The notes beneath the pieces are model-generated. The model saw only the letters and a program-made list of their open reading frames with translations. It had not been told where the DNA came from and searched no databases. Of a stretch of DNA of 64,000 nucleotides, positions 1 through 64,000 are shown piece after piece; positions within the stretch are counted from its first letter, which is position 1; each line of letters begins with the position of its first letter. The position numbers and the translations under genes are program-made. This DNA is from an uncultured Flavobacteriaceae bacterium (lineage in GTDB: Bacteria > Bacteroidota > Bacteroidia > Flavobacteriales > Flavobacteriaceae). The stretch lies in contig CALSPF010000003.1 of assembly GCA_943788165.1 (NCBI GenBank), positions 124,001 through 188,000 of the forward strand, read 5' to 3'.

Positions 1-2
1 AA

Positions 3-1100
3 TCTTATAATTTACAACCAACCATTGAGCAAAGTTTCTCGGTATTATCTGAAGAAAGTAAGAATCAAAATGTTGCGTTAGCTAAAATCCAAGCGTGGTT
101 TTTCCCGCTAATGATTCTCCTAATTGGATTCAGTAATTTACTGGTGATCTATGTTGGTGGAAAACAATACATCGCAGGAGAGATTGAAATTGGGGTTTTG
201 GCGGAATTTATTATCTATGTTAACATGTTGACCTGGCCTGTTGCAACAGTTGGCTGGGTAACTTCTATTGTTCAACAAGCTGAGGCGTCGCAAAAACGCA
301 TCAATGCCTTCCTCCAACAAGAACCCTCCATAAAAGATGGTGCTTCTTCTGCTACCATTAAACAAGCGAAAATTGTGTTTAATAAGGTTTCTTTTACCTA
401 TCCAGATACAGGAATAAAAGCCTTGGAAGACATTTCTTTTACCCTCAAGCCAGGAGAAACACTTGGTGTGATTGGAAAAACTGGTGCTGGTAAAACAACC
501 TTGCTGGAACTCATTTCGCGTTTATATGACCCAAGTGAAGGCAATATAACCATTGACGAGGAAAACATTCATGACTATCCACTAAAAGAGCTTCGTCATG
601 CCATGGGATATGTTCCACAAAACCCATTCCTTTTTTCAGAAAGTATAGAAGAGAACATTCGCTTTGGTAATGCAAATGCGAGTCTAGAAGAGATAAAACA
701 AGCTGCCAAAGAAGCTGCTGTGGCCGATAATATTGAACAATTTAACAAAGGCTATCAAACACTTTTAGGTGAACGTGGAGTTACTCTATCTGGAGGGCAA
801 ATTCAGCGTATTTCAATTGCACGTGCATTGATCAAGGACCCTTCTATTTTATTGTTCGACGATTGCCTTTCTGCAGTAGATGCCGATACGGAAGAACAAA
901 TTTTATCTAGCCTAAACCGTGTTAGTCAACACAAAACCACCTGCATTGTAAGTCATCGGGTTTCTTCGGTAAAGCATGCAGGTAAAATCATTGTGTTAGA
1001 AAATGGGAAAATAATTCAGCAAGGCACCCACGATGAATTAACCAAGGTCGACGGACACTATCTCAAGCTCGTCAAAAAACAACTAGAGCAAACTGCTTAA
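3..1100 (+). CDS. ABC exporter, fused permease/ATPase (5' partial)
   Basis: C-terminal part of an inner-membrane ABC exporter half-transporter of the MdlB/MsbA type. The reading frame is open from the window edge, so the real start lies upstream. The visible part has the last membrane helices (a hydrophobic stretch around nt 100-270) followed by a complete nucleotide-binding domain: Walker A GKTGAGKTT, Q-loop VPQNPFLF, signature LSGGQIQR, Walker B ILLFDDCLSAVD and switch histidine in IVSHR. Substrate cannot be read from the sequence; lipid or drug export is the family norm. A hairpin terminator follows 50 bases after the stop. Confidence 0.9.
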   Translation, partial: SYNLQPTIEQSFSVLSEESKNQNVALAKIQAWFFPLMILLIGFSNLLVIYVGGKQYIAGEIEIGVLAEFIIYVNMLTWPVATVGWVTSIVQQAEASQKRINAFLQQEPSIKDGASSATIKQAKIVFNKVSFTYPDTGIKALEDISFTLKPGETLGVIGKTGAGKTTLLELISRLYDPSEGNITIDEENIHDYPLKELRHAMGYVPQNPFLFSESIEENIRFGNANASLEEIKQAAKEAAVADNIEQFNKGYQTLLGERGVTLSGGQIQRISIARALIKDPSILLFDDCLSAVDADTEEQILSSLNRVSQHKTTCIVSHRVSSVKHAGKIIVLENGKIIQQGTHDELTKVDGHYLKLVKKQLEQTA

Positions 1101-1150
1101 TAATTTGTTTTGTTTAATTTTTTTTTAGAGATTTACTATGAATTGACATA

Positions 1151-1176
1151 AAACACTAAACAGTTTAGTGTTTTTT
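1151..1176 (+). terminator. Rho-independent terminator after ABC exporter
   Basis: AAACACTAAA and its exact complement TTTAGTGTTT form a 10-bp stem with a 3-base loop (CAG), running into a T tract. It lies between the ABC exporter stop and the DUF3276 start. Confidence 0.65.
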
Positions 1177-1197
1177 AACCAAAATTGAACAAACTAG

Positions 1198-1557
1198 ATG
1201 GAATTATCACAGGAAGAGATTTACTCAAAAGTACTTCGCGCTGGAAGGCGAACGTATTTTTTTGATGTAAGAGAAACGAAAGCGAGCGATTATTACCTTA
1301 CAATCACCGAAAGCAAAAAGTTTACCAACGAAGATGGTACCTTTTATTACAAGAAACACAAAATATATTTATACAAAGAAGACTTTACTGAGTTTAAAGA
1401 AACGCTTTGCGATATGATGGATTTTATTATCAAAGAACGCGGAGATGAAGTAATAAGTGAACGTCATCAAAAAAACTATACTGCAGATAAAAGTAACCAC
1501 TTTGCAGGAGCAAATAATGCCAGTAATTACACTGATTTAAATTTCGAAGACATTTAA
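1198..1557 (+). CDS. DUF3276 / PUR-family nucleic-acid-binding protein
   Basis: A 119-residue soluble protein of the Bacteroidota-wide DUF3276 family, which has the PUR-alpha fold and is thought to bind single-stranded nucleic acid. Recognisable features are the N-terminal ELSQEEIYSKVLRAGRRTYF and the Y-Y-L-T-I-T-E-S strand. The C-terminal 35 residues are polar and probably disordered. The gene is monocistronic, bounded by terminator hairpins on both sides. Its cellular role is not established; the assignment to the family is firm. Confidence 0.88.
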   Translation: MELSQEEIYSKVLRAGRRTYFFDVRETKASDYYLTITESKKFTNEDGTFYYKKHKIYLYKEDFTEFKETLCDMMDFIIKERGDEVISERHQKNYTADKSNHFAGANNASNYTDLNFEDI

Positions 1558-1577
1558 AAAGATGTAAATTTATTTAA

Positions 1578-1607
1578 AACCGCTTCCTTGTAAAGCGGTT
1601 TTTTTTT
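1578..1607 (+). terminator. Rho-independent terminator after DUF3276 gene
   Basis: AACCGCTT and AAGCGGTT form a perfect 8-bp stem with a 7-base loop followed by a run of T. Placed 20 bases after the DUF3276 stop. Confidence 0.85.
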
Positions 1608-1633
1608 ACATTGGAATCAACAAAAATTTTGAA

Positions 1634-4150
1634 ATGAAACAACTACTATCTATTTTCCTATTGCTCTTCAATGCACAATTCCTTTTTGCGCAGGAAGATG
1701 CTTCTTATTTTCTTCCAGAAAATCAGAATTATAACACTGAAATTCCCACACCTGAAGAAGTTATCGGTCATCCGGTTGGAAAATGGCATGTTAGTCATGA
1801 TAAACTTTCAGAGTATATGCGCACCCTCGCTGCCGCATCAGATAGAATTCATATTGAAAATCGAGGGGTCACTTATGAAGATCGCCCTTTACTTTTGTTG
1901 ACCATTACAAGCCCAAAAAATCATTCGAATTTAGCAGCAATAAAAGCAGCACATGTTGAATTAAGTGAATCTACTGGTCAAAACCTAAACACAGAAGATA
2001 TGCCCGTTGTAGTGTATCAAGGCTTTTCCATCCATGGAAATGAGCCTAGTGGTGCCAATGCAGGATTATTAGTGGCCTATCATTTGGCCGCCTCACAAAG
2101 CCCAGAAGTACTCGAAATGCTTGACAATACTGTAATTCTATTTGATCCTAGTTTTAATCCAGATGGACTTCAGCGGTTTTCTCAATGGGCCAACACCCAC
2201 AAAGCACAAAACATTACTCCAGATTCAAACGATCGAGAATACAACGAAGCATGGCCAAGGGGTCGTACCAACCATTATTGGTTCGACATGAACCGAGACT
2301 GGCTTCCCGTTCAACTAAATGAATCCAAGGCACGCATTGCAAGTTTCACTGACTGGCTTCCCAATGTGCTAACCGATCATCATGAAATGGGCACCAACGA
2401 AAGCTTCTTCTTTCAACCAGGAATCCAGTCACGTGTAAACCCTTTAACGCCTAAGAAAAACCAAGAACTAACCGCAGCAATTGGAAAATTTCATGAGGAA
2501 GCGCTTAATAAAATTGGTTCACTCTACTACACAGAAGAAGACTATGATGATTTTTATTATGGTAAAGGTTCTACCTATCCAGATGTAAATGGAAGCATTG
2601 GGATTCTATTTGAGCAAGCTAGCTCTCGCGGCCATGCACAGGAAACTGCAAATGGATTACTTACCTTCCCATTTACCATTCGCAATCAGTTTACAGCCGC
2701 ATTATCAACTTTAAAAGCTGCCAACGCTTTACGTACTGACTTACTCGACTTCCAGCGCAGTTTTTATCAGAATGCTCGAGCAGAGGCGACAAAAATGAAA
2801 GACAAAGCCATTGTCTTTGGAAATCAAAAAGATGCTGCAACTTCCTATCGTTTGGCAGAAATTTTATTGCGTCACAAGATTAAGATTCACCGTTTGAAAA
2901 AGCCATTAAATAATGGAGGAGAACGTTATGCTACCGACAACAGTTTTGTGGTTCCTTTAGGGCAGAAAAAACAACGCTTGGTTCAAGCCATATTCAATGA
3001 ACAAACTAGCTTTCAAGACAGTCTCTTCTATGATGTCTCAGCTTGGACACTTCCACATGCATTTGACCTTAATTCAACGCGAATCAAGGATTTAAGTTAT
3101 GCGGGGGAAGAATTAAGTACATTTGAAACACCCAAGACCAAAGAGGTTACTAAAGCCGCCTATGCTTACTTATTTGAAGGACATGGCTATTATACTCCCA
3201 AAGCTATCTATAAACTCCTTGCTGCAGGGGTGCGGGTAAAAGTGAGTATGCAACCACTTTCCTTAGAAGGAAGATCATACGATTATGGTACTCTAATGGT
3301 TGCAGTAGCCAATCAATCGATTGAAGCTGATGCCTTGCACAGCCTAATGCAACAGGTGGCACAAGAAACACAACTGAACATCTATAGCGTAAGCACAGGA
3401 CTAACCAAAGGAATTGACTTGGGGTCACGAAATTTTGAAACCATTAAAATGCCCAAAGTAGCCCTATTGGTAGGCGATGGTGTACGGAGTTATGATGCAG
3501 GAGAAATCTGGCATTTAATGGACACGCAATACCAAATGCCCGTTACCAAAATTGATGTTAAGTCTATTGCACGAGTTGACCTGAACAAATACACGCATAT
3601 TGTTTTATCCAGCTATACGGGAAGTCTTCTGAACAAATCGACAGAGAAAATTAAAGCATGGGTAAACAACGGTGGTAATCTCGTAGCTTATCGTGACGCG
3701 ATAAAATGGGCCAACAAACAGGAATTGATTGAAGAAGAATTTAGATCAACTGAACTGGTGGCTAAAGATGTTTCATTTGTTAATCAAGGGAGATTTAAAG
3801 GTGCACAGGCCATTGGTGGAGCAATATTTAATGCAAAAATAGATCGGTCTCACCCAATCAATTTCGGGCTAGAAGACAGGGAACTTGCTTTGTTTAGAAA
3901 CTCAAAAATATTCATGGAGCCAGAAGAGAACAGCTATGACAATCCAATTCAATACACAAATGACCCTCTTTTGAGCGGGTATATCTCAGAGGAGCAATTG
4001 GAATTATTAAAGGAATCTGTGCCGTTCAAGGTTAAAGCAATGGGAAGAGGATCTATATTGTTAATGACAGACAATACAAACTTCCGTGCATTTTGGTTGG
4101 GGACCCAGCAATTGTTTGCAAACATGTTATTCTATGCAGATTTTATGTAA
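1634..4150 (+). CDS. Secreted M14-family zinc carboxypeptidase
   Basis: An 838-residue exported metallopeptidase. Residues 1-19 are a signal peptide ending FLFAQ. The M14 catalytic domain spans about 45-360: zinc ligands H134 and E137 in SIHGNEPSG, the NPDG turn near 175, the substrate-binding arginine in DMNRDW near 221, the third zinc ligand at H249/H250 in TDHHEMGT, and the general-base glutamate E327 in ILFEQASS. The remaining 450 residues are a family-typical C-terminal region without a recognised catalytic motif. It probably trims peptides in the periplasm or outside the cell. It converges on csaA with no intergenic gap. Confidence 0.9.
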   Translation: MKQLLSIFLLLFNAQFLFAQEDASYFLPENQNYNTEIPTPEEVIGHPVGKWHVSHDKLSEYMRTLAAASDRIHIENRGVTYEDRPLLLLTITSPKNHSNLAAIKAAHVELSESTGQNLNTEDMPVVVYQGFSIHGNEPSGANAGLLVAYHLAASQSPEVLEMLDNTVILFDPSFNPDGLQRFSQWANTHKAQNITPDSNDREYNEAWPRGRTNHYWFDMNRDWLPVQLNESKARIASFTDWLPNVLTDHHEMGTNESFFFQPGIQSRVNPLTPKKNQELTAAIGKFHEEALNKIGSLYYTEEDYDDFYYGKGSTYPDVNGSIGILFEQASSRGHAQETANGLLTFPFTIRNQFTAALSTLKAANALRTDLLDFQRSFYQNARAEATKMKDKAIVFGNQKDAATSYRLAEILLRHKIKIHRLKKPLNNGGERYATDNSFVVPLGQKKQRLVQAIFNEQTSFQDSLFYDVSAWTLPHAFDLNSTRIKDLSYAGEELSTFETPKTKEVTKAAYAYLFEGHGYYTPKAIYKLLAAGVRVKVSMQPLSLEGRSYDYGTLMVAVANQSIEADALHSLMQQVAQETQLNIYSVSTGLTKGIDLGSRNFETIKMPKVALLVGDGVRSYDAGEIWHLMDTQYQMPVTKIDVKSIARVDLNKYTHIVLSSYTGSLLNKSTEKIKAWVNNGGNLVAYRDAIKWANKQELIEEEFRSTELVAKDVSFVNQGRFKGAQAIGGAIFNAKIDRSHPINFGLEDRELALFRNSKIFMEPEENSYDNPIQYTNDPLLSGYISEEQLELLKESVPFKVKAMGRGSILLMTDNTNFRAFWLGTQQLFANMLFYADFM

Positions 4151-4477
4151 TTAACGCACAACCTGTCCGTTAGGCAAATTTGCCTGAGGGGAAAGTAAAA
4201 AAACATCATTGCCTTGTGTTGCCCCCAGCACAAGGCATTGACTTTTAAAGTCGGCAATTTTTTTAACAGGAAAATTAACAACAGCGACCACCTGACGGCC
4301 AATCAACTCAGGAATTGAATAAATGGTCGTGATTTGTGCGGAAGATTTTAGAATACCCAAATGACCAAAATCTATGGTCAATTGAAAGGCTGGTTTTCTA
4401 GCTTTAGGAAATTCATCAACCTCAAGGACAGTTCCTACCCTAAAATCAATTTGCTCAAAATTATCGAAATCTAACAT
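4151..4477 (-). CDS. csaA: CsaA-like tRNA-binding domain protein
   Basis: A 108-residue single-domain protein with the EMAP-II/Trbp OB-fold found at the N-terminus of some PheT and C-terminus of MetG proteins. Seen: DFRVGTVLEV near residues 11-20, the SSAQIT strand and the closing LLSPQANLPNGQVV. Free-standing versions (CsaA) are reported to bind tRNA and to have chaperone-like activity. It overlaps nothing and is followed on the same strand, 2 bases away, by the DUF962 gene, so the two are probably co-transcribed. Confidence 0.88.
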   Translation of the reverse strand: MLDFDNFEQIDFRVGTVLEVDEFPKARKPAFQLTIDFGHLGILKSSAQITTIYSIPELIGRQVVAVVNFPVKKIADFKSQCLVLGATQGNDVFLLSPQANLPNGQVVR

Positions 4478-4479
4478 TC

Positions 4480-4944
4480 TTATTTTTTAAAGAATATATC
4501 GTCCAATATCCAAGCGGGACCAATCAATAAAAACTTTAAGTCATCCACAAAAGAGGGCTTTGCACCTTCTAATTTATGTCCATAAAACTGTCCAATCCAT
4601 GCAACAACAAAAATTCCTAAAGAAATTTGCCATAAGGAGAACACTGCGGCTAGTTGCGCATTACCAAAAACACACAACGAAAAGAAGGCTAAAATTAGTA
4701 TCCCCATTTTTAGCGACAATCGAACATAGAAAAACAGAATAGGAACTAAGGCAACCACCGCCCAGTTGGCGAGAGTGTCGGATTTAATTCCAGACAATTC
4801 TTTCAATAGCTCATTAGGGATTGACATGATTAACCCCACGACCGAAAAAACGATTAAAGGGACACAAATAAAATGAATGGCTTTATTGGTTTTGTTTTGG
4901 TGGCTAACTGCATATGCATCTAACCAATCTTGCATTGTTTTCAT
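4480..4944 (-). CDS. DUF962 / Mpo1-like membrane protein
   Basis: A small integral membrane protein of the Mpo1/YGL010w (DUF962) family, about 154 residues from the ATG at 4944. An ATG 24 bases further upstream is also open, but the family starts close to the MQDWLDAYAVSHQNKTNK motif. Characteristic features are H-x3-K-T-N-K-x-I-H-F near the N-terminus, about four hydrophobic segments, and the late WIGQFYGHKLEGAKPS motif. Yeast Mpo1 is a 2-hydroxy fatty acid dioxygenase; the conserved histidines are present here, but the bacterial substrate is unknown. Confidence 0.8.
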   Translation of the reverse strand: MKTMQDWLDAYAVSHQNKTNKAIHFICVPLIVFSVVGLIMSIPNELLKELSGIKSDTLANWAVVALVPILFFYVRLSLKMGILILAFFSLCVFGNAQLAAVFSLWQISLGIFVVAWIGQFYGHKLEGAKPSFVDDLKFLLIGPAWILDDIFFKK

Positions 4945-4998
4945 AACATTGATATATAATCCTTTCAAATTACATAATTTTATGAAATAAAAAAAAAC

Positions 4999-5580
4999 AT
5001 GGCATTAACTGAATCCAATATGCTCCCATTAGGAGCCATTTCCCCGACCTTTAGCCTCCCTAATGTGGTGACAGAGAAAACAGAATCTCTTGATCAACTT
5101 GTCGGAGAAAAGGGCACTGTCATTGTATTTATGTGTAATCATTGTCCGTTTGTTGTTCATCTTGTTGACCATTTGACCGCTTTTGCAAAAATAATAAAAA
5201 AAGGGAATCAATACCATTGCAATTTCAAGTAATGATGTTATTAATTACCCGGCTGATCACCCAAAACTTATGCGTGCTTTAGCCATTGAAAAAGGATTTT
5301 CTTTCCCTTATTTATATGACGAAAATCAGTTAGTTGCCAAAGCCTATGCTGCAGCCTGTACCCCAGATTTTTATCTCTTAAATTCAAAAAAAACTATGGT
5401 CTATCGTGGAAGACACGATGCCTCACGACCAGGAAACAAAACTCCAATTAGTGGAGAAGATTTACAAGAAGCGATCGACTTAATACTAAAAAAACACCCC
5501 ATATCAAAAAAACAATATCCAAGTATAGGGTGTAATATAAAGTGGAAGTTGGAAATGAACCTGCTAACTTTTTTATTTAA
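4999..5580 (+). pseudogene. Thioredoxin-like redoxin, twice frameshifted
   Basis: Encodes a thioredoxin-fold protein of the AhpC/TSA-related group with the CNHCPF redox motif, but the frame is broken twice. Frame 1 runs to about 5205 and ends in an A-rich run; frame 2 then carries the continuation (TIAISSNDVINYPADHP, TPDFYLL, YRGRHD). Near 5550 the family C-terminus returns to frame 1, where GNEPANFFI precedes a stop at 5578-5580. The two shifts are opposite in sign (+1 in the A run, -1 near GGAAGTTGG). Either a recent pseudogene or two homopolymer sequencing errors; the conserved protein sequence in all segments favours error. Confidence 0.75.
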
Positions 5581-6505
5581 ATTCAACCAACTCAACCACA
5601 AACTTAAGGGTGGCATTTGGCGGAATAACTCCTCCAGCTCCTGCAGCTCCATAGGCTAAATCAGAAGGGATAATAAAAGTTGCTTTAGCACCTTTGTTTA
5701 AAAGGGCTATCCCCTCATCCCATCCTGGTATAACTTGACCAACACCAAGACTAAACTCGATGGGTTCATTACGCTTAAACGAAGAATCAAATACGGTACC
5801 ATCGAGGAGTTCTCCTTTGTAGTGTACCTTAACGCTGTTGCCTTTTGCTGGTTTATCTCCGGTTCCCTCTTCGTCAATGTGATAGAACAAGCCGCTATCT
5901 GTCTGTGAATAACCTGCAGTAATTCCTTCCAATGCTTTGGCTTGCTTAGATTTTTCTTCCTCCATGCGCTTGCGCAAATCGGCTTCAAGATTATTGTATG
6001 AAGCAGCAGCATCAAATGCCTCGGCAACAGATCCAACACGAAGAATCTCTAGCTTCTCAAGAGCATCTCCCTGGGCGATGGCATCTACGATATCTTGCCC
6101 TTCTTGCACATAACCAAAAACAGTGTGTTTGTCGTCTAACCATGGGGTTGCGCCGTGGGTGATAAAAAACTGACTCCCGTTGGTTCCAGGCCCAGCATTG
6201 GCCATAGATAATACTCCTGGCTTATCATGGCGGAGTTCGGGGTGAAATTCATCGGCAAATTGGTATCCTGGTCCTCCCGTTCCTGAACCTTGTGGACAAC
6301 CACCTTGGATCATAAAGTCGGGTATAACACGATGGAAGTTTAACCCATCGTAATAAGGAGTACCAGCTGGTTTTTCCTTGTTTTCTTGTGTTCCTTCTGC
6401 TAAACCAACAAAATTTCCAACTGTTCCTGGTGTTTTGTCATGGGTTAGTGAAACGATAATTTCTCCTTTGGAGGTAGTGAGTTTTGCGTATAAGCCGTCC
6501 TGCAT
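5573..6505 (-). CDS. Dual peptidyl-prolyl isomerase (cyclophilin-FKBP fusion)
   Basis: About 310 residues from the ATG at 6505, which immediately precedes the cyclophilin fold; a more upstream ATG would add 12 atypical residues. The first 160 residues are a cyclophilin-type isomerase ([30 protein letters not shown]). A charged helix of about 45 residues links it to a C-terminal FKBP domain ([42 protein letters not shown]). Such dual-family immunophilins have been described in Flavobacterium. There is no signal peptide, so it should act in the cytoplasm. It converges on the redoxin gene. Confidence 0.92.
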
Positions 6506-6557
6506 TTTTATGTATTTAGACCGCAAAGATAAGGGATTCAAAAGAGTTTTTCAGCAA

Positions 6558-8735
6558 TTAATTTGCTACTTCATTGATGAATTGAATGCGAAACAAACGA
6601 ATATCTTCTTCTTCAAAATCGCCATCGAACTCTTCTAGTGCGTGTTTAATGTCGTCAGATTCTGCCTCCATGAAGTATTCGTGGAGTTCTTCTTGTTGGT
6701 CTTCGTCCAAGATTTCATCTATCCAGTAACTGATATTTAATTTTGTTCCTGCATAAACGATGGTCTCCATTTCACTTATAAAACTTGACATATTCATTCC
6801 TTTTGCAGAAGCAATATCATCAAGTGGAAGTTTACGGTCTACACTTTGGATCATGTAAAGCTTTAATCCTGAATTTGCTCCGGTGCTTTTGACAATTAAA
6901 TCGTCAGGTCGTGTAATCTCGTTTTCATCAACATAATTTTGAATCAATGTTAGGAAAGGGCTTCCATATTTTTTTGCCTTCCCTTCTCCAACGCCATAAA
7001 TGTTTTTAAGTTCTTCCATATTGATTGGATATTTCAAGGTCATATCGTTGATTGATAGTTCTTGAAAAACAGTGTACGGAGGAACTTCGTATTTATCAGC
7101 TACTTTTTTTCGCAAGCGAATCAATTCTTGCTGCAAAGCAAGATCACCAACTACATCCTTTTGAATCGCATTTGTTTGCTTTGGCTTGTATGTATAACTG
7201 TGATCTTCTGTCATCATAAATGACTGTGGGGAAGTTCTAAATTCTTTTCCTTTTGTTGTTAGTCGAATAACACCATAGGTTTCGATATCTTTTGTTAAAA
7301 AACCAGCCACATTGGCTTGTCGGATTAAAGCCATCCAATAGCCTTCGTTTTTATTTTTTCCTTGCCCAAAAATGGGTAATTGTGCAGTATGATGACTGTT
7401 TATGATGGCATTTTGTTGCCCAATCAATGTTTTAACAACTTCTTTAGCTTTAAACTGTTCTCTAGTTATTTGAACGGCCTCTAGTAACAAATTTAAATCT
7501 TCCATTGCCTCAATTTTAGACTTTGGAAAACGAACATTATCATCCATCTTTCGAATATCTCCGGTGGCACTGTCAAAACTTTCGCCAAAATAATGCAGGA
7601 TAAACTTCCTACGGGAGATGGAGGTTTCGGCATAGGCAACCATTTCATTTAATAGTGCTAAACCAATCTCTTGCTCTGCTACAGGTTTTCCAGACATGAA
7701 CTTCTCCAGTTTTTCAATGTCCTTATAGGCGTAAAAGGCCAAACAATGTCCTTCGCCACCATCGCGTCCCGCACGTCCCGTTTCTTGATAATAACTTTCT
7801 ATACTTTTCGGAATATCATGATGAATAACAAAACGCACATCAGGTTTGTCGATTCCCATTCCAAAAGCAATGGTAGCGACAACCACCTCGCATTCTTCTT
7901 TTAAAAAGGCGTCTTGATTTTTTGCGCGTGTTTTAGCATCTAATCCAGCGTGATAAGGAATCGCGTTAATATCGTTTACCTGCAGGATTTGTGCTAACTG
8001 CTCTACTTTCTTACGCGACAGACAATAAATAATTCCCGATTTGCCTTTTCTTTCTTTGATGAACTTGATTATGTCTGCTTCAACATCTTCTGTCTTTGAG
8101 CGAATTTCGTAATACAGGTTAGGTCTATTGAATGAAGCCTTAAAAACGGTAGCATCATTAATTTGTAAGTTTTTGATGATATCTTCTTGCACTTTTGGTG
8201 TAGCAGTAGCCGTAAGAGCGATAACGGGTAGGTTTTGATCGATTTGTTCTAGCATGTACCGAAGATTGCGGTAATCTGGTCTAAAATCATGTCCCCATTC
8301 AGAAATACAATGGGCTTCGTCTACAGCTAAAAAGGAAATTTTGCATTGCTTTAAAAAAGCAAGTGTTTCTTGTTTTGTCAAAGACTCAGGCGCAACAAAT
8401 AATAGCTTAGTAATTCCTTGTCGAATGTCATCCTTCACCTTTTCTATTGCTGTCTTGGTCAACGAGGAGTTTAAAACATGCGCAACGCCTTCCTCTTGTG
8501 AAATACCTCGAATAGTGTCGACTTGGTTTTTCATCAGAGCAATTAAAGGAGACACCACAATTGCAGTACCCTCGCACATTAACCCCGGCAATTGATAACA
8601 CAATGATTTTCCACCACCAGTTGGCATAAGAACAAAACTGTTTTTACGCGCCAAAACATTGTTTATAACCTCTTCTTGTAAACCTTTAAAGGTTGAAAAG
8701 CCAAAATATTTTTTTAATTCTTCTGTTAATTGCAT
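6558..8735 (-). CDS. recQ: ATP-dependent DNA helicase RecQ
   Basis: A 725-residue superfamily 2 helicase that unwinds 3' to 5' in recombinational repair. Seen in order: Walker A MPTGGGKSLCYQLP near residues 37-50, DEAH box AVDEAHCISEWGHDFRPDYR, motif III TATATP, motif VI TGRAGRDG with QETGRAGR, the RQC winged-helix region, and an HRDC-like segment near 530-600 (YEVPPYTVFQELS, GVGEGKAKKYG). The acidic tail of about 70 residues is usual in Flavobacteriia. It is divergent from the kdsD-remnant/tatC operon. Confidence 0.95.
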   Translation of the reverse strand: MQLTEELKKYFGFSTFKGLQEEVINNVLARKNSFVLMPTGGGKSLCYQLPGLMCEGTAIVVSPLIALMKNQVDTIRGISQEEGVAHVLNSSLTKTAIEKVKDDIRQGITKLLFVAPESLTKQETLAFLKQCKISFLAVDEAHCISEWGHDFRPDYRNLRYMLEQIDQNLPVIALTATATPKVQEDIIKNLQINDATVFKASFNRPNLYYEIRSKTEDVEADIIKFIKERKGKSGIIYCLSRKKVEQLAQILQVNDINAIPYHAGLDAKTRAKNQDAFLKEECEVVVATIAFGMGIDKPDVRFVIHHDIPKSIESYYQETGRAGRDGGEGHCLAFYAYKDIEKLEKFMSGKPVAEQEIGLALLNEMVAYAETSISRRKFILHYFGESFDSATGDIRKMDDNVRFPKSKIEAMEDLNLLLEAVQITREQFKAKEVVKTLIGQQNAIINSHHTAQLPIFGQGKNKNEGYWMALIRQANVAGFLTKDIETYGVIRLTTKGKEFRTSPQSFMMTEDHSYTYKPKQTNAIQKDVVGDLALQQELIRLRKKVADKYEVPPYTVFQELSINDMTLKYPINMEELKNIYGVGEGKAKKYGSPFLTLIQNYVDENEITRPDDLIVKSTGANSGLKLYMIQSVDRKLPLDDIASAKGMNMSSFISEMETIVYAGTKLNISYWIDEILDEDQQEELHEYFMEAESDDIKHALEEFDGDFEEEDIRLFRIQFINEVAN

Positions 8736-8766
8736 TAAAGAGTGAAGTGCATTAGATCAAATATTT

Positions 8767-8774
8767 TACATTTG
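8767..8774 (+). promoter_or_regulatory. Candidate -7 element for the tatC operon
   Basis: TACATTTG matches the Bacteroidota -7 consensus TAnnTTTG. It lies on the plus strand between divergent recQ and tatC, 168 bases before the tatC start, the position expected for the promoter of the gene that used to precede tatC. No good -33 element is evident. Confidence 0.4.
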
Positions 8775-8789
8775 TACCCATAAATATAA

Positions 8790-8942
8790 CATTTAGTAAA
8801 GAATTTTCCTCATAAATTAAAAGAAGAATTGTTAAATAAAACCAAAATTCATCAGGATAAAAAAAGCACAACACTCCAAAAAGATTGTGACTACACTGTT
8901 GCATTGCACACGCAGAATTTAATACAAGAAGGGATTAGCTAA
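8790..8942 (+). pseudogene. Probable kdsD/kpsF remnant
   Basis: An open stretch of about 50 codons without a start codon, ending in a stop that overlaps the tatC ATG as TAATG. The last 13 residues (ALHTQNLIQEGIS) resemble the C-terminus of arabinose-5-phosphate isomerase KdsD/KpsF, whose CBS domain typically ends HLHDLxxEGI. From what I know of Flavobacteriia, a kpsF-like gene often stands between recQ and tatC. The rest of the protein (SIS domain, first CBS repeat) is missing, so this is read as a large internal deletion. The similarity is short and needs a profile search. Confidence 0.4.
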
Positions 8943-9751
8943 TGAGTACAGCAAACGAAATGTCTTTTTTAGATCATTTGGAAGAGTTGAGATGGCATTT
9001 AATTCGTTCATCTCTGGCTATCATCATTGTAGCTACGCTAGCATTTATTGCAAAGGATTTTATATTTGACACCCTTATATTTGGTCCAAAAAAAGCAGAT
9101 TTCTGGACCTATGAACTTTTCTGTAATATTTCAAAATTCATGGGACAAGGCACTAGTTTCTGTATTCAAGAACTCCCCTTTCGCATTCAAAGTAGAGCAG
9201 TTTCGGGACAATTTTCAGCGCATTTGTGGACTTCAATAACAGCAGGTTTTATTATTGCTTTTCCCTATGTTTTATTGGAGTTTTGGCGCTTTATTCGACC
9301 AGGGCTCCATGCCAACGAACGTAAAAATGCTCGTGGTTTTATCTTTATTGCCTCAGTACTTTTCTTTATGGGAGTGCTTTTTGGTTACTATATCGTTACG
9401 CCGCTATCCATTAACTTTCTAGGAAGTTACACAGTAAGCAACGAAGTCTTCAATGACTTTGACCTTGATAGTTACATCGGCTTACTGCGCGCCGCAGTAC
9501 TTTCTTCAGGGTTTATTTTTGAATTACCAATCCTCATGTATTTTTTAACTAAAATTGGCTTAGTGACACCAAACTTTTTACGCACAAACAGGAAGTTTGC
9601 AATTGTAATTGTATTGAGTATCTCAGCCATTATTACCCCCCCAGACATTGCAAGTCAAATTATCGTAACCATTCCTATTTTAATTTTATATGAGGTCAGC
9701 ATACTGATTTCAAAAATTGTATTTAAACGACAACAAAAAAACAATGAGTAA
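8942..9751 (+). CDS. tatC: Sec-independent protein translocase TatC
   Basis: A 269-residue inner-membrane component of the twin-arginine translocase, which binds the signal peptide of folded substrates. The N-terminal motif FLDHLEELRWHLIRS is diagnostic, and about six hydrophobic segments follow, with the conserved FRPGLHANERK loop near residue 120. An insert of roughly 40 residues in the first periplasmic loop (near 50-90) is usual in Bacteroidota. The start overlaps the upstream stop (TAATG), and the next gene starts 8 bases before the tatC stop, so translation is coupled through the operon. Confidence 0.95.
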   Translation: MSTANEMSFLDHLEELRWHLIRSSLAIIIVATLAFIAKDFIFDTLIFGPKKADFWTYELFCNISKFMGQGTSFCIQELPFRIQSRAVSGQFSAHLWTSITAGFIIAFPYVLLEFWRFIRPGLHANERKNARGFIFIASVLFFMGVLFGYYIVTPLSINFLGSYTVSNEVFNDFDLDSYIGLLRAAVLSSGFIFELPILMYFLTKIGLVTPNFLRTNRKFAIVIVLSISAIITPPDIASQIIVTIPILILYEVSILISKIVFKRQQKNNE

Positions 9752-10094
9752 ACTCGTCGAAGAATTTAATGCCTATCGATCAAAAATGAACGAAAAGCTT
9801 TTGAATGAAAATTCAAAAATCATAAAACGCATTTTTAATCTAGATGCAAACACTTATCAGCCTGGCACGCTAGACAAAGGCAGTAAAGAATTGATGGGAC
9901 TTGTTGCATCAACCGTATTGCGCTGTGACGATTGTATTCGTTATCATATGGAAGAATGTTACAAGCTCAAAGTTTCGAAGGCTGCCGTGGTAGAAAGCCT
10001 TGAAATTGCTACATTAGTTGGCGGAACAATTGTTATTCCACATTTACGTAGAGCATTTGAATACTGGGAAGCTCTTGAACAAAACGAACAATAA
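9744..10094 (+). CDS. Carboxymuconolactone decarboxylase-family protein
   Basis: A 116-residue AhpD/CMD-fold protein starting at the ATG that overlaps the end of tatC. The motif LRCDDCIRYHMEECYK carries the redox-type C-x2-C pair and the histidine typical of the AhpD-like branch, so a peroxidase-assisting or disulfide-reductase activity is possible. Its specific role is unknown. The position between tatC and lptB is a conserved flavobacterial arrangement as far as I recall. Confidence 0.85.
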   Translation: MSKLVEEFNAYRSKMNEKLLNENSKIIKRIFNLDANTYQPGTLDKGSKELMGLVASTVLRCDDCIRYHMEECYKLKVSKAAVVESLEIATLVGGTIVIPHLRRAFEYWEALEQNEQ

Positions 10095-10095
10095 A

Positions 10096-10836
10096 ATGCA
10101 ATTACGCGCAGAAGGAATTGAAAAATCGTATCGTGGCCGCAAGGTGGTCAATGGTATTTCTTTAGAAGTAAACCAAGGAGAGATTGTTGGTCTATTGGGA
10201 CCCAATGGAGCAGGAAAGACCACTTCGTTTTATATGATTGTTGGTTTAGTCAAACCAAACGGTGGAGACATCTTTTTAGACAATGAAGAGATCACAAATT
10301 ACCCCATGTATCAACGTGCACAAAATGGAATTGGATACCTCGCCCAAGAAGCTTCTGTCTTTAGAAAGCTGAGTGTGGAAGACAATATTCTAAGTGTACT
10401 CCAACTGACTAAATTGAGCAAGAAAGAGCAATTAGACAAAATGGAAGAATTGCTCCAGGAGTTTGGTTTAAATCACATTCGAAAAAACCGTGGTGATCTT
10501 CTCTCTGGAGGTGAACGACGTCGTACAGAAATTGCTCGCGCATTGGCAACCAGTCCAAATTTTGTTTTACTCGATGAACCTTTTGCAGGGGTTGACCCCG
10601 TTGCAGTAGAAGACATACAACGCATTATTGCCCATTTAAAAAATAAAAATATTGGTATTCTTATAACCGATCATAATGTACAAGAAACCCTTGCCATAAC
10701 AGACAAGACTTACTTAATGTTTGAAGGGAAAATTTTAAAGGCGGGAAGTCCAGAAGAATTGGCGCAAGACGAAATGGTTCGGAAAGTATACCTGGGGCAG
10801 AACTTTGAATTACGGAAAAAGAAAATCAAATTTTAA
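10096..10836 (+). CDS. lptB: LPS export ABC ATPase LptB
   Basis: The cytoplasmic ATPase of the Lpt lipopolysaccharide transporter, 246 residues from the ATG one base after the CMD stop. Walker A LGPNGAGKTTSFYMIVG, Q-loop region YLAQEASVF, signature LLSGGERRR, Walker B FVLLDEPFAGVDP and the H-loop ITDHNVQET are all LptB-like; the SxFR sequence after the Q-loop is also typical. The 3' end overlaps convergent pssA by 11 bases. It closes the tatC operon. Confidence 0.94.
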   Translation: MQLRAEGIEKSYRGRKVVNGISLEVNQGEIVGLLGPNGAGKTTSFYMIVGLVKPNGGDIFLDNEEITNYPMYQRAQNGIGYLAQEASVFRKLSVEDNILSVLQLTKLSKKEQLDKMEELLQEFGLNHIRKNRGDLLSGGERRRTEIARALATSPNFVLLDEPFAGVDPVAVEDIQRIIAHLKNKNIGILITDHNVQETLAITDKTYLMFEGKILKAGSPEELAQDEMVRKVYLGQNFELRKKKIKF

Positions 10837-11569
10837 ACATGTATTTGATTGAGCTCAAAAGGATATAGATTATTATTATACCCGAAAGCGAGGCTAGTCC
10901 GAAGAGCAAAAACAATCCCGTTGCAGCCATAAGCAAAAGAACTGGAAACAGTAGTGACTTCATTCCTCCTGTAAATTTCAATGTAAACATTTTCCAATGC
11001 GTGTTCATTAAGAAGACCGAAATAAAACAACACACGGTCAAGCTAACAGGATTGATTAAATAATCATTCAAATTGAGTAAATAAGGATGACGAAAGATTA
11101 AGGGTAAACCCATAATCATTAAAGCATTTGCCGGGGCTGGTAATCCCTTAAAGTAGGGCAAGGGATCTGTAATTAAATTAAATTTCGCCAATCTAAACGC
11201 TGCACCAACCGTGATACTATAGCCAAGAATTGCCACGGGTGCAATCGAAAAAACAAAAGCAAAATCTGGAATCAATGTAAAAGTATAATCAACACTTTTA
11301 ACACCAGAAATTACAAACAATTGGTACATCAGTACTCCCGGTGCAAGACCACTGGTAATCAAATCTGCCAGCGAATCTAGCTGTACACCCAAGGCGCTTT
11401 CTACTCCCAGTAAGCGAGCGAAAAAGCCATCAAAAAAATCAAAGAAAACACCAAAAAAAACAAACATTAGTGCCGCGTTGAACTGATGGGAAAAAGCAAA
11501 AAAAGTAGCCAAACATCCACACAATAAATTCATTAAAGTAAAAAGGTGAGGTACGGCTTTTTTGAGCAT
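10826..11569 (-). CDS. pssA: CDP-diacylglycerol-serine O-phosphatidyltransferase
   Basis: A 247-residue membrane enzyme that makes phosphatidylserine from CDP-diacylglycerol and L-serine, the precursor of phosphatidylethanolamine. The CDP-alcohol phosphotransferase signature D-G-x2-A-R-x8-G-x3-D-x3-D is seen as FDGFFARLL through VQLDSLAD. It has about seven hydrophobic segments. This is the Gram-positive-type (CDP-OH family) PssA rather than the E. coli type. It is monocistronic here, divergent from lnt. Confidence 0.92.
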   Translation of the reverse strand: MLKKAVPHLFTLMNLLCGCLATFFAFSHQFNAALMFVFFGVFFDFFDGFFARLLGVESALGVQLDSLADLITSGLAPGVLMYQLFVISGVKSVDYTFTLIPDFAFVFSIAPVAILGYSITVGAAFRLAKFNLITDPLPYFKGLPAPANALMIMGLPLIFRHPYLLNLNDYLINPVSLTVCCFISVFLMNTHWKMFTLKFTGGMKSLLFPVLLLMAATGLFLLFGLASLSGIIIIYILLSSIKYMFKI

Positions 11570-11674
11570 AAATTAATTTTGATCTAATTTACAATTTTTA
11601 TCAAGTTTAAAAACAGGGAAACACAATACTTTTTTTCCTTTCTTTGCTTTAAACTAACATAAATTTTTTCCTAA

Positions 11675-13281
11675 GTGAAACGTTATCTAGCCCTTTCTTT
11701 AAGCAGTGGATTCTTACTTGCAATGGCATGGCCCACTTATGGCCTTGCATTCCTTTCCTTTTTTGGTCTAATTCCCATGCTTTACTTGGTAGAGGAAATA
11801 AATACTTCAAGCTACAAAAGAAAAGGTCTTGCAGTTTTTATATATAGTTACCTGGGTTTCTTCCTTTGGAACATCATTACTACTTGGTGGATTTACAACT
11901 CTACCGTATTTGGTGCTGCCTTTGCCATTAGTTGTAACAGCAGTTTTTATGCCGTTATTTTTACCGTGTACCGTTGGTCGTTAAAGCGTCTTCCACGAAT
12001 AACAAGCCAGCTTTTTTTAATTTCATTTTGGATGGCATTTGAAAAATTTCATCTGAACTGGGATTTTTCTTGGCCCTGGCTCAATTTGGGCAATGTGTTT
12101 TCTGAGTACGTTTTATGGATTCAATGGTATGAATATACTGGCGCTTTTGGCGGAACATTATGGGTGCTCTTATTGAATTTAATTGGCTTGAAATGGTATC
12201 GTTTATACCAGCGAGAGAAAGACATAAAAACGGCCATTAAAGGCTATCTTCCAAACCTATTATGGATTGGAATTCCTATTGGTATATCTCTTTTACTGTA
12301 TCAAACACATGAATTATCTTCTAAACAAGTAGAGGTAATTGTGCTTCAACCCAACCTTGATCCATATTTAGAAAAGTACCAGTTGACCAATGAACAACTG
12401 CTCAAGATGACTGAAGAAATTAGTCAAGACTACCTGAGTAGTTCAACAGACTATCTTCTCACTCCTGAAGGGTTTCTAGACGAAGGAACTGGATTCAACC
12501 TGAACAACTATAAAGTAGGGCCATTTTATTTAGCATTAAAAAGGTTTAGCGCTAAATACCCACGTCTTTCCCTTGTTACAGGCGCACAATCTTATCGCTT
12601 GTATCCTCCTTCTAAGGAACTTCCATCTCCTACAGCAAATGCCATACAATCTGGCGGATGGTATGACGTATACAATTCAGTGTTTCAGTTTGAAAACGAA
12701 CAAGCTGACCAATTGTATCATAAATCAAAACTCGTTGTAGGGGTTGAATATATGCCTTACAAAGCAGTTCTTACTCCCTTGACTGGAGAATTCTTATTGG
12801 ATTTTGGTGGTACAATTGCCACAAGAGGAGTTCAAAAATACCGTACAATATTTGAAAATTCAAATGGGATAAAAACCGCTCCTGTGGTTTGTTATGAATC
12901 CATTTACGGTGCTTACACCACAGAGTATGTTCGCAACGGCGCACAATTCCTTAGTATTGTTACCAATGATGCCTGGTGGGGAAACACTCAAGGGCATCAG
13001 CAATTACTTAGTTATGCTCGTATACGTGCAATTGAAAACCGCCGTGCCGTAGCACGATCTGCAAACACAGGAATTTCGGCCTTTATTAATGCAAGAGGAG
13101 AAATAACACAACAGTTGCCTATGGTAAACAAGGGGCGCTAAAGGCAACTGTTGCACTCAATGATCGATTGACCTTTTATACCATTTATGGAGATTATCTG
13201 GCCCGTTGGGCTAGCTTCCTCTTTGTACTCCTTTTCTGTATAAGCCTGAGCGGACGATTGAAAGACAAGCGTTCTTTTTAA
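11675..13281 (+). CDS. lnt: Apolipoprotein N-acyltransferase Lnt (one frameshift)
   Basis: Adds the third acyl chain to lipoproteins in the inner membrane. It starts at GTG 11675. The N-terminal 200 residues hold about six membrane helices; the nitrilase-fold domain follows with catalytic residues E (LLTPEGFL), K (YHKSKLVVG) and C (PVVCYESIYG). The open frame ends at 13141, but shifting frame at about 13121 restores the family C-terminus (YGKQGALKATVALNDR, then a last membrane helix) to a stop at 13279-13281. One missing T in CCTATGG would explain it. Probably a functional gene with a sequence error. Confidence 0.88.
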
Positions 13282-13329
13282 AGAGTATTCTCCACTTTAA
13301 CTCCAACAATTATAGTAGCTTTGCCGCTA

Positions 13330-13471
13330 TGAATCAAACCGTTTCTCTTGGTTTTGGGGCTCGTTGCTGGGTATTTTATCTTGTAAAAAAGTACCTCTTC
13401 AATCCATCCTAAAAAAAACACAAGAATGGGGTTTAGAAGGAAATATGAAGCGAGAAAAAAAGAAAAATTAA
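13330..13471 (+). pseudogene. Possible small disrupted ORF
   Basis: Between lnt and the adenosyltransferase one frame reads a hydrophobic stretch ending LLGILSCKKVPLQSILKKT and a basic tail ending KREKKKN, with the stop directly before the next ATG. This resembles a short lipoprotein or membrane-anchored protein whose start is frameshifted. It lies inside the error-rich block, so neither start nor frame is reliable. Confidence 0.25.
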
Positions 13472-13480
13472 ATGCGAGAG

Positions 13481-14029
13481 ATGAAAGTTTACACCAAAAC
13501 AGGTGATGACGGTACAACAAGCTTATTTTCTGGAAAAAGAGTACCAAAACACGACATTCGTATAAAAGCATATGGCACCATTGACGAATTAAACAGTTGG
13601 GTCGGTGCCATACGAGATCATGCTGACCTCGTGATTTAGAAGGATGATCTCATTGACATTCAACGCAATTTGATGACCATTGGGTCTCAACTGGCCAATG
13701 ACAGCGATACATTTGCGATTGAAAAGATAAATGCAGCTGACATGTACTTCAATTGGAACAAAATATTGATCAAATTACAGACGAACTCCCACCGCTTAAA
13801 AACTTTGTTATTCCAGGAGGGCATCCCCTGGTATCACACGCACATTTGGCGCGCTGTGTGTGCCGAAGAGCGGAGCGATATATCACTGAATTAAAGGAAC
13901 TTACCAACTGTTGATTCAGAGATTGTTTTTTACATCAATCGCCTTTCCGATTACCTCTTTACCCTCTCAAGAAAGTTCACCCAAGACCTAAATCTCCCAG
14001 AAATTAAATGGGACCCGAGTCGAAAATAG
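13481..14029 (+). pseudogene. PduO-type cobalamin adenosyltransferase, disrupted
   Basis: Encodes a cob(I)alamin adenosyltransferase of the PduO/MMAB type, which makes adenosylcobalamin. The start [15 protein letters not shown] is diagnostic, as are [31 protein letters not shown] and the end DLPEIKWDPSR-like segment. The frame is broken by an in-frame TAG at 13637-13639, a shift near 13745 and another near 13908. Each conserved segment is intact in its own frame, which suggests sequence errors rather than decay. Normal length would be about 182 residues. Confidence 0.8.
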
Positions 14030-14082
14030 ACGAAATAACTTGCACATTAGCTTGAAACAAGTATTTTTGCAAAAAAAAAGTC

Positions 14083-14303
14083 ATGTATTGGACATTAGAA
14101 TTAGCTTCTTATTTAAGTGATGCACCTTGGCCAGCATCAAAAGATGAATTGATCGATTTTTCTATCCGAACGGGAGCCCTCTTGAAGTTGTTGAAAACTT
14201 GCAATCTATGGAAGATGAAGGAGATATTTACGAATCCATTGAAGAAATATGGCCCGACTTCCCTTCTGAAGACGACTATCTTTGGAACGAGGATGAATAT
14301 TAA
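14083..14303 (+). pseudogene. DUF2795-type small acidic protein, frameshifted
   Basis: A short Bacteroidota protein of about 73 residues, usually found directly upstream of secA. The first half reads MYWTLELASYLSDAPWPASK in frame 1; after about 14175 the continuation (PLEVVENLQSMEDEGDIYES, IWPDFPSEDDY) is in another frame to a stop at 14301-14303. A single missing base restores it. Function unknown. The same error-rich block affects its neighbours. Confidence 0.7.
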
Positions 14304-14378
14304 CAACCAAAATTATAAAAGTCTCGTTTTGAGGCTTTTTTTTTGACTACATTTGAGTAGAAAATGCCTTAATAGAAT

Positions 14379-17300
14379 ATGAGTTTTTTAAACAATATCT
14401 TGAAAGCCTTTGTTGGCGATAAAACAAAAAAAGACCTCAAGTCCATCTTGCCCCTTGTAGACACATTAAAAGCTCATAAAGACTGTGGAACAACTAAGTC
14501 ATGATGAACTTAGAGTCAAAACACTTGCAGTTCAAGACCAAGATTAAAGAAGGACGAGCTCCTTTGAACCGAAATTGACGCACATAAAGAAACCATTCTT
14601 TCACATCGAGGATATTGATGAACGCGAACGTCTTATACAACCATCGATCAACTCGAAAAGATGCCTGAACAAACTCGAAGAAGTTCTTCTTGCTATACTT
14701 CCAGAAGCTTTTGCAGTTGTAAAAGAAACTGCTGTGCGGTTCATGACAATACGTGATAGAAGTAACCGCAAATGAATTTGATCGCGTGCACTTTCTCAGA
14801 CAAAGATTACGTCAGCTTAAAGGGTAAAAAGCATTGTGGGCAAACCAATGGGATGCTGCAGGAAAAGCTATTTTCTGGGACATGGTCCACTATGATGTTC
14901 AACTGATTGGTGGAATTGCCATGCACCAAGGGAAAATTGCTGAAATGCAAACAGGAGAAGGAAAAACACTTGTTGCTACCCTACCTGTTTACCTCAACGC
15001 ATTGTCAGGAAATGGAGTTCACCTTGTCACGGTCAATGACTATTTAGCTAAGCGAGATAGCGCATGGATGGCGCCAATTTTCGAATTTCATGGCCTAAGT
15101 GTTGACTGTATTGATTACCATCAACCCAACAGTGAAGCGCGAAGAAAAGCGTATTTAGCTGATATCACCTACGGTACCAATAATGAATTTGGGTTTGATT
15201 ACTTAAGAGACAATATGTCTCATACCCCAGAGGACCTTGTGCAGCGCAAGCATCATTTTGCGATTGTTGATGAAGTTGACTCGGTTTTAGTTGACGATGC
15301 ACGAACACCTTAATTATATCTGGGCCAATTCCAGAAGGAGATCGCCATGAATTTGATGAATTAAAACCTAAGGTAGCCGACTTATACAGCAAACAACGTA
15401 CAATTTAACTTACTGTTTTGGCCGACGCCAAAAAGAAAATTGCGGAAGGAAACACAGAAGAAGGAGGTATTCTATTATTACGTGTTTATCGTGGGTTGCC
15501 AAAAAACAAAGCACTCATCAAGTTCCTAAGTGAAGAAGGTGTGAAACAGTTGCTTCAAAACACGGAAAACAAATACATGCAGGACAACAATCGTGAAATG
15601 CATGTCATTGACGCCGAATTGTATTTTGTGATCGATGAAAAGAACAATTCTGTTGAATTGACAGATAAAGGGGTTGAATACCTTTCAGAAAGTGTACAAG
15701 ATAAAAGCTTTTTTGTGTTGCCCGATATTGGTACTGAGATTGCAAAAATCGAGAATCAAGCACTTAAACCTGAACAAGAAGCGTCAGAAAAAGAAGTTTT
15801 ATTTAAAGATTTCGGGATTAAAAGTGAACGAATTCACACCATGACCCAACTGTTTAAAGCCTACACTCTTTTTGAAAAGGATACAGAATATGTTGTAATG
15901 GACAACAAGGTCATGATCGTTGATGAACAGACCGGACGTATCATGGATGGGCGACGTTACTCAGATGGTTTACACCAAGCCATTGAAGCCAAAGAAAGCG
16001 TTAAAATTGAGGCGGCTACTCAAACATTTGCCACGGTTACGCTTCAAAACTATTTTCGCATGTACCACAAACTCACGGGAATGACTGGAACTGCGGTAAC
16101 AGAAGCTGGAGAGTTATGGGAAATTTACAAACTCGATGTCATAGAAATTCCCACCAATCGTCCCATTGCACGAAGAGATGAAGAGGATTTAATCTATAAA
16201 ACCAAACGGGAAAAATACAATGCAGTTATAGAGGAAGTAACAAAATTATCTCAGGCCGGAAGACCTGTATTGATTGGAACTACCTCAGTCGAAATTTCAG
16301 AATTACTCAGTAAAATGCTAAATATCCGTAAGGTGAAGCACAATGTACTGAATGCTAAATTGCACAAAAAAGAGGCCGACATTGTAGCCGAAGCAGGAAA
16401 TCCAGGAGTAGTTACTATTGCCACTAACATGGCAGGACGTGGAACCGACATCAAGCTTTCTGAAGAAGTGAAAGCGGCTGGAGGACTCGCCATAATAGGG
16501 ACAGAACGTCACGATTCGCGTCGTGTAGACCGTCAGTTGAGAGGTCGTTCTGGTCGTCAAGGAGATCCAGGAAGTTCACAATTTTTCGTGTCACTAGAAG
16601 ACAATCTTATGCGTTTGTTTGGTTCTGATAGAGTTGCCAAAGTAATGGACCGCATGGGGCTAGAAGAAGGGGAAGTGATTCAACACTCCATGATGACAAA
16701 ATCGATTGAACGCGCCCAAAAGAAGGTAGAAGAAAATAATTTTGGCGTGCGTAAACGCTTACTAGAATACGATGATGTAATGAATGCTCAACGTGAGGTG
16801 ATTTACAAACGCAGAAAACACGCTTTGGAGGGAGATCGTCTAAAAGTGGACATCGCCAATATGCTGTTTGAGACCTGCGAAGACATAGTGTTAAGTAACA
16901 AAGCTTCAAACGACTTCAAAAATTTTGAGTTCCAAATCATCAGTACATTCTCCATTACTGCACCGGTTCTTCAAGAAGAATTTGAAGCAATGCCAGAAGG
17001 GGAGCTGATCGATAAACTATATGAAACTACCTTCAACTACTACAAACAGAAGGGAGAAATAAATGCCACGCTCACATTTCCAGTGATCAAAAATGTGTAT
17101 GAACGTCCTGGGAACACTTTCGAAAAAATTGTTGTCCCCTTCACTGACGGAAACAAAACGCTCAACGTAGTTACTCAATTAGAAAAAGCCTATCAAACAA
17201 AAGGAAAACACTTAATTGAAGATTTTGAGCGCAATATTACCCTAGCACTTATTGATGAAGCATGGAAAAACCATTTGCGTAAAATGGACGAACTGAAACA

Positions 17301-17736
17301 ATCTGTCCAGTTGGCCGTTCACGAACAAAAAGACCCGCTTTTGATCTATAAATTTGAAGCCTTTGAACTCTTTAAGGCCATGATTGGTCGTTTGAATAGA
17401 GAAGTGATTTCATTCTTGCTAAAAGGAAGTATTCCTTCCCAAAACACCTCTATCAAAGAAGCAAAACGCCCTGGAAGAAAGGATAATTTACAAACTTCCA
17501 AAGACGATGTTCTCAATACAGAAGAGTTAGCTGCAAAACAGCGTGCTGTAGGAGCTGGTGCTAGTGCATCACAACGTCAGACAGTGGAAACAATTACACG
17601 TGAATTACCGAAAATTGGAAGAAACGATCTCGTTAAGATCAAGCATACCATTACTGGTCAAAGTAAAACAATTAAATTTAAACAAGCTGAACCCTTGCTT
17701 AGAAGTGGTCAATGGGTATTGGTTGGAAAAAATTAA
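14379..17736 (+). CDS. secA: Preprotein translocase ATPase SecA (5' third frameshifted)
   Basis: The motor ATPase of Sec secretion. From 15418 to 17736 one frame codes 772 residues, including the LTGMTGTA and [12 protein letters not shown] motifs and the [15 protein letters not shown] arginine-finger region. Upstream, Walker [23 protein letters not shown] and [15 protein letters not shown] lie in a second frame (14834-15313), and the N-terminal 150 residues are scattered over several frames from the ATG at 14379 ([19 protein letters not shown]). At least eight one-base changes would be needed. As secA is essential and the protein motifs are conserved, error in the sequence is the best explanation. 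The C-terminus lacks the zinc-binding CxCxSGxxxxxCH tail, as is usual in Bacteroidota. Confidence 0.88.
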
Positions 17737-17766
17737 TTCGTAACTTTCCATAAAAATATATAGCAT

Positions 17767-19026
17767 ATGGAGGTTTACGCAAATGTTTTATTGATTGCCA
17801 TTCCAAGTTTTATGATATTAGTTTTAGTGGAAATCCTGTATGGTGTTTGGAAAAAGAATCAAACCTACACACTAATGGATACCATTTCAAGTTTGAGTTC
17901 TGGCACGACCAATTTACTCAAAGATTTACTAGGTATTGGAGTCATTATTATTACCTATCCTTTTCTACGAGAGCAATTGTCCGTTATCACCATGGAAGAA
18001 AGTGCGCTTTTGTATTTCATTGCTTTTGTCTGTATTGACTTTGCTAGCTATTGGAGCCACCGACTCAATCACTCCATCAACGTATTTTGGAATCGTCATG
18101 TTGTGCATCACAGTAGTGAAGAATTTAATCTAGCTTGTGCGTTACGCCAGAGTATTTCTGATCTAATTGGTTTTGGCGCACTCTTTTTACTCCCCGCTGC
18201 AATCTTAGGTGTACCACATAACATAATTACTGTATTGGCTCCTTTGCATTTATTTGGACAATTTTGGTACCATACCCGCCACATTGGTAAACTTGGATGG
18301 ATAGAATATATTTTAGTCACTCCATCACAGCATCGTGTACATCACGCCATCAATCCAGAATATGTAGATAAAAATTTAGCCGCCATATTCTCCATTTGGG
18401 ACAGATTATTTGGCACTTTCCAGGAAGAACTCGATGATGTTCCCTGTGTCTATGGTACACTTAAACCCGTTCGAACATGGAATCCGATTTTGATTAACTA
18501 TCAACACCTTTGGGGCTTAACCCAAGATGCATGGCGTGCTAAAAATTGGGGAGATAAATTGAAATTATGGTTTATGCCAACAGGTTGGCGTCCAGTTGAT
18601 GTAGCGCTGAGTTTTCCTAGACAAGGCATAGACGATATATATGCATTAGAAAAATATGCCCCAGTATATTCCTTCAAACACAAACTAACAGCTGTCTTTC
18701 ATTTCATTTGTTTAAATGCTTTCATCTATGCATTTTTATCTTCTTTTGGAACACTTTCTCTTTTTTCGCAAATGGCTTTCGCTCTACTAATTTTTACAAC
18801 TATTTTCGGTTTTACTTCCTTAATGGACGGTCATCAGTGGGCATTTGTTTTTGAAGTCGTTCGCTCGCTTGTTGGACTACTCATTTTCTTTCATCCTTCT
18901 CAAGTCTCGATTTGGTCGACAGATGTTGTTTTTGCTAGTGCTTCTACCCTCTACTTCGCACTGACCTTTGGCATGACAGTTTGGATGGCTAAATCGCTTC
19001 CACAGCGATCACTAATTGCATCATAG
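17767..19026 (+). CDS. Sterol desaturase / fatty acid hydroxylase family protein
   Basis: A 419-residue polytopic membrane di-iron oxygenase. The eight-histidine pattern is present: HRLNH near residue 99, HVVHH near 112-116, and later HTRHIG and HRVHH near 192. The C-terminal 130 residues add more membrane segments, as in the longer Bacteroidota versions related to alkylglycerol monooxygenase. Substrate unknown; hydroxylation of a lipid is likely. The following glycosyltransferase starts one base after the stop, so the pair is probably co-transcribed. Confidence 0.88.
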   Translation: MEVYANVLLIAIPSFMILVLVEILYGVWKKNQTYTLMDTISSLSSGTTNLLKDLLGIGVIIITYPFLREQLSVITMEESALLYFIAFVCIDFASYWSHRLNHSINVFWNRHVVHHSSEEFNLACALRQSISDLIGFGALFLLPAAILGVPHNIITVLAPLHLFGQFWYHTRHIGKLGWIEYILVTPSQHRVHHAINPEYVDKNLAAIFSIWDRLFGTFQEELDDVPCVYGTLKPVRTWNPILINYQHLWGLTQDAWRAKNWGDKLKLWFMPTGWRPVDVALSFPRQGIDDIYALEKYAPVYSFKHKLTAVFHFICLNAFIYAFLSSFGTLSLFSQMAFALLIFTTIFGFTSLMDGHQWAFVFEVVRSLVGLLIFFHPSQVSIWSTDVVFASASTLYFALTFGMTVWMAKSLPQRSLIAS

Positions 19027-19027
19027 A

Positions 19028-20167
19028 ATGGCCAAGCCAAGATCTATTGATTTTATTTTACTTGGTCCTGCCCATCCTTATCGAGGCGGAATAGCAGACA
19101 CACAAACAAGTTTAGCCAAAGCATTAATCGATTTAGGCTATTCAGTAGAACTTTGGACCTTCAGCCATCTCTATCCTGCTCTTCTTTTTCCGGGGAAAAC
19201 CCAATTTAGCGGAGAAAAACAAGTATACAATCTCCCCATTTCTAGGAAGGTACATGCCTATAATCCGCTTCAATGGAGATCCATTGCTAGAGAAATTAAT
19301 ACCAAACAACCCCAGGCTGTCCTTTTTCGTTACTGGACACCTTTCCTTGCTCCTTGTTGGAATTCCATCGCTAAACGACTTAACCCCTCCATCAAGAAAA
19401 TCGCATTGGTAGACAATTGGGTTCCACACGAATCCAAGCCTTGGGACAATTACCTAACGAAGCGTTTTGAAAGGCATATGGACGCTTTTACGACACTTTC
19501 TCTAGCGATTGCAGCTACGATTAAGAGGCAAAGTAAAAAGCCTGTCAGGGGAATGTATCATCCAATTCCAATGGGTTTACCCAAAAAGAAAACAAAAGAA
19601 ATAGCATGTAAAAAACTAAACCTTAACCCAGCAGCTAACTATATTCTCTTTTTCGGACTCATCCGTCCATACAAGGGATTGGATTTACTCCTAGAAGCCA
19701 TGAAGCAACATAATGACAAACAACTCCTCATTGTGGGGGAATGTTATGAAAATGAAGGTGAATATCTCTCCCTCATCAATTCACTGAAGCTTGAAAAGCA
19801 GGTACAATTCATCAATCGTTTTGTCACGCTTGAAGAAGTCGCATATTATTTTTCGGTAGCCGACGCGCTAGTGCTCCCCTATAAAACAGCAACACAAAGT
19901 GGGGTCGTTGCCTTGGCCTATCATTTTGAAACACCAATGTTAGTTACCAACCACAAAGGATTAACTGCCCCTATTTCAAAAGATGTAACAGGGGTAATAA
20001 CGGCCATCAATGCAACGGCCATTGCCAATGGGATTACTGAACTATACGCTAATAATAATATCGATCGTTTTAAAGAAAATTTACTGCAAACAAAAGCCAA
20101 TTATGCTTGGGAAACCTATGCGCAAGAGTGGGCAAATTTCACATTAAATGAAACAAAACAACATTAA
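19028..20167 (+). CDS. GT4-family glycosyltransferase
   Basis: A 379-residue retaining glycosyltransferase with the GT-B fold. I start it at the ATG at 19028, just after the preceding stop. The N-terminal domain begins LLGPAHPYRGGIADTQTSLA (donor-side glycine loop), and the C-terminal domain has ILFFGLIRPYKGLDLLLEAM, the acceptor-phosphate contact region, and DALVLPYKTATQSGVVALAY with the E-x7-E-type region degenerated. Sugar and acceptor cannot be predicted. Its last 20 bases overlap the HAD gene. Confidence 0.85.
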   Translation: MAKPRSIDFILLGPAHPYRGGIADTQTSLAKALIDLGYSVELWTFSHLYPALLFPGKTQFSGEKQVYNLPISRKVHAYNPLQWRSIAREINTKQPQAVLFRYWTPFLAPCWNSIAKRLNPSIKKIALVDNWVPHESKPWDNYLTKRFERHMDAFTTLSLAIAATIKRQSKKPVRGMYHPIPMGLPKKKTKEIACKKLNLNPAANYILFFGLIRPYKGLDLLLEAMKQHNDKQLLIVGECYENEGEYLSLINSLKLEKQVQFINRFVTLEEVAYYFSVADALVLPYKTATQSGVVALAYHFETPMLVTNHKGLTAPISKDVTGVITAINATAIANGITELYANNNIDRFKENLLQTKANYAWETYAQEWANFTLNETKQH

Positions 20168-20963
20168 ACTAATTTGTTCTGATATAGACGGAACATTATT
20201 GGATAAAAATCGTTCACTCTCGCAAAAAACTTTAGCGGAAATGCATCGGCTTGGAGAGCACTACCCCATTGTCTTAATTTCTTCGCGTATGCCAAAGTCT
20301 CTTCGGAAATTACAAACGCAATTGAAGTGTATACAGTACCCACTCATTGCATACAACGGAAGTTTAATTATCGATGGAGATAGCACGCTCTTTAGTCAAG
20401 AAGTTCCTTTCCACTTATTGGAAATTATGCAAACCTATGTCAACACCACATCGATTCATTTAAGCCTATACCATAATGATGAATGGGTCGTTCCTGCCAA
20501 CGATTACTGGGCAAAACGTGAGGCGAATAACACCACAGTAAATCCGGAAATTCAGCCCTTAACAACAACCATAAAAGATTGGAAAGCCCGAGGAATAAGT
20601 GCCCACAAAATTATGTGCATGGGAGAGGCTGTGGAGATTGAGATACTCTACCGTCTTTTAAAAGAAAATCATGCAGACCAAGTGAATGCTTATCGATCTA
20701 AGGACACCTATATCGAAGTGAGTCATGTACTCCAAGATAAGGCTTCTGCCCTAAGCCTACTATTACAAAAAAAGTATCCGACAATAAGCATGGAGAATAC
20801 CATTGCCTTTGGTGACAATTTTAACGATACAACTTTACTCGAACAGGTCGGAACGGGTGTTGCCGTGGCAAATGCTAAAAAAGAAGTGTTGTCTGTTGCA
20901 AATGACGTGACCTTATCCAATATCGAAGACGGAGTAGCACTTTATTTAGCAAAACTTAGCTAG
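20148..20963 (+). CDS. Cof-type HAD-IIB phosphatase
   Basis: A 271-residue haloacid dehalogenase-family hydrolase. Motif I is SDIDGTLLD with nucleophile D (residue 12 region), motif II ISSR, motif III the lysine near KASALSLL, and motif IV FGDNFNDTTLLE. The IIB cap lies between motifs II and III. Family members dephosphorylate sugar phosphates or nucleotide cofactors; specificity is not visible. Starts inside the 3' end of the glycosyltransferase gene, so it is translated from the same message. Confidence 0.88.
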   Translation: MKQNNIKLICSDIDGTLLDKNRSLSQKTLAEMHRLGEHYPIVLISSRMPKSLRKLQTQLKCIQYPLIAYNGSLIIDGDSTLFSQEVPFHLLEIMQTYVNTTSIHLSLYHNDEWVVPANDYWAKREANNTTVNPEIQPLTTTIKDWKARGISAHKIMCMGEAVEIEILYRLLKENHADQVNAYRSKDTYIEVSHVLQDKASALSLLLQKKYPTISMENTIAFGDNFNDTTLLEQVGTGVAVANAKKEVLSVANDVTLSNIEDGVALYLAKLS

Positions 20964-20974
20964 ACAATACACGC

Positions 20975-21379
20975 TTATCTATTGATACTATCTGCGATGA
21001 GTTGCTTGAATTTTGTAGTGCTCCACCCATGACTTCTACTGACATAATGAACAGGAATACCTAAATCATCTCCCGTGTAGGATTTATCCACATAGTCATC
21101 GCCTAGAAAGCGAATACCAAAATCATTTGCTTTAATCAACTCTAACAAGTCTTTCTCGAAGGTATAAAAGAGGATTGCATCGACATTTCTATTGGAGGCT
21201 AATTGCTCCTCTCGTTCTTCAACCGTTAAAATAGGCTTTAACTTTTCTGGTCTTTCAATAGAGGGATCGGTTTGTAGTAATATGGTAAAGTGATCACAGT
21301 TTGCCTTACATTCCTTGAACAACTTGATATAACCCGGATGCAGAAAATCAAAATTCCCTGCAATAAATCCTTTTTTCAT
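20975..21379 (-). CDS. Cytidylyltransferase-like nucleotidyltransferase
   Basis: A 134-residue protein of the glycerol-3-phosphate cytidylyltransferase/adenylyltransferase superfamily. The N-terminal nucleotide-binding signature is present as GNFDFLHPGYIKLF; the second histidine of the canonical HxGH is a tyrosine, which I believe occurs in one flavobacterial subgroup. The RFLGDDYVDK segment and the C-terminal WSTTKFK correspond to the RTxGISTT region. Could supply CDP-activated alcohols for envelope glycans, but this is inference. Convergent with the HAD gene. Confidence 0.8.
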   Translation of the reverse strand: MKKGFIAGNFDFLHPGYIKLFKECKANCDHFTILLQTDPSIERPEKLKPILTVEEREEQLASNRNVDAILFYTFEKDLLELIKANDFGIRFLGDDYVDKSYTGDDLGIPVHYVSRSHGWSTTKFKQLIADSINR

Positions 21380-21532
21380 AAGTCTACTTTTGCTGTTTGA
21401 ATAGGTTTGCGAGGTTGCGCTTTGTTTAGGCGATTATATTCTGCAAAATAAAACAATTGTTTTTAACCTAGTTGGATTTATCGGATTGTTTTTGCAGCTA
21501 AAAAAGTTGGGCTTTTTATCATTAGTAAACAA

Positions 21533-21929
21533 ATGAATACCTTACCACCTAAAATTTTATCTATGCCTACGAATATATGCTTCTTACTGCTTGCTGTTTG
21601 TCTTTGCCGATATTTTTATCCTTTGGGGAATCTTTGCCCTCTACCAAGGAAATACCATGGGAACGGTAATGTTGATTTTTGGTGGAGTTGGCCTTTATAG
21701 TGTTTACAAGGATTTTATCAATTATCGCGGAAAAAAACCTGAAAAAAAACATCGTCTTTTAACCCACATTGGACGTATGATTGACGCTTACACCGCAACC
21801 ATAACAGCCGTGTTCGTGGTCAATGCTGCTGCTTTACCAACTTCAATCCCACCCTTTGTGCACTGGCTATTACCCACTCTTATATTGACCCCTATAAGTT
21901 TCTACTGGATTCGAAAGCAAAAAAAATAA
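21533..21929 (+). CDS. Small multi-pass membrane protein, probable frameshifts
   Basis: The frame from 21591 gives about 112 residues with four hydrophobic segments, ending ILTPISFYWIRKQKK. A start at TTG is unlikely. An ATG at 21533 opens MNTLPPKI, and a second frame then gives FIYAYEYMLLTACC before the main frame continues LFVFADIFILWGIF. Two missing bases (near 21556 and 21591) would join all three into a 130-residue protein with an extra first helix. I do not recognise a function. It is followed 3 bases later by the DUF1272 gene. Confidence 0.6.
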
Positions 21930-21932
21930 ACT

Positions 21933-22112
21933 ATGCTAGAAATGCGTACACGTTGCAAAAAATGCGACAAAGCCTTTACAGACGAAAGTAACGACACCAT
22001 GATTTGCTCTCATGAATGCACCTTCTGTCAAAACTGTGTCGAGAATGTACTGAATGCAATATGTCCAAACTGTGGAGGCGAGTTTCAACAACGCCCCACT
22101 CGGAAAAAATAA
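21933..22112 (+). CDS. DUF1272 zinc-ribbon-like small protein
   Basis: A 59-residue protein with four C-x2-C-type pairs: RCKKCDK, ICSHECTFCQNCVE and ICPNCGGEF. This is the DUF1272 family, a RING-like treble-clef fold that should bind zinc. Role unknown. It begins 3 bases after the preceding membrane-protein stop and ends 5 bases before the CPBP protease start, so it sits in a tight five-to-six-gene run. Confidence 0.85.
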   Translation: MLEMRTRCKKCDKAFTDESNDTMICSHECTFCQNCVENVLNAICPNCGGEFQQRPTRKK

Positions 22113-22117
22113 TCAGT

Positions 22118-22885
22118 ATGTCCAAAAATGCTCAATTGCTGCGTATTGCCTTTCTATTAACCCTACTTATGGTTTTTAAAAGCTTTGGAGATGTTCTTTT
22201 GGGGAGTTTTCTCTCGACAGGCGATCTCTACTTCGACAAACACCTCATCAAGACCATCATTAATTGCAGTATTGGACTAATTGCTTTAAAAATGATTACC
22301 GTTAGAGGTCATCAATATCAAATTGGGATAAGTAGTCGCGCTGGCTTAAGTTTTCATTGGTTGGTTCTACCCCTCACCTATGCCATTCTAATCAATCTTG
22401 CCGGAATGGACCCTATTCCTGCTTATGCATTGAACCACTTATTTATACTACTAGCCTATTGCCTTTCAATTGGTTTTGTGGAGGAAATAAGCATGCGTGG
22501 TTTTGTTCAAAACGAATTGATTGCTTTCTTTGGCGATGAGAAACCAGCAATACTTAAATCTATCTTGATTAGTGCTACCCTTTTTGCTGTCTTGCACTTA
22601 CTCAACTTTGACAAAGGGCTATTCGGAGAAATTGCCCAAGTAGGCTATGCCTTACTCATTGGTCTATCTTTTGGTGCAACATTATATTTAACCAAGCGGA
22701 TTTATCCCCTCATCTTGGTCCAAACATTTATTGATTTTTTTAGTAAAATTGAAGCAGTAGGTATTGTAGAACCTACTGTGGGTCAACAAACCACACAGGG
22801 AAGTATCACAATTATTGTGCTGCTCTCTCCCTATTTATTTTATGCATTTTATCTTTTTACAAAAATTAAAACCCAAAAACCATGA
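22118..22885 (+). CDS. CPBP-family intramembrane metalloprotease
   Basis: A 255-residue membrane protein of the CAAX protease/bacteriocin-processing family. The start chosen is the ATG at 22118 (MSKNAQLLRIAF). Motif 1 is seen as VEEISMRGF (E-E-x3-R), motif 2 as AVLHLLNF and motif 3 as a further helix near residue 210; these form the glutamate/histidine active site in the membrane. Substrate unknown. Overlaps the next gene by ATGA. Confidence 0.85.
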   Translation: MSKNAQLLRIAFLLTLLMVFKSFGDVLLGSFLSTGDLYFDKHLIKTIINCSIGLIALKMITVRGHQYQIGISSRAGLSFHWLVLPLTYAILINLAGMDPIPAYALNHLFILLAYCLSIGFVEEISMRGFVQNELIAFFGDEKPAILKSILISATLFAVLHLLNFDKGLFGEIAQVGYALLIGLSFGATLYLTKRIYPLILVQTFIDFFSKIEAVGIVEPTVGQQTTQGSITIIVLLSPYLFYAFYLFTKIKTQKP

Positions 22886-23259
22886 AATTACATCCCTACT
22901 TTGTTTTCAACGGACAGGCATTAGACATCTCCCATGGAGAGATCAACACCTATGGAGACAGTCCCATGCCACACCAACCTGAACAAAAAGATTGGGTGGT
23001 GCATTCCGATTTGCAATTTGCAGGCGAAACAATCGCTATGTTTGCCAATAGTGCAGAAGCACCACTTTCCAATAATCCCAATATTCATATCAGTCTCAAT
23101 TATCACAATTTGACGAAGATGGAAAAAGCATTCGCTCAATTGGCTGAGGGAGGAAAAGTTACCATGCCGTTAGAAAAACAATTTTGGAACGCTACATTTG
23201 GTACTTTGACAGATAAATTTGGCATTCACTGGATGATGAATTTTGATCATATTGAATAA
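22882..23259 (+). CDS. VOC/PhnB-like glyoxalase-fold protein, short
   Basis: A 125-residue protein of the PhnB-like branch of the vicinal-oxygen-chelate superfamily. It begins MKLHPYFVFNGQALDISHGE; normal family members have about 10-15 more residues here (a helix containing EEAxxFY), so an internal segment appears to be missing without loss of frame. The rest is standard: LQFAGETIAMFANS, NIHISLNYH, PLEKQFWNATFGTLTDKFGIHWM. Could be a diverged binding protein or a damaged enzyme. Confidence 0.8.
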   Translation: MKLHPYFVFNGQALDISHGEINTYGDSPMPHQPEQKDWVVHSDLQFAGETIAMFANSAEAPLSNNPNIHISLNYHNLTKMEKAFAQLAEGGKVTMPLEKQFWNATFGTLTDKFGIHWMMNFDHIE

Positions 23260-23627
23260 TGCCCTATGATGAATACTTAGCCGAACGCATTCGGAACTAT
23301 TTTACAGAACAGAAAGTTCCCTTTTACGACAAGAACATGATGGGCGGCTGTGTCTTTATGGTCAACGATAAAATGTGCTGTGGAATTCATTTTGACAAAA
23401 TGAAAAAAATAGATTTACTCATGGCCAGGATTGGCGAAAACGCTGCAATAGAATTTGCTGAAAAAAAAGGCTGTCACCCTATGGATTTTACGGGTTGGCC
23501 AATGAAGGGCTATGTCTTTATCGATCCCGATGGATTTGATTTAGAGGAAGATTTAGTATTTTGGCTTGATCATTGTATAGCTTTTAATCCAACAGCAAAA
23601 ATCGCACAAGAAAGAAGAAAAAAATGA
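23259..23627 (+). CDS. TfoX/Sxy N-terminal domain protein
   Basis: A 122-residue single-domain protein matching the TfoX N-terminal domain: KNMMGGCVFMVNDKMCCGIH in the middle and MKGYVFIDPDGF near residue 88. In gamma-proteobacteria TfoX controls competence together with a C-terminal domain that is absent here; in Bacteroidota the role is unknown. Start overlaps the VOC stop (TAATG), end overlaps msrA (ATGA). Confidence 0.88.
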   Translation: MPYDEYLAERIRNYFTEQKVPFYDKNMMGGCVFMVNDKMCCGIHFDKMKKIDLLMARIGENAAIEFAEKKGCHPMDFTGWPMKGYVFIDPDGFDLEEDLVFWLDHCIAFNPTAKIAQERRKK

Positions 23628-24277
23628 AAGTACTTTTTACCCTACTTAGCCTAATTAGTTTGCAAACATGTATTTCGAGCTCAAAACCAGTAGATAGAGA
23701 AACGGTCATTTGGCAGCCCACCACTAGCCCACAAGACGGACTGAAAAAAGCCTATTTTGCTTCGGGTTGCTTTTGGTGTGTAGAAGCTATCTATGAAAGC
23801 GTTAAAGGAGTACACGAAGTCTATTCTGGATACGCAGGAGGACATACAAAAAACCCAAACTACAACCAAATAGGCACCGGAAGAACAGGTCATGCCGAAG
23901 CTGTCGAAGTGATTTATGATCCAAAGGTTGTTTCCTTTGGCACCTTGGTGCAGGTTTTCTTTGGCTCACACAATCCAACAACATCAAATCGTCAAGGGCC
24001 AGATCGCGGTTCCCAATACCGCTCGATTGCCTTTCATCAAAATGAGACGGAACGTGAAATCATTCAAGATTATATAGCACTCCTCGAAGAAAAAGAAATT
24101 TTTTCTAGACCAATAGTGACCAATGTAAGCCCCTTAGAAAAGTTTTATTTTGCGGAAGAATACCACCAGGACTATGAAAAGTTGAATCCTCGAAACCCCT
24201 ATGTACAAAACGTATCTATCCCACGTTTACGTCGTTTTCAAAAGGCCTATCCTGAATTACTAAAAGAAAACCACTAA
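23624..24277 (+). CDS. msrA: Exported peptide methionine sulfoxide reductase A
   Basis: A 217-residue MsrA that reduces methionine S-sulfoxide. The catalytic GCFWCVEAIYE motif lies near residue 48, followed by VYSGYAGG, RTGHAEAVEV and the SQYRS element. The first 17 residues are hydrophobic and end QTC, so the protein is probably exported, perhaps as a lipoprotein with a loose lipobox. It is last in the operon that begins at the small membrane protein. Confidence 0.93.
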   Translation: MKVLFTLLSLISLQTCISSSKPVDRETVIWQPTTSPQDGLKKAYFASGCFWCVEAIYESVKGVHEVYSGYAGGHTKNPNYNQIGTGRTGHAEAVEVIYDPKVVSFGTLVQVFFGSHNPTTSNRQGPDRGSQYRSIAFHQNETEREIIQDYIALLEEKEIFSRPIVTNVSPLEKFYFAEEYHQDYEKLNPRNPYVQNVSIPRLRRFQKAYPELLKENH

Positions 24278-24846
24278 TAAGTTGGAAGGAAGTTAGCGGC
24301 TCGTTTATTCACCAAAGAATAAACGAGAGAAGCGATTAGTAGCCCGGCAAAGGCCCCACATATAATGTCTAACGGAAAATGAACGCCTAAATATACTCTG
24401 CTGTAAGCAATCAATACGGCCAAGGATAACAAGATTGGCATCAGCCATTTAATACGTTTAAATACCAAGCTAAAAAATAAGGCAAGAGCGAAGGAATTGG
24501 AGGAATGACCCGAAAAGAAACTGTATTTACCTCCACAACTGTCTTTCACCAAACGCATTATATCTTGTAGTTCGGGGGTGTGACATGGACGCAAACGCAT
24601 GAAACCGTATTTAAATCCATTCGTAACTTGATCTGTAACACCAACAACTGCAGCACCAATCAGCAGTAAAAAAAAGGCCGATTTCCAGTCGTGTTTTCTA
24701 CCGTATACAAACACAATAAAAAGATACACTACAGCATTGGTTGCTTTCTCACTCAGCAACAACCAAAATGGGTCAAAGAAAGTAGATCCAAGTTGATTTA
24801 GATACAAGAACAGAGTTTCATCCCAAAGTAGTAGTTGTTCTAACAT
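24274..24846 (-). CDS. PAP2-family membrane phosphatase
   Basis: A 190-residue phosphatidic-acid phosphatase type 2 protein with five to six membrane segments. The tripartite active site is visible: K-x6-R-P in KYGFMRLRPC, S-G-H in FFSGHSSN, and S-R-x5-H-x3-D in SRVYLGVHFPLD. Likely substrates are undecaprenyl diphosphate or phospholipid phosphate. Shares one base (TAATG) with the upstream small gene and converges on msrA. Confidence 0.9.
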   Translation of the reverse strand: MLEQLLLWDETLFLYLNQLGSTFFDPFWLLLSEKATNAVVYLFIVFVYGRKHDWKSAFFLLLIGAAVVGVTDQVTNGFKYGFMRLRPCHTPELQDIMRLVKDSCGGKYSFFSGHSSNSFALALFFSLVFKRIKWLMPILLSLAVLIAYSRVYLGVHFPLDIICGAFAGLLIASLVYSLVNKRAANFLPTY

Positions 24847-25070
24847 TATTCCATGCTTTCAATTTCCTTATCAAAAAAAGCAAGCGCCTCTTCGATCAGT
24901 TCTTGGGTTACTTTCTCCAACTCTTCTTGATCGTCCTGGCCAAACTCCTCCAACCACATAATGTCGTCATTAGAAACATTCAATAAAAAACGGGGATATT
25001 CAGTGTGTAATACAAAGATCTCTTCTTCTAGAGAAGAATTATCGGCAATAAGGAATTTAGGTACATCCAT
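24846..25070 (-). CDS. Conserved small acidic hypothetical protein
   Basis: A 74-residue acidic protein beginning MDVPKFLIADNSSLEEEIFV and ending in an amphipathic helix rich in Glu. It is a flavobacterial conserved hypothetical as far as I recall, with no known role. Coupled to the PAP2 gene by a TAATG overlap and 4 bases downstream of the MATE transporter gene. Confidence 0.75.
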   Translation of the reverse strand: MDVPKFLIADNSSLEEEIFVLHTEYPRFLLNVSNDDIMWLEEFGQDDQEELEKVTQELIEEALAFFDKEIESME

Positions 25071-25074
25071 GGGT

Positions 25075-26448
25075 TTATGATTTCAAAAGTTTTTTTGTCT
25101 GATGATTAAAGCGTAAAAATAGTAAAAAGGCTGAAGTACTCAGCCCCGTAAGCAAACCAATCCATATACCCACGGCACCTAAGTCTGTTCTAAGGCCTAG
25201 ATAGTACGAAATAGGTAGGCCAATTACCATATAGGAAATGAAGATTAAAGCTGTTGGAACATTCACATCTTGTATCCCTCTAAGGGCTCCAAGAAAAACA
25301 GCCTGCAAGCCGTCTGTGATTTGAAAGAAGCCTGAAACCAATAAAAGTCCCGCTGCTATTTGCACGACCTCTAAAGTATCCATTGGTGTATTATCACCAT
25401 AGTTTTCCAAATAAATCCACGGTAAAACTTCATTGAATTTTAAATAAATAAAGCAAAAAACAATATCAAACAATCCAATCAATAGAAACAGTGAAATGGC
25501 TATGCGGCGCAAATCAGCATAGGCTTTTTTTCCGAATTGATTCCCTACACGAATCATTGCGACAACACCTAAACCCATTGCAAACATAAAAGTCATCGAC
25601 GATAAATTGAGGGCAATTTGATTAGCCGCCTGTGCGTTTTTCCCCAATACCCCAGACATCCATATGGCCATGGTGAAAAAAGCAACTTCAAAAAACATCT
25701 GTAAGGCAGATGGAAACCCGAGACGTAATATTTTTTTAAATAAAGATATACGCAAATTCTCAAAACGAATACGAATGATATATGCTGAAAACATTGGATG
25801 AAATTGAATGTAGCAGATAATTAATGAAACCGCAGCAGTTCGTGCTATCATGGTTCCAATTGCAGCTCCCTCAACGCCCATCTCTGGAAATCCGCCGTAG
25901 CCAAAAATCAACACATAATTCAATATGACATTAACAATGTTCGAAAAAACAATAGCATACATTGCTGGACGAGTCTTCGACAAGCCGTCAGCAAATTGTT
26001 TGTATGCTTGAAAAATAATTAAAGGAATTAATGAGGCAGCAACCCATTTAAGATAGGGGAATGCTAATTCAACCACGGCTTCAGGCTGCCCCATGGAATA
26101 CATCATTTTGCGGGACCCAAACACGGCCAAAAATAAACTTAAGCCTAAAATGGTACACAATACTATACCATGGGACAGTACGCGTTGTGCAGCATTCACA
26201 TCTTTGGTTCCATCAGCTTGCGCTACCAAGGGAGTCAAGGCAGTCGAGAAGCCGATTCCTAAAGACATGGCAATGAAGACAAAACTATTTCCTAAAGAAA
26301 CTGCGGCAAGTTCTGTAGTTCCCAACTGACCCACCATAATATTGTCGACCAGCTGGACAATGGTGTGCCCTAAAAGACCTAAAATAACAGGAAATGATAA
26401 ACTTAAATTATATTTAAATTCTTTGGTGTACTGTTGAAGTTTAAACAA
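25075..26448 (-). CDS. MATE-family multidrug efflux transporter
   Basis: A 457-residue, 12-helix cation/drug antiporter of the NorM type. Recognisable segments are FPVILGLLGHTIVQLVDNIMVGQLGTTELAAVSLGN at the start of the first bundle and the pseudo-repeat GFPSALQMFFEVAFF opening the second. Substrate unknown. Three bases separate it from the M28 peptidase gene, so both are probably on the transcript that starts at the NtrC-type regulator. Confidence 0.92.
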   Translation of the reverse strand: MFKLQQYTKEFKYNLSLSFPVILGLLGHTIVQLVDNIMVGQLGTTELAAVSLGNSFVFIAMSLGIGFSTALTPLVAQADGTKDVNAAQRVLSHGIVLCTILGLSLFLAVFGSRKMMYSMGQPEAVVELAFPYLKWVAASLIPLIIFQAYKQFADGLSKTRPAMYAIVFSNIVNVILNYVLIFGYGGFPEMGVEGAAIGTMIARTAAVSLIICYIQFHPMFSAYIIRIRFENLRISLFKKILRLGFPSALQMFFEVAFFTMAIWMSGVLGKNAQAANQIALNLSSMTFMFAMGLGVVAMIRVGNQFGKKAYADLRRIAISLFLLIGLFDIVFCFIYLKFNEVLPWIYLENYGDNTPMDTLEVVQIAAGLLLVSGFFQITDGLQAVFLGALRGIQDVNVPTALIFISYMVIGLPISYYLGLRTDLGAVGIWIGLLTGLSTSAFLLFLRFNHQTKKLLKS

Positions 26449-26451
26449 TGC

Positions 26452-27825
26452 TTATAATTTAAAATGATCCATTAAATAGACCATTGCAGCCATGGTTGCT
26501 GCGCCGAGCTCTAATTCTCTTTTGTTGATGGCATCAAAGGTATCGTTCGAGGCATGATGATAGTCAAAATAGCGCTGCGAATCAGGACGTAAACCTGCCA
26601 ATACATTTGTGTCGGTCTTCAAGGGAGCTACGTCTGCCCCACTTCCACCTTTCACAAAAAGGTGAATTAAGTAGGGTTCAAAATAAGGCGCCCATGCTTG
26701 AATACGCTCTAACTTTTCTGGCGTTGTATCGATTGAGAATCCTCTTGGCGTAAATCCGCCAGCATCAGACTCTAGAGCAAAAACATGCTTTTCGTTTTTC
26801 TGCTTTGCTATTTCAGTATATCTAGAAGCGCCACGCTGTCCATTCTCTTCATTCATGTACAAAACAACCCGCAAAGTGCGTTTTGGTTGATAGCCAATTT
26901 TTTTCATCAAACGCAATACTTCCATAGACTGGACAATTCCAGCTCCGTCGTCATGAGAACCGTCACCTAAATCCCACGAATCGAGATGCCCACCAACAAC
27001 CATGATTTCCTCTGGATGGGTTGAACCCTTTATCTCGCCAATCACATTATAAGACTGTACATCTGGTAAGTTCTTACAGTTCTGTTTTAAATAAAATTTT
27101 AATTTTCCGTTGAGCGACAACATAGAACTTAACAATTCTGCATCGTTAGTGCTAATGGCAGCCACTGGAATTCGCTTTTTTAAAGGCAAGTCGCCATAAC
27201 TCATGGAACCTGTATGTGGAAAATCATCCAGGCGTAAATTCATAGAGCGAACAATAACACCAACAGCGCCCAACCTCGCAGCTTCTTCTGCGCCACTGTA
27301 ACGTTGATCAACGCAGCCAGAATATGCCGTAAATGTATTTACTAAATCCGCTTGCATTGAACGGTTATAAAACACGATTTTTCCTTTAATTTTATCTGAA
27401 CCTAAGGCAGAAAGTTCATCAAAACTTTTTACTTCAATTACTTCAGCACGTATGCCGGACAGAGGAGTGGCGACTGAACCACCCAAAGCACAAACATTTA
27501 CGTTAATTGTGTTTCCTGGACTTGTTTCAATGTTTGCATATTCAAAGGTTCCCCGAATCCATTTGGGAACCATTACTGGCTGTAACCAAACCTTGTCTAA
27601 CCCAAGAGCATCTAGTTCGTCTTTCCCCCACTCAACTGCACGCTGTGCATTTAGTGAACCCGAAAGGCGTCCACCAATTTGATTGGATAAATGTTCCAAC
27701 CAAGCATAACTTTGACCGTCAACTAATGCCGTTTGGTAAATTTTTTTAATGGTTGGCTCAATCGCTGTTTGAGCAGTTACACTAAGGGCAAATAAGAAAA
27801 TGGGGAGTAATAGAATTCTTTTCAT
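26452..27825 (-). CDS. Exported M28-family aminopeptidase/carboxypeptidase Q-like
   Basis: About 457 residues from the ATG at 27825, giving a signal peptide that ends SVTAQT. The co-catalytic zinc site of M28 is seen: H and D in GGHLDSWDLGDGSHDDGAG, the E-E pair in MNEENGQRG, D in ESDAGGFTP and H in DYHHASNDT. A PA-type insert domain (residues about 120-250) precedes it. Acts in the periplasm or outside on peptides. One base separates it from the regulator gene. Confidence 0.9.
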   Translation of the reverse strand: MKRILLLPIFLFALSVTAQTAIEPTIKKIYQTALVDGQSYAWLEHLSNQIGGRLSGSLNAQRAVEWGKDELDALGLDKVWLQPVMVPKWIRGTFEYANIETSPGNTINVNVCALGGSVATPLSGIRAEVIEVKSFDELSALGSDKIKGKIVFYNRSMQADLVNTFTAYSGCVDQRYSGAEEAARLGAVGVIVRSMNLRLDDFPHTGSMSYGDLPLKKRIPVAAISTNDAELLSSMLSLNGKLKFYLKQNCKNLPDVQSYNVIGEIKGSTHPEEIMVVGGHLDSWDLGDGSHDDGAGIVQSMEVLRLMKKIGYQPKRTLRVVLYMNEENGQRGASRYTEIAKQKNEKHVFALESDAGGFTPRGFSIDTTPEKLERIQAWAPYFEPYLIHLFVKGGSGADVAPLKTDTNVLAGLRPDSQRYFDYHHASNDTFDAINKRELELGAATMAAMVYLMDHFKL

Positions 27826-27826
27826 G

Positions 27827-28990
27827 TTATTTTGATGCAAATTGTTCAATATTTTGAATTGTTATTGGGTTTTCACCCAAAATCATTAGACGTTCAAGGA
27901 CATTGCGTAGTTCACGTATGTTTCCTGTCCAAGGATATTCTTTTAACTTTTTTAAGGCATTAGGCTCAATTACTTTTGCCGCAAGACCATCATTTTTTGC
28001 TATCTGTTGAATAAAGTGATCACACAAAAGCGGAATGTCTTCCAAACGATCTTTTAAAGCGGGGACGCGAATGACAATGACTGCCAAACGATGGTACAAG
28101 TCTTCCCGAAATCGACCTTCTGCAATTTCTTTTTCTAGGTCTTTATTCGTTGCCGCAAGGATGCGCACGTCTACTGACAAATCTTTATCGCTTCCAACTC
28201 GTTGGATTTTATTTTCTTGTAAAGCGCGTAAAACTTTGGCTTGAGCACTTAAGCTCAAATCACCTATTTCATCCAAGAAAAGTGTTGCACCATCGGCTGC
28301 TTCAAATTTTCCTTTGCGGTCTTTTACAGCAGAAGTAAATGAGCCTTTTACATGACCAAACAATTCACTTTCGATTAATTCAGAAGGTATTGCCGCGCAA
28401 TTCACTTCAATAAGTGCTTCTTTATTACGTTCACTCTTTTGATGAATTTGATGAGCAACCAATTCCTTTCCGGTTCCATTTGATCCCATGATTAACACAC
28501 GTGCCTGAGTAGGTGCAACTTTATCAATCAATGTAAAAACATTGGACAATGCTTTAGATTGACCAACCATTTCATAGGCCTTGGCAATGCGCTTTTTTAA
28601 TTGCACATTTTCAACAGCCAAATGCTTCGTTTCTAAAGCATTTCGAACAGAAATCAGGAGTCGGTTTAAATCAGGTGGTTTCGGAATAAAATCATACGCA
28701 CCTAGTTTCATTGCCTCAACAGCAGTTTGAATATTGCCGTGCCCCGTAAGCATAATAAATGGAGAAGAAATCCCTAGCTTCTTTGCTTGTTCCAACACCT
28801 CTAAACCATCTTTCTTTGGCATTTTAATATCACACAAAACCAAATCGTAATCTTCCGCATTGACGGCATCAAAACCCGCCTTTCCGTCCGCTGCTTCATC
28901 AATTTTAAAACGATCATTTTCCTCGTTTAAAATGCGCTTTAGCACTCGGCGGATTGGTTCTTCGTCTTCGATAATTAAAATACGTGTCAT
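27827..28990 (-). CDS. NtrC-type response regulator lacking HTH
   Basis: A 387-residue two-component regulator. Receiver domain about 1-120 with D54 as phosphoacceptor (LVLCDIKMPKKDG) and the lysine in FIPKP. The AAA+ domain about 145-370 has Walker A MGSNGTGKELVA and Walker B FLDEIGDL. The sigma-54 contact loop reads GSFTSA where the consensus is GAFTGA. The sequence stops at NPITIQNIEQF with no Fis-type HTH, so it has no visible DNA-binding domain. No partner kinase is adjacent. Confidence 0.9.
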   Translation of the reverse strand: MTRILIIEDEEPIRRVLKRILNEENDRFKIDEAADGKAGFDAVNAEDYDLVLCDIKMPKKDGLEVLEQAKKLGISSPFIMLTGHGNIQTAVEAMKLGAYDFIPKPPDLNRLLISVRNALETKHLAVENVQLKKRIAKAYEMVGQSKALSNVFTLIDKVAPTQARVLIMGSNGTGKELVAHQIHQKSERNKEALIEVNCAAIPSELIESELFGHVKGSFTSAVKDRKGKFEAADGATLFLDEIGDLSLSAQAKVLRALQENKIQRVGSDKDLSVDVRILAATNKDLEKEIAEGRFREDLYHRLAVIVIRVPALKDRLEDIPLLCDHFIQQIAKNDGLAAKVIEPNALKKLKEYPWTGNIRELRNVLERLMILGENPITIQNIEQFASK

Positions 28991-28991
28991 A

Positions 28992-29825
28992 TTATAGGTT
29001 TTCGGTTTGGTTCAACCATACCGTTCGTTGGGGAAATGGGATTTGAATGTTGTGCTCCTTGAATGCCTGAAATATTTTGAAACGAATATCGCTTTTCACT
29101 TGATTGGCAATAAAACTGTTATTGATCGAAAAATACAAACGGAAACATAAGGCGCTGTCGCCAAAATCTTGCAATAACACCGTTGGTACTGGATTTTTCA
29201 ACACTTGCTTATGCATTTTGGCTAATGAGATGAGTATTTCTTGCACTTGATCAACATCACTGGCATAACTTACCCCAACCTCAACATGCTCGCGCGTTAG
29301 CGTACCATTCTCGGTCCAGTTATACAATATGGAGGTTAAAAATTTATGATTAGGTATAATCAACACTTTGTTATCGATTGTGACAGCTCGTGTAGTTCTC
29401 AATGTAATGTTTTCAACTCTCCCAACTTGTCCTTCAATAGCAATGATATCGCCAACATGCACGGCTTTATCTGCAATAATGAATATTCCAGAAATAATAT
29501 CTTCAATAAAGGTTTGTAGGGCTAGACCAACACCAACCAACAAGGCCGCAGAGGCTGCAAAAATAGCAGTGACATTAACCCCAATGGTATCGAAAGTAAT
29601 CAAAATAACAATGAGGTAAACAAAGTAATTGAAAAAGGCAAATATACTCTTGAACTTAAACTGGACGTCTTCATCCATGCGTTTCAAAATTAACCGCCGT
29701 GAAAAGCGCAAAAAATACTTGGTAAAAAAGAACACCAAAAGAATAATCAAAAGCGACTTTATGCTGAAGGAAATATCGCTTCCAATATTAAAGGTATAGT
29801 TAAAGAAATCCGTGATTTTGTTCAT
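28992..29825 (-). CDS. Small-conductance mechanosensitive channel (MscS family)
   Basis: A 277-residue protein with three membrane helices and the MscS pore helix (AASAALLVGVGLALQTFIED, where glycines and alanines alternate), followed by the beta domain (GDIIAIEGQVGRVENITLRTT, IIPNHKFLT) and the C-terminal alpha/beta domain. Opens under osmotic down-shock. Two bases separate it from the response regulator gene. Confidence 0.93.
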   Translation of the reverse strand: MNKITDFFNYTFNIGSDISFSIKSLLIILLVFFFTKYFLRFSRRLILKRMDEDVQFKFKSIFAFFNYFVYLIVILITFDTIGVNVTAIFAASAALLVGVGLALQTFIEDIISGIFIIADKAVHVGDIIAIEGQVGRVENITLRTTRAVTIDNKVLIIPNHKFLTSILYNWTENGTLTREHVEVGVSYASDVDQVQEILISLAKMHKQVLKNPVPTVLLQDFGDSALCFRLYFSINNSFIANQVKSDIRFKIFQAFKEHNIQIPFPQRTVWLNQTENL

Positions 29826-29880
29826 TTAGAAACGTTTTGAATTTGACTTCTATCAAAGATAGGATAAATTAAAATAGAAG

Positions 29881-29917
29881 TAAAAACAAAACCCACCCTT
29901 ATAGAAACAAGGATGGG
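29881..29917 (-). terminator. Terminator after dnaJ
   Basis: On the minus strand CCCATCCTT and AAGGGTGGG pair with one mismatch around an 8-base loop and are followed by TTTTGTTTTTA. It lies about 75 bases after the dnaJ stop. Confidence 0.65.
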
Positions 29918-29993
29918 AAAAAATTGCTACGAAAAAGAAAAAATGCACAAATTGTGCAATTCAAATATACTCTATTTTTTTAATTAGAAAAAA

Positions 29994-31094
29994 TTAGGCG
30001 AACATGTCTTTAACTTTTTCAAAAAATGACTTGTCTGATTTCTCGGGTTTAGGGATGAAATTCTCATCGTCAACCATGCGTTGAAAAAATTGTTTTTGCT
30101 CACGGTTTAACGTTTTTGGCGTCCATACATTGATATGCACCAAAAGGTCTCCTTTGCCATATCTATTTAAATCGGGTAAGCCTTTTCCACGAAGTCTCAG
30201 TGTCTTTCCTCCTTGAATACCCGCATCTAATTTTATACGCACTTTACCGTCCAATAAACCAACTTCTTTGGCAACGCCAAGCGCCGCTTCAGAGAATGAT
30301 ATGTACAAATCGTGATGTAAATGATTTCCTTCACGTATGAAGTCGTCATGCGCATGCTCTTCAATTAATACAATTAGGTCGCCAGATACGCCATTACCAG
30401 CAGCAGAATTACCTTTTCCACTCACTTTCAACTGCATCCCCTCTTCTACTCCAGCAGGAATTTTTATACTCACTGTTTCCTCTTCAGAGATCATTCCTTG
30501 AGCATCACTTCCTTTTGGACGATGTTGAATGCTTTGTCCACTACCTTGGCAAGTAGGACAAGTTACTGCAGTTTGCATACGCCCAAGTATTGTATTGGTA
30601 ATACGTACTGTTTGTCCGCTCCCACCACATTGGGAACAATTGGAATAACGAACATCCTTGGCTTGAACCTTTCGACTTACTTTAACCTTTTTTTCTACGC
30701 CATTTAGCACTTCTTCAAGGGTTAATTTCACTCGAATACGGAGATTACCTCCTTTTGAGCGACGCTGACCTCCACCCCCGCCAAAACCGCCAAAGCCGCC
30801 ACCAAAAATATCACCGAATTGGCTGAAAATGTCATCCATGTTCATTCCACCACCGCCAAAACCTTGACCGCCTTCAAAGGCAGCGTGTCCATATTGATCG
30901 TAACGCGCTTTTTTGTCTGCATCACTTAAAATCTCATAGGCTTCTGCAGCTTTCTTAAAATTTGCCTCAGCTTTCTCATCGCCTGGATTCTTGTCTGGAT
31001 GAAATTCGATGGCTTTCTTGCGATATGCCTTTTTAATTTCAGCAGCAGATGCTCCTTTTTGTAAGCCTAGTATGTCGTAAAAATCTTCTTTCAT
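29994..31094 (-). CDS. dnaJ: Chaperone DnaJ (reduced zinc region)
   Basis: A 366-residue Hsp40 co-chaperone. J domain 1-70 with HPD in FHPDKNPGD; a Gly/Phe-rich linker follows (GGGFGGFGGGGG). The cysteine region holds only two C-x2-C-x-G-x-G motifs (CSQCGGSG and CPTCQGSG) instead of four, so only one zinc site can form. The two C-terminal substrate-binding domains are normal (VSIKIPAGVEEGMQLKVSGKGN). The reduced cysteine region is, I believe, common in Flavobacteriia. It follows grpE by 7 bases. Confidence 0.95.
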   Translation of the reverse strand: MKEDFYDILGLQKGASAAEIKKAYRKKAIEFHPDKNPGDEKAEANFKKAAEAYEILSDADKKARYDQYGHAAFEGGQGFGGGGMNMDDIFSQFGDIFGGGFGGFGGGGGQRRSKGGNLRIRVKLTLEEVLNGVEKKVKVSRKVQAKDVRYSNCSQCGGSGQTVRITNTILGRMQTAVTCPTCQGSGQSIQHRPKGSDAQGMISEEETVSIKIPAGVEEGMQLKVSGKGNSAAGNGVSGDLIVLIEEHAHDDFIREGNHLHHDLYISFSEAALGVAKEVGLLDGKVRIKLDAGIQGGKTLRLRGKGLPDLNRYGKGDLLVHINVWTPKTLNREQKQFFQRMVDDENFIPKPEKSDKSFFEKVKDMFA

Positions 31095-31101
31095 TTGCTA
31101 T

Positions 31102-31644
31102 TTATTGACCGACAACCACTTTTGGGTAACGGATAATTTTTTCTCCCAACTGGTAGCCAGTCTCTGTGATATCTATTATTTTACCTGATTGGTCTTCACC
31201 AGCAGGGATTTGAGTAATCGCTTCGTGAACTTCAGCATCAAAAATATCGCCGGGGGCAACTTCAAAAGCCACTAGCCCTTTACTTTTTAGCGTCTCATTC
31301 AATTTGTTATTAATTAAACGGAAGCCCTCAAACTGTTCTGTATCCGCTAATTTGTCTGCCTCTTTTATCGCACGGCTAAAATCATCGACCACAGGCAATA
31401 AACTTGTAATAACTTCTTGACCTGCCGTTTTGAACAATTCGATTCGCTCTTTAGACGTTCTTTTCTTGTAGTTTTCAAACTCAGCGAATAAACGCAAGAA
31501 CTTGTCCTTCTCAGCCGAAAGCTCCTCATTCAATGCTTCTAACGCTTTAGCATTTTTTGCTGCTGCAGTTTTAGGGCTTGCTTTTTTTGTCGACTTAGCC
31601 TTTTCTTTCGATGGGTCTTTTTCTGTTTTTTTTGCCGTGCTCAT
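31102..31644 (-). CDS. grpE: Nucleotide exchange factor GrpE
   Basis: A 180-residue co-chaperone of DnaK. The first 35 residues are a Lys/Ala-rich disordered tail; then a long dimerising helix (KFLRLFAEFENYKKRTSKER) and the beta domain ending IDITETGYQLGEKIIRYPKVVVG. First gene of the grpE-dnaJ operon, with a clear Bacteroidota promoter upstream. Confidence 0.95.
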   Translation of the reverse strand: MSTAKKTEKDPSKEKAKSTKKASPKTAAAKNAKALEALNEELSAEKDKFLRLFAEFENYKKRTSKERIELFKTAGQEVITSLLPVVDDFSRAIKEADKLADTEQFEGFRLINNKLNETLKSKGLVAFEVAPGDIFDAEVHEAITQIPAGEDQSGKIIDITETGYQLGEKIIRYPKVVVGQ

Positions 31645-31667
31645 GCTTATTTTTTTCTTTGCGAAAG

Positions 31668-31701
31668 CAAAAGTACTGCCATTTTAATAAACTTGTCAAA
31701 A
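31668..31701 (-). promoter_or_regulatory. Promoter of grpE-dnaJ
   Basis: Read on the minus strand, TTTTGAC is followed after 21 bases by TACTTTTG, matching the Bacteroidota sigma consensus (TTTG, spacer, TAnnTTTG). The -7 element lies 24 bases before the grpE start. Confidence 0.7.
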
Positions 31702-31720
31702 TGTCATACAAAAGTTATCC

Positions 31721-32629
31721 TTAAAGTAACGACTTAATTGCTGGAAGCAACTCTGGATGGATAAAAACAAAACCTTCTTTTAGCGCTTTTTCCGCACAAA
31801 CATTCTGACTATTAAAAACCAACGTACTCATTTCTCCAACAACCAAACGGATAAAAAGTTTGGGTATTGGAGGCAAAAAATAAATGCGACGCATGGCCTT
31901 TGCCAATGTCTTGGTGAATTCTTTTTGTGAAACAGGGTTTGGACTAACTGCATTGAAGACACCTTCCCATTTCTTATCGATAGCAGTCATAATCATCCCA
32001 ACCAAATCATCTACATGTATCCACGATTGAGTTTGCTCTCCATTGCCAAAAGCAGCTCCTAATCCAAACCAAGTAGGTGTTTTTAACGGTCCAAGCACTC
32101 CACCTGTTTCTGTCAACACTAGTCCAATCCGAAGTTTTACCAATTGAAGCCCTGCAGACGAAAAACCGTCTTCTTCTTGTTCCCAATCCATAACGACTTC
32201 TTCCAAAAACGAAGATCGTTTTGGAAGATAATCTTCGGTATAAATCATTTCAAAAGAGGAAGGGTAAATTCCAATGGCAGAGGCCGCAACGACTTGTTTT
32301 ATTTGATGCTTACCATCAAGCTGGCGAATACCATCGACCAACAAACGGGTTCCGTTGATTCTACTTAAAGAAATTTCTTCTTTGTTTTTCTTTGTCCAGC
32401 GCTGAGAAATACTGGCACCAGCCAAATGCACTATCGCATCTACACCTTCAAAACAAGCCAGATCTAATTCATTTAACGAAGGGTTCCAATAGTAACCCTT
32501 CATTTTTCCCTCCTGAATAACTTTCGTTTTTTGTGAAGTTAAAAAATGAATCTCGTGACCCAATGAAAGCGCCTTTTGAGCTAAAATAGATCCCACCAAA
32601 CCGGTAGCTCCAGTGATCAATAATTTCAT
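31721..32629 (-). CDS. TIGR01777/SDR39U1-family epimerase-like protein
   Basis: About 302 residues from the ATG at 32629, where the NAD(P)-binding motif starts: MKLLITGATGLVGS. IVHLAGASI and the YxxxK-equivalent region follow. C-terminal residues match DUF1731 (HPELLPAIKSLL). A short-chain-dehydrogenase-like protein found in many bacteria (E. coli YfcH) and in eukaryotes, with no established reaction. Follows mnmD by 22 bases. Confidence 0.85.
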   Translation of the reverse strand: MKLLITGATGLVGSILAQKALSLGHEIHFLTSQKTKVIQEGKMKGYYWNPSLNELDLACFEGVDAIVHLAGASISQRWTKKNKEEISLSRINGTRLLVDGIRQLDGKHQIKQVVAASAIGIYPSSFEMIYTEDYLPKRSSFLEEVVMDWEQEEDGFSSAGLQLVKLRIGLVLTETGGVLGPLKTPTWFGLGAAFGNGEQTQSWIHVDDLVGMIMTAIDKKWEGVFNAVSPNPVSQKEFTKTLAKAMRRIYFLPPIPKLFIRLVVGEMSTLVFNSQNVCAEKALKEGFVFIHPELLPAIKSLL

Positions 32630-32651
32630 GCAATATTTTTTTACGAATGTA

Positions 32652-33341
32652 CTACAAAAGAGGTTTGTGCCCACGTATCATCTCTCGTTTTCCTGGAGGG
32701 CCAGGAACTAAGCCCGTTACCAGTCCCAATCGCAATAACGCTCTTCGCACACTACCAATGGCGGCATAAGTAACAAACAGCCCTCCAGGGTTCATGTTTT
32801 CTGTCAAAATAGGAAAACAATCGTCGGTCCATATTTCAGGCTGAGCTCTTGCACCAAAAGCATCATAATAGATAAGATCCGTTTTTATCGATGGGCAATA
32901 ATTTTCGAGTAAGCAATGCATTTTTTTGAGTTTAAAGAAGGGAGTTATCGAAATTTCTTCTTCCCAAGTCGCATGCTGGATTTGATTAAACAGTAGGCTT
33001 TCCTCCTCTTCTAAAAAAGACACATAATTCGCCTCATTCATTTCTATGGTTGATAATGGGTAAGCTTCAATCGTGTCATAACAGATGTGAATACCGGTTT
33101 CACTTGCAGCTTTAGCCGTTAAAAAAGCATTCAAACCAGTGCCAAATCCCATTTCAAAAATATGACAATGCGTGGCCTCAGGGTTTAACGATCGCCAATA
33201 GTCAAATCCCATTCCTAAATAAACATGCATCGCCTCTTGAACTGCCCCATGCTTTGAGTGATAATATTCATCAAACTGTTCCATGTAAAGTGTTGGGCTT
33301 CCATCTGCAGTCAAAAAATGTGATTTCTTTGCTTTTTTCAT
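32652..33341 (-). CDS. mnmD: tRNA mnm5s2U34 methyltransferase MnmD
   Basis: About 229 residues from the ATG at 33341 (MKKAKKSHFLTADGSPTLY). A SAM-dependent methyltransferase acting on 5-aminomethyl-2-thiouridine at the tRNA wobble position; this stand-alone form corresponds to the N-terminal half of E. coli MnmC. Seen: HIFEMGFGTGLNAFLTA as SAM-binding loop, DLIYYDAFGARAQPEIW, and the C-terminal GPPGKREMIRG. Upstream ATG codons would add atypical residues. Confidence 0.88.
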   Translation of the reverse strand: MKKAKKSHFLTADGSPTLYMEQFDEYYHSKHGAVQEAMHVYLGMGFDYWRSLNPEATHCHIFEMGFGTGLNAFLTAKAASETGIHICYDTIEAYPLSTIEMNEANYVSFLEEEESLLFNQIQHATWEEEISITPFFKLKKMHCLLENYCPSIKTDLIYYDAFGARAQPEIWTDDCFPILTENMNPGGLFVTYAAIGSVRRALLRLGLVTGLVPGPPGKREMIRGHKPLL

Positions 33342-33480
33342 TTCATTAACGAAAATAAAGCAGTTTTTGCTAGTGTTCGTAGAAAGAAGAACAAAAAGTG
33401 GCCTCATCCATAAAATCTGTTTCAGAATGAGGAAAAAATTACGATTTATTAACTAATTTAGTTATACGAAAAACTGCCCA

Positions 33481-34539
33481 ATGAAAATAGAACGCGCTCA
33501 ATCATCAAAAATTCACAGCATAGATTTCAATAATCTATCATTCGGCCAAACATTTACAGACCACATGTTTGTCTGTGATTACATTGACGGTGAATGGGTG
33601 GATCCACGCATTATTCCCTACCAACCCATTCAAATGGATCCTTCTGCTAGTGTTCTTCATTATGGTCAAGCTGTTTTTGAAGGAATGAAAGCCTACAAAG
33701 ACGATACAGATCGTGTTTGGCTTTTTCGCCCAGAAGACAATCATGCTCGGATTAATAAATCTGCAGCACGTTTGGCCATGCCTGAATTCCCAAAAGATCT
33801 TTTCATGAATGGAATGAATGAATTACTTTCTATGGATAGCGACTGGATTAAACCTGGTATTGGCAATTCGTTGTATGTACGCCCATTTGTTTTTGCCAAT
33901 CAAGCAGGAGTTGCTGCTTCGGCTTCAAACCGCTATTCGTTTATGATCATTTGCGCCCCCGTTGGTGCTTACTACAGTGGAGAAATAAATGTATTGGTGT
34001 CAGAAAAATTCTCGCGTGCAGCAAGCGGAGGAGTAGGTTATGCAAAAGCAGCTGGAAACTATGCAGCGGCCTTTTACCCAACACAACTCGCACAGAAGGA
34101 AGGATATCAACAAATCATATGGACCGATGCAAATACGCATGAATATTTAGAAGAATCAGGAACAATGAATGTTTTCTTCCGTATTGATGATACATTAATA
34201 ACTGCCCCTACAACAGATACTATTCTAGACGGGATAACCCGTAAAAGCGTAATCCAAATTGCAAAAGACATGGGTATTTCAGTAGAAGTTCGCCCGGTCA
34301 AAGTTGCTGAAGTAATTGAAGCACACAAAGCTGGACGATTGAAAGAAATATTCGGCGCTGGAACAGCAGTTGTCATCAGCCCTATACATGGAATCGGATT
34401 CCAAGGAACTAAACATGTTTTGCCTACAATTGAGAATTCCTATGCAGCAATGCTCAAAGAAAAGGTCGTTCACATTCAATACAACAAAAGCGAAGATCCA
34501 TATCAGTGGCGCAAAGAAGTTGTTGCTGTTAACGCTTAA
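33481..34539 (+). CDS. ilvE: Branched-chain amino acid aminotransferase
   Basis: A 352-residue class IV PLP aminotransferase that interconverts Leu/Ile/Val and their keto acids. PLP lysine in GGVGYAKAAGNYA near residue 190; also VLHYGQAVFEGMKAYK, RPFVFANQ and EESGTMNVFFRI. Length and motifs fit the type II BCAT. Monocistronic, overlapping the convergent MazG-like gene by 11 bases. Confidence 0.94.
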   Translation: MKIERAQSSKIHSIDFNNLSFGQTFTDHMFVCDYIDGEWVDPRIIPYQPIQMDPSASVLHYGQAVFEGMKAYKDDTDRVWLFRPEDNHARINKSAARLAMPEFPKDLFMNGMNELLSMDSDWIKPGIGNSLYVRPFVFANQAGVAASASNRYSFMIICAPVGAYYSGEINVLVSEKFSRAASGGVGYAKAAGNYAAAFYPTQLAQKEGYQQIIWTDANTHEYLEESGTMNVFFRIDDTLITAPTTDTILDGITRKSVIQIAKDMGISVEVRPVKVAEVIEAHKAGRLKEIFGAGTAVVISPIHGIGFQGTKHVLPTIENSYAAMLKEKVVHIQYNKSEDPYQWRKEVVAVNA

Positions 34540-34918
34540 GTAGGTCAGCAATATTGGGCTTGAAATAGTTAGGCCCCTTCATAACTTTTCCGTCCTCCCT
34601 ATATATTGGCTCACCATTCTCGCCTAGTTTACTCATATTTGAGAGTTGTATTTCGTCAAATACTTCTTCAATTTTATGCTGCATTCCATGTGATAAAATT
34701 GTACCGCAAAGTATGTAGAGCATATCTCCAAGCGCATCGGCAACTTCCACAAGATCGTTATTCTTTGCTGCTTCGAGGTATTCTTCGTTCTCTTCTTCCA
34801 TTAGTCGGAACCGTAATTCTTTAATGCTTTCTGAAATGGCAACGGTAGGTGCATTTTCACAGTCAATTTTAAATGCTTTGTGAAATGCTTCAACAGCTTT
34901 AAGTTCTTTTTGAATCAT
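34529..34918 (-). CDS. MazG-like nucleotide pyrophosphohydrolase
   Basis: A 129-residue all-alpha NTP pyrophosphatase/phosphoribosyl-ATP pyrophosphohydrolase-like protein. The metal-binding pattern E-x2-E-(x)n-E-x2-D is seen in LMEEENEEYLEAAKNNDLVEVADALGD. Not HisE itself, as there are no his genes nearby; a house-cleaning nucleotide hydrolase is the likely role. Convergent with ilvE. Confidence 0.85.
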   Translation of the reverse strand: MIQKELKAVEAFHKAFKIDCENAPTVAISESIKELRFRLMEEENEEYLEAAKNNDLVEVADALGDMLYILCGTILSHGMQHKIEEVFDEIQLSNMSKLGENGEPIYREDGKVMKGPNYFKPNIADLLKR

Positions 34919-34943
34919 GAATAATTAAGTATTATGAGCTAGA

Positions 34944-35156
34944 ATGTCTAATTTAGTTGAAAAATTACGAATGTTTTCATCAGGACAACTCCAATTTGCC
35001 GTCTTTTTTGTCATCTCTTTCTCTGCCACTGTTGTTTGGATGTATCGCAAAGACTCTAAGGGGCATAAAATACATTATGCTGGAAGTTATAAAATATTGA
35101 TTGGCTTTGTTTTAGCCATTGTCGCTCTATTTATGATTAAGGTATTTATTCATTAA
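34944..35156 (+). CDS. Small two-helix membrane protein
   Basis: A 70-residue protein with two hydrophobic helices (about 18-35 and 48-66) separated by a basic loop YRKDSKGHKIHYAGSYK. Conserved in Flavobacteriia as far as I recall; no known function. Followed 13 bases later by the SRPBCC-like gene. Confidence 0.7.
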   Translation: MSNLVEKLRMFSSGQLQFAVFFVISFSATVVWMYRKDSKGHKIHYAGSYKILIGFVLAIVALFMIKVFIH

Positions 35157-35169
35157 ACAGAATAGTTAG

Positions 35170-36111
35170 ATGGTTAAATTCCTGCAAACACTTATTGGGT
35201 TAGTCTTTTTTGGCATAAGCCTCTTTGTGCTCATTGTAAAAAATCACCCCTCAGACTATATACTTTCAATCGAGCAGGAAGTAGCCTATCCTCCTTCATG
35301 CTATATTGATTATCTATCCAGTAAGCAAGGGAATGAGTTTTGGCAGCATCATTACAAAGAAAATTTCACCGCTTTACATGAAGCGTTTTTAGAAAATCAG
35401 ATCCAATTACTCACAGGGGAAAAGCGCACTATTGAATTTACCATTCCTTCCTCCAAAGGGTTTGAGCTTATTGAAAAATGGTCTTTTGACCAAGGGAAAA
35501 ATTCTATAAAAGTCAGCTATACTTATTCTGCCGTCTTTAGTGTAAAGCTCTATCTGTTTTTTAATTCAATTTTTCATCGTACAATAAAAAACTTAGCAGA
35601 ATCACGATTAGCCGCTAGCATTGTGGCTATTGAAAAACAATTTGGCCAGCATCGTTGGGAGTATCTTGGCGAACAACCACAATCTTTGTCCTATTATATA
35701 GCCATTGAAGGATCGAGTGACTGGTCTTCATTATCAAAGAATATAGCAGTTGCCCAATCTGATTTAATTGCCTTTACACAGAAAAATAAGATCGTAACAT
35801 TAGGCGATGCGTTTGTGCTCTACCCACTAATTAAAGACAGAAACGCGTTTTGGAGGGCAGCAATCAAAACAGATCGTTATTACTACACCAACAGTGAAAC
35901 GATAAAATGCCGTCGGTACAAAGGAGGAAATTCGATTGTTTTAGTCCATTTTGGAGACTTTACCTATTTGAAAGATAGTTGGCTTGTACTTAACGACAGC
36001 CTTCAAGCGAAACAGCAAAGCTATCCGGCCATCCAAATTGAAACAGTTAGCAAGAAAGACACAAGCAACCCATTGAAGTGGGAAACAACACTAATTTTAC
36101 CAATACAATAA
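35170..36111 (+). CDS. SRPBCC/GyrI-like membrane-anchored protein
   Basis: A 313-residue protein with one N-terminal membrane helix (residues 5-23) and a soluble remainder. Residues 30-150 resemble an SRPBCC (polyketide cyclase-like) domain and the C-terminal half an effector-binding GyrI-like fold; I judge this by pattern only. No catalytic motif is recognised. The stop overlaps the crcB start (TAATG). Confidence 0.6.
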   Translation: MVKFLQTLIGLVFFGISLFVLIVKNHPSDYILSIEQEVAYPPSCYIDYLSSKQGNEFWQHHYKENFTALHEAFLENQIQLLTGEKRTIEFTIPSSKGFELIEKWSFDQGKNSIKVSYTYSAVFSVKLYLFFNSIFHRTIKNLAESRLAASIVAIEKQFGQHRWEYLGEQPQSLSYYIAIEGSSDWSSLSKNIAVAQSDLIAFTQKNKIVTLGDAFVLYPLIKDRNAFWRAAIKTDRYYYTNSETIKCRRYKGGNSIVLVHFGDFTYLKDSWLVLNDSLQAKQQSYPAIQIETVSKKDTSNPLKWETTLILPIQ

Positions 36112-36482
36112 TGGACATTAAAGCAATCTTATGGGTTTTCTTAGGTGGCGGACTGGGCAGTAGTCTTCGCTACTTAATTTCTATTCTCTTTAAATCGACC
36201 AACACCAATTTTCCCTTCGCAACATTAGCTGCAAATATTATAGGATGTTTACTCATTGGACTATTGTTAGGCTATTTCAATAGACTAGAATTAATGCGGG
36301 AGGAACTTACCCTCTTTTTAATGATTGGTTTTTGTGGTGGGCTCACAACTTTTTCTAGCTTCACCCTTGATCTTTTTAACCTGACCAAGGCCACTTCTAT
36401 GGTCTATCCCTTTATTTATTTCACTGCAACCATCTGCCTAGGAACACTATCTCTACTATTTGGTCTCTGGCTATCTCGATAA
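36111..36482 (+). CDS. crcB: Fluoride ion channel CrcB/Fluc
   Basis: A 123-residue four-helix fluoride exporter. Start at the ATG sharing its A with the preceding stop (MDIKAILWVFLGGGLGSSLR). Seen: FATLAANIIGCLLIG with the polar-track asparagine and GFCGGLTTFSSFTLD with the sodium-site/phenylalanine-box region. Functions as an antiparallel dimer in the inner membrane. Confidence 0.93.
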   Translation: MDIKAILWVFLGGGLGSSLRYLISILFKSTNTNFPFATLAANIIGCLLIGLLLGYFNRLELMREELTLFLMIGFCGGLTTFSSFTLDLFNLTKATSMVYPFIYFTATICLGTLSLLFGLWLSR

Positions 36483-36544
36483 TTATCTATTCTTCATTGA
36501 GAAGGGATATTTTTCAATAATCTCACAATTTGTATCTATATTTT

Positions 36545-36573
36545 ATACACCCCCTAAAAAATAGGGGGTGTAT
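36545..36573. promoter_or_regulatory. C5/G5 palindrome upstream of glnK
   Basis: ATACACCCCCTA and its exact complement flank AAAAA, giving a 12-bp-arm palindrome. It lies 98 bases before the glnK start and 62 after crcB. It could terminate crcB, but the following T tract is poor and CCCCCTAAAAAATAG recurs before glnII, so an operator for a nitrogen regulator is the more interesting reading. Confidence 0.5.
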
Positions 36574-36614
36574 TTTATTTATATCATAAAAGTGTAAATA
36601 TTGCCATAAAAATA

Positions 36615-36646
36615 TTGGGGGTAAATACTACACTTGTCTATTTTTG
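36615..36646 (+). promoter_or_regulatory. Promoter of glnK-amtB-porin
   Basis: TATTTTTG at 36639-36646 matches the Bacteroidota -7 consensus, 25 bases before the glnK start. TTGGGGG at 36615 provides a TTG -33 element with a 21-base spacer. The G5 run inside the -33 element repeats the half-site of the upstream palindrome. Confidence 0.6.
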
Positions 36647-36671
36647 AGCCATAAATATTAAATCATACAAT

Positions 36672-37010
36672 ATGAAAAAAATCGAAGCTATCATCCGAAA
36701 GTCTAAATTCTCAGAGGTTCGCGATGCTCTACACGCCGTTGAAGTTAATTTTTTTAGCTACTGGGACGTAACAGGAATTGGAAACGAAAAAGAAGGTCAT
36801 GTTTATCGCGGTATAAGCTACAGCACATCAGACATTCAACGACGCCACATTTCAATCGTAGTAAATGATGATTTTGTTGAGAGAACCATCAAAGCAATTG
36901 TTGACTCTGCTGCAACGGACAAAGTTGGTGACGGTAAAATTTTCGTTTCATCAATTGAAGAAGCAATTCGTGTCCGAACTGGAGAACGAGGAGATTCAAC
37001 ATTAAACTAA
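36672..37010 (+). CDS. glnK: P-II nitrogen regulator GlnK
   Basis: A 112-residue P-II signalling protein that senses ATP/ADP and 2-oxoglutarate and plugs the adjacent Amt channel. The T-loop reads GIGNEKEGHVYRGISYSTSD; Y50 corresponds to the uridylylated Y51 of E. coli, but Q39 (a Mg/2-oxoglutarate ligand region in canonical P-II) is E39 and K58 is R58. C-terminal GDGKIFVSSIEEAIRVRTGERG is canonical. First of three nitrogen genes in a row. Confidence 0.93.
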   Translation: MKKIEAIIRKSKFSEVRDALHAVEVNFFSYWDVTGIGNEKEGHVYRGISYSTSDIQRRHISIVVNDDFVERTIKAIVDSAATDKVGDGKIFVSSIEEAIRVRTGERGDSTLN

Positions 37011-37035
37011 TCAAACAACACTATAAATAACACTT

Positions 37036-38277
37036 ATGGAAGCTACAGCACTTTTTACAGCAAACAACGTATGGATGATGGTCTGTACGGCATTAGTCTT
37101 TTTCATGCACTTAGGGTTCTCCTTTCTTGAAATTGGACTTACACGTCAAAAAAATACCATCAATATTTTATTTAAAAACTTCTTTGTAATTACCGTTGGT
37201 TTACTATTGTATGCCATTGGCGGTTTTAACCTAATGTACCCTGGATTCGAGGAAGGCTCAATGGGTATTCTTAAATTTGCTGGCTGGGGTATCGCAGCTC
37301 CAGACGGAGGAATGACCGCTGCATATGCAGATGGCGGATACACCTGGTGGACAGACTTTCTTTTCCAAGGTATGTTTGCTGCTACAGCCGCTACCATTGT
37401 TTCTGGAGCAGTTGCCGAACGCATCAAACTGAGTGCATTCATGATATTTGCCATCGTCTATGTTGGTCTTGTATACCCAATAGTAGGTGCTTGGAAATGG
37501 GGAGGCGGATTCTTAGACGGAATGGGCTTTTATGACTTTGCCGGTTCTACCCTTGTTCACTCTGTGGGGGGATGGGCAGCATTGGTTGCCATCTTCTTGT
37601 TGGGCGCTCGTATTGGAAAATTCGACAAAGATGGAAAATCTTTAGCCATCCCAGGACACAACCTACCACTTGCCGCAGCTGGGGTTTTAATTCTTTGGTT
37701 AGGTTGGTTTGGATTCAACGGAGGCTCTGTTCTTTCTGCTGATCCAGCACTTACCTCATTAACGCTAGTAACAACCTGTTTAGCTGCTGCAGCAGGAGGT
37801 GTTGCTTCTGTCATTTTCTCCTTTATCATGTATAAGAACTACGACCTCACCATGTTTATGAACGGTATTCTTGGTGGTTTAGTAGGAATAACAGCAGGCG
37901 CAGATCAAATGTCACCAGGGGATGCAGTTATCATTGGATTAATCGCCGGTGTTATTATTGTCTTAGGAGTTGCCTTGATAGACAAATTAAAATTAGATGA
38001 TCCAGTAGGTGCAGTAGCGGTCCACTTGATCTGCGGTATCTGGGGAACACTAGCCGTTGGTATATTCGGAGCAATGGCAGGAGTTGAGCAGTTCATAATC
38101 CAACTCGCAGGTGTAGGGATTGTGGGTGTATTTTGTGTCACCTGTTCCTTTATCATCCTCTTCATCGTGAAAGCAACCGTTGGTTTACGTGTAGACAAAG
38201 ACGAAGAAGTTAAAGGTCTTGATCTAGCTGAACACGGAATGGATGCTTATGCTGACTTTAGAATGAACCAACATTAA
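37036..38277 (+). CDS. amtB: Ammonium transporter Amt
   Basis: A 413-residue 11-helix ammonium channel. The Amt signature region (DFAGSTLVHSVGGWAALV) carries the first pore histidine, and AVAVHLICGIWGTLAVG carries the second. GFNLMYPGFE matches the external recruitment loop. It lacks a signal sequence, starting MEATALFTANNVWMM. Expressed with glnK, 26 bases upstream. Confidence 0.95.
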   Translation: MEATALFTANNVWMMVCTALVFFMHLGFSFLEIGLTRQKNTINILFKNFFVITVGLLLYAIGGFNLMYPGFEEGSMGILKFAGWGIAAPDGGMTAAYADGGYTWWTDFLFQGMFAATAATIVSGAVAERIKLSAFMIFAIVYVGLVYPIVGAWKWGGGFLDGMGFYDFAGSTLVHSVGGWAALVAIFLLGARIGKFDKDGKSLAIPGHNLPLAAAGVLILWLGWFGFNGGSVLSADPALTSLTLVTTCLAAAAGGVASVIFSFIMYKNYDLTMFMNGILGGLVGITAGADQMSPGDAVIIGLIAGVIIVLGVALIDKLKLDDPVGAVAVHLICGIWGTLAVGIFGAMAGVEQFIIQLAGVGIVGVFCVTCSFIILFIVKATVGLRVDKDEEVKGLDLAEHGMDAYADFRMNQH

Positions 38278-38301
38278 ATTACTAATTAAAAAATCAATAT
38301 T

Positions 38302-39351
38302 ATGAGAATTTTCAAAACAACATTTTTAACATTAGCACTTCTTGCAGGATCACTAACCTATGCGCAAGAGGAAACCACAACAGAAGAAACTACAGAAGAG
38401 TCTAGCTTTGCTATCTCAGGATCAATCGATACCTATTTTAGAAGTAGCGAGTACGCTCCAGGAACTTCTTTTGGAAATCTTCCAGGTTTTGCCCTTGGAA
38501 TGGCCAACGTGGTTGTTTCTTATGAAGGAGAAAAGTCTGGTTTTGTTGCCGACTTAGTTTTCGGCCCTAGAGGGAATGATGCTGTCTTTGGATCTGCTAC
38601 TTTTATTAACGAAGATGGGGAACTTGTTGCCAAAGGATCAAACTCAATTATTAATCAACTATATGCTTACTATAATGTAAGCGATAGCTTTACATTAACC
38701 CTTGGTAACTTTAACACCTTTTTAGGATATGAAGTGATCTCTCCAGTTGCTAATTTCAACTACACCACTTCATATATGTTCTCTTATGGACCATTTTCAC
38801 ATACTGGGATCAAAGCTGACATAGCTGTAAGTGATAATGTTTCCATTATGTTAGGTGTATTAAACTCAACAGATATGACAGAATTCCAACCTTTAGGTGA
38901 GGACTATATGATTGGAGCTCAATTAGGCTTATATGGTCAGTACATCAACTACTTAGGTGGTGGAACTGCAGGAGTTTCTCAAATCGACTTTACAGGAGGA
39001 TTCAACTTAACAGAAGACTTTTATTTCGGAATCAATGCTACATCTTACAGCGATGATTTTGATACTGAATTTTCTGGAATTGCATTATACCCACAGTACA
39101 CTATCTCAGATTCTTTTGCACTTGGAGCAAGATTTGAAGCCTTTTCTGAAGAAGGTCTTGGCGCAATTGGATCAATTAGCGGTGAAGGCGACAACACATC
39201 TTTCACCCTTACTGGTAGCTATACTTCTGGAAACTTCATCTTTAAGCCTGAGTTCCGTATTGACTCTGCTTCTGGCGAATTCTACAGCAATGCAGATGGA
39301 GCAACAGATAGCCTTTCAACTTTGATCGTAGCTGCGATCTACAGTTTCTAA
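38302..39351 (+). CDS. Outer-membrane beta-barrel protein linked to Amt
   Basis: A 349-residue exported protein: signal peptide 1-21 ending LTYAQ, a Thr/Glu-rich linker (EETTTEETTEESS), then alternating aromatic beta strands typical of a porin, ending in AAIYSF with a C-terminal phenylalanine. Similar barrel genes accompany glnK-amtB in other Flavobacteriia as far as I recall, so it may be an outer-membrane pore for nitrogen compounds; that is inference. 24 bases after amtB and followed by a strong terminator. Confidence 0.8.
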   Translation: MRIFKTTFLTLALLAGSLTYAQEETTTEETTEESSFAISGSIDTYFRSSEYAPGTSFGNLPGFALGMANVVVSYEGEKSGFVADLVFGPRGNDAVFGSATFINEDGELVAKGSNSIINQLYAYYNVSDSFTLTLGNFNTFLGYEVISPVANFNYTTSYMFSYGPFSHTGIKADIAVSDNVSIMLGVLNSTDMTEFQPLGEDYMIGAQLGLYGQYINYLGGGTAGVSQIDFTGGFNLTEDFYFGINATSYSDDFDTEFSGIALYPQYTISDSFALGARFEAFSEEGLGAIGSISGEGDNTSFTLTGSYTSGNFIFKPEFRIDSASGEFYSNADGATDSLSTLIVAAIYSF

Positions 39352-39373
39352 AACAATATTGTTTGGTTTTTTT

Positions 39374-39411
39374 AACCCCTGAATCTCTTTTTGTGAGATT
39401 CAGGGGTTTTT
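39374..39411 (+). terminator. Terminator of glnK-amtB-porin operon
   Basis: AACCCCTGAATCTC pairs perfectly with GAGATTCAGGGGTT (14 bp) around a 7-base loop, followed by T5. Confidence 0.92.
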
Positions 39412-39462
39412 CTTTTACCCTATTCAAAAAGGCTGTACTTTAGAACATTATATACCATACAA

Positions 39463-40317
39463 ATGGCTACCTACATACTCAACATTAATTGCCCTGACCA
39501 AAAGGGAATCATTGCAACTGTCACCAATTTTATTCACCAAAAGTCTGGAAATATCGTTTACATCGATCAATATGTCGATCGAGAAAACAAACTATTCTTT
39601 ATGCGTTTGGAATGTGAATTCATGAATGGAAATTTCACCAAGGAACAATTTAGTGCTGCCTTAGACGAAAGCATTGCCAAACAATACGCCCTTGAATACG
39701 ATTTATACGATAAAGACTATCGCCCAAAAATGGCCTTGTTTGTTTCCAAATATGATCACTGCCTATACGACATTCTAGCCCGTCATCAATCCAAGGAGTT
39801 AGCCGTTGATGTCCCATTTATTCTAAGCAATCACAAAGACCTTGGTTCAATCGCTGAACGCTTCGATATTCCTTTCTACCATATCCCCGTAACAAAAGAC
39901 ACCAAAGAGGAAGCGGAAAAACGTCAACTTGAACTCCTTAAGCAGCATAAGGTAGAATGCATCGTATTAGCGCGCTATATGCAAATCATTTCACCAAAAC
40001 TGATTGGGGAGTACGCCAATAAAATAATCAATATTCACCATTCCTTTCTCCCGGCTTTTCCTGGTGCTAAGCCCTATCACTCAGCTTTTGAACGAGGGGT
40101 TAAGATCATTGGCGCAACCAGTCATTACGTTACTGAGGAACTGGATGCTGGGCCTATTATAGACCAAAACACCACTCAAGTTTCACACCTACATTCCATT
40201 GAAGATTTTATCGCAAAAGGGAGAGATCTAGAACGCATTGTCCTCTCTAAGGCCATACAACTTCACGTGAACCGTAAGGTCTTAGTCTACCAAAATAAAA
40301 CAGTGATTTTCTCTTAA
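39463..40317 (+). CDS. purU: Formyltetrahydrofolate deformylase
   Basis: A 284-residue enzyme that hydrolyses 10-formyl-THF to formate and THF, supplying formate for PurT and balancing one-carbon pools. N-terminal ACT domain (ILNINCPDQKGIIATVTNF), C-terminal formyltransferase fold with the catalytic region NIHHSFLPAFPGAKPYH and GATSHYVTEELDAGPII. Overlaps the convergent hydrolase gene by 4 bases. Confidence 0.93.
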   Translation: MATYILNINCPDQKGIIATVTNFIHQKSGNIVYIDQYVDRENKLFFMRLECEFMNGNFTKEQFSAALDESIAKQYALEYDLYDKDYRPKMALFVSKYDHCLYDILARHQSKELAVDVPFILSNHKDLGSIAERFDIPFYHIPVTKDTKEEAEKRQLELLKQHKVECIVLARYMQIISPKLIGEYANKIINIHHSFLPAFPGAKPYHSAFERGVKIIGATSHYVTEELDAGPIIDQNTTQVSHLHSIEDFIAKGRDLERIVLSKAIQLHVNRKVLVYQNKTVIFS

Positions 40318-41093
40318 AGATTTTGTAAGAAACCAATGACCAGATGATTGAACTTCTGCGGTCGCTCGACATTGACAACATGGCCACAGTCAGGAATGAT
40401 TTGCAACTGAGATAAATTATGCTGTGCAACTACTTTTTCTACCGCTGGTAAAAACATATAGTCTTGCGCCCCCATTACATATAAGGTAGGGATTTTGATT
40501 TGCTCTTGACGAAATATCTTTAATAACGGAATTAGTTCAGTGGTCAACCTAAACCAACGGATAAATTCCTTTTGATACAACTTCTTGGCCTCACGAATAA
40601 ACAACAAACGCGATTCTTTGTGATTGCGATTGGGCATGATAATAAAAGCCAACATTTTATACAACCACATATAGGGAAGAATGGACTTGGTTGCATTCCC
40701 AAAGCGCATCAACAATCTAGAACGAAAATTCAGTTTGAGAATAGCTCCCCCCAAAATCATACTCTTGACTCTCTCTGGATGTGTCTCTACCATGGTTCGA
40801 ATAAGTATTGTTCCCAAGGAGATTCCCATGAAATGGGAACGCTGAATTTTCTCATGGTCCAAAACCTCGATCACTTCTGCTGCTATTTCATCAAAAGTAT
40901 AAGCACTGTTAGACAAGTCCGCTAAATGATTCTTAGACTTACCATGTCCGCGAAGATCGATTAAAAGTAAATTAAAGAAACGTGAAAAACTTTTGATCTG
41001 CTTGAACCAAATAGATGAACTCCCCCCTGCACCGTGGATGAAAGTCACCCATTGTTTGTTTTCTTCAGAACGATAAACAGAGTAGTTAAGCAT
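40314..41093 (-). CDS. Alpha/beta hydrolase
   Basis: A 259-residue alpha/beta-fold hydrolase. Oxyanion-hole region FIHGAGGSSSIW, nucleophile elbow GISLGT (G-x-S-x-G near residue 96), acid in GAQDYMF and histidine in PDCGHVVNVERP. Substrate unknown. Shares one base with pyrF, with which it is probably co-transcribed. Confidence 0.85.
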   Translation of the reverse strand: MLNYSVYRSEENKQWVTFIHGAGGSSSIWFKQIKSFSRFFNLLLIDLRGHGKSKNHLADLSNSAYTFDEIAAEVIEVLDHEKIQRSHFMGISLGTILIRTMVETHPERVKSMILGGAILKLNFRSRLLMRFGNATKSILPYMWLYKMLAFIIMPNRNHKESRLLFIREAKKLYQKEFIRWFRLTTELIPLLKIFRQEQIKIPTLYVMGAQDYMFLPAVEKVVAQHNLSQLQIIPDCGHVVNVERPQKFNHLVIGFLQNL

Positions 41094-41920
41094 TAAATTA
41101 AGTTGTTTTGAGCCAATAGAAGCGCCATTTCTTCTTGCATTGCTTTAGCTGCACGGCGCGCCGCATTAGCAAAATCTTCTTCTTGTGAAGCGTATATGAT
41201 TCCACGTGAGGAATTCACCAACAGGCCAACCTCTTTATTCAATCCATAGGTAGCAACCTCAGCCAAGCTTCCCCCTTGAGCACCAACACCCGGAACGAGC
41301 AAAAATGCATCAGGAACAATTTTACGAATATCGGTCAATGCATCTGCTCGTGTTGCACCAACCACATACATTAATTGATCACTTCCTTCCCATGTTTTTG
41401 CTGTCTCCAAAACCGACTGGAACAAGGGTTTCCCATTTGTCTCGAGGCGTTGAAAATCGTTTGAGCCAGGATTTGAAGTCAAGGCTAAAAGGATAGTGTG
41501 CTTATCTTCAAAAGCCAAAAAAGGCTCAACAGAGTCCTTTCCCATATAAGGAGCCACAGTAATAGAATCGAAGCCTAAGGTCTCAAAATAGGCCTTTGCA
41601 TAGCGGGTAGAAGTATTTCCAATATCCCCTCTTTTTGCATCTGCGATGGTAAAAACCTCAGGATGCTTTGCATTGAGGTAGTCAATCACTTCTTTTAACG
41701 CGGCCACCCCCTCAACTCCATAGGTTTCAAAAAAGGCTATATTGGGTTTATAGGCCACCGCATAATCAACGGTTGCATCAATTATAGCTTTCGAAAAATC
41801 AACCAAGGCGGTGGGTGAATTGCGAAATGCACTAGGCACTTTATCCATGTCGACATCCAAGCCAACACATAGAAATGATTTTTTTCGTAAGATTTCAGCA
41901 GTTAATTGAGTTGTCTTCAT
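41093..41920 (-). CDS. pyrF: Orotidine 5'-phosphate decarboxylase
   Basis: A 275-residue enzyme for the last step of UMP synthesis, of the longer type 2 form. The active-site signature is FTIADAKRGDIGNTSTRYAK; AYKPNIAFFE and LLVPGVGAQGG form the phosphate site. Two bases downstream of prfA, a pairing I recall in other Flavobacteriia. Confidence 0.94.
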   Translation of the reverse strand: MKTTQLTAEILRKKSFLCVGLDVDMDKVPSAFRNSPTALVDFSKAIIDATVDYAVAYKPNIAFFETYGVEGVAALKEVIDYLNAKHPEVFTIADAKRGDIGNTSTRYAKAYFETLGFDSITVAPYMGKDSVEPFLAFEDKHTILLALTSNPGSNDFQRLETNGKPLFQSVLETAKTWEGSDQLMYVVGATRADALTDIRKIVPDAFLLVPGVGAQGGSLAEVATYGLNKEVGLLVNSSRGIIYASQEEDFANAARRAAKAMQEEMALLLAQNNLI

Positions 41921-41922
41921 AC

Positions 41923-42999
41923 TTAAAATACTTCTCCCGCCTCCTTCAACTTTTCTGTATTTTGATACAGTTGCAATTCATCGATAAGTTTGGCAATATC
42001 TCCGTTAATAATATTTTGAAGATCATAAAGGGTTAATCCAATTCGATGATCTGTTACCCGTCCTTGCGGATAATTATAGGTGCGGATCTTGGCAGAACGA
42101 TCGCCCGAAGAAACCAAAGAATTACGCTTTTCAGCATCTGCCTCCAACTTCTTGGATAATTCTAATTCGTATAAACGAGAACGCAAAACTTTCAATGCTT
42201 TATCCTTGTTCTTGTGTTGTGATTTTTGATCTTGACACTGCGCCACAATTCCGGTTGGTTCGTGCGTTAAACGAACGGCCGAATAGGTTGTATTGACCGA
42301 TTGTCCACCAGGCCCCGAAGAACAGAAGTAATCTACACGAACATCATTCATATCTACTTCAACATCAAATTCTTCTGCTTCTGGTAAAACCATTACCGTA
42401 GCTGCTGATGTATGCACACGTCCTTGCGTTTCTGTTTGCGGCACACGCTGAACACGATGCACACCAGATTCAAACTTCATTGTTCCATATACTTCCTCTC
42501 CAGAAACTTCAAAGATAATTTCCTTAAATCCTCCTGCAGTACCCTCACTACTGTCAACTAGGCTGGCATTCCAACCGCGGTCAGAGCAATATTTAGTATA
42601 CATGCGATAGAGATCTCCTGCAAAAATACTCGCTTCATCTCCACCAGTTCCAGCACGAATTTCAACCACAATATTTTTAGCATCTTCCGGGTCTTTTGGA
42701 ATCAACATGAATTTGATATCCTCCTCCAAAGTTGGCAATTGTTCTTTTGCATCTTCTAGCTGCATTTTCGCCATTTCAACCATTTCATCGTCACTTCCAT
42801 CTTTTATGATTTCCATGGCTTCTTCTTGATTGGATAAAAGTTCCTTGTATACTTTTGACTTTTCCATCAATTTACTCAAGTCTTTGTACTCTTTGTTCAA
42901 TTGTACATAACGCTTCTGATCCGAAATAATATCGGGTTGGATAATTAAATCGGAAACTTCATCGAAGCGTTGTTGTATGATTTGTAATTTTTCTAACAT
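41923..42999 (-). CDS. prfA: Peptide chain release factor 1
   Basis: A 358-residue class I release factor recognising UAA and UAG. The codon-recognition PxT-type region and the catalytic GGQ ([12 protein letters not shown]) are present; [16 protein letters not shown] closes domain 2/4. No internal frameshift site, as expected for RF1. Confidence 0.95.
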
Positions 43000-43051
43000 A
43001 TGGGAAAATATCGAATGACAAATTTACTCATTTTATTGCAAATGACTAAGT

Positions 43052-44512
43052 CTATTGATCCAAAACAAATTTGAAAGAAGTCGATACAATAAAGGACGAT
43101 AGACCGTCACTTCTTGTATAATGCTGTGCGCGTAGCTGAGCGGATTTAAGCCCAAAATCAACTATTTTTAACTGAGAAAGAACAGATCGATAACTAAGAG
43201 ATGCTCCCCATTGATGGCTAGAAAAATCAGACAAATCATAGTCAGAAGTGTAAAACTCTTGAGAGGATAGGTGGGTGTTGTAAGGGCCAAAATAATCGGC
43301 TGCAGTTTGATCATAGTAGCGATAAATAGGCGTGAATTTCCAAGATAAATTGAAACGGATTGGGAGTTCAAATTGCAGTGTTTTGGATTGAATCCCCCAG
43401 TCATCACTATAATAACGTGCATAGGAACGCAACACAAGATATTCACTGATATAATAATTCAAGCGACCTCCAACTGGTATCTTTAAACGCTGGGAAGGCA
43501 AACGCTCAACATCATCTGCTAAATGAAAGACATCTATGTTTTCGAAGGAAGTATACTGAGGAATACTTCGAAAATTACCAATGTAAAAATTCTCTCGGTC
43601 TTGAAAATAGACGCGTTGCAAGGGGTTAGACAATAAGCCCTGTTGAACAACTAGATCGGCAAAAATAGCCCCTTGCAATTTTGGGCTAAGAATCTGAGAT
43701 AGACCAAGGCTAAATGCGAAAGAGTTTCGATTAACAGCCGAATAGGAAAAGAAATTTTCAGGCAGGTAACCGGCTACACTATTTCCCTGATCATCCGTTA
43801 TACTAACGCCTAAAAAATAGGAATCTGGATTATATAAAAACGTTTCTTGAAAAAGTTCATACTCGTGCAACTCAGTAGGTATGATAGGGTTCCAGCGATC
43901 GATGTAAACCTGTCCTTTTAGTGAAAGCTCGGTGTTTTTTTCATTCCATAATTGGGCAAAAGAAACCCCAAAATTCAATGAGGAATAATCGTATTCAATG
44001 GAACCTCCAACATTTACACCCCAGTATTGATCCCTATTATCGCTTGCTTTTTGATAACCAATATTTACCGTAGTTAAAACATCTTTTGCAGAAGCGCCGG
44101 TGGACGCCACCCACGGGGAGCCTTTGGGCGAACCAAAAGAAGATCCATTACCACGTGGTGTTTCTTCTTCATCTCCATTAGTTGATGCGCCAGATTGATT
44201 GAATGGATTCCCATTACTTGAACTGGCCGAAGTGTAGGCGGAGATGCCAACATCAGCTGTCAAAATAGCATCCTCATTCAAAGGCATTCGCACTACAATA
44301 GTGGGAGCATAATTGGTTAAATATTCATTCCCGATTCCGCCGCTAACCGCAGCATGAGTTCCCTCTTGCTCATAATAGCTCATCAAGATGTCCACCTCAA
44401 CGCTTTCCAAAATCTTTTTCTTGAATTGGGTCAATGAATCTATTGTCTGAGCGGAAACAATTCCACAAAGCAAAAAAAAGAAAAGCAAAAAATAAGGCTT
44501 AATTACATCCAC
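43052..44512 (-). CDS. DUF3570 outer-membrane barrel protein
   Basis: About 486 residues from GTG at 44512, which gives a signal peptide (PYFLLFFFLLCGIVSAQ). Earlier in-frame starts would place 30 atypical residues before it. DUF3570 members are predicted beta barrels; here alternating aromatic strands run to the end (SSFIVSTSFKFVLDQ). A disordered Ser/Gly/Asn loop lies near residues 110-160. Last gene of the lipoprotein-thioredoxin-ApbE-DUF4266 cassette; its start overlaps the end of the DUF4266 gene. Role unknown. Confidence 0.82.
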   Translation of the reverse strand: MDVIKPYFLLFFFLLCGIVSAQTIDSLTQFKKKILESVEVDILMSYYEQEGTHAAVSGGIGNEYLTNYAPTIVVRMPLNEDAILTADVGISAYTSASSSNGNPFNQSGASTNGDEEETPRGNGSSFGSPKGSPWVASTGASAKDVLTTVNIGYQKASDNRDQYWGVNVGGSIEYDYSSLNFGVSFAQLWNEKNTELSLKGQVYIDRWNPIIPTELHEYELFQETFLYNPDSYFLGVSITDDQGNSVAGYLPENFFSYSAVNRNSFAFSLGLSQILSPKLQGAIFADLVVQQGLLSNPLQRVYFQDRENFYIGNFRSIPQYTSFENIDVFHLADDVERLPSQRLKIPVGGRLNYYISEYLVLRSYARYYSDDWGIQSKTLQFELPIRFNLSWKFTPIYRYYDQTAADYFGPYNTHLSSQEFYTSDYDLSDFSSHQWGASLSYRSVLSQLKIVDFGLKSAQLRAQHYTRSDGLSSFIVSTSFKFVLDQ

Positions 44513-44714
44513 AACCGCCTCCCGTTTTACCTCCGTTTGCTCCAGCTGCAGCTTCACGGTATATTTGAAAATTAGTTTCAAAACGCTCACAATCGACAGC
44601 ACTCAACAGCATATCTTCATCGTTTATGGCAATTTTATTGTACTCTTTCACAACAGTACATGAGACAGTACACATTAACATCAGCAAGAGAAATATTCCA
44701 TTAATTGATTTCAT
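44499..44714 (-). CDS. DUF4266 small lipoprotein
   Basis: A 71-residue lipoprotein: hydrophobic start with lipobox TVSC (C19), a short middle that matches DUF4266, and a striking C-terminus AAAGANGGKTGGGCGCN. The Gly-Gly-Cys-Gly-Cys-Asn ending is, to my knowledge, a family hallmark; paired cysteines could bind a metal or be a modification site. Overlaps ApbE upstream (14 bases) and the DUF3570 gene downstream. Confidence 0.85.
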   Translation of the reverse strand: MKSINGIFLLLMLMCTVSCTVVKEYNKIAINDEDMLLSAVDCERFETNFQIYREAAAGANGGKTGGGCGCN

Positions 44715-45690
44715 CTACAGCAATATTTTTTGAAGTAATTATCTTTCCTTTATCATTTATCATCAAGGCTTCAACATTAGGTAGTTGATCGATAAAATTA
44801 ATCCCTGTCTCCGTTCCCATGACAAAGAGTGCGGTTGCCAAAGCATCGGCTAATTCTGCTTTGGGTGCAAAGACAGTACAACTCACCACACCCTGACTTG
44901 GGTAGCCAGTTTTGGGGTTAATAATATGTCCATAACGCTTACCCTCCATTAATAAGAATCGCTCATAATCGCCTGAGGTAACCACGGCAGTATTGTTTAG
45001 CGGAAACCATGAAAATACCTTGTTTTTGTTTAAGGGGTTTACAAGTCCTATTTGCCAAGATGTTCCGTCGGGTTGTGTTCCCCATGCAGACATATCTCCC
45101 GAAGCATTGACAATTCCAGCTTTCACTCCATTTTCCAGAAGCATAGCCTTTACACGGTCAGCGGCATAGCCTTTGCCAATGGCGCCAAATCCAATTTTCA
45201 TGCCTTTCTCAGGGAGGAACACGGTTTGTTTTTTAGCATCCATCATAATTTTATCAAAACCAATTTTGGCTACCGATGCATGAACCATGGTTGCTGAAGG
45301 CGGCTGTATTTCCTCTCCAGTAAATGACCATAGCTTATCAACCGAGGCATAGGAAAGATCAAAAGCGCCATCGGTTAAACGAGCTATAGCATTGGCTCGC
45401 GCTATCAAATCAAACAATTCTTTGGAAACAATTTGCGGACGAATACCCGCCATTCTATTCACCATTGAAGTTTGTGAATTTTTGTCCCAAGAGGAAATTA
45501 AACGCTCAATGCGATCAATTTCTGCAGTACTCTCATCGATCAATTGCTGCCCATGAATGGGACTCTCGTGCACCAATGTAATCTCAAAAGAAGAGCCCAT
45601 TTTTTCAAATTTACGCTGAATTACTTCTTGCGCATATCCGTCATTGACGAGCAAAACAGTAATCACCAATAAGATGTAAATCTGCTTCAT
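44701..45690 (-). CDS. apbE: ApbE FAD:protein FMN transferase
   Basis: A 329-residue exported flavin transferase that attaches FMN to Thr/Ser of target proteins outside the cytoplasm. Signal peptide 1-20 (ending NDGYAQ). Seen: MGSSFEITLVH, RLISSWDKNSQTSMVN, GFGAIGKGYAADRV, NASGDMSAWG and the metal/FAD region TSGDYERFLLMEGKRYGHIINPKTG. Overlaps the thioredoxin gene by 4 bases. No classical flavinylation motif (DgxSGAT type) was seen in its neighbours, so the substrate is unclear. Confidence 0.93.
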   Translation of the reverse strand: MKQIYILLVITVLLVNDGYAQEVIQRKFEKMGSSFEITLVHESPIHGQQLIDESTAEIDRIERLISSWDKNSQTSMVNRMAGIRPQIVSKELFDLIARANAIARLTDGAFDLSYASVDKLWSFTGEEIQPPSATMVHASVAKIGFDKIMMDAKKQTVFLPEKGMKIGFGAIGKGYAADRVKAMLLENGVKAGIVNASGDMSAWGTQPDGTSWQIGLVNPLNKNKVFSWFPLNNTAVVTSGDYERFLLMEGKRYGHIINPKTGYPSQGVVSCTVFAPKAELADALATALFVMGTETGINFIDQLPNVEALMINDKGKIITSKNIAVDEIN

Positions 45691-46118
45691 TTAAAATCAT
45701 TTATTTTTTCAATATAGTTGCTAACTGAAATTTTCTCATAGGCAAAAGTACCAAATTGCTTTTGCAAAGGAGACAGTACCACCACCCAAGGAAAGTAACC
45801 TTTGGCATTATAAACCTCTGCTAATGCTGCATTGGCTTCTTGCAATGGCGGAGGCAATTTATTTTTTTTCCGCTTGGGAAAATCTGCACGATAGAGAATT
45901 AATTCCTCATTGGCATAGTTTATAAAAATTTCATCCTGCCATACTTCTTTTTCTAATTTAATACATGGAATACACCAGTCGGAACCAGAAAAAACCAAAA
46001 GTATTTTCTTATTTTCTGCTCTAGCTTTTTGTTTGGCATCATTCCAGGTTATCTCCCAATTTTGGGCACTTAGGGAAACACTAAACAGAAAAAGAATAAA
46101 TATTATTCCTTGTTTCAT
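45687..46118 (-). CDS. Exported thioredoxin-like protein
   Basis: A 143-residue periplasmic thioredoxin-fold protein. Signal peptide ends SLSAQN; the redox motif is SDWCIPCIKLEKEVW (C-x2-C), like the DUF255/thioredoxin_7 group. Overlaps genes on both sides by 4 bases, so it is translated together with the lipoprotein and ApbE. Likely reduces a disulfide in another cassette protein; inference. Confidence 0.9.
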   Translation of the reverse strand: MKQGIIFILFLFSVSLSAQNWEITWNDAKQKARAENKKILLVFSGSDWCIPCIKLEKEVWQDEIFINYANEELILYRADFPKRKKNKLPPPLQEANAALAEVYNAKGYFPWVVVLSPLQKQFGTFAYEKISVSNYIEKINDFK

Positions 46119-46945
46119 TGGGCTGTTCTTCTATCATAGGCAAAACCACCCTGTTTTTTCATAGCCCAAGAAGTTATTTTAATTTCAATATAGATGTCGT
46201 CTTCAATCAGATGAAGCACCATGGGAACACCCACAGCATTTGGTGGTTTCTGTCCTGGAGCTGCATTTCTAAAAGAAGTAAATGTTAAGTCGTCAATGGT
46301 TGCATAAGTTCCTTGTGCCCAAGCTGTACCTGCCGGACTTGTACTGCCGGAAGCTGTACTCTCACTGACAATATTATAAATTTGTCCCTGACCGTCTGGT
46401 GTATTATTTCCGCGGGTAATCCAAACGAGATCTGTTATTCGATCTTGGTTGACTTCGTCGTTTGGGTCACCACCGTTGGGTTTACTAAAGGTAATAATAG
46501 CCCCTTCCCATAAGTTTCGACTGGATCCTGTATTTTCATCCACATCTGTTAGTGTAATGGTGATCGTTGCGTCATCTGTACTTCCTCCAGAACTGGCACG
46601 AACCACTGCTGTTAAGGTTGATTGTGTTTCGAAATCAAATAAACTAGCATTAGCGACAGTGAGCTCTCCAGTACTCGCATTGATGGCTATAGCACCAGCT
46701 AAACTTTGAGAAGTGATCGCAAAACTAACTGACCCAGAACTTGCATTGGCTTGCACAGTTCCAAGAACAGAACCCGCAGCTGGATTTTCTGCTATGGTTA
46801 CCGAAAAATCACTAGCAGTGATGGTTATCGTTGGACTAGGATTTGGAGTTGGATAATCACTCCCTCCTCCGTCTTCACCTTTACCACATTGCAACACTAA
46901 AAGTGACAACAACAGTATAACGATAGAGCTAATTAACTTCTTCAT
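46115..46945 (-). CDS. Cadherin-like lipoprotein
   Basis: A 276-residue surface or periplasmic lipoprotein: lipobox LVLQC with the acylated Cys at 20, a Gly/Pro/Ser linker, then a cadherin-type domain (about 38-140) with FSVTIAENPAAGSVLGTV, INASTGELTVAN and TITITLTDVDEN calcium-site residues. The last 130 residues form a separate domain of unknown type (NLWEGAIITFSKPNGGDPNDE to IKITSWAMKKQGGF). First gene of the cassette. Confidence 0.8.
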   Translation of the reverse strand: MKKLISSIVILLLSLLVLQCGKGEDGGGSDYPTPNPSPTITITASDFSVTIAENPAAGSVLGTVQANASSGSVSFAITSQSLAGAIAINASTGELTVANASLFDFETQSTLTAVVRASSGGSTDDATITITLTDVDENTGSSRNLWEGAIITFSKPNGGDPNDEVNQDRITDLVWITRGNNTPDGQGQIYNIVSESTASGSTSPAGTAWAQGTYATIDDLTFTSFRNAAPGQKPPNAVGVPMVLHLIEDDIYIEIKITSWAMKKQGGFAYDRRTAQ

Positions 46946-47015
46946 ACTTTTTCCTTAAAGATAAGCATGAAAAGCCGCTAGAAAAAAAATCGGTTGTTAA
47001 TTTTTTAGGAGGTAG

Positions 47016-48200
47016 CTAATAAACAAAATCACCATGATCACTTTTAATGGTCAATTGCTTTGACTCTGACACTTCGACACGGCCTATTATTTGCGCATCT
47101 ACACCGAAAGATTTACTGATTTTAACAATTTCCTCAGCACTTGAAGCTGGAACATAGAGTTCCATGCGGTGCCCCATATTGAAGACTTCGTACATTTCTT
47201 TCCAACTCGTTCCAGATTCTTCTTGAATCATTTTAAACAAGGGAGGCGTTGGAAAAAGATTGTCTTTAATTACGTGAACACTATCGACAAAGTGCAATAC
47301 TTTGGTCTGCGCTCCTCCACTACAATGGACCATACCGTGGATTTGGGAACGATCGATGGAATTGAATATTTTTTGAATGATTGGCGCGTAGGTTCGCGTA
47401 GGCGAAAGGACCATTTTCCCTGCATTGAGCGGGGCACCTTCTACTTCATCGGTTAAGGCCTTAGAGCCAGAGTAAATCAGGTCTTTAGGAACACACGCAT
47501 CAAAGGTTTCTGGGAATTTGTCTTTAACAGAAGCATTGAACACATCATGACGGGCAGAGGTTAGTCCGTTACTCCCCATACCCCCATTATATTCGGACTC
47601 GTAATTTGCTTGCCCAAAAGAGGCCAAGCCAACGATCATGTCTCCTGCTTGAATATTGGCATTATTGATTATCTCAGAACGTTTCATCCGTGCAACCACC
47701 GTCGAATCCACAATAATGGTTTGTACCAAATCGCCAACGTCTGCTGTTTCTCCGCCAGTACTTTTAATGGAAACACCATGCTCAGCCAAATCGTTGATCA
47801 ATTCTTCGGTTCCGTTAATAATAGCGGCCAGTACCTCTCCAGGAATACGTTGCTTATTTCGTCCAATGGTTGAGGAAAGTAGAATATTTTCTGTAGCACC
47901 AACACATAAAAGGTCATCGATATTCATGATCAAAGCGTCTTGCGCAATGCCTTTCCAAACTGTTAGATCACCGGTTTCCTTCCAATAGGCATAGGCCAAA
48001 GAGGACTTTGTTCCTGCGCCATCAGCATGCATAACGATACAGTGATCTTCACTACCGGTTAAATAGTCTGGAACAATTTTACAAAAAGCCTTGGGGAATA
48101 ATCCTTTATCGATATTCTTTATAGCATTGTGCACATCTTCTTTCTGGGCTGAAACTCCTCGAAGACGATACCGATCACTTGACGCTGTACTCATGGACAA
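47016..48200 (-). CDS. purM: AIR synthase PurM
   Basis: A 394-residue PurM/ThiL-fold enzyme, phosphoribosylformylglycinamidine cyclo-ligase, in the divergent form used by Bacteroidota. ATP-site motif HADGAGTKSSLAY, then DALIMNIDDLLCVGA and IKSTGGETADVGD. C-terminal domain MEVFNMGHRMELYV. Catalyses the fifth step of purine synthesis. Separated from prfA-pyrF by the ApbE cassette. Confidence 0.85.
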   Translation of the reverse strand: MSMSTASSDRYRLRGVSAQKEDVHNAIKNIDKGLFPKAFCKIVPDYLTGSEDHCIVMHADGAGTKSSLAYAYWKETGDLTVWKGIAQDALIMNIDDLLCVGATENILLSSTIGRNKQRIPGEVLAAIINGTEELINDLAEHGVSIKSTGGETADVGDLVQTIIVDSTVVARMKRSEIINNANIQAGDMIVGLASFGQANYESEYNGGMGSNGLTSARHDVFNASVKDKFPETFDACVPKDLIYSGSKALTDEVEGAPLNAGKMVLSPTRTYAPIIQKIFNSIDRSQIHGMVHCSGGAQTKVLHFVDSVHVIKDNLFPTPPLFKMIQEESGTSWKEMYEVFNMGHRMELYVPASSAEEIVKISKSFGVDAQIIGRVEVSESKQLTIKSDHGDFVY

Positions 48201-48253
48201 TTTTTTACAAAAGTAGGGGAATTATTTCGCATCCAAAACAGGGAATACAAAAT

Positions 48254-50443
48254 CTAATGAGAGAATAATAATTCTCTGTATTTCGCCAGTGGCCAAAGCG
48301 AATTATCGACCAAAAGCTCTAATTTATCACAATGGTAACGAATGGTTTCAAAACAAGGTTTCACCTGATCACAGTAGGCCAATGCCTTTTTTAAATCATC
48401 AGTAATTAAATTAGCTTTCTTTCGCTTATCAATCATGTCGTTAACTCCAGAATTGATTTCAGAAATATGCGACGAAATACGCTCAATGAGCAACATTTGC
48501 TCTTTGGCTTTATCTTTAAACTCGTCGCCGTAAATTTCTTTTAGCCCCTTTACGTTCTCTATCAAGGTATTCAAATAGTTGATTGCTGTTGGAATGATAT
48601 GATTCCGCGCAAGGTCACCCAAGGTTCTACCTTCAATCTGTAAGGCTAAGGTATACTGCTCTAAATCTACATTAAAACGGGCCTCTAACTCTCTTTTCCC
48701 TAGTACGTTTTGATCGCCAAATAAAGCAATACTTTCCTCAGTTACATAAGCTTTCAATGCTTCTGGTGTATTGGTCGCTTGGTTAAGGCCTCGCTTTTTG
48801 GCATCTTTGATCCAATTTTCACTGTAGCCATCTCCTTCAAACAAAACCGGACTAATTTGCTTGATCAAATCGCGTAATTCATTAAAAATAGCGTCGTCTT
48901 TTTTCATTTTAGCATCTTTGTCCATCAAAGCATCTACTTTTTCTTTGAAGGCCTGCAATTGATTTGCCACTATAGTATTCAATACTGTCATCGGTTTGGC
49001 ACAATTCGCTTTGGAACCCACGGCACGAAATTCAAACTTATTCCCCGTAAAAGCAAAAGGTGATGTGCGGTTTCGGTCAGTATTATCCAATAAAATTTCA
49101 GGGATTTTTCCTACTACGTTAAGTTTTAAATCCGTTTTTTCCTGAGGAGAAAGCTTTCCTTCAGATACCTGAGCTAAGTCATTCAAGACCTTGGTGAGTT
49201 GTTTTCCAATAAAGACAGACATGATTGTCGGCGGAGCCTCATTGGCACCCAATCGGTGGTCGTTACTAGCACTCATCATGGAAGCACACAATAAATTTTG
49301 ATGCTGATGGACAGCTGCAATAGTATTCACAAAAAAGGTAAGAAACTGTAAATTACTCATGGGCGTTTTCCCTGGACTCAATAAATTAACTCCTGTATTC
49401 GTAGCTAAAGACCAGTTGTTATGCTTACCAGAACCATTAATACCAGCAAAAGGCTTTTCATGAAATAGTACTTCAAGGTTGTGTTTCTCGGCAGTACGCT
49501 TCATAACATCAATTAAAAGTGCATTATGGTCTACCGATAAATTGACTTCTTCAAATATGGGTGCCAATTCAAATTGGGAAGGTGCCACCTCATTGTGACG
49601 TGTTTTAACCGGTATACCCAGAAGCATGCATTCCTCTTCCAATTCATTCATAAAAGAAAGCATCCGTGTAGGGATAGACCCAAAATAATGATCATCAAGC
49701 TGTTGCCCTTTTGCCGACCCATGTCCCAGAAGAGTTCTTCCCGTTAGAATTAAATCTGGTCGAGACGCAACCAACATGCGATCCACCAAAAAATATTCTT
49801 GCTCCCAACCAAGGGTAGGGATAACTTTAGATACATTTTTATCGAAAAACTTACAAATTTCTGTTGATGCGTGGTCTACTGCAGAGATGGAACGCAACAA
49901 AGGTGTTTTATAATCTAAAGCTTCACCCGTATAAGACACAAAAATGGTGGGTATACAAAGGGTTTTTCCAAACAAAAAGGCAGGGGAAGTAGGATCCCAA
50001 GCCGTGTATCCTCTTGCTTCAAATGTATTGCGAATTCCACCACTCGGAAAACTAGAGGCATCGGGTTCTTGTTGCACTAACTGAGAGCCATCGAGCGCAG
50101 AAATTGCACTTCCATCTTTAGCAAAATCAAGAAAAGACTCATGCTTTTCTGCCGTAGCTCCAGTCAGTGGTTGAAACCAATGGGTGTAGTGAGTCGCGCC
50201 TTTCTCCAATGCCCATAACTTCATGGACTGCGCAATTTGTTCTGCCAGAGGTCGACTTATTTGTGTGCCTTTTTTGATGGCCAACATCATCTCTTTAAAT
50301 GCAGGCTTGCTCAAATAATTCTGCAATTTTCTTTCGTCAAAAACATTGGTAGCAAAACTATCCAAACGATTCATTATAGGCGAAAAAGCGACATGTTCTT
50401 GTTGCGCTATTTTCTCAAGGGCTTTAAAACGTAGATTATTCAC
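48254..50443 (-). CDS. glnN: Type III glutamine synthetase
   Basis: A 729-residue GSIII that makes glutamine from glutamate, ammonia and ATP. GSIII-specific start (QEHVAFSPI) and motifs: LGWEQEYFLVD with metal-binding glutamates, FHEKPFAGINGSGKHNNWSL, and ANEAPPTIMSVFIG. Forms double hexamers in characterised Bacteroides enzymes. Divergent from glnII across 203 bases that contain the shared operator-like sites. Confidence 0.95.
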   Translation of the reverse strand: MNNLRFKALEKIAQQEHVAFSPIMNRLDSFATNVFDERKLQNYLSKPAFKEMMLAIKKGTQISRPLAEQIAQSMKLWALEKGATHYTHWFQPLTGATAEKHESFLDFAKDGSAISALDGSQLVQQEPDASSFPSGGIRNTFEARGYTAWDPTSPAFLFGKTLCIPTIFVSYTGEALDYKTPLLRSISAVDHASTEICKFFDKNVSKVIPTLGWEQEYFLVDRMLVASRPDLILTGRTLLGHGSAKGQQLDDHYFGSIPTRMLSFMNELEEECMLLGIPVKTRHNEVAPSQFELAPIFEEVNLSVDHNALLIDVMKRTAEKHNLEVLFHEKPFAGINGSGKHNNWSLATNTGVNLLSPGKTPMSNLQFLTFFVNTIAAVHQHQNLLCASMMSASNDHRLGANEAPPTIMSVFIGKQLTKVLNDLAQVSEGKLSPQEKTDLKLNVVGKIPEILLDNTDRNRTSPFAFTGNKFEFRAVGSKANCAKPMTVLNTIVANQLQAFKEKVDALMDKDAKMKKDDAIFNELRDLIKQISPVLFEGDGYSENWIKDAKKRGLNQATNTPEALKAYVTEESIALFGDQNVLGKRELEARFNVDLEQYTLALQIEGRTLGDLARNHIIPTAINYLNTLIENVKGLKEIYGDEFKDKAKEQMLLIERISSHISEINSGVNDMIDKRKKANLITDDLKKALAYCDQVKPCFETIRYHCDKLELLVDNSLWPLAKYRELLFSH

Positions 50444-50463
50444 GATATTTGTTTTCTTTGAGG

Positions 50464-50471
50464 CAAAGATA
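50464..50471 (-). promoter_or_regulatory. -7 element of glnN promoter
   Basis: On the minus strand TATCTTTG matches TAnnTTTG, 20 bases before the glnN start. The operator-like C5 sites start about 50 bases upstream of it. Confidence 0.5.
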
Positions 50472-50520
50472 AATTTATTTTTAAAGATTAATAGATGCTT
50501 TTATTAAAGAAATAGAAATT

Positions 50521-50600
50521 TTACCCCCTAAAAAATAGTGTATTAACAAAAAAGTACACATTGTTGATATTTTACCCCCCTTGAAAAATAGGGAGTTGAA
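50521..50600. promoter_or_regulatory. Two C5 operator-like sites between glnN and glnII
   Basis: Site 1 (50522-50545) reads ACCCCCTAAAAAATAGTGTATT: identical to the glnK palindrome except that four G are missing. Site 2 (50572-50594) reads ACCCCCCTTGAAAAATAGGG, a C6/G3 imperfect palindrome. The two sites are about 49 bases apart, close to the -33 region of glnII, and lie between the divergent promoters, so one regulator could act on both genes. Confidence 0.5.
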
Positions 50601-50609
50601 GTAAAAACA

Positions 50610-50617
50610 TATTTTTG
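50610..50617 (+). promoter_or_regulatory. -7 element of glnII promoter
   Basis: TATTTTTG, identical to the glnK -7 element, 29 bases before the glnII start. TTG at 50581 gives a 26-base spacer, longer than usual, as might fit an activator-dependent promoter. Confidence 0.55.
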
Positions 50618-50646
50618 TACATATTCCAAGTTAAAATATTATTCAA

Positions 50647-51657
50647 ATGAGCAAATCAAAATTAGAGTACATTTGGTTAGATGGTTACAAACCCACTTCC
50701 AATTTACGTAGCAAAACAAAAGTTGTTGAAGACTTTAGTGGAAAATTAGAAGACTGTGAAGTATGGTCTTTTGATGGTTCATCTACAAAACAAGCAGAAG
50801 GTGGATCTTCTGACTGTTTATTGAAGCCAGTCGCTATCTACCCAGATCCAACAAGAATCAACGGGTTTTTAGTGATGACTGAAGTATTGAATGCAGATGG
50901 ATCTTCACATGAATCGAACGCTCGTGCAACGATTGATGATGATGATAATGACTTCTGGTTCGGTTTTGAGCAAGAATACTTTATCATGGATCGTGAAACA
51001 CAACTCCCCCTTGGATTTCCCGTTGGTGGATATCCTGGACCACAAGGATTATACTACTGTTCTGTCGGTGGATTAAACACTCATGGAAGAGATTTCGTTG
51101 AAGAGCATGCTGACCTATGTATTGAGGCTGGTCTTAACTTCGAAGGAATTAACCAAGAGGTTGCCAGTGGACAATGGGAATTTCAATTGTTTGCAAAGGG
51201 TGCGAAAAAAGCTGGAGATGAAATCTGGATTGCTCGTTACCTACTCGACCGCTTAACAGAACAATACGGATACTATATCGAATATCACCCAAAACCTGTA
51301 AAAGGAGACTGGAATGGTTCAGGTATGCACGCCAACTTCTCAAACAATACATTGCGTACATGTGGAGACAAAGCTATTTACGAAAAGATTTGTGAAGCAT
51401 TTAGACCTGTTACCAAAGAACATATTGAGGTTTATGGCCAATTTAACGATCAACGTTTAACTGGATTACACGAAACGGCATCTATCCATGACTTTAGCTA
51501 TGGAGTATCTGACCGAGGAGCTTCTATCCGTATTCCTATCATTACGGTAGAAAAAGGATGGAAAGGATGGTTGGAAGACCGTCGTCCAGCATCAAACGGA
51601 GATCCATACAAAATTGCTGCTCGTATCGTGAAAACGGTAAAATCAGCAAACGTATAG
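50647..51657 (+). CDS. glnII: Type II (eukaryote-like) glutamine synthetase
   Basis: A 336-residue GSII. N-terminal beta-grasp domain (LEYIWLDGYKPTSNLRSKTK, WSFDGSSTKQAEG), catalytic domain with FGFEQEYFIMD, QWEFQLFAKGA, GDWNGSGMHANFS and DRGASIRIP. The adenylylation tyrosine loop of GSI is absent, so control is likely transcriptional. Having both GSIII and GSII in divergent arrangement suggests different conditions of use. A terminator follows 19 bases later. Confidence 0.95.
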   Translation: MSKSKLEYIWLDGYKPTSNLRSKTKVVEDFSGKLEDCEVWSFDGSSTKQAEGGSSDCLLKPVAIYPDPTRINGFLVMTEVLNADGSSHESNARATIDDDDNDFWFGFEQEYFIMDRETQLPLGFPVGGYPGPQGLYYCSVGGLNTHGRDFVEEHADLCIEAGLNFEGINQEVASGQWEFQLFAKGAKKAGDEIWIARYLLDRLTEQYGYYIEYHPKPVKGDWNGSGMHANFSNNTLRTCGDKAIYEKICEAFRPVTKEHIEVYGQFNDQRLTGLHETASIHDFSYGVSDRGASIRIPIITVEKGWKGWLEDRRPASNGDPYKIAARIVKTVKSANV

Positions 51658-51676
51658 TCAACTATTGAATCAATAC

Positions 51677-51705
51677 AAAAAAGCATCCTTCGGGATGCTT
51701 TTTTT
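51677..51705 (+). terminator. Terminator of glnII
   Basis: AAAAAAGCATCC and GGATGCTTTTTT form a 12-bp stem with a TTCG tetraloop, followed by T. Confidence 0.92.
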
Positions 51706-51774
51706 ATACCCATCCACTTGAAATATATTAGTTAAAAAAGACCGAATAGCATTTCAAAAAGAAAAAAAATAAAG

Positions 51775-51782
51775 TATATTTG
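51775..51782 (+). promoter_or_regulatory. -7 element of tRNA-Arg promoter
   Basis: TATATTTG matches TAnnTTTG and ends 11 bases before the first base of the tRNA. Confidence 0.6.
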
Positions 51783-51793
51783 CACCCAACAAT

Positions 51794-51867
51794 GGCCTCG
51801 TAGCATAACTGAATAGTGCACTTGATTACGGCTCAAGAGGTTAGAGGTTTGAATCCTCTCGAGGTCA
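51794..51867 (+). tRNA. tRNA-Arg (ACG)
   Basis: Folds as a complete cloverleaf: acceptor GGCCTCG with CGAGGTC (one G-U), D stem GCAT/GTGC, anticodon stem CTTGA/TCAAG with loop TTACGGC (anticodon ACG, read as ICG for CGN arginine codons), variable AGGTT, T stem AGAGG/CCTCT with loop TTTGAAT, discriminator A at 51867. CCA is not encoded. A promoter precedes and a terminator follows. The AT-rich accessory island begins directly after it. Confidence 0.95.
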
Positions 51868-51872
51868 CTAAA

Positions 51873-51902
51873 AACCAACTCTTTATAGGGTTGGTTTTTT
51901 TT
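51873..51902 (+). terminator. Terminator after tRNA-Arg
   Basis: AACCAAC and GTTGGTT, extended by a C-G and a G-U pair, form the stem; T8 follows. Confidence 0.8.
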
Positions 51903-52212
51903 ATAGTAGACCTTTTGGTAGACCATTTCACCTCATTTACCTACTATTTCACTTCTAAACTCATAATACTCATTTGGCTTAACTCTCTGTCTATCAACGG
52001 ATTATTTAATTTTTCCGTTTACTACTTTAGTTATTGTTGAGGTTTAGATTGATTACTATTTACAACATCTAAATTATACTTCCAATTTTAGGAAATTCAA
52101 TGATAAAGTTTGTCTGTCTGTCTAAGGTCGACAAAACATTATCCATTACTTCTAAAGTAAACCATTCTCGACTTATATAAATAATGATATTCAATCACAG
52201 ATTTTAGCGTAC
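51903..52212. other. Non-coding start of the accessory island
   Basis: No convincing gene. It begins AT-rich with TAGTAGACC and TGGTAGACC (a short direct repeat), then contains copy 1 of the 124-bp repeat (52011-52134) and ends at a terminator hairpin. The minus strand holds a short open stretch ending MSIMSLEVK at about 51944 that might be the tail of a lost gene, but nothing supports a function. Confidence 0.5.
52011..52134. repeat. 124-bp direct repeat, copy 1
   Basis: Matches 57411-57535 in the same orientation with about ten mismatches, including the identical core AGATTGATTACTATTTACAAC. The two copies are 5.4 kb apart and bracket the three surface-protein genes. Each contains TACTTTAG/TACCTTAG, close to a -7 element. 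Confidence 0.85.
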
Positions 52213-52244
52213 AAAAAACGCCCCTGTTAGAGGACGTTTGTAGT
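52213..52244 (-). terminator. Terminator after PDZ lipoprotein gene
   Basis: On the minus strand AAACGTCCTC-TAACA-GGGGCGTTT folds with one internal mismatch and runs into TTTTTTG. A nearly identical hairpin stands at 53051-53081. Confidence 0.75.
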
Positions 52245-52267
52245 GTATTGTCTTAATTCGCTAGTTA

Positions 52268-53014
52268 TTATCTAGTAATAGACCATCCGGTTTGTCTCAA
52301 AAATAGTTCATTCTCTGACATATTTCCTACTGTTAAAACCTTGCCGTTTTTATCAAACTCAAATCTTGTTAGGGTAATGACTTCAGCTTCAAGGCCTGAA
52401 AATTCATCCAATGATTTATCCCAAGTCTTTACGTAAACTATTCTTTGAGTTAAATCTGTTACGACCTCACGTATTTCATATCCAAGTGAATTTTCCCCCC
52501 AACTGTCTGCATCAGCATTTGTGATATTTTGTAAGATTTGCTCTTTGGAATATTTGGGCTCTACAATTCCTCTTTCCACAGTAATTGAAATTTCATTATC
52601 ATTTCTTAAAATAGATGCATTTACTGGTACACCAGGCTTTCCTCTAAAAGAAAGGCTACCACTATCAACGGATTCTTTTGATACTATAACATCATTTACT
52701 GAAATAAATTTATCCCCAACCTCAAGCACAGATGATGCTGGGCCACCTTCAATCACATTGGTTACTACCATTCCATCAGTTTCCATAGCATCAGCTTCGA
52801 AATTAAATCCAAATCCAATATATCGAGAACCAATATTATATCCCTCATCACTCATATTTTCGGAAACCATACTTAAGGAAGCCTCTTTACTTTTATATGA
52901 TGAAACAACCCAGCTCTTGGCTAAATCAGCAATTTGATTTGTATCAGTTGAAGTACACGATGCAAAAATCAAAGTTAAAGTAACGATAAAAGATGTTGTA
53001 ATTTTTGTTTTCAT
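52268..53014 (-). CDS. PDZ-domain lipoprotein
   Basis: A 248-residue lipoprotein: lipobox IFASC with acyl-Cys at 20. A PDZ domain spans about 60-152 (MVVTNVIEGGPASSVLEVGD, then KFISVNDVIV, GKPGVPVNASILRND, ITVERG). The C-terminal 90 residues have no recognised domain. PDZ domains usually bind C-termini of other proteins; no protease domain is attached, so a scaffold or adaptor role in the periplasm is possible. Flanked by terminators, so it is its own unit. Confidence 0.75.
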   Translation of the reverse strand: MKTKITTSFIVTLTLIFASCTSTDTNQIADLAKSWVVSSYKSKEASLSMVSENMSDEGYNIGSRYIGFGFNFEADAMETDGMVVTNVIEGGPASSVLEVGDKFISVNDVIVSKESVDSGSLSFRGKPGVPVNASILRNDNEISITVERGIVEPKYSKEQILQNITNADADSWGENSLGYEIREVVTDLTQRIVYVKTWDKSLDEFSGLEAEVITLTRFEFDKNGKVLTVGNMSENELFLRQTGWSITR

Positions 53015-53050
53015 TTTTATAGATTTTAATCTAAATATACAAAACTATTT

Positions 53051-53081
53051 TAAAACGCCCCTGTTAGAGGACGTTTGTAGT
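53051..53081 (-). terminator. Terminator after BspA-like gene
   Basis: Same hairpin as 52213-52244 (identical over about 28 bases, CGCCCCTGTTAGAGGACG on the plus strand). On the minus strand it follows the stop of the 130-residue BspA-like gene by 21 bases. Confidence 0.7.
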
Positions 53082-53102
53082 TTATATTTACGTTAGTTGC
53101 AT

Positions 53103-53495
53103 CTAATTACTAGGACAAGTTCCCCAGATAGGTTTGTTGGTATTTATAAGTGCAGAATTATCAGCAAAATAAGAAGGTTCAGATGTAATATTTGTAACAC
53201 ACCAACCAGTCAAATCCTGATTGAAAGCAGTAGCAAAATCAAACATTCTTCTCATATCAGTCACACTAGAGGTATTCCAACTACCTATGTCTTGATTGAA
53301 TGCTGTTGCACCATCGTTGTGAAGTCCGCCTACTTCAGGACCATAATATGGGTTTGTATACTTAGATTGACCCTGGAAAAGTAATCCTACAGAAATACCT
53401 TTAAGTGCTTTTTTTGTTGTAGTTCGGCGGTTCCATTCTTGAGAAAATGAAAAGAAAGAACAAAATAGTAGTAGAATTAAAAGCGTATTCCTCAA
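53103..53495 (-). CDS. Short BspA-like (DUF285) surface protein
   Basis: A 130-residue exported protein: signal peptide ending FFSFSQ, a 45-residue middle without known motif, then two DUF285/BspA-type leucine-rich units (FNQDIGSWNTSSVTDMRRMF, ATAFNQDLTGWCV) and the ending NTNKPIWGTCPSN. The last 70 residues closely match residues 954-1024 of the neighbouring 1130-residue protein, so it looks like a deletion derivative or duplicate of it. Full BspA-like proteins have many more repeats. Confidence 0.7.
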   Translation of the reverse strand: MRNTLLILLLFCSFFSFSQEWNRRTTTKKALKGISVGLLFQGQSKYTNPYYGPEVGGLHNDGATAFNQDIGSWNTSSVTDMRRMFDFATAFNQDLTGWCVTNITSEPSYFADNSALINTNKPIWGTCPSN

Positions 53496-53566
53496 AAGAT
53501 AATGTAAATGTTTTTATAATACTCTAAGATAACAAATCCCTGAACTTACCGAAGAGGATATGCCTG

Positions 53567-56500
53567 TTATTGAACTGTAATTGTTCCATACATACCATCG
53601 TGAGCTGAACATTGGTAGTAATACGTTCCAGCAGTTGTAGGTGTCCAATTTACTACTCCGCTTGTAGCTCCATTATTAGTCACATTAGAAACTTGATTAT
53701 CTGTTCCTGTCCCTTGAACTGTTTTAATATAGAACGGATGACTAGCAGCATCTACAATAAAGTTGACCTCATCACCAACATTAATAGTTATTGAAGGGTC
53801 GTTACCTGATACTGCTCCATTTCTGTCAGAACCTGATAGGGTGTAATTAGAATTAGAAGATGCAGTAACATTTATATTGTAATATGGGCAAGTTCCCCAG
53901 ACAGGTTTATTAGCATTTGATAAAGAAGAATTAAACGAAAAGTTTGTGGGCTCTGTAGTAATGTTAGAGACACACCAACCTGTTAAATCCTGATTAAATG
54001 AAGATGCGTTTTCAAACAATCTATCCATATTAGTCACATTAGAAGTATCCCAAAAACCAATGTCAGAGTTAAAGTTTGCTTTACCAGAAAATAAATTTTG
54101 CATACTATTAACCAACGTTGTGCATAAATTGATATTACCATTATTGGCTTGACCCCCTATGGTTGAGTTGTTAACCGCAGTATAGGTCACTCCATTAATA
54201 ACATCAGTATCTCCAACTGTGGCATTTGGACACTTACAAGTTCCGTTATCAAAGTAAATATTACCAGAATTAGAAACAGCAGCATTCACAATAACTGTTC
54301 TTTGAACTTCTGTTGAAGCGTTTCCTGCGGCATCAGAAACATAGTAATACATCATATATGTTCCTGCTGTGGATGTATTAACTGTTCCAGTGGTAGTTAT
54401 AGAAGAAGTTAAATTTCCATCAACATCATCAGTAGCTGTTGCACCAGGGTCTGTAAAGGTATCTCCAACTGTTAAGTTAATGGTAGAAGAACCTGTTAAT
54501 GTAATCACAGGAGGTGTGGTGTCTGCAGTTGAACTTGATGTTGTGGAGGTACTTGATGTAGAACCTGCCACCACAGTAATTATACCGCCTAATGTAAAGG
54601 ATGAAGTAGAGCTGTACCAATTAGCAACATAAGAATAAGCTCCTGTTTGTCCAGTTGGTGTACCGCTTATAATGGCTGTATTATTGCTGAAGTTCATAGT
54701 GACTCCCGTAGGAAGTCCAATTACCTCTTCTTGTAAGTTTTCTTGACAAGAAGAATTAACAGAAAAAATTATATCACTTATGGCATAGGTTAGTGTTACT
54801 GTTTGAGACTGTCCTCCCCCAGCGTTTTGTGCAGAAATTGTACAGTTAGATGAATTTGTTGCTGCACTTACAATAACCGTTCTTTGAACTAATGTTGCAG
54901 CATTACCAGCAGCATCAGAAACACTATACGATATTGTGTATGTTCCTGTGCTGGAAGTATTAACCGTTCCAGAGGTAGTTATAGCTGATGTAATATTTCC
55001 GTCTACATTATCTGATGCTGTTGCTCCCGGGTCTGTAAAGGTATCGCCAACTGTAAGATTGATTGATGCTTCTCCAGTTAATATAATTATAGGAGCTGTA
55101 TTGTCTGGAGGAGTCTTAACTGCTATGGTTCTAGTTACTGATGCAGTATTATTTCCAGTATCAGAAACACTGTAAACCAAAGTATATGTTCCTACTGTTG
55201 AGGTATCAACTGTTCCAGTAGTAATTATTGAAGAGGTAAGGTCTCCGTCTACTTCATCTGTTGCAATACATCCATCTTCTATGTATGTGTCTCCCACAAG
55301 GAGAGTAATGGTTGAAGAGCCTGTTAAAGTAATTGTTGGTGGTAAATCTAAACTTACAATTAATGTTCTGATTACTGAAGCAGTATTACCTGCAGTATCT
55401 GAAACACTGTAGATTAAAGTGTATGAACCGGTAGTAGAGGTGTCAATAGTTCCTGACGATGTTATTGAAGAGGTTAAATCTCCGTCTACATTATCTGAAG
55501 CCGTTGCTCCTGGGTCTGTCCAATTATCACCCATAGTAATTAGTAGAGTTGAAGGACCATTTAATGTTATCACAGGAGGTGTGGTGTCAGGGATTGAACT
55601 AACAATTACAGTTCTTGTTACCGATACAAAGTTATTTCCACTATCTGAAACAGAATATACTAATGTATAGGTTCCTGTATTAGAAACATCAACTGTTCCT
55701 GAAGTTGTTATAGAAGCTGTAATATTTCCATCCTCTTGGTCTGTTGCAACACATCCATCTTCTGTGTAGGTCTCTCCCACTAGAAGGTTAACAATTGAAG
55801 AGCCTGTTAGGGTGATTGTTGGTGGTAAATCTAAATTAACAACAACAACTCTCGTTACTGAAGTAATATTACCTGCCGCATCTGAAACTGAATACTCAAT
55901 TGTATATGTGCCGGTAGTAGAGGTATCAACAGTTCCTGACGATGTTATAGAAGCGGTTAGGTCTCCATCTATACTATCTTCTGCAATAGCTCCTGGGTCT
56001 GTAAAGGTTTCTCCAACGGTAAGATTAATGGTAGAAGAGCCTATGAGGGATATAACTGGAGGTAAGGATGTGTCTGTTGCCTCATCGTACGTTTCGTCTT
56101 TATCTCCGTCAGCATCTTCTGTACAACCACTCGATAACTCAATAGAGAAGCTAATAAAGCCATTGGTAAGCACAAGGTTTGTTATCGTTCCAAATGGTGA
56201 TTGTGATTGTGTTAGGCTTATTGTAGTATTTGAGTCTATGTTAAATTGTCCTGTAACTGTTGTTGTTCCCGTAACGATTGTAAACGAACCATCTGTTCTA
56301 AATATAATTTCTGAAACGCTACATTCATCATTTGACTGCTTAAGGCTTGATGCTAAAGTTCTTCTAATCTTCCATTTACCTACTCCTGCAAACACTCCGT
56401 CCTGTAAAACATTACTTATCTGCTCTTCAAATGTCGCAGTAACTGACTTTGTTCCATCTATAGCAACATCAATTTCATTCGTAGTAGCCGTAGAGGAACC

Positions 56501-56959
56501 CGACCAGCTGTTAAACACCCATTCTGACTCTGGTGTAGCAGTCAAGCGAACAACATCTCCTGAATTATACTCTTCTGATGTTTTATCTGGGTCAGTAACC
56601 TCTTTGGTTACACTACCCTGACCAACCACACCAACATTAAGTGTGTATTGTATTCTACTAAAAGTAGCAGTAATCGTTTTGTTACCCGTCATTGTAACGG
56701 TTAGTGGATTATCTGTACCAGAAGCATCTCCTGACCAACCCGTAAACTCAAACCCAGTTGAAGGTGCAGCCGTTATTGTAACACTAGAGTTTTCGTTGTA
56801 AGTTCCACTAGAAGGGTCAACACTTCCTCCTTCAGAGGCTGAAACAGATAAAGTGTATGTTATGGTTGGCTCATCTGGTAAAGGAGCATCTTTGGAGCAA
56901 GAATTTATAACTAGAAATAAAGAAAATATAAGTAGTGAACTTCTGAAAAGGCTTTTCAT
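53567..56959 (-). CDS. Giant repeat lipoprotein with DUF5011, BspA and cupredoxin domains
   Basis: An 1130-residue surface lipoprotein. Lipobox VINSC (C21). Two InlB-type beta repeats at 34-100 (TGWSGDASG) and 105-177. A lipocalin-like segment at 185-290. Five tandem DUF5011 Ig-like repeats at 301-698 and a sixth at 817-892 (each LTVGDTFTDPGATASD-like, ending YSVSDAAGN). A BspA/DUF285 stretch at 945-1024. A C-terminal cupredoxin domain at 1028-1130 with ligand candidates H1074, C1117, H1120 and M1123 (SHPFYI and QCSAHDGM). No T9SS sorting domain. Probably a cell-surface adhesin or copper-binding electron carrier; the mix of domains is unusual. Confidence 0.82.
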   Translation of the reverse strand: MKSLFRSSLLIFSLFLVINSCSKDAPLPDEPTITYTLSVSASEGGSVDPSSGTYNENSSVTITAAPSTGFEFTGWSGDASGTDNPLTVTMTGNKTITATFSRIQYTLNVGVVGQGSVTKEVTDPDKTSEEYNSGDVVRLTATPESEWVFNSWSGSSTATTNEIDVAIDGTKSVTATFEEQISNVLQDGVFAGVGKWKIRRTLASSLKQSNDECSVSEIIFRTDGSFTIVTGTTTVTGQFNIDSNTTISLTQSQSPFGTITNLVLTNGFISFSIELSSGCTEDADGDKDETYDEATDTSLPPVISLIGSSTINLTVGETFTDPGAIAEDSIDGDLTASITSSGTVDTSTTGTYTIEYSVSDAAGNITSVTRVVVVNLDLPPTITLTGSSIVNLLVGETYTEDGCVATDQEDGNITASITTSGTVDVSNTGTYTLVYSVSDSGNNFVSVTRTVIVSSIPDTTPPVITLNGPSTLLITMGDNWTDPGATASDNVDGDLTSSITSSGTIDTSTTGSYTLIYSVSDTAGNTASVIRTLIVSLDLPPTITLTGSSTITLLVGDTYIEDGCIATDEVDGDLTSSIITTGTVDTSTVGTYTLVYSVSDTGNNTASVTRTIAVKTPPDNTAPIIILTGEASINLTVGDTFTDPGATASDNVDGNITSAITTSGTVNTSSTGTYTISYSVSDAAGNAATLVQRTVIVSAATNSSNCTISAQNAGGGQSQTVTLTYAISDIIFSVNSSCQENLQEEVIGLPTGVTMNFSNNTAIISGTPTGQTGAYSYVANWYSSTSSFTLGGIITVVAGSTSSTSTTSSSTADTTPPVITLTGSSTINLTVGDTFTDPGATATDDVDGNLTSSITTTGTVNTSTAGTYMMYYYVSDAAGNASTEVQRTVIVNAAVSNSGNIYFDNGTCKCPNATVGDTDVINGVTYTAVNNSTIGGQANNGNINLCTTLVNSMQNLFSGKANFNSDIGFWDTSNVTNMDRLFENASSFNQDLTGWCVSNITTEPTNFSFNSSLSNANKPVWGTCPYYNINVTASSNSNYTLSGSDRNGAVSGNDPSITINVGDEVNFIVDAASHPFYIKTVQGTGTDNQVSNVTNNGATSGVVNWTPTTAGTYYYQCSAHDGMYGTITVQ
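54284..56059 (-). repeat. Tandem DUF5011-coding repeats, about 240 bp each
   Basis: Five adjacent units (54866-56059) and one separate unit (54284-54511). Two subtypes alternate: FTDPGATASD and YTEDGCVATD, in order A-B-A-B-A, then A. Near-identical DNA within a subtype points to duplication in pairs and makes copy-number change by recombination likely. Confidence 0.8.
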
Positions 56960-57004
56960 AAAACAGATTTATAAAATAAAGATATAAATTTTTTTAAAAA
57001 CCTT

Positions 57005-57181
57005 CTAATCAATAAACAGCGGTAAATCCTCATAAGGTTTATCTGACGTTTCTCTACTTATTAGCTTAGGCAAAATGTATTGTAAGGCTATCTGAAACAT
57101 CTTAATTCTTTGATTAGCATCTAGCTCATTTAGGTCTAAAGAGCCTATTAAATCGTCTAATAAATCTTGTAGTTTGCTTTT
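57005..57181 (-). pseudogene. MPxPKG-family small gene, 5'-truncated copy
   Basis: Reads KSKLQDLLDDLIGSLDLNEL, then DANQRIKMFQIALQYILPKL and ends PYEDLPLFID before a stop at 57005. It matches the gene at 58480-58764 from SKLQ onward but has lost the first 15 residues; the junction near 57182 abuts TTGTACCTTAG. Function unknown; small proteins of this kind occur in mobile regions. Confidence 0.6.
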
Positions 57182-57215
57182 TGTACCTTAGTTTTTTAAT
57201 CTAAAAACATTTATT

Positions 57216-57344
57216 ATGGGCTGGCATAAAAATCTTACTGAAAAAACTTTGAAGTCTTTTGGAATAAGTAATTATTGGGCACTTTGGTTTGCTTTTGTTA
57301 AAGGATGTATTATTGGAGGGGCTATTGTTTATTATTCTTTATAA
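57216..57344 (+). CDS. 42-residue single-helix membrane protein
   Basis: MGWHKNLTEKTLKSFGISNY opens a short amphipathic part, followed by one hydrophobic helix ending GGAIVYYSL. TACCTTAG 30 bases upstream could be a weak -7 element. Similar in plan to the following small ORF. No homology recognised. Confidence 0.45.
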   Translation: MGWHKNLTEKTLKSFGISNYWALWFAFVKGCIIGGAIVYYSL

Positions 57345-57410
57345 AAGCTTGTAAATAAACCAACAGGTGAAGTCAAATGTTTTGAAAAATACAAGTTGAA
57401 AAGTATTGAA

Positions 57411-57535
57411 TTTTACCGTTTACTACCTTAGTTTTTGTTAAGGTTTAGATTGATTACTATTTACAACATCTAAATTATCCTTCCAATTTTAGGAAATTCA
57501 ATGATAAAGTTTGTCTGCATGTCTAAGGTAGACAA
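57411..57535. repeat. 124-bp direct repeat, copy 2
   Basis: Second copy of 52011-52134; the identity ends at GACAA on one side and at TTTT(A)CCG on the other. Stands just upstream of the small membrane-protein genes. Confidence 0.85.
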
Positions 57536-57567
57536 GATTTTTTTATGTTTAAGAAAATAATTCAATT

Positions 57568-57713
57568 ATGAAAAAACTAATTCTACTATTATCAAACTAA
57601 AAGATTTTATTTATAATAAAAAAACAAAAGAATCTAATCTATTAGGAGTTCTATTTGTAGTTGTTGTAACAATAGTTTGTGGTGCCGTACTTTATTATGG
57701 ATTTTGGATTTAA
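57568..57713 (+). pseudogene. Truncated signal-peptide start and small membrane ORF remnant
   Basis: An ATG at 57568 gives MKKLILLLSN and stops at 57600; its first eight codons match the start of the gene at 57983 (MKKLIILLL). A different frame then reads IIKLKDFIYNKKTKESNLLG and a hydrophobic helix ending YYGFWI at 57711, without a start codon. It looks like a fusion of two gene fragments made by duplication in this island. Confidence 0.4.
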
Positions 57714-57727
57714 ATAAATCATAGTTT

Positions 57728-57979
57728 ATGGAAAAATTAGAAAAACTTATATATTCAGTTAAGTATCTACCTCAATTATTATATTTTGGTACTGTTGCTT
57801 GGTTAATTTATACAATCTACTTTGGAGATTATCTAGAGAACGAAATTCAAATTTTTGGATATGTGTGGGATGGCTCTTTATTAAAAGATATATTTTTCTT
57901 CTGGTTTTTATATATTACTTATTTAGCTGCAAAAAATCTAAAAACAAAAAAGGAATTTGGAGGCAAGAATAAATCATAG
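57728..57979 (+). CDS. 83-residue two-helix membrane protein
   Basis: Starts MEKLEKLIYSVKYLPQLLYF and has two hydrophobic segments (about 12-32 and 52-70), ending with a basic tail. The start codon is preceded by AATAAATCATAGTTT, the same leader that precedes the next gene. No family recognised. Confidence 0.5.
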   Translation: MEKLEKLIYSVKYLPQLLYFGTVAWLIYTIYFGDYLENEIQIFGYVWDGSLLKDIFFFWFLYITYLAAKNLKTKKEFGGKNKS

Positions 57980-57982
57980 TTT

Positions 57983-58404
57983 ATGAAAAAACTAATTATA
58001 CTATTACTGTTTATTCCACTTGTGTCTTTTGGGCAAGATGAGGTTACTGTTGTTCAAAGTAAAACAAGTGTTTCAACCAATGTTGAGAATGATTTAGTAT
58101 TATCTGATGAAAAAACAACTATTAAAACTCCTTTGACTGCTGATTTAAGTAATTATGCTCATCTTTTGTTAGTAAAAGTTTCTGTTGCATCAAATAAGGG
58201 AAGTGGATATCAATATGGTGGCACAACTGCTGGAATGAAAATAAAAATCCAAAATGGGTTTACCTATACTACAAAAAAGTTTTACAAGGTTATGATGAAA
58301 TTAGAACAGTTATTGTTAGAGATTTCCAAAACAATATAATTTATCATACTAAAACCACCAATATCAGTTTTAATGAAAATCTTTCGCCCCTTGTTAATTT
58401 CTAA
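57983..58404 (+). pseudogene. Small exported protein, frameshifted
   Basis: Signal peptide MKKLIILLLFIPLVSFGQ, then about 70 residues (TPLTADLSNYAHLLLVKVSV). Near 58240 (ATAAAAATCC) the frame changes; the continuation in the other frame, NPKWVYLYYKKVLQGYDEIR to NENLSPLVNF with a stop at 58402, completes a protein of about 139 residues. Function unknown. It may be a real decay product of the island or a sequence error. Confidence 0.5.
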
Positions 58405-58479
58405 GTAGATTCTTGAAAACTTACTATCGGTTAATTTAATTGCACAATGGGATACTAGTATTTATTGATATTATTTCAA

Positions 58480-58764
58480 TTATTGTTTCTCTGTAGGACA
58501 AACATCACTTGTCCATCCACCTGTTTCTTCATCACGCTTGATAACCTCAACATCTATAATGAGAGATTTATCTTCACTTGACTCTTCTGTCGTGTGTTTG
58601 AGTCTAGGCAGTAAGTAATGTTATCCTATTTGTAGCATCTTAATCCGTTGATTAGCGTCTAAATCATTTAAGTCTAAAGAGTCTATTAAATCATCTAATA
58701 AGCCTTGTAGTTTGCTTCTTACTTCTGATGTTACTTTATTGGGAGAGCCCTTAGGTCTTGGCAT
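58480..58764 (-). pseudogene. MPxPKG-family small gene with in-frame stop
   Basis: The fullest copy of three: MPRPKGSPNKVTSEVRSKLQ, then DDLIDSLDLNDLDANQRIKM, a TAA stop at 58621-58623, and an in-frame continuation HYLLPRLKHTTEESSEDKSL to a final stop at 58480. Without the stop it would be 94 residues. It starts 5 bases after the stop of a ribbon-helix-helix gene fragment. Function unknown. Confidence 0.6.
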
Positions 58765-58769
58765 ATATT

Positions 58770-58826
58770 TTAGAGTATTTTGTTAACTAGAAGTATGTTG
58801 AGGTACTCATTCAAAACCATTCCTTT
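58770..58826 (-). pseudogene. 3' fragment of RHH gene (duplicate of 60346-60402)
   Basis: Codes KGMVLNEYLNILLVNKIL followed by a stop, identical in protein to the end of the intact gene at 60346-60468; identity ends abruptly at 58826. The flanking DNA (about 60 bases) is also repeated. Confidence 0.65.
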
Positions 58827-58850
58827 TTAGTTAGCTATTGCCAGTAGTTT

Positions 58851-59930
58851 TTATTCAGTTTTAAATTCTCTCAAAACAGGTAAGGCATTATTATCAAAGT
58901 CAAACAATGCTTGATTTTCCCAAGGGGAAGCATCTGCAGATTGATTTCCTTTCCAAGCAATTAATTCGGCACCCCAATAACAAAATCCTATCCCATTTTT
59001 AACTTCATTCGTTAATTTTTTAATTTGTTTTATGAATTTTTTCTGTCCTTCACTTGTTGCTGGATATTCAGGTAAAATTAGTTGCTCCTTGAAACCTAAT
59101 ATGTTATTTGTCCAATCATTCCATTCAAGTGTAAAAGGATAAGCTGTTTCGGCAATCAATACATTTTTATTATAGGTTTGGCTTAATTGTGCCATATTAT
59201 TTGTTAGATTTTCTAGGGATTTTCCGTGCCATATTGGATAATATGATAAACCTATAATATCATAATCTATTGTATTTACTTGATTAAAAAACCAATCAGA
59301 GCCTTCAATACCAGCAAAATGTAAAATTATTTCTGTATCCTTTGTATTTGTTCGTACTGCTAAAATAGCAGTATTCGTTAGTTCTTTATATTGCTGAAAG
59401 TTATTTGAAATATGTCCATAAGGATGAAGAAATCCAGAATTAATTTCATTACCAATCTGAATATAATCAGGTTGTAATTTGCTTACAATTTTTTCAGTGT
59501 ATTTATACACACTATCTTTTAAAGCAGTAAAACTAATTCCTTGCCATTGGATTGGAGTCTCTTGATGTCCTGGGTCAGTCCAAGTATCTGAATAATGAAG
59601 TGTTAACCAAGTTTTAAATCCATTAGTTTTTAGGGTTTGGGAAAACTTTTTGACTTCGTCAAATCCTGAGTGTTCATTAATTGGGTTTACCCAAAGTCTC
59701 AACCTAATAGTATTTATTCCATTATCTTTTAAAATTGTTAAGAAATCATTTTGATTTCCTTCCAAATCATAGAAAATAGGATTTGAATTTGATATCTCAG
59801 GATAGCTTGAGATGTCAACAGCAGAAATAAATGAAGAATTTTCATTCTCTAGAATGGGTTCATTTATGTCATCTCTTTTACAAGAAATGAAAATCAGAAA
59901 AGTCATTAATACTTGTAATGTTCTATTCAT
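58851..59930 (-). CDS. GH53 endo-beta-1,4-galactanase lipoprotein
   Basis: A 359-residue secreted glycoside hydrolase of family 53, which cuts beta-1,4-galactan of pectin side chains. Lipobox FISC puts the acyl-Cys at 17. Seen: INTIRLRLWVNP, TWLTLHYSDTWTDPGHQ, acid/base E162 in IQIGNEINSG and nucleophile E261 in LIAETAYPF. No SusC/SusD or other carbohydrate genes are nearby, so it is an orphan in the island, possibly acquired alone. Confidence 0.88.
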   Translation of the reverse strand: MNRTLQVLMTFLIFISCKRDDINEPILENENSSFISAVDISSYPEISNSNPIFYDLEGNQNDFLTILKDNGINTIRLRLWVNPINEHSGFDEVKKFSQTLKTNGFKTWLTLHYSDTWTDPGHQETPIQWQGISFTALKDSVYKYTEKIVSKLQPDYIQIGNEINSGFLHPYGHISNNFQQYKELTNTAILAVRTNTKDTEIILHFAGIEGSDWFFNQVNTIDYDIIGLSYYPIWHGKSLENLTNNMAQLSQTYNKNVLIAETAYPFTLEWNDWTNNILGFKEQLILPEYPATSEGQKKFIKQIKKLTNEVKNGIGFCYWGAELIAWKGNQSADASPWENQALFDFDNNALPVLREFKTE

Positions 59931-59959
59931 TTATCAAACTATATTCAATTCGTGTTTCT

Positions 59960-60025
59960 TCAATTAAACTTGGGTATCTGATTAACTTCTGTGGTTACTT
60001 TTTTAATTCCTTTAGGTATTGGCAT
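59960..60025 (-). pseudogene. MPxPKG-family small gene, N-terminal remnant
   Basis: MPIPKGIKKVTTEV followed by NQIPKFN and a stop: the first 14 residues match the start of the 58764 copy (MPRPKGSPNKVTSEV), after which the sequence diverges. Confidence 0.5.
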
Positions 60026-60045
60026 AATTTTTATTTTTGTAATAT

Positions 60046-60180
60046 ATGGAAGATTTAATAGCAATAATAATTTTTACAACGCTGATAGGGTTCATCATCT
60101 ATTTTTTTATAAAAAACAAGAATGAAGGAAAAGACGATTACTCAGGATTTAATGATGGAAGCGGAAATATTCCTCATTAA
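60046..60180 (+). CDS. 44-residue single-helix membrane protein
   Basis: One hydrophobic helix (residues 4-22: LIAIIIFTTLIGFIIYFFI) and a polar, acidic tail KNKNEGKDDYSGFNDGSG. The ATG is 13 bases after TTATTTTTG, which resembles a -7 element. Two bases after its stop a second tiny gene starts. Confidence 0.4.
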   Translation: MEDLIAIIIFTTLIGFIIYFFIKNKNEGKDDYSGFNDGSGNIPH

Positions 60181-60182
60181 TT

Positions 60183-60284
60183 ATGAAAAAAACTACGCTA
60201 TTTATGGCAATATTATTCCTTCTTTATTTGTGGGCTGAACTTGGTGTTGGTATTTTCTTCCAAGATAGCTGGGGAGGTGATTAG
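60183..60284 (+). CDS. 33-residue single-helix membrane peptide
   Basis: MKKTTLFMAILFLLYLWAEL, then GVGIFFQDSWGGD. Possibly coupled to the preceding 44-residue ORF. Too short for assignment. Confidence 0.35.
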   Translation: MKKTTLFMAILFLLYLWAELGVGIFFQDSWGGD

Positions 60285-60345
60285 AAGTATCTGAATACTT
60301 TGATCAAGTTGATATGGGCTGACACTAAAGTATGTTAACTGTATT

Positions 60346-60468
60346 TTAGAGTATTTTATTAACTAAAAGTATGTTAAGGTACTCATTCAAAACCATCCCT
60401 TTTTGATGTGCAATTTGAATCAGTTCTTGTTTTAACTTTTTGGATATTCTCAATGTTATATTTTCCAT
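60346..60468 (-). CDS. Ribbon-helix-helix protein, 40 residues
   Basis: MENITLRISKKLKQELIQIA and a second helix to LLVNKIL: the beta strand-helix-helix pattern of CopG/Arc-type DNA-binding proteins. Its ATG shares a base with the stop of the upstream RHH gene (TGATG), so both are translated together. No toxin or relaxase gene lies next to it. The last 18 codons are duplicated at 58770. Confidence 0.6.
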   Translation of the reverse strand: MENITLRISKKLKQELIQIAHQKGMVLNEYLNILLVNKIL

Positions 60469-60635
60469 CACAGTTCTTTTTTTAATGCATTAAGAATAAT
60501 ACTTGCTCTTGCCATACTGTATCTAGCAAAACCTGATAAGGTTAAACCATTCTCTTTAGCAACTTGTTTAAACTTTACTATCTCTGGTTCTGTAAACCTT
60601 ACTTGTATATGCTTATCTCTATTTATACTTCTCAT
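60468..60635 (-). CDS. Ribbon-helix-helix / MobC-like protein, 55 residues
   Basis: MRSINRDKHIQVRFTEPEIV, then KFKQVAKENGLTLSGFARYS. The RFTEPE...SGFARYSM pattern is like plasmid mobilisation proteins of the MobC/RHH type, though shorter than typical MobC. It is first in a two-gene unit that reads away from the structured non-coding region at 60.8 kb. A relaxase is not present in the window. Confidence 0.55.
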   Translation of the reverse strand: MRSINRDKHIQVRFTEPEIVKFKQVAKENGLTLSGFARYSMARASIILNALKKEL

Positions 60636-61361
60636 TACTGCTATTTATTATTACTATTATCTACTTATTATATATTGTCTTAACTCTGTATGTTACTTAC
60701 TAAATACACCTTCCCCTAGTAAGCAAAGCGTAGCTTCGCCTAAGAAAGGTGCTTTAATCTTGTCTTGAACTCCTGCAGAGGCTGAGTTGACTAAATAAAT
60801 AAGCGACAACCAATAAACACGCTTACTATTGTAGGTTCATCCTAACGGACTTACAGCTTAATTGGTTGCTGCCCCGGCGGCCATCCTACTTGCACCTGAC
60901 ATGCCTCTCTTGCTTGATTTCTGTGAGAGGCTTGTATTTAGATTAGCCGAAAGTATCTAGCCAAAAACTAACCTGTATATATATATAATAACAAAGGGGG
61001 CAAAGTGTTAAGGCAGAGAAGCGGTTTTATTAACTAAAATGATAGAATTAAAAACGTAAAGCGTTGACCTACAATACTTATTTGTGTTTATAAGTTTTTT
61101 CATCTTTGAGGGTAGAACCTTCAAAATGAACATAATAATTAAGTGGTATTTTTAAAGTGTACTAATTATGACTTATTTATTTAATGAAATATTAAGGATA
61201 ATTATTTCAATTTAGGGTATAGGTTTAAAGTGATACACTAACGATGCAATAACGGGAATGGGTATATGGTTTGAAATGTGAGATAGATTTCGTATATTAA
61301 GAGATAACTTAAAATCATTTAAAAAATGATAATATTCAAACAATCCTTAATTAAGTAAACA
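60636..61361. other. Long non-coding region at the right end of the island
   Basis: 726 bases without a convincing gene on either strand. The part at 60800-60931 is richer in G+C than its surroundings and folds (separate entry). From 60960 to 61361 I see only AT-rich sequence with a TATATATATATAATA run and no repeats shared with the rest of the window. Confidence 0.6.
60800..60931. other. Structured region: candidate oriT or non-coding RNA
   Basis: TAAGCG (60800) pairs with CGCTTA (60820); CAACCAAT in its loop (60807) pairs with ATTGGTTG (60861), giving a pseudoknot arrangement. Between them TAGG-TTCAT-CCTA forms a small hairpin. GCCTCTC (60903) and GAGAGGC (60925) form another 7-bp stem with a 15-base loop. 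Its position upstream of MobC-like RHH genes suits an oriT; a stable RNA is the alternative. Confidence 0.4.
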
Positions 61362-61736
61362 ATGAAGAATAAACTTAAAATGTCTTTTTTGGCTGAGCCA
61401 AATGACGCAAACTTTAGGGGAAATGTTCACGGGGGCAAAGTAATGAAATGGATAGATGAAATTGGATATGCTTTGTCGGTACAATATTCAGGTCATTATT
61501 GTGTTACCAAGTTTGTTGATGATATTGAATTTTTATCGCCTATCAAAATAGGTGATTTGGTTAAACTTGAAGCTGAAATAATTAAGGTTGGCTTCTCTTC
61601 AATGAGAATTAAAATAATTGTTTACAGTAAGGATTTATTCAAAAAAACTAAACAATTAAACTGCGAATGTTTTATTGTATTTGTTGCTTTGGACGAAAAA
61701 GATAGGAAAGTAAAAGTAACACAACTTTTAGCTTAA
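61362..61736 (+). CDS. Acyl-CoA thioesterase (hotdog, YciA-like)
   Basis: A 124-residue single hotdog-domain protein. The N-terminal NVHGGKVMKWIDE carries the catalytic-type Asp and HGG turn of the YciA/BACH group; FLSPIKIGDLVKLEAEI is the second half of the fold. Hydrolyses acyl-CoA, likely of broad chain length. Its base composition is as AT-rich as the island, so it may belong to it. Unlinked in sense to scoA by a 203-base gap. Confidence 0.85.
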   Translation: MKNKLKMSFLAEPNDANFRGNVHGGKVMKWIDEIGYALSVQYSGHYCVTKFVDDIEFLSPIKIGDLVKLEAEIIKVGFSSMRIKIIVYSKDLFKKTKQLNCECFIVFVALDEKDRKVKVTQLLA

Positions 61737-61939
61737 TGATTTTTTTAGAATTCTCACTTTGTGATGTAAGATGGAAATAGTCTAACACTTATTGGTTTTG
61801 TTCCTATACGATTTTCAGGGATTTAGCTTTTTCGTTCAGCAGGTCAATAAAATCATCCAAGATAAGATAACTGCAAAATCTTAGTACCTTTATACTATAA
61901 GATCGTAATAACGATCCATGCAGACATAAACGCAAAAAG

Positions 61940-62638
61940 ATGATCACAAAAAATGTAAGCAATGTTTCCATGGCTCTAGAGGGAGTTTCCTCCAATATGA
62001 CACTCATGTTGGGTGGATTTGGGCTTTGTGGTATCCCAGAAAATGCAATTGCAGAATTGGCTCGCCTTGGCATTACGGGAATCACCTGTATTTCAAACAA
62101 TGCTGGAGTTGACGATTTTGGTTTAGGGTTGTTGTTGCAAAAGAAGCAAATCAAAAAAATGATTTCTTCCTATGTGGGAGAGAATGCAGAATTTGAACGA
62201 CAAATGCTAAGCGGTGAATTGGAAGTAGAACTCATTCCGCAAGGAACTTTAGCTGAACGCTGTCGTGCTGCTCAGGTTGGCATTCCTGCCTTTTATACTC
62301 CCGCTGGCTATGGGACAGAAGTAGCCCAAGGCAAAGAAATTCGAGATTTTAAAGGAAAACCACATTTATTCGAACATGCCTTTGAGGCAGATTTTTCCAT
62401 CATTAAAGCATGGAAAGGAGATACTGCTGGTAACTTAATTTTTAAAGCGACTGCTCGAAATTTCAATGCTCCCATGGCAGGGGCTGGGAAAGTTTGTGTA
62501 GCCGAGGTGGAAGAATTGGTTCCCGCTGGAGAACTGGACCCAAATCAAATTCATATTCCTGGAATATTTGTCCAGCGCATTTTCCAAGGAGAAGTTTTCG
62601 AGAAACGCATAGAACAGCGTACAATTACCCAAAAATAA
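61940..62638 (+). CDS. scoA: 3-oxoacid CoA-transferase subunit A
   Basis: A 232-residue subunit of succinyl-CoA:3-oxoacid CoA-transferase, which moves CoA from succinyl-CoA to acetoacetate. Seen: [17 protein letters not shown] with the glycine-rich coenzyme loop, [16 protein letters not shown], and [19 protein letters not shown]. Four bases before scoB. Confidence 0.93.
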
Positions 62639-62642
62639 ACTC

Positions 62643-63299
62643 ATGGCTTTAGATAAAAACGGGATTGCAAAACGAATCGCCCAAGAGGTGAAAAATGGCT
62701 ATTATGTAAACCTGGGTATTGGTATTCCCACCCTGGTAGCCAACTTTGTCCAGGATGATCTTGACGTAGAATTTCAAAGTGAAAATGGAATCCTTGGAAT
62801 GGGGCCTTTCCCTTTTGAAGGAGAAGAAGATGCCAACTTAATCAATGCAGGGAAACAGACCATTACTGCCCTAGCTGGAGCAAGCTATTTCGACTCCTCG
62901 CTAAGCTTTGGTATGATTCGTGGAAAACATGTAGACCTCACCATTTTAGGTGCCATGGAGGTCGCTGAAAATGGCGACATCGCCAATTGGAAAATACCAG
63001 GCAAAATGGTAAAAGGTATGGGCGGGGCAATGGATTTGGTTGCCTCTGCCGAAAATATCATTGTGGCCATGCAACATACCAATAGAGCTGGAGAATCAAA
63101 ATTATTAAAACGGTGTAGTCTTCCCATCACAGGAGTAAATTGTGTCAAGAAAATTGTAACCGATTTGGCTTGCATAGAAGTAACTAAAGATGGATTTTTG
63201 CTTTTGGAGCGTGCTCCAGGCGTTAGCGTTGAAACCATTAAAAAAGCAACAGCTGGAGCCCTTATCGTTCCAACAGATGTGCCAGAAATGGTGCTTTAA
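62643..63299 (+). CDS. scoB: 3-oxoacid CoA-transferase subunit B
   Basis: A 218-residue partner of ScoA. The catalytic glutamate that carries the CoA thioester is in FQSENGILGMGP. Other motifs: GYYVNLGIGIPTLVANF and KGMGGAMDLV. Downstream the HMA/MauE-like gene follows after 9 bases, so all three may be one operon. Confidence 0.93.
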   Translation: MALDKNGIAKRIAQEVKNGYYVNLGIGIPTLVANFVQDDLDVEFQSENGILGMGPFPFEGEEDANLINAGKQTITALAGASYFDSSLSFGMIRGKHVDLTILGAMEVAENGDIANWKIPGKMVKGMGGAMDLVASAENIIVAMQHTNRAGESKLLKRCSLPITGVNCVKKIVTDLACIEVTKDGFLLLERAPGVSVETIKKATAGALIVPTDVPEMVL

Positions 63300-63308
63300 A
63301 AAAATAAT

Positions 63309-64000
63309 ATGACACAAACTTATACTGTAACAGGCATGACCTGCGGAGGCTGTCAGGCTTCTGTTACCAAACATTTATCTTCTCTTGACCAAGTTGAGCA
63401 TGTGGTGGTAAATCTAGAAAAAGAAGAGGCGCTTATTACCAGCAAATCCCCTATCGAAACTTCACTACTTCAAGAAGTACTACCCGAAAAGTTTACGCTT
63501 TTCACAAAAGCAGCACAGTCCAACATTAAGGAGGCTACAAAAGAAAAAACCAAACTCCAACAGCTTCAGCCCTTACTCCTAATTTTAGGTTATATATCTA
63601 CTGCGAGTATTTTATTACACTACCGCGACTGGAGTACACAAGGATTTATGCTTGATTTCATGGGCCTATTTTTTATTGTATTTAGTTTCTTTAAACTCTT
63701 GGATTTAAAGAATTTCCCGAACTCATTTGCCATGTACGACCCTTTAGCAAAACGAGTAACCATCTACGGATGGATGTACCCGTTTATTGAAACAGCCTTG
63801 GGATTAATGTTCTTAATGCGGTTTGAAATCTCTATTGCCTTGACCATAACCCTTGTTATTTTGAGTATTACCACACTTGGAGTAACAAAAACGTTGTTGG
63901 ATAAAAAAAGCATTCAGTGTGCCTGTCTGGGAACAGCGCTTAAACTTCCAATGACAGAGGCCACCTTTATTGAAAATGCCATTATGTTGGTTATGGCTAT
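63309..64000 (+). CDS. HMA-domain / MauE-like membrane protein (3' partial)
   Basis: At least 230 residues, cut by the window end. Residues 1-70 form a heavy-metal-associated domain with VTGMTCGGCQASV (C-x2-C) as in copper chaperones. After a helical linker come about four hydrophobic segments resembling MauE/DoxX-type proteins (KRVTIYGWMYPFIETALG, with the AxCLGTxxxxP-like CACLGTALKLPM). The fusion probably handles a metal or redox cofactor at the inner membrane. Confidence 0.8.
   Translation, partial: MTQTYTVTGMTCGGCQASVTKHLSSLDQVEHVVVNLEKEEALITSKSPIETSLLQEVLPEKFTLFTKAAQSNIKEATKEKTKLQQLQPLLLILGYISTASILLHYRDWSTQGFMLDFMGLFFIVFSFFKLLDLKNFPNSFAMYDPLAKRVTIYGWMYPFIETALGLMFLMRFEISIALTITLVILSITTLGVTKTLLDKKSIQCACLGTALKLPMTEATFIENAIMLVMA

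Follow-up and report, generated by a model that had tools for sequence, protein, structure and literature searches.

The question raised by this locus is which protein receives the flavin of an exported ApbE that is encoded among four other envelope genes, and what such a cassette does. In the window, by which we mean the whole 64,000-nucleotide stretch of DNA of an uncultured Flavobacteriaceae bacterium that was analysed, the five genes lie on the minus strand at 43052-46945, between a purM-like gene and prfA (Table 1). Both the open reading frames of the window and the Pfam families of the products agree with this arrangement, which had been described in an earlier note on the same DNA. That note also took the genes for one operon, and this is borne out by their common strand and by overlaps of 4 to 14 nucleotides: 4 between the lipoprotein and thioredoxin genes, 4 between the thioredoxin gene and apbE, and 14 between apbE and the DUF4266 gene. 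The overlap of the DUF4266 and DUF3570 genes is 14 nucleotides, given a DUF3570 start at GTG 44512, the presumed start codon, which has a GGAGG on its 5' side.

Table 1 Features of the cassette and its flanking genes. Positions are those of the window; residue numbers refer to the encoded proteins.
Feature	Position	Strand	Match or conservation
purM-like gene	47016-48200		
Lipoprotein with cadherin domain and separate C-terminal domain; accessory	46115..46945	-	
Exported thioredoxin-like protein, active site SDWCIPC	45687..46118	-	Thioredoxin_7 PF13899, 1.8e-14
CIPC redox motif of thioredoxin	45963..45974	-	
ApbE, FAD:protein FMN transferase with signal peptide	44701..45690	-	PF02424, 6.2e-82
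DUF4266 small lipoprotein, 71 aa, lipobox C19, C-terminal CGCN	44499..44714	-	PF14086, 3.8e-17
Cys-Gly-Cys of DUF4266 tail, residues 68-70	44505..44513	-	
DUF3570 outer-membrane barrel, 486 aa from GTG 44512; predicted ApbE substrate	43052..44512	-	PF12094, 1.1e-35
Flavinylation site 1, TSAS, residues 94-97, acceptor S97	44222..44233	-	Ser 118/118
Predicted third flavinylation site, SGAS, residues 107-110, hypervariable loop	44183..44194	-	54/60 long loops
Flavinylation site 2, TGAS, residues 138-141, acceptor S141	44090..44101	-	Ser 116/118
prfA	41923-42999		

The class was sampled with 395 genomes, of which 46 have DUF3570. The comparison of loci covered 118 homologous Bacteroidia-type loci, obtained from the class survey and from 80 named loci, mostly of Flavobacteriaceae, and the order Trx-ApbE-DUF4266-DUF3570 is kept in 111 of them. 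Because this four-gene order is conserved, the cassette is not a product of chance. The five genes had been expected to occur together in other genomes; this holds for these four and fails for the fifth, the lipoprotein gene. The location between purM and prfA is common to two close marine Flavobacteriaceae MAGs and to several Flagellimonas/Allomuricauda. At one locus (L057, G114:C18) DUF3570 and the thioredoxin are found without adjoining ApbE or DUF4266, and the sites of that DUF3570 read TSAS (site 1) and ASRPS (site 2). In distant genomes of the same phylum (L076-L105) DUF3570 is multiplied, a single genome having as many as 9 matches, and the genes usually stand in the order DUF4266-DUF3570-ApbE.

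Clusters of ApbE, DUF3570, a PF13899 thioredoxin and DUF4266, often with DsbD and sometimes with VIT1, have been published, and the DUF3570 protein of Chlorobium luteolum is flavinylated by its own ApbE at the serines of two [S/T]GA[S/T] motifs (Meheust et al., eLife 2021, PMC8238504). That study has 285 DsbD clusters in all, and 316 clusters without DsbD (PMC8238504). The four genes Trx-ApbE-DUF4266-DUF3570 of the window are a member of this DUF3570/DsbD-type flavinylation system: ApbE and DUF3570 (profile matches in Table 1), the PF13899 thioredoxin and a DUF4266 with CXC end stand in one cluster, and DUF3570 has two acceptor-serine sites as well as two [S/T]GA[S/T] motifs, SGAS at 107-110 and TGAS at 138-141. 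DsbD, an optional feature of the published system, is absent beside the window cluster. The window differs from that system in that neither DsbD nor VIT1 adjoins, in having TSAS instead of [S/T]GA[S/T] at site 1, in an inserted loop that carries a third [ST]GAS site, and in the added cadherin lipoprotein. It is therefore a Flavobacteriaceae variant of a core operon that is already known, published but poorly understood. The earlier note, which knew of no defined role for the set and saw no classical flavinylation motif in it, has to be corrected on both points, as the four-gene set is described in PMC8238504 and DUF3570 contains SGAS and TGAS in addition to a relaxed TSAS at the first site; its proposal of an envelope redox role is supported. 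Among the papers searched, PMC8238504 alone names DUF3570 or DUF4266. We consider it fairly probable that the four genes encode a flavin electron-transfer system in which electrons would pass from DsbD, the thioredoxin and the CGC tail to surface flavins and on to an external metal. In the organism of the window we infer the flavinylation, the side of the membrane and the acceptor.

DUF3570, which belongs to a substrate class demonstrated in the literature, is the predicted ApbE substrate in the cassette. Among the Bacteroidia-type proteins site 1 reads [TS]SAS almost without exception (Ser in 118 of 118) and site 2 mostly SGAS (Ser in 116 of 118), and the acceptor serines are among the 12 invariant columns of an alignment of 40 DUF3570 sequences. 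In the distant same-phylum set, which judging from its C. luteolum-like motifs probably represents Chlorobia, site 1 is TGAS or SGAS in 31/31, and site 2 has Ser in all 25 alignable sequences, with SGAS in all but one of the 25. The TSAS of the window aligns with the first motif of this set, and in all 118 Bacteroidia-type proteins the canonical Gly of site 1 is replaced by Ser. Since replacing the motif Gly with Ala lowers flavinylation only to about half (review, PMC12052999), the relaxed [TS]SAS of site 1 is plausible as a candidate flavinylation site. A demonstration of FMN attachment to any Bacteroidia DUF3570 was not found in the papers searched.

Between sites 1 and 2 there is an insert that is hypervariable and rich in Ser, Gly and Asp. 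A further [ST]GA[ST] motif occurs in 54 of the 60 inserts of at least 23 residues, compared to 1.4 expected and a maximum of 7 in 500 composition-preserving shuffles, where the loci share ancestry and the independent third-site events are thus fewer than 54 of 60 implies. Identity of the loop outside the motif is 32%, and the whole proteins average 58%. These observations lead us to read the motif as a likely third site, a new point, and the conservation of the motif would reflect selection for a third flavin.

An AlphaFold2 model of DUF3570 was built from 40 sequences (pLDDT 81.7, pTM 0.79). The model is a closed barrel that matches solved outer-membrane barrels along the chain, which supports the assignment of DUF3570 as a barrel in the earlier note; a sequence search of DUF3570 against solved structures gave no match. 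The best PDB match is the PgaA barrel 4y25 (Z 21.5, rmsd 3.1, residues 35-485). PgaA, FadL and OmpG share the barrel fold, PgaA over the whole DUF3570 chain, but have an identity to DUF3570 of about 13% at most, and to our knowledge they carry no comparable flavin motifs. All three flavin sites fall in the model on a disordered loop, residues 97-142, between strands 3 and 4. This loop is on the side of the other long loops, away from both termini and from the short turns (80-81, 157-161, 190-193, 275-278 and 355-358). Outer-membrane barrels usually have their long loops on the cell exterior. The flavin loop is thus probably extracellular as modelled, a further new point. It is rather unlikely, in our judgement, that the loop instead points into the periplasm or sits in the lumen of the barrel, the barrel then being a conduit and not a surface reductase; the loop has a pLDDT below 50 and could fold inward, but the positions of the short turns and the end-to-end PgaA alignment place it externally, and its middle is hypervariable and Asp-rich as in many surface loops.

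The preferred flavin electron-transfer reading also needs a donor. DUF4266 ends in CGCN in 137 of 137 homologues, which supports the view of the earlier note that it is an acylated, CGC-tailed redox partner, and SDWCxxC is kept in nearly all homologues of the thioredoxin. Mature DUF3570 is without cysteine in 124 of 149 sequences, so that electrons from thiols would need to go straight to the flavin, and for this transfer DUF4266 would offer a natural shuttle in its mobile CGC tail. A comparable arrangement, by analogy, may be seen in the Erv/Ero sulfhydryl oxidases, where a mobile CxC serves as shuttle disulfide. The likeness would lie in a flavin that has a flexible Cys-Gly-Cys tail beside it, but there is no homology and the FAD is not covalent, and we do not claim that the cassette belongs with these enzymes. 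No paper was found in a literature search that combined all terms for such a Cys-Gly-Cys shuttle. The genome has one DsbD, at C3:5006, on the same contig as the cassette (C3:167187) and about 160 kb apart from it; among the 118 loci, L074 alone has a full-length relative of this DsbD.

The same thiol chemistry could be used in another direction. In a reverse or repair pathway the DUF3570 flavins would oxidise or reduce envelope thiols, in an Erv/Ero-like or repair fashion, with no extracellular acceptor. The chemistry of the thioredoxin and the CGC tail is indeed thiol-based, and the thioredoxin resembles the DsbH disulfide reductase (NCBIfam DsbH-like, 3.6e-23, below the cut-off), but flavins on the external loop of a barrel would be an unusual arrangement for an enzyme that carries out repair in the periplasm, and the DsbD of many published clusters points to an outward flow of electrons. 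We therefore regard this pathway as unlikely, slightly more so than an inward-facing loop.

That ApbE acts within the cassette, as in the earlier note, is supported. The genome contains a complete nqrA-F operon with an ApbE of its own on another contig than the cassette; therefore the cassette ApbE is dedicated, and an ApbE modifying only an Nqr or Rnf protein elsewhere, which the note had considered, is rejected. Flavinylation in Nqr/Rnf (NqrC, FMN_bind) is alike in using ApbE and FMN on Ser/Thr, but the window cassette has no FMN_bind domain. Neither an FMN_bind nor an NqrB/RnfD subunit was found in the cassette, and both FMN_bind matches of the genome are on other contigs. A 179-aa FMN_bind protein outside nqr (G000:C1:651658) has no adjoining ApbE and no NCBIfam match.

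Neighbours of the cassette in relatives bear on the acceptor. Directly 5' of the thioredoxin gene, 19 of the 118 loci have a gene for a Rieske [2Fe-2S] lipoprotein; in the class survey it is upstream in 10 of 39 loci, from four families, and C-x-H...C-x2-H is present in 18 of the 19 proteins. This lipoprotein has a Tat-like N-terminus and fills the slot of the window's cadherin lipoprotein (L170:3841-4281, L043:10606-11046, L058, L062 and others). CusA/CzcA-type RND genes are found in 27 of the 118 neighbourhoods, and cop/cus-like (metal-sensing) two-component genes in at least 33. Seven class-survey genomes (G221, G247, G021, G380, G058, G200, G231) have an above-cut-off CusA/CzcA match less than 10 kb from the cassette, compared to about 0.5 by chance, our own estimate from roughly 3 genes per 4.7 Mb genome and not from a simulation. 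The Rieske partner gene and the link to heavy-metal export genes are new points; the main text of PMC8238504 makes no mention of barrel topology or of Rieske or heavy-metal RND/efflux associations. No gene in the genome of the window matches CusA/CzcA at E 1e-100, and the metal link would thus come from relatives only. In many Flavobacterium the cassette is followed by heavy-metal two-component and CusA/CzcA RND genes, and in other families it is preceded by RND and adaptor genes; loci with such neighbours include L115:7404-13389, L045:828-6297, L049, L056, L178 and L185.

The third alternative, that of the earlier note, in which DUF4266 either receives the modification or carries metal, with the thioredoxin keeping it reduced before it is passed to a flavin-free barrel, is improbable: DUF4266 is tiny, acylated and uniformly CGCN-ended and metal efflux genes flank many loci, but the published substrate is DUF3570, with nearly invariant acceptor serines, and the DUF4266 tail (AAGANGGK in the window, mostly SGAN elsewhere) has at the FMN acceptor position an Asn, without hydroxyl. 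DUF4266 is accordingly rejected as an FMN substrate; its CGC tail may bind metal.

For the preferred flavin electron-transfer system the steps would be as follows. ApbE would attach FMN to DUF3570 serines in the periplasm, before the barrel folds in the outer membrane, and the folded barrel, of about 16 strands in the model, would bear FMN at two or three positions of its second external loop. Electrons would pass from DsbD in the inner membrane to the thioredoxin (SDWCIPC) and then to DUF4266. The flexible CGC tail of this lipoprotein would act as the shuttle disulfide that reduces the flavins, because mature DUF3570 is almost always cysteine-free. The flavins would in turn hand the electrons to an acceptor outside the cell. 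The neighbours in relatives suggest that this acceptor is most likely a metal ion, either Fe(III) or Cu or another heavy metal. The third site, the external-loop topology, the Rieske partner and the heavy-metal neighbourhood together point to reduction of an external metal. A more specific proposal, which we make tentatively, is a surface reductase in which an external Asp-rich barrel loop with three covalent FMNs, fed by the thioredoxin and the CGC-tailed lipoprotein (in relatives also by the Rieske lipoprotein), would reduce metals of the Fe(III)/Cu(II) type outside the cell without cytochromes. This bears on the question of electron transfer across the outer membrane in bacteria that lack multiheme cytochromes. 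Should the flavin loop be external, an operon widespread in Bacteroidia would give electrons a path to the cell surface that needs no cytochromes, and protein flavinylation would be tied to heavy-metal handling.

The fifth gene stands apart from this system. Pfam gives one cadherin domain in its product, which at 27.8 bits falls slightly short of the cut-off of 28.8, but residues 37-136 of the model clearly have a cadherin fold (Z 13.7). Among the loci surveyed outside the window, the lipoprotein adjoins the thioredoxin only in G648, where the C-terminal domain alone is present; in a same-genus genome it lies before purM, and in G895 it is at the purM-prfA site where the cassette is absent. 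The lipoprotein is thus not conserved with the other four genes and is rejected as a fifth core gene, so that the five-gene set of the earlier note is not a unit; the lipoprotein is a local addition to the cassette. Besides the lipoprotein, the purM-prfA site of G895 (L189:1486-3433) has a YceI protein and a membrane-like protein of 199 aa. For the C-terminal domain (residues 140-274) there was no strong Pfam or NCBIfam match, and in a fold search with the whole model the matches were filled by the cadherin domain. This domain of about 135 aa, encoded at 46118-46525, is widespread in exported proteins of Flavobacteriaceae, with the pattern FTSWSxGxxGGFxYERS.

What the first reader, a model, noticed from the sequence alone, without database searches (positions are those of the whole stretch)
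53567..56959. Surface lipoprotein combining Ig-like repeats, BspA repeats and a cupredoxin domain
The C-terminal 100 residues carry the H...C-x2-H-x2-M copper pattern (H1074, C1117, H1120, M1123), where one would expect a sorting or adhesion domain. Adhesin-like DUF5011 repeats would hold a copper centre away from the membrane. This could be an extracellular electron-transfer or copper-capture protein, a combination I have not seen described.
Basis: partly seen in the sequence, partly recalled or inferred. Interest (0 to 1): 0.55.

Follow-up and report, generated by a model that had tools for sequence, protein, structure and literature searches.

The report
Copper-protein tip on marine surface lipoprotein
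A marine flavobacterium carries a large, probably surface-attached protein that ends in a small copper-protein domain, and the same domain, with its copper-holding residues kept, also sits in the baseplate and tail proteins of viruses that infect ocean cyanobacteria; what it does there is untested.

Summary
ORF 53567-56959 (-) encodes a 1130-aa predicted lipoprotein with two InlB B-repeats, six Ig-like domains, one DUF285 (BspA-like) stretch and a C-terminal cupredoxin (PF00127, 23.1 bits, cut-off 21.2). H1074, C1117, H1120 and M1123 are as stated; the two histidines are the only ones in the protein. The domain model is confident (pLDDT 98.3) and matches type-1 copper proteins (VIA Z 11.4, 10.9). 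All four ligands are present in 137 of 142 distinct relatives.

The architecture is not unique: the domain is a portable module of (mostly marine) Bacteroidota, C-terminal in 50 of 52 frames with a known end, and also occurs as a small stand-alone lipoprotein. It recurs in 228 of 50,697 phage records (223 named as cyanobacterial phages), often in gp9-type baseplate connectors (42 of 60 sampled rows); 13 of 13 of this type examined keep all ligands.

I read it as an extracellular copper-bearing display or attachment module rather than a respiratory electron carrier: shared with virion parts, 2 of 436 neighbour ORFs with a haem motif, loop beside the exposed His variable. Copper binding, redox activity and surface exposure are untested; the export signal is a half match and the Ig stalk did not model. 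New variant of a known kind.

The parts
53567..56959 (-). Gene for the 1130-aa modular lipoprotein
56897..56959 (-). Signal peptide and lipobox VINS-C21 (residues 1-21); +2 to +6 is S-K-D-A-P, half of the optimal export signal C-X-K-(D/E)2-X
   Evidence: read by eye in the sequence; export signal from passages of PMC5080379
56651..56857 (-). Divergent InlB B-repeat 1, PF18998 (residues 35-103)
56432..56650 (-). Divergent InlB B-repeat 2 (about residues 104-176; limits read by eye)
   Evidence: (two stretches)
55847..56062 (-). Ig-like domain 1, PF16403 (about residues 300-371)
   Evidence: six stretches; limits by motif
55610..55825 (-). Ig-like domain 2 (about 379-450)
55364..55579 (-). Ig-like domain 3 (about 461-532)
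55127..55342 (-). Ig-like domain 4 (about 540-611)
54881..55096 (-). Ig-like domain 5 (about 622-693)
54299..54514 (-). Ig-like domain 6 (about 816-887)
53921..54121 (-). DUF285 / BspA-like stretch (residues 947-1013)
53570..53884 (-). C-terminal cupredoxin domain (residues 1026-1130)
53738..53740 (-). Predicted copper ligand H1074
53609..53611 (-). Predicted copper ligand C1117
53600..53602 (-). Predicted copper ligand H1120
53591..53593 (-). Predicted axial copper ligand M1123

Best explanation
The gene makes an outer-membrane lipoprotein, lipidated at Cys21, that carries InlB, Ig-like and DUF285 modules and ends in a type-1 copper cupredoxin domain. The domain belongs to a distinct, portable family (signature x-H-P ... 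Y-x-C-x2-H-x2-M) that Bacteroidota, mostly marine by their record titles, attach to the ends of secreted lipoproteins and that cyanophages build into baseplate and tail proteins. Shown: domain order, predicted fold, near-invariance of the ligand set, C-terminal placement, and sharing with phage virion proteins. Inferred: that it binds copper in vivo, that it is exposed on the cell surface, and that its shared job is an extracellular one, as a copper-stabilised or copper-using attachment/display module, rather than electron delivery to a respiratory chain.
For: Cupredoxin: PF00127 over cut-off; profile match to solved blue copper proteins; model pLDDT 98.3 with Cys at the end of one strand and His/Met in the loop before the last; VIA Z 11.4 (rmsd 1.8, 89 aligned) to the cupredoxin part of Hyphomicrobium nitrite reductase and 10.9 (rmsd 2.0, 92 aligned) to a rusticyanin mutant. 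Ligands: 137 of 142 distinct near-complete domains have H, C, H and M, and 40 of 42 of those that match none of the peptide patterns used to fetch loci (checked). Portable C-terminal module: 50 of 52 bacterial frames with a known end; behind DUF285, InlB, Ig or weak LRR parts or alone as 139-151 aa lipoproteins (L122, L127, L150, L155 twice, L157). Lipid anchor: lipobox by a simple pattern in 24 of 42 frames with an upstream stop; reading that list, K at +3 with D/E at +4 in 14 of the 24. Sharing with virions: 228 of 50,697 phage records; 42 of the 60 spread rows annotated baseplate wedge tail fibre connector; all 13 gp9-type proteins examined (12 fetched for this from the spread rows, plus S-RIM12; 12 distinct sequences, 11 named genera) keep all four ligands; phrog_677; S8 peptidase plus cupredoxin; predicted phage proteins at TM 0.98, 0.94, 0.93 and two connectors at 0.85 and 0.81. 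Against electron transport: 2 of 436 neighbour ORFs with CxxCH.
Against: Four-ligand conservation including the axial Met is what a redox protein would show, so electron transfer is not excluded. Foldseek TM-scores to solved structures are only moderate (about 0.5 to 0.6 for the query). The gp9-type phage copies are distant (33-38% identity). The export signal of this protein is a half match (CSKDA), so a periplasmic location is possible. The Ig stalk modelled badly (full-length pLDDT 52.7, pTM 0.30), so 'displayed at the tip' is inference from domain order. Some copies are N-terminal or internal (L123, L124 run off their locus and are not in the 52; L145, L146). No background rate was measured for CxxCH in neighbours, and surface proteins are often encoded alone.
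Confidence: 0.55

Rival explanations
1. Extracellular electron-transfer protein: the type-1 copper site takes or gives electrons at the cell surface (to soluble metal complexes, phenolics, superoxide or another surface redox protein).
For: Nearest solved relatives in sequence and fold are electron carriers or redox domains: amicyanin, plastocyanin, rusticyanin, nitrite reductase. All four ligands including Met are kept in 137 of 142. Stand-alone lipoprotein forms look like small membrane-anchored blue copper proteins.
Against: 2 of 436 neighbouring ORFs carry CxxCH (no background measured). Loop residues beside the exposed His vary (A, L, V, F at 94; N, G, S, A at 96), so no single docking face is kept. 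The same domain is part of phage baseplate and tail proteins, where a respiratory partner is hard to imagine.
Confidence: 0.25
2. Copper capture or buffering: the domain binds copper at the surface to scavenge it or to protect the cell.
For: Complete ligand set; predicted lipid anchor.
Against: One copper per 1130 residues is a poor sink (inference). No copper-transport gene was recognised by reading the ORFs around the gene, of which only a few were scanned against Pfam. Does not explain phage use.
Confidence: 0.1
3. The fold is kept for stability only: the site is ancestral and the metal, if any, is incidental (or zinc).
For: Used as one module among many beta domains; one viral paralogue lost three of four ligands (DSRM, L057) and still matches the profile.
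Against: The four ligands, with P50 and Y90, are the only invariant columns of the 80-row alignment, though L143 and L159, which lack one ligand each, had been left out of it. 40 of 42 pattern-free domains keep all four, as do all 13 gp9-type phage proteins examined. Copies with a lost ligand include a short 97-aa frame (L143, Met to Lys) and a 37-codon remnant (L003, His to Leu).
Confidence: 0.1

Closest known systems
Plastocyanin/azurin family (Pfam PF00127 Copper-bind)
   Same: Fold, ligand order, HMM match over the curated cut-off.
   Different: Not a free small electron carrier: one module at the end of an 1130-aa predicted lipoprotein. Several relatives of the domain are missed by PF00127 (no hit at E 0.01 for L141, L148, L153, L155, L165, L166, L170, nor for the second copy of the own genome, L174).
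Amicyanin and rusticyanin
   Same: Amicyanin: same short ligand loop C-x2-H-x2-M (alignment). Rusticyanin: G-H-S-F around the first His and TAGTYYY-x-C before the loop; fold Z 10.9.
   Different: Amicyanin equivalog score 19.4 against a cut-off of 110.2; rusticyanin has a longer loop between Cys, His and Met. Here the first His is followed by Pro in 99% of distinct rows.
Cyanomyovirus gp9-type baseplate wedge tail fibre connector (phrog_677), tail fibres and S8 peptidases of cyanophages
   Same: Same domain with the same ligands: 6 of 6 domains in four reference phages and 13 of 13 gp9-type proteins, S-RIM12 being in both counts; at or near the C-terminus in gp9 and in some S8 peptidases.
   Different: N-terminal partners are virion parts (the S-RIM12 protein matches T4 gp10 and gp9 at its N-terminus). 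Identity to the window domain is 33-58% in the listed places.
Bacteroidota surface proteins with PF16403 Ig-like, PF18998 InlB and DUF285 modules
   Same: All three module types present over cut-off.
   Different: Copper domain added at the C-terminus; related frames without it end in WGTCPSN-stop (53103-53495 in the window; L003).

Membership tests
PF00127 Copper-bind (plastocyanin/azurin) | Profile score over the gathering cut-off | tested here: met
   23.1 against 21.2 bits; 27.5 bits in the genome search
PF00127 Copper-bind (plastocyanin/azurin) | Type-1 ligand set His, Cys, His, Met in order | tested here: met
   H1074, C1117, H1120, M1123; 137 of 142 relatives
PF00127 Copper-bind (plastocyanin/azurin) | Cupredoxin fold | tested here: met
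   predicted model pLDDT 98.3, Foldseek prob 1.00 with TM about 0.5-0.6, VIA Z 11.4
PF00127 Copper-bind (plastocyanin/azurin) | Binds copper, blue absorbance, redox active | not testable with these tools
   needs the expressed protein
Amicyanin (TIGR02657, equivalog) | Score over the curated cut-off | tested here: not met
   19.4 against 110.2
Plastocyanin (TIGR02656, equivalog) | Score over the curated cut-off | tested here: not met
   16.2 against 87.85
Rusticyanin | Long ligand loop as in the solved chains | tested here: not met
   loop here is C-x2-H-x2-M; rusticyanin reads CQIPGHAATGM
PF16403 Bact_surface_Ig-like | Score over cut-off, repeated | tested here: met
   426.3 bits, six stretches
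DUF285 / BspA-like | Score over cut-off | tested here: met
   60.5 against 25 bits, one stretch
Bacteroidota surface-exposed lipoprotein | Signal peptide with lipobox Cys | tested here: met
   read by eye in the sequence, VINS-C21; no signal-peptide program was run
Bacteroidota surface-exposed lipoprotein | Export signal C-X-K-(D/E)2-X as optimal in Capnocytophaga (PMC5080379, passages) | tested here: inconclusive
   C-S-K-D-A-P has K at +3 and D at +4 but A at +5
phrog_677 phage gp9-type connector | N-terminal baseplate part | tested here: not met
   scanning the window domain alone matched profile positions 309-408 of 412; the rest of the window protein is InlB, Ig-like and DUF285 by Pfam

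The most novel reading that the evidence does not exclude
The domain is a copper-dependent attachment module of the open ocean: a type-1 copper site, elsewhere an electron carrier, has been turned into a binding or maturation device used at the ends of bacterial adhesins and in the baseplate and tail fibres of cyanophages. Copper availability in seawater would then tune both bacterial attachment and phage infectivity.
Probability: 0.25. Interest if true: 0.85.

Novelty: new variant of a known kind. Interest (0 to 1): 0.6.

Why it matters
Type-1 copper proteins are textbook electron carriers (general knowledge). Here the full ligand set is kept in a module used by Bacteroidota on predicted surface lipoproteins and by T4-like cyanophages in baseplate and tail proteins. 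If the copper is real in virions, a metal site in a phage infection machine becomes directly testable with existing lab phages, and trace copper would be tied to attachment in the surface ocean. Even if the copper is only structural, the family is under-annotated: PF00127 misses several members, and a good part of the best-matching phage copies are labelled 'hypothetical protein'.

Tried and rejected
Rejected: (1) chance motif: excluded by fold, profile and conservation. (2) Uniqueness of the architecture: excluded. (3) Link to a redox gene cluster: 2 of 436 neighbour ORFs (ATG start, 100 aa or more) in 62 loci have CxxCH; both proteins are 340-346 aa, and the one in L122 lies about 4 kb from a stand-alone copy; no background was measured. 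(4) Recent phage-bacterium swap: the tree (42 virus rows, 49 rows labelled bacterial, which include the Euryarchaeota-titled L160) needs 5 label changes against about 30 when shuffled, so exchange looks old and rare; few columns, bootstrap not settled. (5) Rod-like spacing of the copper site: the full-length model is poor (pLDDT 52.7, pTM 0.30, Ig region mostly under 50), so neither shown nor excluded. (6) Ligand geometry could not be measured, because the tool gives no coordinates.

Limits: loci were fetched by peptide patterns, some of which include C1117 or H1074 (one search also H1120), which biases towards keeping these; hence the pattern-free count, 40 of 42. The profile used for that count was built from alignment A3, from which I had left out L143, L159, L162 and L163 beforehand; the first two lack one ligand each and are counted among the 142. 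Rows left out before the 142: 27 partial, 49 identical, one from L173; loci were not included. In one search the window's own domain was listed under 'phage refs' (locus L180); one search shows it, so there are one window and six reference-phage domains. The five exceptions: two end right after the Cys (L087, L057), one viral paralogue without the site (L057, DSRM), L143 (HCHK) and L159 (HCYM). One search, an earlier BLAST-based count, gave 132 of 134. The 13 gp9-type proteins are my pick for variety from the 60 spread rows plus S-RIM12; one (S-B64) is annotated tail pin, and S-P4 and Syn30 are identical in the domain. In one search, 63 loci were found with two patterns, so taxonomic breadth is a lower bound: 60 titles are Bacteroidota, three are not (L160, L167, L171); L160 groups with phage sequences and may be a virus contig. 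The lipobox count rests on my own simple pattern and misses some (such as L113 and L141, by eye).

Literature: ten searches, seen as listings with the start of each abstract (one search showed 6 of 7 papers, 10 of 12, 10 of 41), except passages of PMC5080379 and PMC3037559. In some searches no listed title or abstract start describes a cupredoxin in a phage tail or in a flavobacterial adhesin; the texts behind the listings were not read. PMC3037559 has plastocyanin twice, both as PetE, and 'copper' not at all. The library lacks most subscription journals.
Full report
What is there. The ORF at 53567-56959 (minus) encodes 1130 aa starting MKSLFRSSLLIFSLFLVINSC, with a lipobox cysteine at 21 by eye. 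Pfam gives two InlB B-repeats (PF18998), six Ig-like stretches (PF16403), one DUF285 stretch at 947-1013 and Copper-bind PF00127 at 1051-1130, 23.1 bits against a cut-off of 21.2. NCBIfam gives only sub-threshold amicyanin, plastocyanin and pseudoazurin matches in the same place. The stated ligands are right, and H1074 and H1120 are the only two histidines in the whole protein; in the 13 relatives aligned with it, some of them incomplete, the total was 2 to 8.

Is the copper domain real? The 105-residue domain matches solved plastocyanins at E 6.9e-4, and an 80-sequence profile matches nitrite reductase, amicyanin, pseudoazurin and plastocyanin at 3.8e-6 and weaker. The AlphaFold model has mean pLDDT 98.3 and pTM 0.90; residue 92 (C1117) ends strand 86-92, H1120 and M1123 lie in the loop before strand 99-104, and H1074 lies between strands 40-45 and 51-54. 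Foldseek ranks rusticyanin, AcoP, pseudoazurin, plastocyanin and amicyanin high, probability 1.00, though with moderate TM-scores of about 0.5 to 0.6. VIA-align gives Z 11.4 (rmsd 1.8, 89 aligned) to the cupredoxin part of Hyphomicrobium nitrite reductase and 10.9 (rmsd 2.0, 92 aligned) to a rusticyanin mutant. A shared fold shows no function.

Are the ligands kept? In the 80-row alignment the only invariant columns are H49, P50, Y90, C92, H95 and M98, that is the four ligands plus two; two rows with a changed ligand had been left out of it. Over all loci held at that point, 137 of 142 distinct near-complete domains have H, C, H and M: the window, 28 of 28 from family genomes, 6 of 6 from four reference phages, 56 of 59 from viral contigs and 46 of 48 from genome contigs. 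Two of the five exceptions end right after the Cys. Because many loci were fetched by peptide patterns that contain some of these residues, I counted those matching no pattern: 40 of 42.

Who has it? In the family sample 35 of 299 genomes (own genome included) match at E 1e-5 or better, and in the phylum sample, with the profile, 22 of 395. The genome-contig scan returned 63 loci, 60 with Bacteroidota titles, mostly Flavobacteriaceae MAGs and single cells that look marine by their names. In 50 of 52 bacterial frames with a known end the domain is C-terminal; L123 and L124, where it is N-terminal, run off their loci and are not in that count. Partners vary: DUF285, InlB, Ig-like and weak LRR parts, NHL repeats in L123, and in a more distant branch CHRD or DUF7282. 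Stand-alone lipoproteins of 139-151 aa exist, such as L122 (CSDDDS) and L155 (CSNDDD).

The virus side. 228 of 50,697 phage records match, 223 of them named Synechococcus, Prochlorococcus or cyanophage; of 60 rows spread over the ranking, 42 are annotated baseplate wedge tail fibre connector. These are distant copies (33-38% identity), so I fetched twelve, of varied genera, and with S-RIM12 examined 13: all 13 (12 distinct sequences) keep H, C, H and M. A weaker cupredoxin-like stretch with the same four residues also lies in the neighbouring S-RIM12 baseplate wedge subunit. PHROG profiles phrog_677 (tail, connector), phrog_15006 (tail fibre), phrog_9158 and phrog_27200 match the window domain. 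The S-RIM12 connector's N-terminus matches T4 gp10 (2.4e-6) and gp9 (9.4e-4), and the P-SSM2 tail spike gene carries two copies. Several viral proteins are S8 peptidases that carry this domain, at the C-terminus in some. The window's model matches predicted phage proteins at TM 0.98 (57% identity), 0.94 and 0.93, and connectors of S-H34 and S-RIM14 at 0.85 and 0.81. The tree separates bacterial from viral copies with about five switches, so sharing looks old.

Where on the cell? After Cys21 comes S-K-D-A-P. Published work on Capnocytophaga defines the optimal surface signal as C-X-K-(D/E)2-X (PMC5080379, passages), so this protein is half a match. Of 24 relatives with a lipobox by a simple pattern, 9 have two or more acidic residues in +2 to +6 and, reading that list, 14 have K at +3 with D/E at +4. 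Surface exposure is likely, not shown. A sister-genome lipoprotein with a related N-terminus carries a GDSL lipase instead, which fits an anchor with exchangeable payloads.

How it probably works. Copper binding follows from ligands and fold (inferred, strong). Electron transport is the usual job of such sites, but few redox neighbours were seen (2 of 436 ORFs with CxxCH; no background), residues around the exposed His vary, and the same domain serves in virion parts. I therefore favour an extracellular display or attachment module that needs copper for its fold or for its binding, at 0.55, with electron transfer at 0.25. The full-length model could not show the stalk (pLDDT 52.7).

Setting. 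The gene lies about 1.7 kb from a tRNA (51794-51867) and two genes that read as glutamine synthetases (my reading, no profile run). In the sister genome, within about 12 kb of the matching gene, there are a DUF285-like 207-aa frame ending in WGTCP, a cupredoxin frame of 97 aa whose Met ligand is Lys, the lipase lipoprotein and a DUF5681 ORF, while two long relatives lie in tandem on another contig. The own genome has one further intact copy of the domain (L002, L174) and one remnant next to an IS240-type transposase. This looks like a rearrangement hot spot where modules are gained and lost (inference).

Novelty. The domain belongs to a known family by fold and ligands; the use is a new variant. 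I found no description of it in the searches named under Tried and rejected, seen as listings within an incomplete library.

Noticed in passing
window 53103-53495 (-): A 130-aa ORF with a signal-like start and a DUF285 stretch ends in WGTCPSN-stop, where the neighbouring large gene reads WGTCPYYN into the cupredoxin: the same module with and without the copper domain, side by side.
   Followed up: partly
L003 and L175 (own genome, C2 near 651123): A 419-aa frame with DUF285 ends in WGTCPSN-stop; a 37-codon cupredoxin remnant with the second His changed to Leu follows, then an IS240-type transposase.
   Followed up: partly
L209 5681-5988 and 10387-11310: In the sister genome, within about 12 kb of the matching glutamine-synthetase-like gene, lie a short cupredoxin frame that lost its Met ligand and a lipoprotein with an N-terminus like the window gene's but a GDSL lipase as payload.
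   Followed up: partly
window 57067-57182 and 58605-58720: Two copies, 82% identical, of a stretch that in one place reads as a short frame (MPRPKGSPNK...), upstream of the gene; no profile was run on it. The sister genome has a similar stretch at L209 14193-14409 and a DUF5681 ORF about 1.2 kb from it.
   Followed up: partly
window 60346-60635 (-): Two short frames that look like ribbon-helix-helix or MobC-type proteins (recalled look, no profile run), in a stretch of about 1.4 kb without ORFs of 80 aa or more.
   Followed up: no
window 58851-59930 (-): A glycosyl hydrolase of family GH53 (galactanase type, recalled) with a lipoprotein-like start, 293.9 bits.
   Followed up: no
L165, L166, L170: A distant branch of the same cupredoxin is fused to CHRD (L165 over cut-off, L170 below it) or DUF7282 (L166) domains.
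   Followed up: partly
L057 6165-7103: A viral paralogue of the domain that has lost three of four ligands (DSRM) while still matching the profile.
   Followed up: no
L178 3328-6315 (S-RIM12 baseplate wedge subunit): The protein next to the gp9-type connector holds its own weaker cupredoxin-like stretch with H, C, H and M in place.
   Followed up: no
BFVD hits A0A481YVH3, A0A481Z6J5, A0A7D3QVK4: Cupredoxin-like predicted folds also appear in giant viruses (Marseillevirus, Pithovirus, Fadolivirus), named beta-sandwich protein or blue type 1 copper protein.
   Followed up: no
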